Origin: a bacterium
GTDB lineage: Bacteria; Blakebacterota; Blakebacteria; Blakebacterales; Blakebacteraceae
Direction of reading: 5' to 3'
Length of the DNA: 7,133 nucleotides
Assembly (NCBI GenBank): GCA_025774615.1
Contig: JALGVQ010000161.1
Location: 1 to 7,133 of the forward strand
Position numbers and translations under genes: made by a program. The notes beneath the pieces are model-generated. The model did no database searches. It saw only the letters and a program-made list of their open reading frames with translations, and was not told the origin of the DNA. Shown piece after piece: positions 1-7,133 of the stretch. Position 1 is the first letter of the stretch; every line of letters begins with the position of its first letter.

Positions 1-792
1 TCACAGTACGAGTTTCCGAAAACCCTGATTTTTGTCGGATTTGTGGCCGAAGAGCAGGGCCTCGTGGGCGCGTCCCTGCTCGCACAGAAGATGAAGGCCG
101 AAGGCAAGGAGATCGAGGCCGTCCTGAATATGGATATGATCGGGAGCAGTGTGCGTGGCGGGGGCGCTCCGAGCCAGCCCACGACCGTGCGTCTGTTCAG
201 TGAAGGGCCTGCGGACTCACCCTCACGGCAGATCGCCCGGTTCATGGAGATGATCGGTGAGCGGTACGTGCCGGAGCATGATATCGATCTGATCTTCCGT
301 CCCGATCGCTTCGGACGGGGCGGTGACCACACCGCATTCAACCGGGAAGAATTCCCGGGGGTGCGTCTGGTGGAGGCGAATGAGGACTACAACCTCCAGC
401 ACTCCTACAACGACACGTTTGAGAGCCTCGATATGGACTACCTGATGCGGAACGCCCGCATCGAGGCGACCACCGCGGCAACGCTCGCCCTGGCGCCAGC
501 GGCTCCGAGACCGATGGGCCTCGGCCGCGGCGAGGGATACGACGCCCAGGTCAGGTTCATGCCGGCGGTGGGGGAAGGGATCACCGGATATGTCGTCGCG
601 TTCCGCTCCACAACCTCGCCACGCTGGGAGGAGTACCGGTGGGTGGGAGTGCCTGAGATGGTGACCGACCGACGGGGCAGGGAATACTACGCGGTGACAT
701 TCCCGCACATGGATATCGATGAGATCGTGGTGGGTGTCGCAGCAGTGGGCGGCTCCGGCAGGCCTTCACTCATCTCGGCATTTCTGCGCTGA
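1..792 (+). CDS. M28 family zinc aminopeptidase-like protein, C-terminal part (5' end outside window)
   Basis: The frame is open from base 1 and ends at TGA 790-792, giving 263 visible residues; the N-terminus lies upstream. M28 enzymes are di-zinc exopeptidases that release N-terminal amino acids. Seen here (numbered from the first visible codon): FVAEEQGLVGA at 11-24, where family logic makes E17 the catalytic base and E18 a zinc ligand; NMDMIG at 43-48 with probable ligand D45; GGDHTAF at 107-113; and QHSYNDT at 133-139 with probable last ligand H134. Residues from about 178 to 263 form a beta-rich tail with an aromatic WEEYRW segment, like the fibronectin-III-type C-terminal extensions of secreted M28 proteins. 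A GTG codon at 43-45 could be mistaken for a start, but it lies inside the active-site motif. Export is expected but cannot be seen. The gene converges on the HisKA membrane protein with no gap. Substrate is unknown. Confidence 0.9.
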   Translation, partial: SQYEFPKTLIFVGFVAEEQGLVGASLLAQKMKAEGKEIEAVLNMDMIGSSVRGGGAPSQPTTVRLFSEGPADSPSRQIARFMEMIGERYVPEHDIDLIFRPDRFGRGGDHTAFNREEFPGVRLVEANEDYNLQHSYNDTFESLDMDYLMRNARIEATTAATLALAPAAPRPMGLGRGEGYDAQVRFMPAVGEGITGYVVAFRSTTSPRWEEYRWVGVPEMVTDRRGREYYAVTFPHMDIDEIVVGVAAVGGSGRPSLISAFLR

Positions 793-1656
793 TCAGTCCT
801 CTTCGCGCTCTTCCAGCACCTCTTGCTCCTCCTGGAGTGGAAACCGCTCCAGGAGGCCCTTTCCGCTGATTGACCTGTCAAACTCCAGCTCACGGAGTTG
901 TGATACCGCTTTGCCGATTCGACTGAGCGCTTCTTCGATCTTGTCCAGTCCGACAATCGATGCTCCCGAATCCTGCTGTTTCAAAAGCTCGAGGTTCCCG
1001 GTGGCGATCGTCAGTGGGTTGTTCACCTCATGCTGGACCGTATTGATGATGCGGTGGATCGTCTCATCCTCGGTAGCCATGCCATTCCGGATCGCCTGAC
1101 GCTCACTGTTCACGAGGATGCGGCCGATGCCAAGGATACCTATGAGTGAGAAACCGAATCCGACAATAGTGCTATGTATGGAAACTATCTGTACCGGTGC
1201 GAACCTGCCCACCATCCAGATCGTCATCAGGAACAACACGACGGTTGCAGCCATTTCCTGCCACCTATAGCGGAAGCGGATCACGTAGCTGAGCGCCGCG
1301 GCCGCCCATAATCCCCAGAATGAACTCGCCAGTCCACCCGTATTGAGTACGATAACGGTCGCCACCAGCAGGTCGAGGATCGTGATTACGCCGGCTGTGA
1401 GAGAGAGCTGGTATCTCCTGTAAGGGGCCCACCGGCTGTAGATAGTCGCGCACAGGAGGAAGAAGAACAGAATACCCAGGTAGAGTGTGCCCGACATGAC
1501 GAGAGGGAGTATCTCGAATATGACCAGGAAAAAACTCACGACAAAGCCGGTGATGCCGATCAGGACGTGCAGATTGGCGATCTTCTGCTCGGTCTCGATT
1601 GCCGATTCCCTCAGATAGGGAGTGAGTCTGGTCACCTTCTCATCCAGCGGATGCAT
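793..1656 (-). CDS. Six-helix membrane protein with HisKA domain but no ATPase domain (truncated RegB-like sensor)
   Basis: This 287-residue protein begins at ATG 1656 and stops at 793. Six hydrophobic stretches (about residues 30-53, 57-73, 86-104, 110-127, 134-151, 157-182) put both ends in the cytoplasm. After a short linker comes a HisKA H-box, TVQHEVNNPLT at 206-216, with candidate phosphoacceptor H209 followed by E210. Only about 78 residues follow the histidine, ending in an acidic tail; no N, G1 or G2 box of a HATPase_c domain is present, and none is found in the other frames beyond the stop. GGLASSF at 107-113, between helices 3 and 4, resembles the GGxxNPF quinone-site motif at the same place in RegB/PrrB, but the Asn and Pro are Ser. 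It follows the tricorn gene by 3 nt with its own AGGAGG, so it is probably translationally coupled. It cannot autophosphorylate alone; it could be a phosphotransfer or dimerisation partner, a dominant-negative subunit or a decayed kinase. Confidence 0.85.
   Translation of the reverse strand: MHPLDEKVTRLTPYLRESAIETEQKIANLHVLIGITGFVVSFFLVIFEILPLVMSGTLYLGILFFFLLCATIYSRWAPYRRYQLSLTAGVITILDLLVATVIVLNTGGLASSFWGLWAAAALSYVIRFRYRWQEMAATVVLFLMTIWMVGRFAPVQIVSIHSTIVGFGFSLIGILGIGRILVNSERQAIRNGMATEDETIHRIINTVQHEVNNPLTIATGNLELLKQQDSGASIVGLDKIEEALSRIGKAVSQLRELEFDRSISGKGLLERFPLQEEQEVLEEREED
828..856. terminator. Strong hairpin (13-bp stem) inside the 3' end of the HisKA gene, just past the M28 stop
   Basis: Arms CCTCCTGGAG (828-837) and CTCCAGGAGG (847-856) are perfect reverse complements. 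The stem continues inward through a T-G pair and two G-C pairs, closing on an AAA loop at 841-843. It starts 36 nt after the M28 stop codon and reads, for that transcript, as a GC-rich stem followed by CCCTTTCC, which is only a weak U-tract. On the minus strand no T-run follows it. It may end or protect the M28 transcript, or stabilise the 3' end of the tricorn-HisKA mRNA. The structure is seen directly; the terminator role is inferred. Confidence 0.5.
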
Positions 1657-1659
1657 CTG

Positions 1660-4600
1660 TCAGCGGCCTCCTATCTGTTCTCTCAGTATCTGTATCGCTC
1701 GTACCAGCTGGGGGTCTTCTCCCCGCAGATCGTGATTCAGATCGTTGATTACCATGATATCAGGTGTTACCCCTCCACTGGTCTCAAGGTCCACACCATC
1801 GAGAGTATAGCAGCCCCACCAGGGTAGACGGAAGGAACCACCGTTGAGCAGGCGGGCGCTGGTAGTAAAGATCAGCCAGCCGTAGGTGGTGTTCCCGACA
1901 ACCGTACCGCGGTCGAGGGCCTTGAATCCGCTGGTGGTCATCTCGCCGTCGCTCAGGGTTACCTCGTTGATGAGCAGAACGACCGGTCGGTCAGAGAATC
2001 CGAACGTCGACTGGGGTGTCTCGCTCAGGCCCCGCTGCTGCCATTTCGCGTAGACCGGCCGGGTGAGGGCATCGAGTACCCGGTCGTGAACGTTGCCACC
2101 CATGTTGTAGCGCAGGTCGAGGATCAATCCCTCCCGCGGTACGGCATCCCGCTCGAGTTCCAACAGGAAACGGTTCAGATCCCCGGTCCCCATGGCCGAC
2201 ATGTAAATGTAGGCGCCCCGGTCCCCGGTTTTCCTGGTTACGATCTCGCGACGACTCTCCACCCACTCCCGCTGCCTGAGACTCCGTTCGGCGCCACTCG
2301 AGATAGGACTTACCGTCAGACGCATCTCATCACCGCTGCGCTGACTTTTCACGGTGACGTACACACGGCGACCGATCTTGCCGTTGAGCAGCAGCCAGAT
2401 ATTCTCACCGGCGGAGACCGGATCATCGTTGATGGATACGATCTCATCCCCGACCGAAACACTGTCCCGGTGGGCATACAGGGGGCTGTTTTTCAGGATG
2501 CTCCCGATGGTCACCCGGTCGCCTGAGAAGATGAACTCACACCCCAGGTGCGCGCTCGGATCAGGTGTTGAAAAACCGCCTCCGGGAGCCCGGATCCCGG
2601 TGTGGGAGGAATTCAGATAGCCGATCATCTCGTTCGCGTAGTCGTAGAAGTCCTGATCTTCCCTGACCTGTTGCAGGACCGGCAGGAAGTGCTCGTAGGT
2701 CGCCTTCCAGTCGACATCGTGGTGTTCGGAATCGTAGTAGTAGTGTTCGAGGACGTAATACACCTCACTGAGCATCTGCGCGTATTCTGCGGTCTGGTCC
2801 ACTTCGATCCGGGTCGAGAAAGAGATGGTGCTGTTTCGATCGTTGTTGGTGTCGATCCGTCCGATCCGCCCGCTGCTGGTGTAATAGAGATATCTGCCGG
2901 AAGCGTCGAACTGAAGGTTCCCGGGGTTGGATACCTGGGGAACGTATGCCTCATATGCGCCCCATCTGCCGTTTTGGAACTCCGACTTCCACAGGTGACT
3001 CCTGCCGGTGAGGTTCGAAACGAAATAGACGGTATCGGGATCCTTCGGGGAGAGGATCGGGAACCGTTCACTCCCCAGGGTGCGGGCCACCCGCTGAGTC
3101 TGCCGGTCGATATCTTCAAGATCGAGGACTACCATAACATCCTCTGAGTCAGATCTGTCACGACCTGCCGCCTCTTCACCTTCAGGTGTTTCATCACCCT
3201 CGGCTGCAAAGAGCGCCTCGAACTCGTCCTCATCGAATTCGGGAGCCCGCGGCTGCAGCAGCAGTCGGTAGATATCCGCCTGACCGGTGAATTCGGGAAA
3301 ACTGTGGCCTGAACGGTTCGATGCAAAGAAGAGGGACCTGCCGTCAGAAGACCATACCGGGCTTCCCTCATCATAAGCGGTGTTGGTGAGAGCCATCTTC
3401 TCGCCGGTCTCGACACTGATGGCGTAGATGTCGGTATTCGATCCCGATCGAACCACTGCCACATAGCGGCTGTCGGGTGACCAGGAGAAACCCTCTCCGA
3501 ACCTGCCGCCGAAGTCATCCTCGACCAGGAGCCGATCGCCGCTCCCGTCGGGTCGGATCAGACGGATCTGGCGATGACCGTGGTAATAGGCGATCCACTC
3601 ACCATCAGGAGAGAGCAGGGGGCCCAGTACATCATCTGATGTCCGGGTGAGACGGGTCGGATCGGAATTCCCGAGCGCCGAGATGATATAGAGATCGGGA
3701 TTGGCTTCGGGATCTGAGACGTAGATGATCCGCCTGCTTTCGGCGCCCCATGCGATGTCGCGTTCCCGCCACGGCGAGTTGGTGATGTTCCGCGCATAAT
3801 CACCATCGGTGGAGAGCACGAATATCTCACCGCGGATGACGGCCGCGATCTTCTTTCCATCAGGAGACACCCGGAATTCAGAGACCGATTCATTGGTAAG
3901 GGTTACGGTCCGGTTCTCCTTCAGCTCGTTCGGGGCTGCTATCGGGACCGCCTCGGACCTCCCGGTCTCGAGGTCGGTGAGCCATATGCCAAAATCCCGT
4001 TCATAGGCAGCCACGGGGACGTTCTTCGCCATCCGCATCCACCTGATGTCGTTTCTGCGGAAGCGCGTCACCGACTGCTGATCCGAGCCGTCCCTGGCTG
4101 CGCTCCAGATATTGCTGTTCCCGAATTCCCGATCGCTGACGAAGTAGATGCGGTCTCCGGAGGGGCCCCACGCGGGCCAGAAGGAATTACTCTCATCCTG
4201 TACCAGAAGCTGTGCCTCTTCCTCTCCGCTCCCCATGAACCAGATGGTTGCGCTGTTCGCTCCACGGTATCCACGCCGCCATTTGGAGCCGTTCTCCCAG
4301 CCCAGGGAGAAGAGGATGCCCTCACCATCCGGGTGCACCCTGGCGTCATACGGTCTGCTCCAGTGCGTCTCAAGGACCGGCAGAGCGTTTCCGCCGCCGA
4401 TGGGGATCTGCCAGGTCCCGGCCGAAGATGTTCTGCCGGAGGTGAAGTAGATCCACCTGCCGTCCGGGGAGAAATCAGTGGCAACATCGCTCGAAGTGTG
4501 GAAGGTGATCTGTTCCGGTTCACCGCCGCTCACCGGTATGAGGAAGATGTCGTTGTTCCCGGTCCGGTTGGAGGTGAAGGCGATCTGTGTGCCGTCAGGA

Positions 4601-4821
4601 GACCAGACCGGTTCACGTTCGTACGCGGTGTGATTGGTGAGTCTGGTGGCCTGTCCACCTTCACTGGAGACTACCCAGATATCCCCCATGTAGGAGAAGG
4701 CGATCTGTGACGCATCGGGGGAAAGTGAAGGGAACCGGGCGCCTATCAGCTGATCCTGCTGGGCGTTCACTCCGGTCATCATTACGCTCAGAAGGATGAA
4801 TCCAGCGACATATTTCTTCAT
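1660..4821 (-). CDS. Secreted tricorn-like protease (S41 family) with beta-propellers and PDZ domain
   Basis: This 1,053-residue protein is close to the length of archaeal tricorn. Archaeal tricorn cleaves oligopeptides made by the proteasome; bacterial homologues are often exported. Residues 1-20 are a Sec signal peptide (KK, hydrophobic core, VNA-QQ cleavage). Residues about 25-520 carry repeated PD40/WD40-like blades, each with an SPDG-type turn (WSPDG 73-77, FSPDG 117-121, VSPDG 318-322, LSPDG 403-407, WSPDS 447-451). An acidic linker lies at about 529-565, followed by a second propeller-like stretch to about 670. A helical C1 domain (about 675-745) contains LNSSH with H740 as putative catalytic His. 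A PDZ-like domain spans about 755-840. The S41 core has LDLRYNMGGN (901-910), TLSDGE with putative nucleophile S957, and DLETSGGVTPDI with E1013. All three catalytic positions look intact. It leads an operon with the HisKA membrane protein and is divergent from the OCD-family gene. Its real substrate is unknown. Confidence 0.95.
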   Translation of the reverse strand: MKKYVAGFILLSVMMTGVNAQQDQLIGARFPSLSPDASQIAFSYMGDIWVVSSEGGQATRLTNHTAYEREPVWSPDGTQIAFTSNRTGNNDIFLIPVSGGEPEQITFHTSSDVATDFSPDGRWIYFTSGRTSSAGTWQIPIGGGNALPVLETHWSRPYDARVHPDGEGILFSLGWENGSKWRRGYRGANSATIWFMGSGEEEAQLLVQDESNSFWPAWGPSGDRIYFVSDREFGNSNIWSAARDGSDQQSVTRFRRNDIRWMRMAKNVPVAAYERDFGIWLTDLETGRSEAVPIAAPNELKENRTVTLTNESVSEFRVSPDGKKIAAVIRGEIFVLSTDGDYARNITNSPWRERDIAWGAESRRIIYVSDPEANPDLYIISALGNSDPTRLTRTSDDVLGPLLSPDGEWIAYYHGHRQIRLIRPDGSGDRLLVEDDFGGRFGEGFSWSPDSRYVAVVRSGSNTDIYAISVETGEKMALTNTAYDEGSPVWSSDGRSLFFASNRSGHSFPEFTGQADIYRLLLQPRAPEFDEDEFEALFAAEGDETPEGEEAAGRDRSDSEDVMVVLDLEDIDRQTQRVARTLGSERFPILSPKDPDTVYFVSNLTGRSHLWKSEFQNGRWGAYEAYVPQVSNPGNLQFDASGRYLYYTSSGRIGRIDTNNDRNSTISFSTRIEVDQTAEYAQMLSEVYYVLEHYYYDSEHHDVDWKATYEHFLPVLQQVREDQDFYDYANEMIGYLNSSHTGIRAPGGGFSTPDPSAHLGCEFIFSGDRVTIGSILKNSPLYAHRDSVSVGDEIVSINDDPVSAGENIWLLLNGKIGRRVYVTVKSQRSGDEMRLTVSPISSGAERSLRQREWVESRREIVTRKTGDRGAYIYMSAMGTGDLNRFLLELERDAVPREGLILDLRYNMGGNVHDRVLDALTRPVYAKWQQRGLSETPQSTFGFSDRPVVLLINEVTLSDGEMTTSGFKALDRGTVVGNTTYGWLIFTTSARLLNGGSFRLPWWGCYTLDGVDLETSGGVTPDIMVINDLNHDLRGEDPQLVRAIQILREQIGGR
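1667..1672 (-). promoter_or_regulatory. Ribosome binding site of the HisKA gene within the tricorn 3' end
   Basis: On the minus strand AGGAGG lies 10 nt before ATG 1656 and inside the last codons of the tricorn gene, whose stop is at 1660-1662. Ribosomes ending tricorn finish 3 nt from the next start, which suggests coupled translation and supports this start codon. Confidence 0.7.
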
Positions 4822-4827
4822 GGTGTA

Positions 4828-4832
4828 CTCCC
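4828..4832 (-). promoter_or_regulatory. Ribosome binding site of the tricorn gene
   Basis: GGGAG on the minus strand, 6 nt before ATG 4821. The spacing is good and the following residues form a classic signal peptide, so this start is well supported. Confidence 0.65.
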
Positions 4833-4988
4833 GGGAACGGATGATCTGAACTACCAGAGAGGAACAGGAACTGGTTATCAGGACAGCCTACTGATTCGAT
4901 CGTCGGGGTTCAACTCTCTGAACGATGACTGTCTATTCAGGTCGTGTGTGTCACTATGGGGTCGACGCTGATATGGGATTCAGCCTAC

Positions 4989-5005
4989 TCTCAAGACAGT
5001 TGAGA
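4989..5005. promoter_or_regulatory. Inverted repeat TCTCAA-gacag-TTGAGA upstream of the OCD-family gene
   Basis: Perfect 6-bp arms with a 5-nt centre, about 80 nt before the OCD-family start. It overlaps by two bases the palindrome that follows. Dyads of this size are typical operators of dimeric regulators, but no regulator gene is visible in the window. Confidence 0.35.
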
Positions 5006-5017
5006 TGAAGCTTCATC
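5004..5017. promoter_or_regulatory. Perfect 14-bp palindrome GATGAAGCTTCATC
   Basis: Every base pairs across the centre (5010/5011). It lies 68 nt upstream of the ATG at 5086, in a position fit for an operator of the OCD-family gene or of both divergent genes. Operator function is inferred from symmetry and place only. Confidence 0.4.
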
Positions 5018-5074
5018 CCTGTCCACCGGCTGCCCCTGATCGGCGACTTATCTTCACCCGGTGGCACAAACTGT

Positions 5075-5079
5075 GGAGG
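5075..5079 (+). promoter_or_regulatory. Ribosome binding site that fixes the OCD-family start
   Basis: GGAGG is followed by a 6-nt spacer and ATG 5086. This outranks the in-frame ATG at 5005, which has no such site and would add 27 residues without family resemblance. Confidence 0.75.
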
Positions 5080-5085
5080 ATAGAC

Positions 5086-6063
5086 ATGCCCCTGCTGCTC
5101 AACCGGAACGACGTCCAGACCGTCCTCCAGATGAATGAGTGTATCGACGCCCACGAGAAGGCGTTCACCGAGATGGCCAACGGTACGGCGGTACTGCCGC
5201 TACGCACCAACATCTCGCCTCCCGACGGTCTCTCCCTCTACATGCCCGCCTACCTGCAGGAGATGAACGCGCTGGCATGCAAGGTGGTCACGGTATTCAA
5301 GAACAATCCCGCCGAGCATGGCCTTCCGGTAGTCATTGGAACGGTCCTGCTCCAGGATGCCTCCACCGGACAGGTGACGTGCATCATGGACGGCGGGTAC
5401 CTGACCGCGGTGAGGACCGGCGCGGTGAGCGGGTTGGCTACCCGGTACCTGGCCCGTGAAGATGAAGGACAGGTTGTATCGATCTATGGGGCAGGGGTTC
5501 AGGCCACCATGCAGTTGTGGGCGGTATGCGAGGTGCGGAATATCTCCAGGGCGATGGTCTGCGATGTGGTCCCGGAGGCTGCGTACAGCTTTGCCAACGA
5601 GATGAGCGATCGGCTCGGTATACCGGTTGAAGTCCAGGATCAGGAGGATGCGCTTCTCGAGGCCGACATCATCTGCGCGGCCACCACATCTCCCGAACCG
5701 ATCTTCGATGGTTCCCGCGTGAAGGAAGGTACACACATCAATGGGATCGGCAGCCATTCACCCGGTGCGCGGGAGATGGACTCAGAGATCGTCAGGCGCT
5801 CGCTCCTGATCGCTGATTCACGTGAGGCGTGTCTGAACGAGGCGGGTGACATCATGATCCCCATCTCGGACGGCGTGATAGGCGAGGATCACATCCATGC
5901 CGAACTGGCTGAGATTGTGGCAGGGCAGAAGGAAGGGCGCACGATTCCGGAGCAGATCACGCTGTTCAAATCGAACGGACTGGCGATCCAGGACGCAGCG
6001 ACAGCGAAGATCGTCTATGAGCGGGCGCTGGAGCAGGGGATAGGGACCGAGATAGACCTCTGA
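5086..6063 (+). CDS. Ornithine cyclodeaminase / mu-crystallin family protein (possible alanine dehydrogenase or imine reductase)
   Basis: The 325-residue length is normal for this cytosolic NAD(P)-dependent family, which includes ornithine cyclodeaminase, archaeal alanine dehydrogenase, ketimine reductases and mu-crystallin. Seen: LPLR with R40, ACKVV with K66 and TAVRTGA with R110, matching the substrate-carboxylate-binding basic residues; the Rossmann motif YGAGVQA at 134-140; ADIICAATTS at 193-202; and the family signature LFKSNGLAIQDAATAKIVY at 293-311. The stretch GIGSHSPGAREMD (220-232) has His where Pseudomonas ornithine cyclodeaminase has its catalytic Asp (in GGDCPG), as I recall that sequence. 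Strict cyclodeaminase activity is therefore doubtful. The C-terminal part, from GVIGEDHIHAELAEIVAG onward, reads most like archaeal alanine dehydrogenase and mu-crystallin. It is transcribed alone, divergent from tricorn and convergent with the zinc-ribbon gene. Placement beside peptidases fits amino-acid use, but the substrate is unknown. Confidence 0.92.
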   Translation: MPLLLNRNDVQTVLQMNECIDAHEKAFTEMANGTAVLPLRTNISPPDGLSLYMPAYLQEMNALACKVVTVFKNNPAEHGLPVVIGTVLLQDASTGQVTCIMDGGYLTAVRTGAVSGLATRYLAREDEGQVVSIYGAGVQATMQLWAVCEVRNISRAMVCDVVPEAAYSFANEMSDRLGIPVEVQDQEDALLEADIICAATTSPEPIFDGSRVKEGTHINGIGSHSPGAREMDSEIVRRSLLIADSREACLNEAGDIMIPISDGVIGEDHIHAELAEIVAGQKEGRTIPEQITLFKSNGLAIQDAATAKIVYERALEQGIGTEIDL

Positions 6064-6079
6064 TCCTGCATAACAGGCC

Positions 6080-6451
6080 TCAGGAGTCCTCCTCTTCCTC
6101 CTTGAGAAGCTCTTCGATAGCCTGTTTTGCCGCTTCCACGTCCGGTTCGGCCACCAGGACCCGCACTTCTCCCATGCCATCCATGGTGAATGGGTGAACG
6201 TTCAGCACCGAATGACCCCGGGTCATGCTCTCGATACCTATCGATTCGAGCATCGACTGGATCACATCGGATTCAGCCAGACCCTGAACCGAGTGCACCT
6301 GCACGATTTTCATGTCCCGATACTTCTCCCGCTCAGCCTCCATTGCGATCTGCCGTTGCTGATACTCCGTCTCGGAGATCAGGGGGACTTCACAATCGTG
6401 ACAGTGCGTGAATTCCTCACGGTACTCTGTTCCGCAATCGGGGCATCTCAT
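6080..6451 (-). CDS. Zinc-ribbon plus DUF2007 small protein
   Basis: This is a 123-residue soluble protein. The N-terminal zinc ribbon is CPDC (3-6) and CHDC (17-20), a CxxC-x10-CxxC pattern opening directly after Met. Residues 27-46 form a charged helical linker. Residues about 47-115 match the DUF2007 'putative signal transducing protein' fold: an alpha/beta pattern with VQGLAESDVIQSMLESIGIE and EVRVLVAEPDVEAAKQAIEEL. The tail is acidic (EEEED). The family's role is unknown. I chose ATG 6451 because these proteins usually begin with M-x-C-P-x-C; the frame stays open to a GTG at 6541, which would add 30 residues without domain resemblance. Neither start has a clear Shine-Dalgarno site, so the start is uncertain. 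It converges on the OCD-family gene with a 16-nt gap and is divergent from the M14 gene. Confidence 0.85.
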   Translation of the reverse strand: MRCPDCGTEYREEFTHCHDCEVPLISETEYQQRQIAMEAEREKYRDMKIVQVHSVQGLAESDVIQSMLESIGIESMTRGHSVLNVHPFTMDGMGEVRVLVAEPDVEAAKQAIEELLKEEEEDS

Positions 6452-6557
6452 CGATTCGATCCGATCGTTCAGTTCAGATAATCCAGGTAATCGACAGTGT
6501 TTGACCAGGTATGGTACCAGAATCTTGCATCTCTCTGCCACCTGATGCAGGTAGCGA

Positions 6558-6583
6558 ATATCATCAATATGTTGATGTGATAT
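6558..6583. promoter_or_regulatory. Imperfect dyad ATAT-CATCAA-tatg-TTGATG-tg-ATAT
   Basis: Perfect inner arms CATCAA (6562-6567) and TTGATG (6572-6577) flank a 4-nt centre; outer ATAT arms match if a 2-nt bulge (6578-6579) is allowed. It sits between divergent genes in an AT-rich patch and overlaps the weak -35 candidate of the M14 gene, so an operator is plausible. Alternatively it folds as a hairpin in an RNA. Confidence 0.35.
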
Positions 6584-6599
6584 GTATCTCGATTGTATA
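6572..6599 (+). promoter_or_regulatory. Weak promoter candidate for the M14 gene
   Basis: TTGATG at 6572-6577 (4 of 6 to the -35 consensus) and TGTATA at 6594-6599 (3 of 6 to the -10) are separated by 16 nt. The match is poor, and the call rests mainly on local AT-richness and position about 100 nt upstream of the start. Confidence 0.2.
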
Positions 6600-6612
6600 C
6601 AGGTTTAGAGAT

Positions 6613-6644
6613 GCCAGTCTCGCCTGGAACAGGCTACGATTGGC
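6613..6644 (+). other. Possible leader hairpin upstream of the M14 gene
   Basis: Inner arms GCCTG (6622-6626) and CAGGC (6630-6634) close on GAA. Outer arms GCCA (6613-6616) and TGGC (6641-6644) pair across a 5/6-nt internal loop. If transcription begins near 6606 this would lie in the 5' leader. The arms are short and chance is possible. Confidence 0.2.
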
Positions 6645-6687
6645 GGTCTGACCGAATTCACACTGTTCGTCCGAGCAGTCTCACAAG

Positions 6688-6694
6688 AAGGGGG
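6688..6694 (+). promoter_or_regulatory. Ribosome binding site of the M14 gene
   Basis: AAGGGGG lies 7 nt before ATG 6702. An in-frame ATG at 6696 is only one base from the G-run and is too close, so 6702 is preferred. Confidence 0.6.
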
Positions 6695-6701
6695 CATGTT
6701 T

Positions 6702-7133
6702 ATGATCCTCTCTCCACGGAAATGGGCCGGCTCGGTGCTGATCCTGGCAGTGACCCTGCTGGGTACAGCGCCTGGTGCCATGGCACAGAAGGTGCCCATT
6801 TCATTCGATGATTACCACGGGTATACCGGTACTGTCGATTATCTGCAGGATATCGCCAGGGCATACCCGAATATCACCGAACTCATCGAGATCGGTGAAA
6901 GCAACATGGGACGGACGATATATGTTCTGGTGATCTCTAACATGAGAACCGGGACCACGATCGACCGTCATATCGAGCTGCGCAATCCACGTCGTGAGAA
7001 TGTGCAGAATGTCACTCCAATGAAATCGTACCACGGGAAGCCGGGTCAATGGATGGACGGTGGTACGCATGGCAACGAATACACCGGTACCGAAGTGTGT
7101 CTCTATATCATCGACAAACTCGTTACCGGATAT
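6702..7133 (+). CDS. Secreted M14 family zinc carboxypeptidase, N-terminal part (3' end outside window)
   Basis: 144 residues are visible and the frame is open at the window edge. M14 enzymes are single-zinc metallopeptidases that remove C-terminal residues. Residues 1-28 form a Sec signal peptide: basic RK, hydrophobic SVLILAVTLLG, then GAMA-Q as likely cleavage site. The catalytic fold starts almost at once, with no long propeptide: YHGYTGTVDYLQDIARAYP at 38-56, IGESNMGRTIYVLVIS at 64-79, and GGTHGNEYTG at 120-129. There H123 and E126 form the HxxE zinc pair. The third ligand His, the substrate-binding Arg/Asn-Arg and the catalytic Glu would lie beyond the window. The N-terminal pattern is typical of bacterial M14 proteins of surface or periplasm. 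It is divergent from the zinc-ribbon gene. Peptide specificity cannot be judged. Confidence 0.9.
   Translation, partial: MILSPRKWAGSVLILAVTLLGTAPGAMAQKVPISFDDYHGYTGTVDYLQDIARAYPNITELIEIGESNMGRTIYVLVISNMRTGTTIDRHIELRNPRRENVQNVTPMKSYHGKPGQWMDGGTHGNEYTGTEVCLYIIDKLVTGY

Follow-up and report, generated by a model that had tools for sequence, protein, structure and literature searches.

HisKA proteins without an ATPase domain

Proteins that combine a sensor part with a HisKA domain, and that have no HATPase, have been described before. In the portions of Galperin et al. (2018, PMC5847659) compared here, such proteins are known in archaea, phosphoacceptor and phosphatase roles are suggested for them, and they are said to be often annotated as kinases though unable to act as such alone. 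The corresponding portions of Amin et al. (2013, PMC3591291) count 42417 HisKA proteins in SMART; HATPase is absent from 1556, of which 711 carry the HE/DxxN/T motif. No experimental study of a characterised HisKA-only protein was found in the open-licence literature searched. For HisKA kinases, Willett and Kirby (PMC3510030) assigned to the acid following the phospho-accepting His (+1) a role in kinase and not in phosphatase activity, and to the Asn or Thr at +4 a role in phosphatase and not in kinase activity. In CrdS, the His was hardly required for the phosphatase, which a change of N to Q at +4 inactivated (PMC3510030). In NtrB and EnvZ the DHp domain alone suffices for phosphatase activity, which the CA domain greatly raises.

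The protein described here is one of this already described kind, since PMC5847659, PMC2716373 and PMC3591291 describe or count such proteins. It has the make-up of an "incomplete histidine kinase", namely a HisKA domain with the conserved His, no HATPase, a genuine end and no frameshift. With the proteins of Galperin et al. and Amin et al. it shares a sensor part followed by HisKA with the conserved His and no HATPase, and its Asn at +4 is that of the HE/DxxN/T subset in the compared part of PMC3591291. It differs in being a bacterial protein with a six-helix membrane sensor, whereas the parts of PMC5847659 and PMC3591291 compared give archaeal REC, PAS and GAF architectures or bulk counts. 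The DHp domains of CrdS, EnvZ and NtrB have the same H-E-x-x-N core, in which the +4 Asn is required for the CrdS phosphatase (PMC3510030); unlike the present protein, these three carry a CA (HATPase) domain and autophosphorylate.

The gene, its end and its neighbors

The window, that is, the whole stretch of 7,133 nucleotides analysed here, is an entire contig of an 82%-complete genome, and the phylum is represented by four genomes. The sensor gene occupies positions 793..1656 of the reverse strand, starts with ATG and encodes 287 residues, in which about six membrane helices precede a HisKA (DHp) domain as the only output. The Pfam HisKA match (residues 203-257, E=9.9e-7, 29.2 bits with the cut-off at 26.9) is beyond chance, and no HATPase_c match to the frame was obtained with Pfam at E<=1. 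In the AlphaFold2 model the DHp recognised by Pfam is a hairpin (pLDDT ~78-91) composed of helix a1, residues ~183-228 (973..1110; this and all further parts of the protein lie on the reverse strand), and helix a2, residues 233-257 (886..960). The membrane part of the model is less certain, and the tail is disordered, with low pLDDT over residues 261-287. The best Foldseek neighbors of the model are kinase DHp domains (CpxA, a LOV-histidine kinase, ERS1, and GacS), all at weak E-values (0.46 and up).

The H-box reads H209-E210-V-N-N213-P-L-T, with its core H209-E210-V211-N212-N213 at 1018..1032 (H209 codon 1030-1032, E210 codon 1027-1029). The Asn or Thr required at +4 in HisKA-type response-regulator phosphatases is thus present, as N213. 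The protein stops 78 residues past H209, after an acidic C-terminal tail (residues 258-287; 796..885). These features agree with the sequence-only reading, which had described six membrane helices, an intact H-box and a stop about 78 residues past the His with no ATP-binding domain; the structure prediction that it named as a check returned the DHp hairpin.

The sensor stop codon (793-795) is abutted by the stop codon (790-792) of a convergent M28 peptidase gene (1..792, forward strand, incomplete at the contig start), and the DNA beyond the sensor stop encodes the C-terminus of this peptidase on the opposite strand (Pfam E=5.9e-15). An HATPase hidden by a frameshift was therefore rejected, and the end of the sensor protein is genuine. 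On the other side lies a tricorn-like protease gene (1660..4821, reverse strand; beta-propeller, PDZ, and S41 by Pfam). Since only 3 nt separate its stop from the sensor ATG, which has GGAGG upstream, the two genes probably form one operon. Pfam identified no HATPase gene in the whole window, and among the window's open reading frames no REC domain in the sensor protein and no adjoining REC or regulator gene. Further along, positions 6080-6541 of the reverse strand encode a small protein that combines a zinc ribbon with a DUF2007-like domain and bears a weak likeness, below the cut-off, to the zinc ribbon (seleno)protein model NF049953 (E=3e-12).

The membrane sensor

RegB possesses six membrane helices, the motif GGxxNPF and a redox-box Cys (PMC8191878). 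In the window protein the membrane sensor spans residues ~25-178 (1123..1584), with five clear segments by hydropathy (25-50, 51-76, 83-111, 135-155, and 157-178). A weaker sixth (~112-127) is a helix of its own (110-127) in the AlphaFold2 model, whose membrane helices are of moderate confidence. Between helices 3 and 4 by hydropathy, residues 107-113 (1318..1338) read GGLASSF, as had been noticed before. Six membrane helices, a GG loop between the third and the fourth, and HisKA are therefore common to this protein and to RegB, PrrB and ActS. In contrast, it is without NPF, without HATPase and without the redox-box Cys near the H-box, its sole Cys (residue 69) lying in membrane helix 2. The ActS/PrrB/RegB model NF033792 gave no match to the frame at E<=0.001. 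The RegB-type quinone sensor proposed in the sequence-only reading was rejected, since the loop is not GGxxNPF and the family model does not recognise the protein.

The same model does match the six-helix part of L268 in the same genome (E=4.6e-10), a 459-aa frame in which a six-helix module with TGGIDSPL is fused to GGDEF. A local alignment of the window sensor with L268 scored 61, with the GG in register, and one of 300 block-shuffled controls scored as high; the alignment with a second six-helix protein, the kinase L269, was not above shuffles. Judged from these alignments, the sensor would weakly resemble a general six-helix module with a TGGxxS loop, which also occurs fused to GGDEF in the same genome. 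It is best called a generic six-helix module.

A class of kinase-less DHp proteins

Several of the DHp matches to the window protein proved to be kinase-less themselves: a REC-HisKA protein of the same genome, a 2-TM protein from the sister genus and, in distant genomes, forms of the GAF, PAS and MASE1-like types. Most of them share a C-terminal Y..G..M[IL]D[IL] motif, which the window protein does not have. Profile and pattern searches together yielded at least ~175 HisKA proteins without a kinase half; they come from some 20 phyla, and their sensor parts are of the REC, GAF, PAS or membrane type. For the pattern search, a DNA pattern (HE.NNP, 165-195 nt, M[IL]D[LI]) was run against genome_contigs, and short forms made up 107 of 120 among the matches listed, from Rokubacteria, Gemmatimonadota, Zixibacteria, Desulfuromonadia, Bacteroidota, Myxococcota, and others. 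Because the pattern itself selects for them, conservation at the H-box and MxD positions in this set proves nothing. The profile search avoids most of this bias but, because the profile was built from class members, still leans towards the tail motif; in 290 genomes it found 63 closed kinase-less frames at first count (65 and 66 later, with slightly different filters), under 37 family codes.

About half of the class carry a REC domain of their own (30 of 65 in the profile set; 57 of 114 in the pattern set, among the matches listed), and an alignment of 16 REC-fused members shows no variation at the Asp and Lys of the REC, the His of the DHp, or the Asp of the tail. Loosely defined, the tail motif occurs in 48 of 61 class members, compared with 8 of 53 canonical kinases. 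For the REC-DHp protein encoded in the genome of the window, structure prediction places two short strands in the tail (221-224 and 228-231; block pLDDT ~81-84), which likely form a beta-hairpin. HATPase genes lie within ~400 nt of ~8% of class members, and a conserved HATPase or REC neighbor accompanies only a minority. Among the matches of ten members no dedicated model for the class was seen in Pfam or NCBIfam (for the REC-fused members, among the best 25 NCBIfam matches). The portions of PMC5847659 and PMC3591291 compared make no mention of the Y..G..M[IL]D[IL] motif. The tail motif, the modelled hairpin, a near-clean tree split, and an asymmetry of residue loss, all worked out here, are absent from the parts of the literature compared, which does not establish that they are new.

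In a tree of the DHp alone (119 rows, tail left out), 4 changes suffice to explain the kinase-less label, compared with 39 for shuffled labels; the canonical rows are the ones picked up incidentally by the class profile. The rows nearest to the window protein are kinase-less; its branch is long (2.13), and with few columns and long branches single placements in this tree are unsure. A class model built without the protein's own phylum scores it at 43.9 bits versus 35.5 for the canonical model, the match stopping before the tail, and neither the class alignment nor the class model places the C-terminal motif in it. Since its DHp groups with the class but the tail motif is missing, the protein is by sequence comparison a tail-less relative of the class and not a full member. 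It shares with REC-, GAF-, PAS- and MASE1-like-DHp members (e.g., L017, L208, and L254) the DHp-only output, the HExNNP core, a stop 70-90 residues past the His and the placement on the DHp tree. It differs from them in having no C-terminal motif or hairpin, and its six-helix sensor was seen in no other member examined.

Homologues running into HATPase_c, which the sequence-only reading had named as a sign of truncation, were not found: no relative of the whole six-helix protein continues into that domain in the genus, the family, the four-genome phylum, or among the hits of peptide patterns in genome_contigs. A whole-protein orthologue was likewise not found in the phylum's remaining three genomes (63-85% complete) or with the peptide patterns. 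Additionally, the best matches of the upstream tricorn gene in those three genomes are only ~33% identical, which leaves no orthologous locus for comparison. Conservation of the short form, raised as a check in the sequence-only reading, is seen for a DHp class of short forms, while for the exact six-helix form no orthologue was found. The earlier argument that an intact H-box speaks against simple decay is strengthened by the fact that the DHp falls in with a large class of short forms that are themselves conserved.

Residue pattern and proposed activity

The residue at +4 is N, Q, T or S in all 66 kinase-less sequences, with Q in 15 of them. The acid at +1 has been lost in 13 of 66 (8 changes on the tree) versus one of 53 canonical kinases, and the His in 4 of 66 versus none of 53. 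Retention of the His across homologues, raised earlier as a check, therefore stands for most class members, which keep both His and acid, and fails for these four. This pattern is what would be expected if kinase chemistry were dispensable and the phosphatase residue needed; it favors a phosphatase reading, which had not been raised before, and falls short of proof. We consider it most likely that class proteins do not work as kinases but turn off the regulators they partner with, or pass phosphate on.

Two groups of sequences illustrate the variation. In L236:4980-6665, L241:3888-5231 and L243:4908-7757, an Asp replaces the phospho-accepting His (DHINTP, DQINTP) and the tail motif is kept. 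Three genomes of the phylum each encode one related 2-TM (PAS) HisKA-only protein (L018:2918-3577, HKLNN; L210:631-1575, HKINN; L223:4977-6053, HVINN), in which the acid at +1 is lost and the His and the +4 Asn are kept; its neighbor in L018 and L223 is a TPR lipoprotein gene.

For the window protein we put forward, with a probability of about 0.45, that it is a membrane-bound, sensor-gated response-regulator phosphatase with the DHp hairpin as sole output, possibly also a phosphoacceptor. The six-helix part would sense a membrane or periplasmic signal, passed on through the helix that runs into DHp a1 so as to change the exposure or geometry of the H-box. The protein cannot phosphorylate itself in cis. 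Its DHp, which we infer to be dimeric, would dock one or more phosphorylated response regulators and speed their dephosphorylation, N213 helping to place the attacking water; because the docked DHp would act in this manner, the signal would set the rate at which regulators are switched off. Since H209 and E210 are both kept, the protein may also accept phosphate, with H209 taking it from a regulator or from the ATPase domain of another protein. The genuine end without HATPase, the grouping of the DHp, the retention of +4 and the scarcity of HATPase neighbors speak for a phosphatase. On the other side stand the Q at +4 in 15 of 66 class members, the missing class tail motif, the long branch and the lack of an adjoining regulator gene, and a pure phosphatase would not need the E210 that the protein keeps. 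Furthermore, a DHp-only phosphatase may be weak, because the CA domain greatly raises the activity in NtrB and EnvZ.

Alternative explanations

Acceptor or relay roles are conceivable because H209, E210 and N213 are all kept. In one such scenario the protein is the acceptor half of a split histidine kinase, whose H209 is phosphorylated in trans by the ATPase domain of a separate protein and then donates the phosphate to a response regulator, while the free protein would act as a phosphatase, as in CheA3/CheA4. Amin et al. proposed this role for HisKA proteins without HATPase of the HE/DxxN/T subset (PMC3591291, in the part compared), and H209 and E210 are intact here as in most of the class. 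Nevertheless, we hold it to be unlikely: in the class the +1 acid is lost repeatedly and the His a few times, and the separate ATPase partner suggested in the sequence-only reading finds no backing in gene order, with no HATPase gene in the window and few near other class members; a partner encoded elsewhere in the genome is conceivable. CheA3 and CheA4 of Rhodobacter sphaeroides do have phosphoacceptor and ATPase on separate proteins, but they employ CheA P1-type (Hpt) chemistry and have a known partner, unlike the window protein. A relay or phosphate sink, in which H209 takes phosphate from the REC of one regulator and gives it to another in the manner of Spo0B, seems to us rather improbable. 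Spo0B and the window protein have in common a DHp-like hairpin, a His that can be phosphorylated and the lack of kinase activity; Spo0B is, by contrast, soluble, with an ATPase-like remnant and no sensor. The many class members with their own REC, and the invariant Asp and Lys of these domains, fit a relay, and P2CS files HisKA-only proteins as phosphotransfer proteins (PMC2716373, in the part compared). However, the window protein has neither a REC nor a REC neighbor, and some class members have lost the His and yet keep the tail.

The intact DHp hairpin of the AlphaFold2 model would also suit a dominant non-catalytic partner that dimerises with a complete kinase so as to inhibit or adjust it, as proposed for RetS/GacS, and Foldseek also returned a RetS-GacS DHp co-complex (7n0e, TMt 0.85, E 2.2). 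Mere pairing would not need the +4 residue that is always kept, and DHp domains usually self-pair; we regard this scenario as quite improbable. Least probable of all, and very much so, is that an ordinary full-length kinase was recently truncated or has decayed and persists by chance. The lack of a whole-protein orthologue in the genomes and patterns searched, the long branch and the missing tail motif could be read in this way. Against it stand an intact frame with GGAGG upstream in a tight operon, a convergent gene that abuts with no ATPase remnant, an intact H-box, and a DHp nearer to kinase-less than to full-length proteins.

A possible mobile output module

On a broader scale, the kinase-less DHp proteins might represent one ancient, mobile output module (DHp plus C-terminal beta-hairpin), spread over some 20 bacterial phyla and joined to REC, GAF, PAS or membrane sensors. 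They would then make up an extensive and largely overlooked layer of two-component networks, consisting of signal-gated phosphatases or phosphate sinks, of which the window protein would be a membrane-sensing branch without the hairpin; we advance this proposal tentatively and with more doubt than confidence. If the class is coherent, with a preserved phosphatase residue and a C-terminal element of its own, many poorly studied phyla would hold a signal-responsive "off" or relay layer in their two-component networks that annotation hides. The window protein would be one orphan member. The class yields predictions at the level of single residues, namely the His, +1, +4, and the tail Asp.

Some members depart from the simple make-up. 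In L052, L109, L039 and L046, ~110-140 residues follow the DHp and tail motif, and this extra stretch is REC-like in L052 and L109 (VDDN) and perhaps a degenerate REC in L039 and L046. Three genomes have a closely spaced pair of kinase-less DHp genes on the same strand (L208:4965-8876, L206:4950-9444, and L049:4647-7201), preceded upstream by an HDOD gene and a FliA-like gene of the sigma-70 family. L208 and L206 have a DUF6115-type gene between the pair, and L206:5820-6587 is a third weak HisKA match. These paired loci possibly represent a motility locus.
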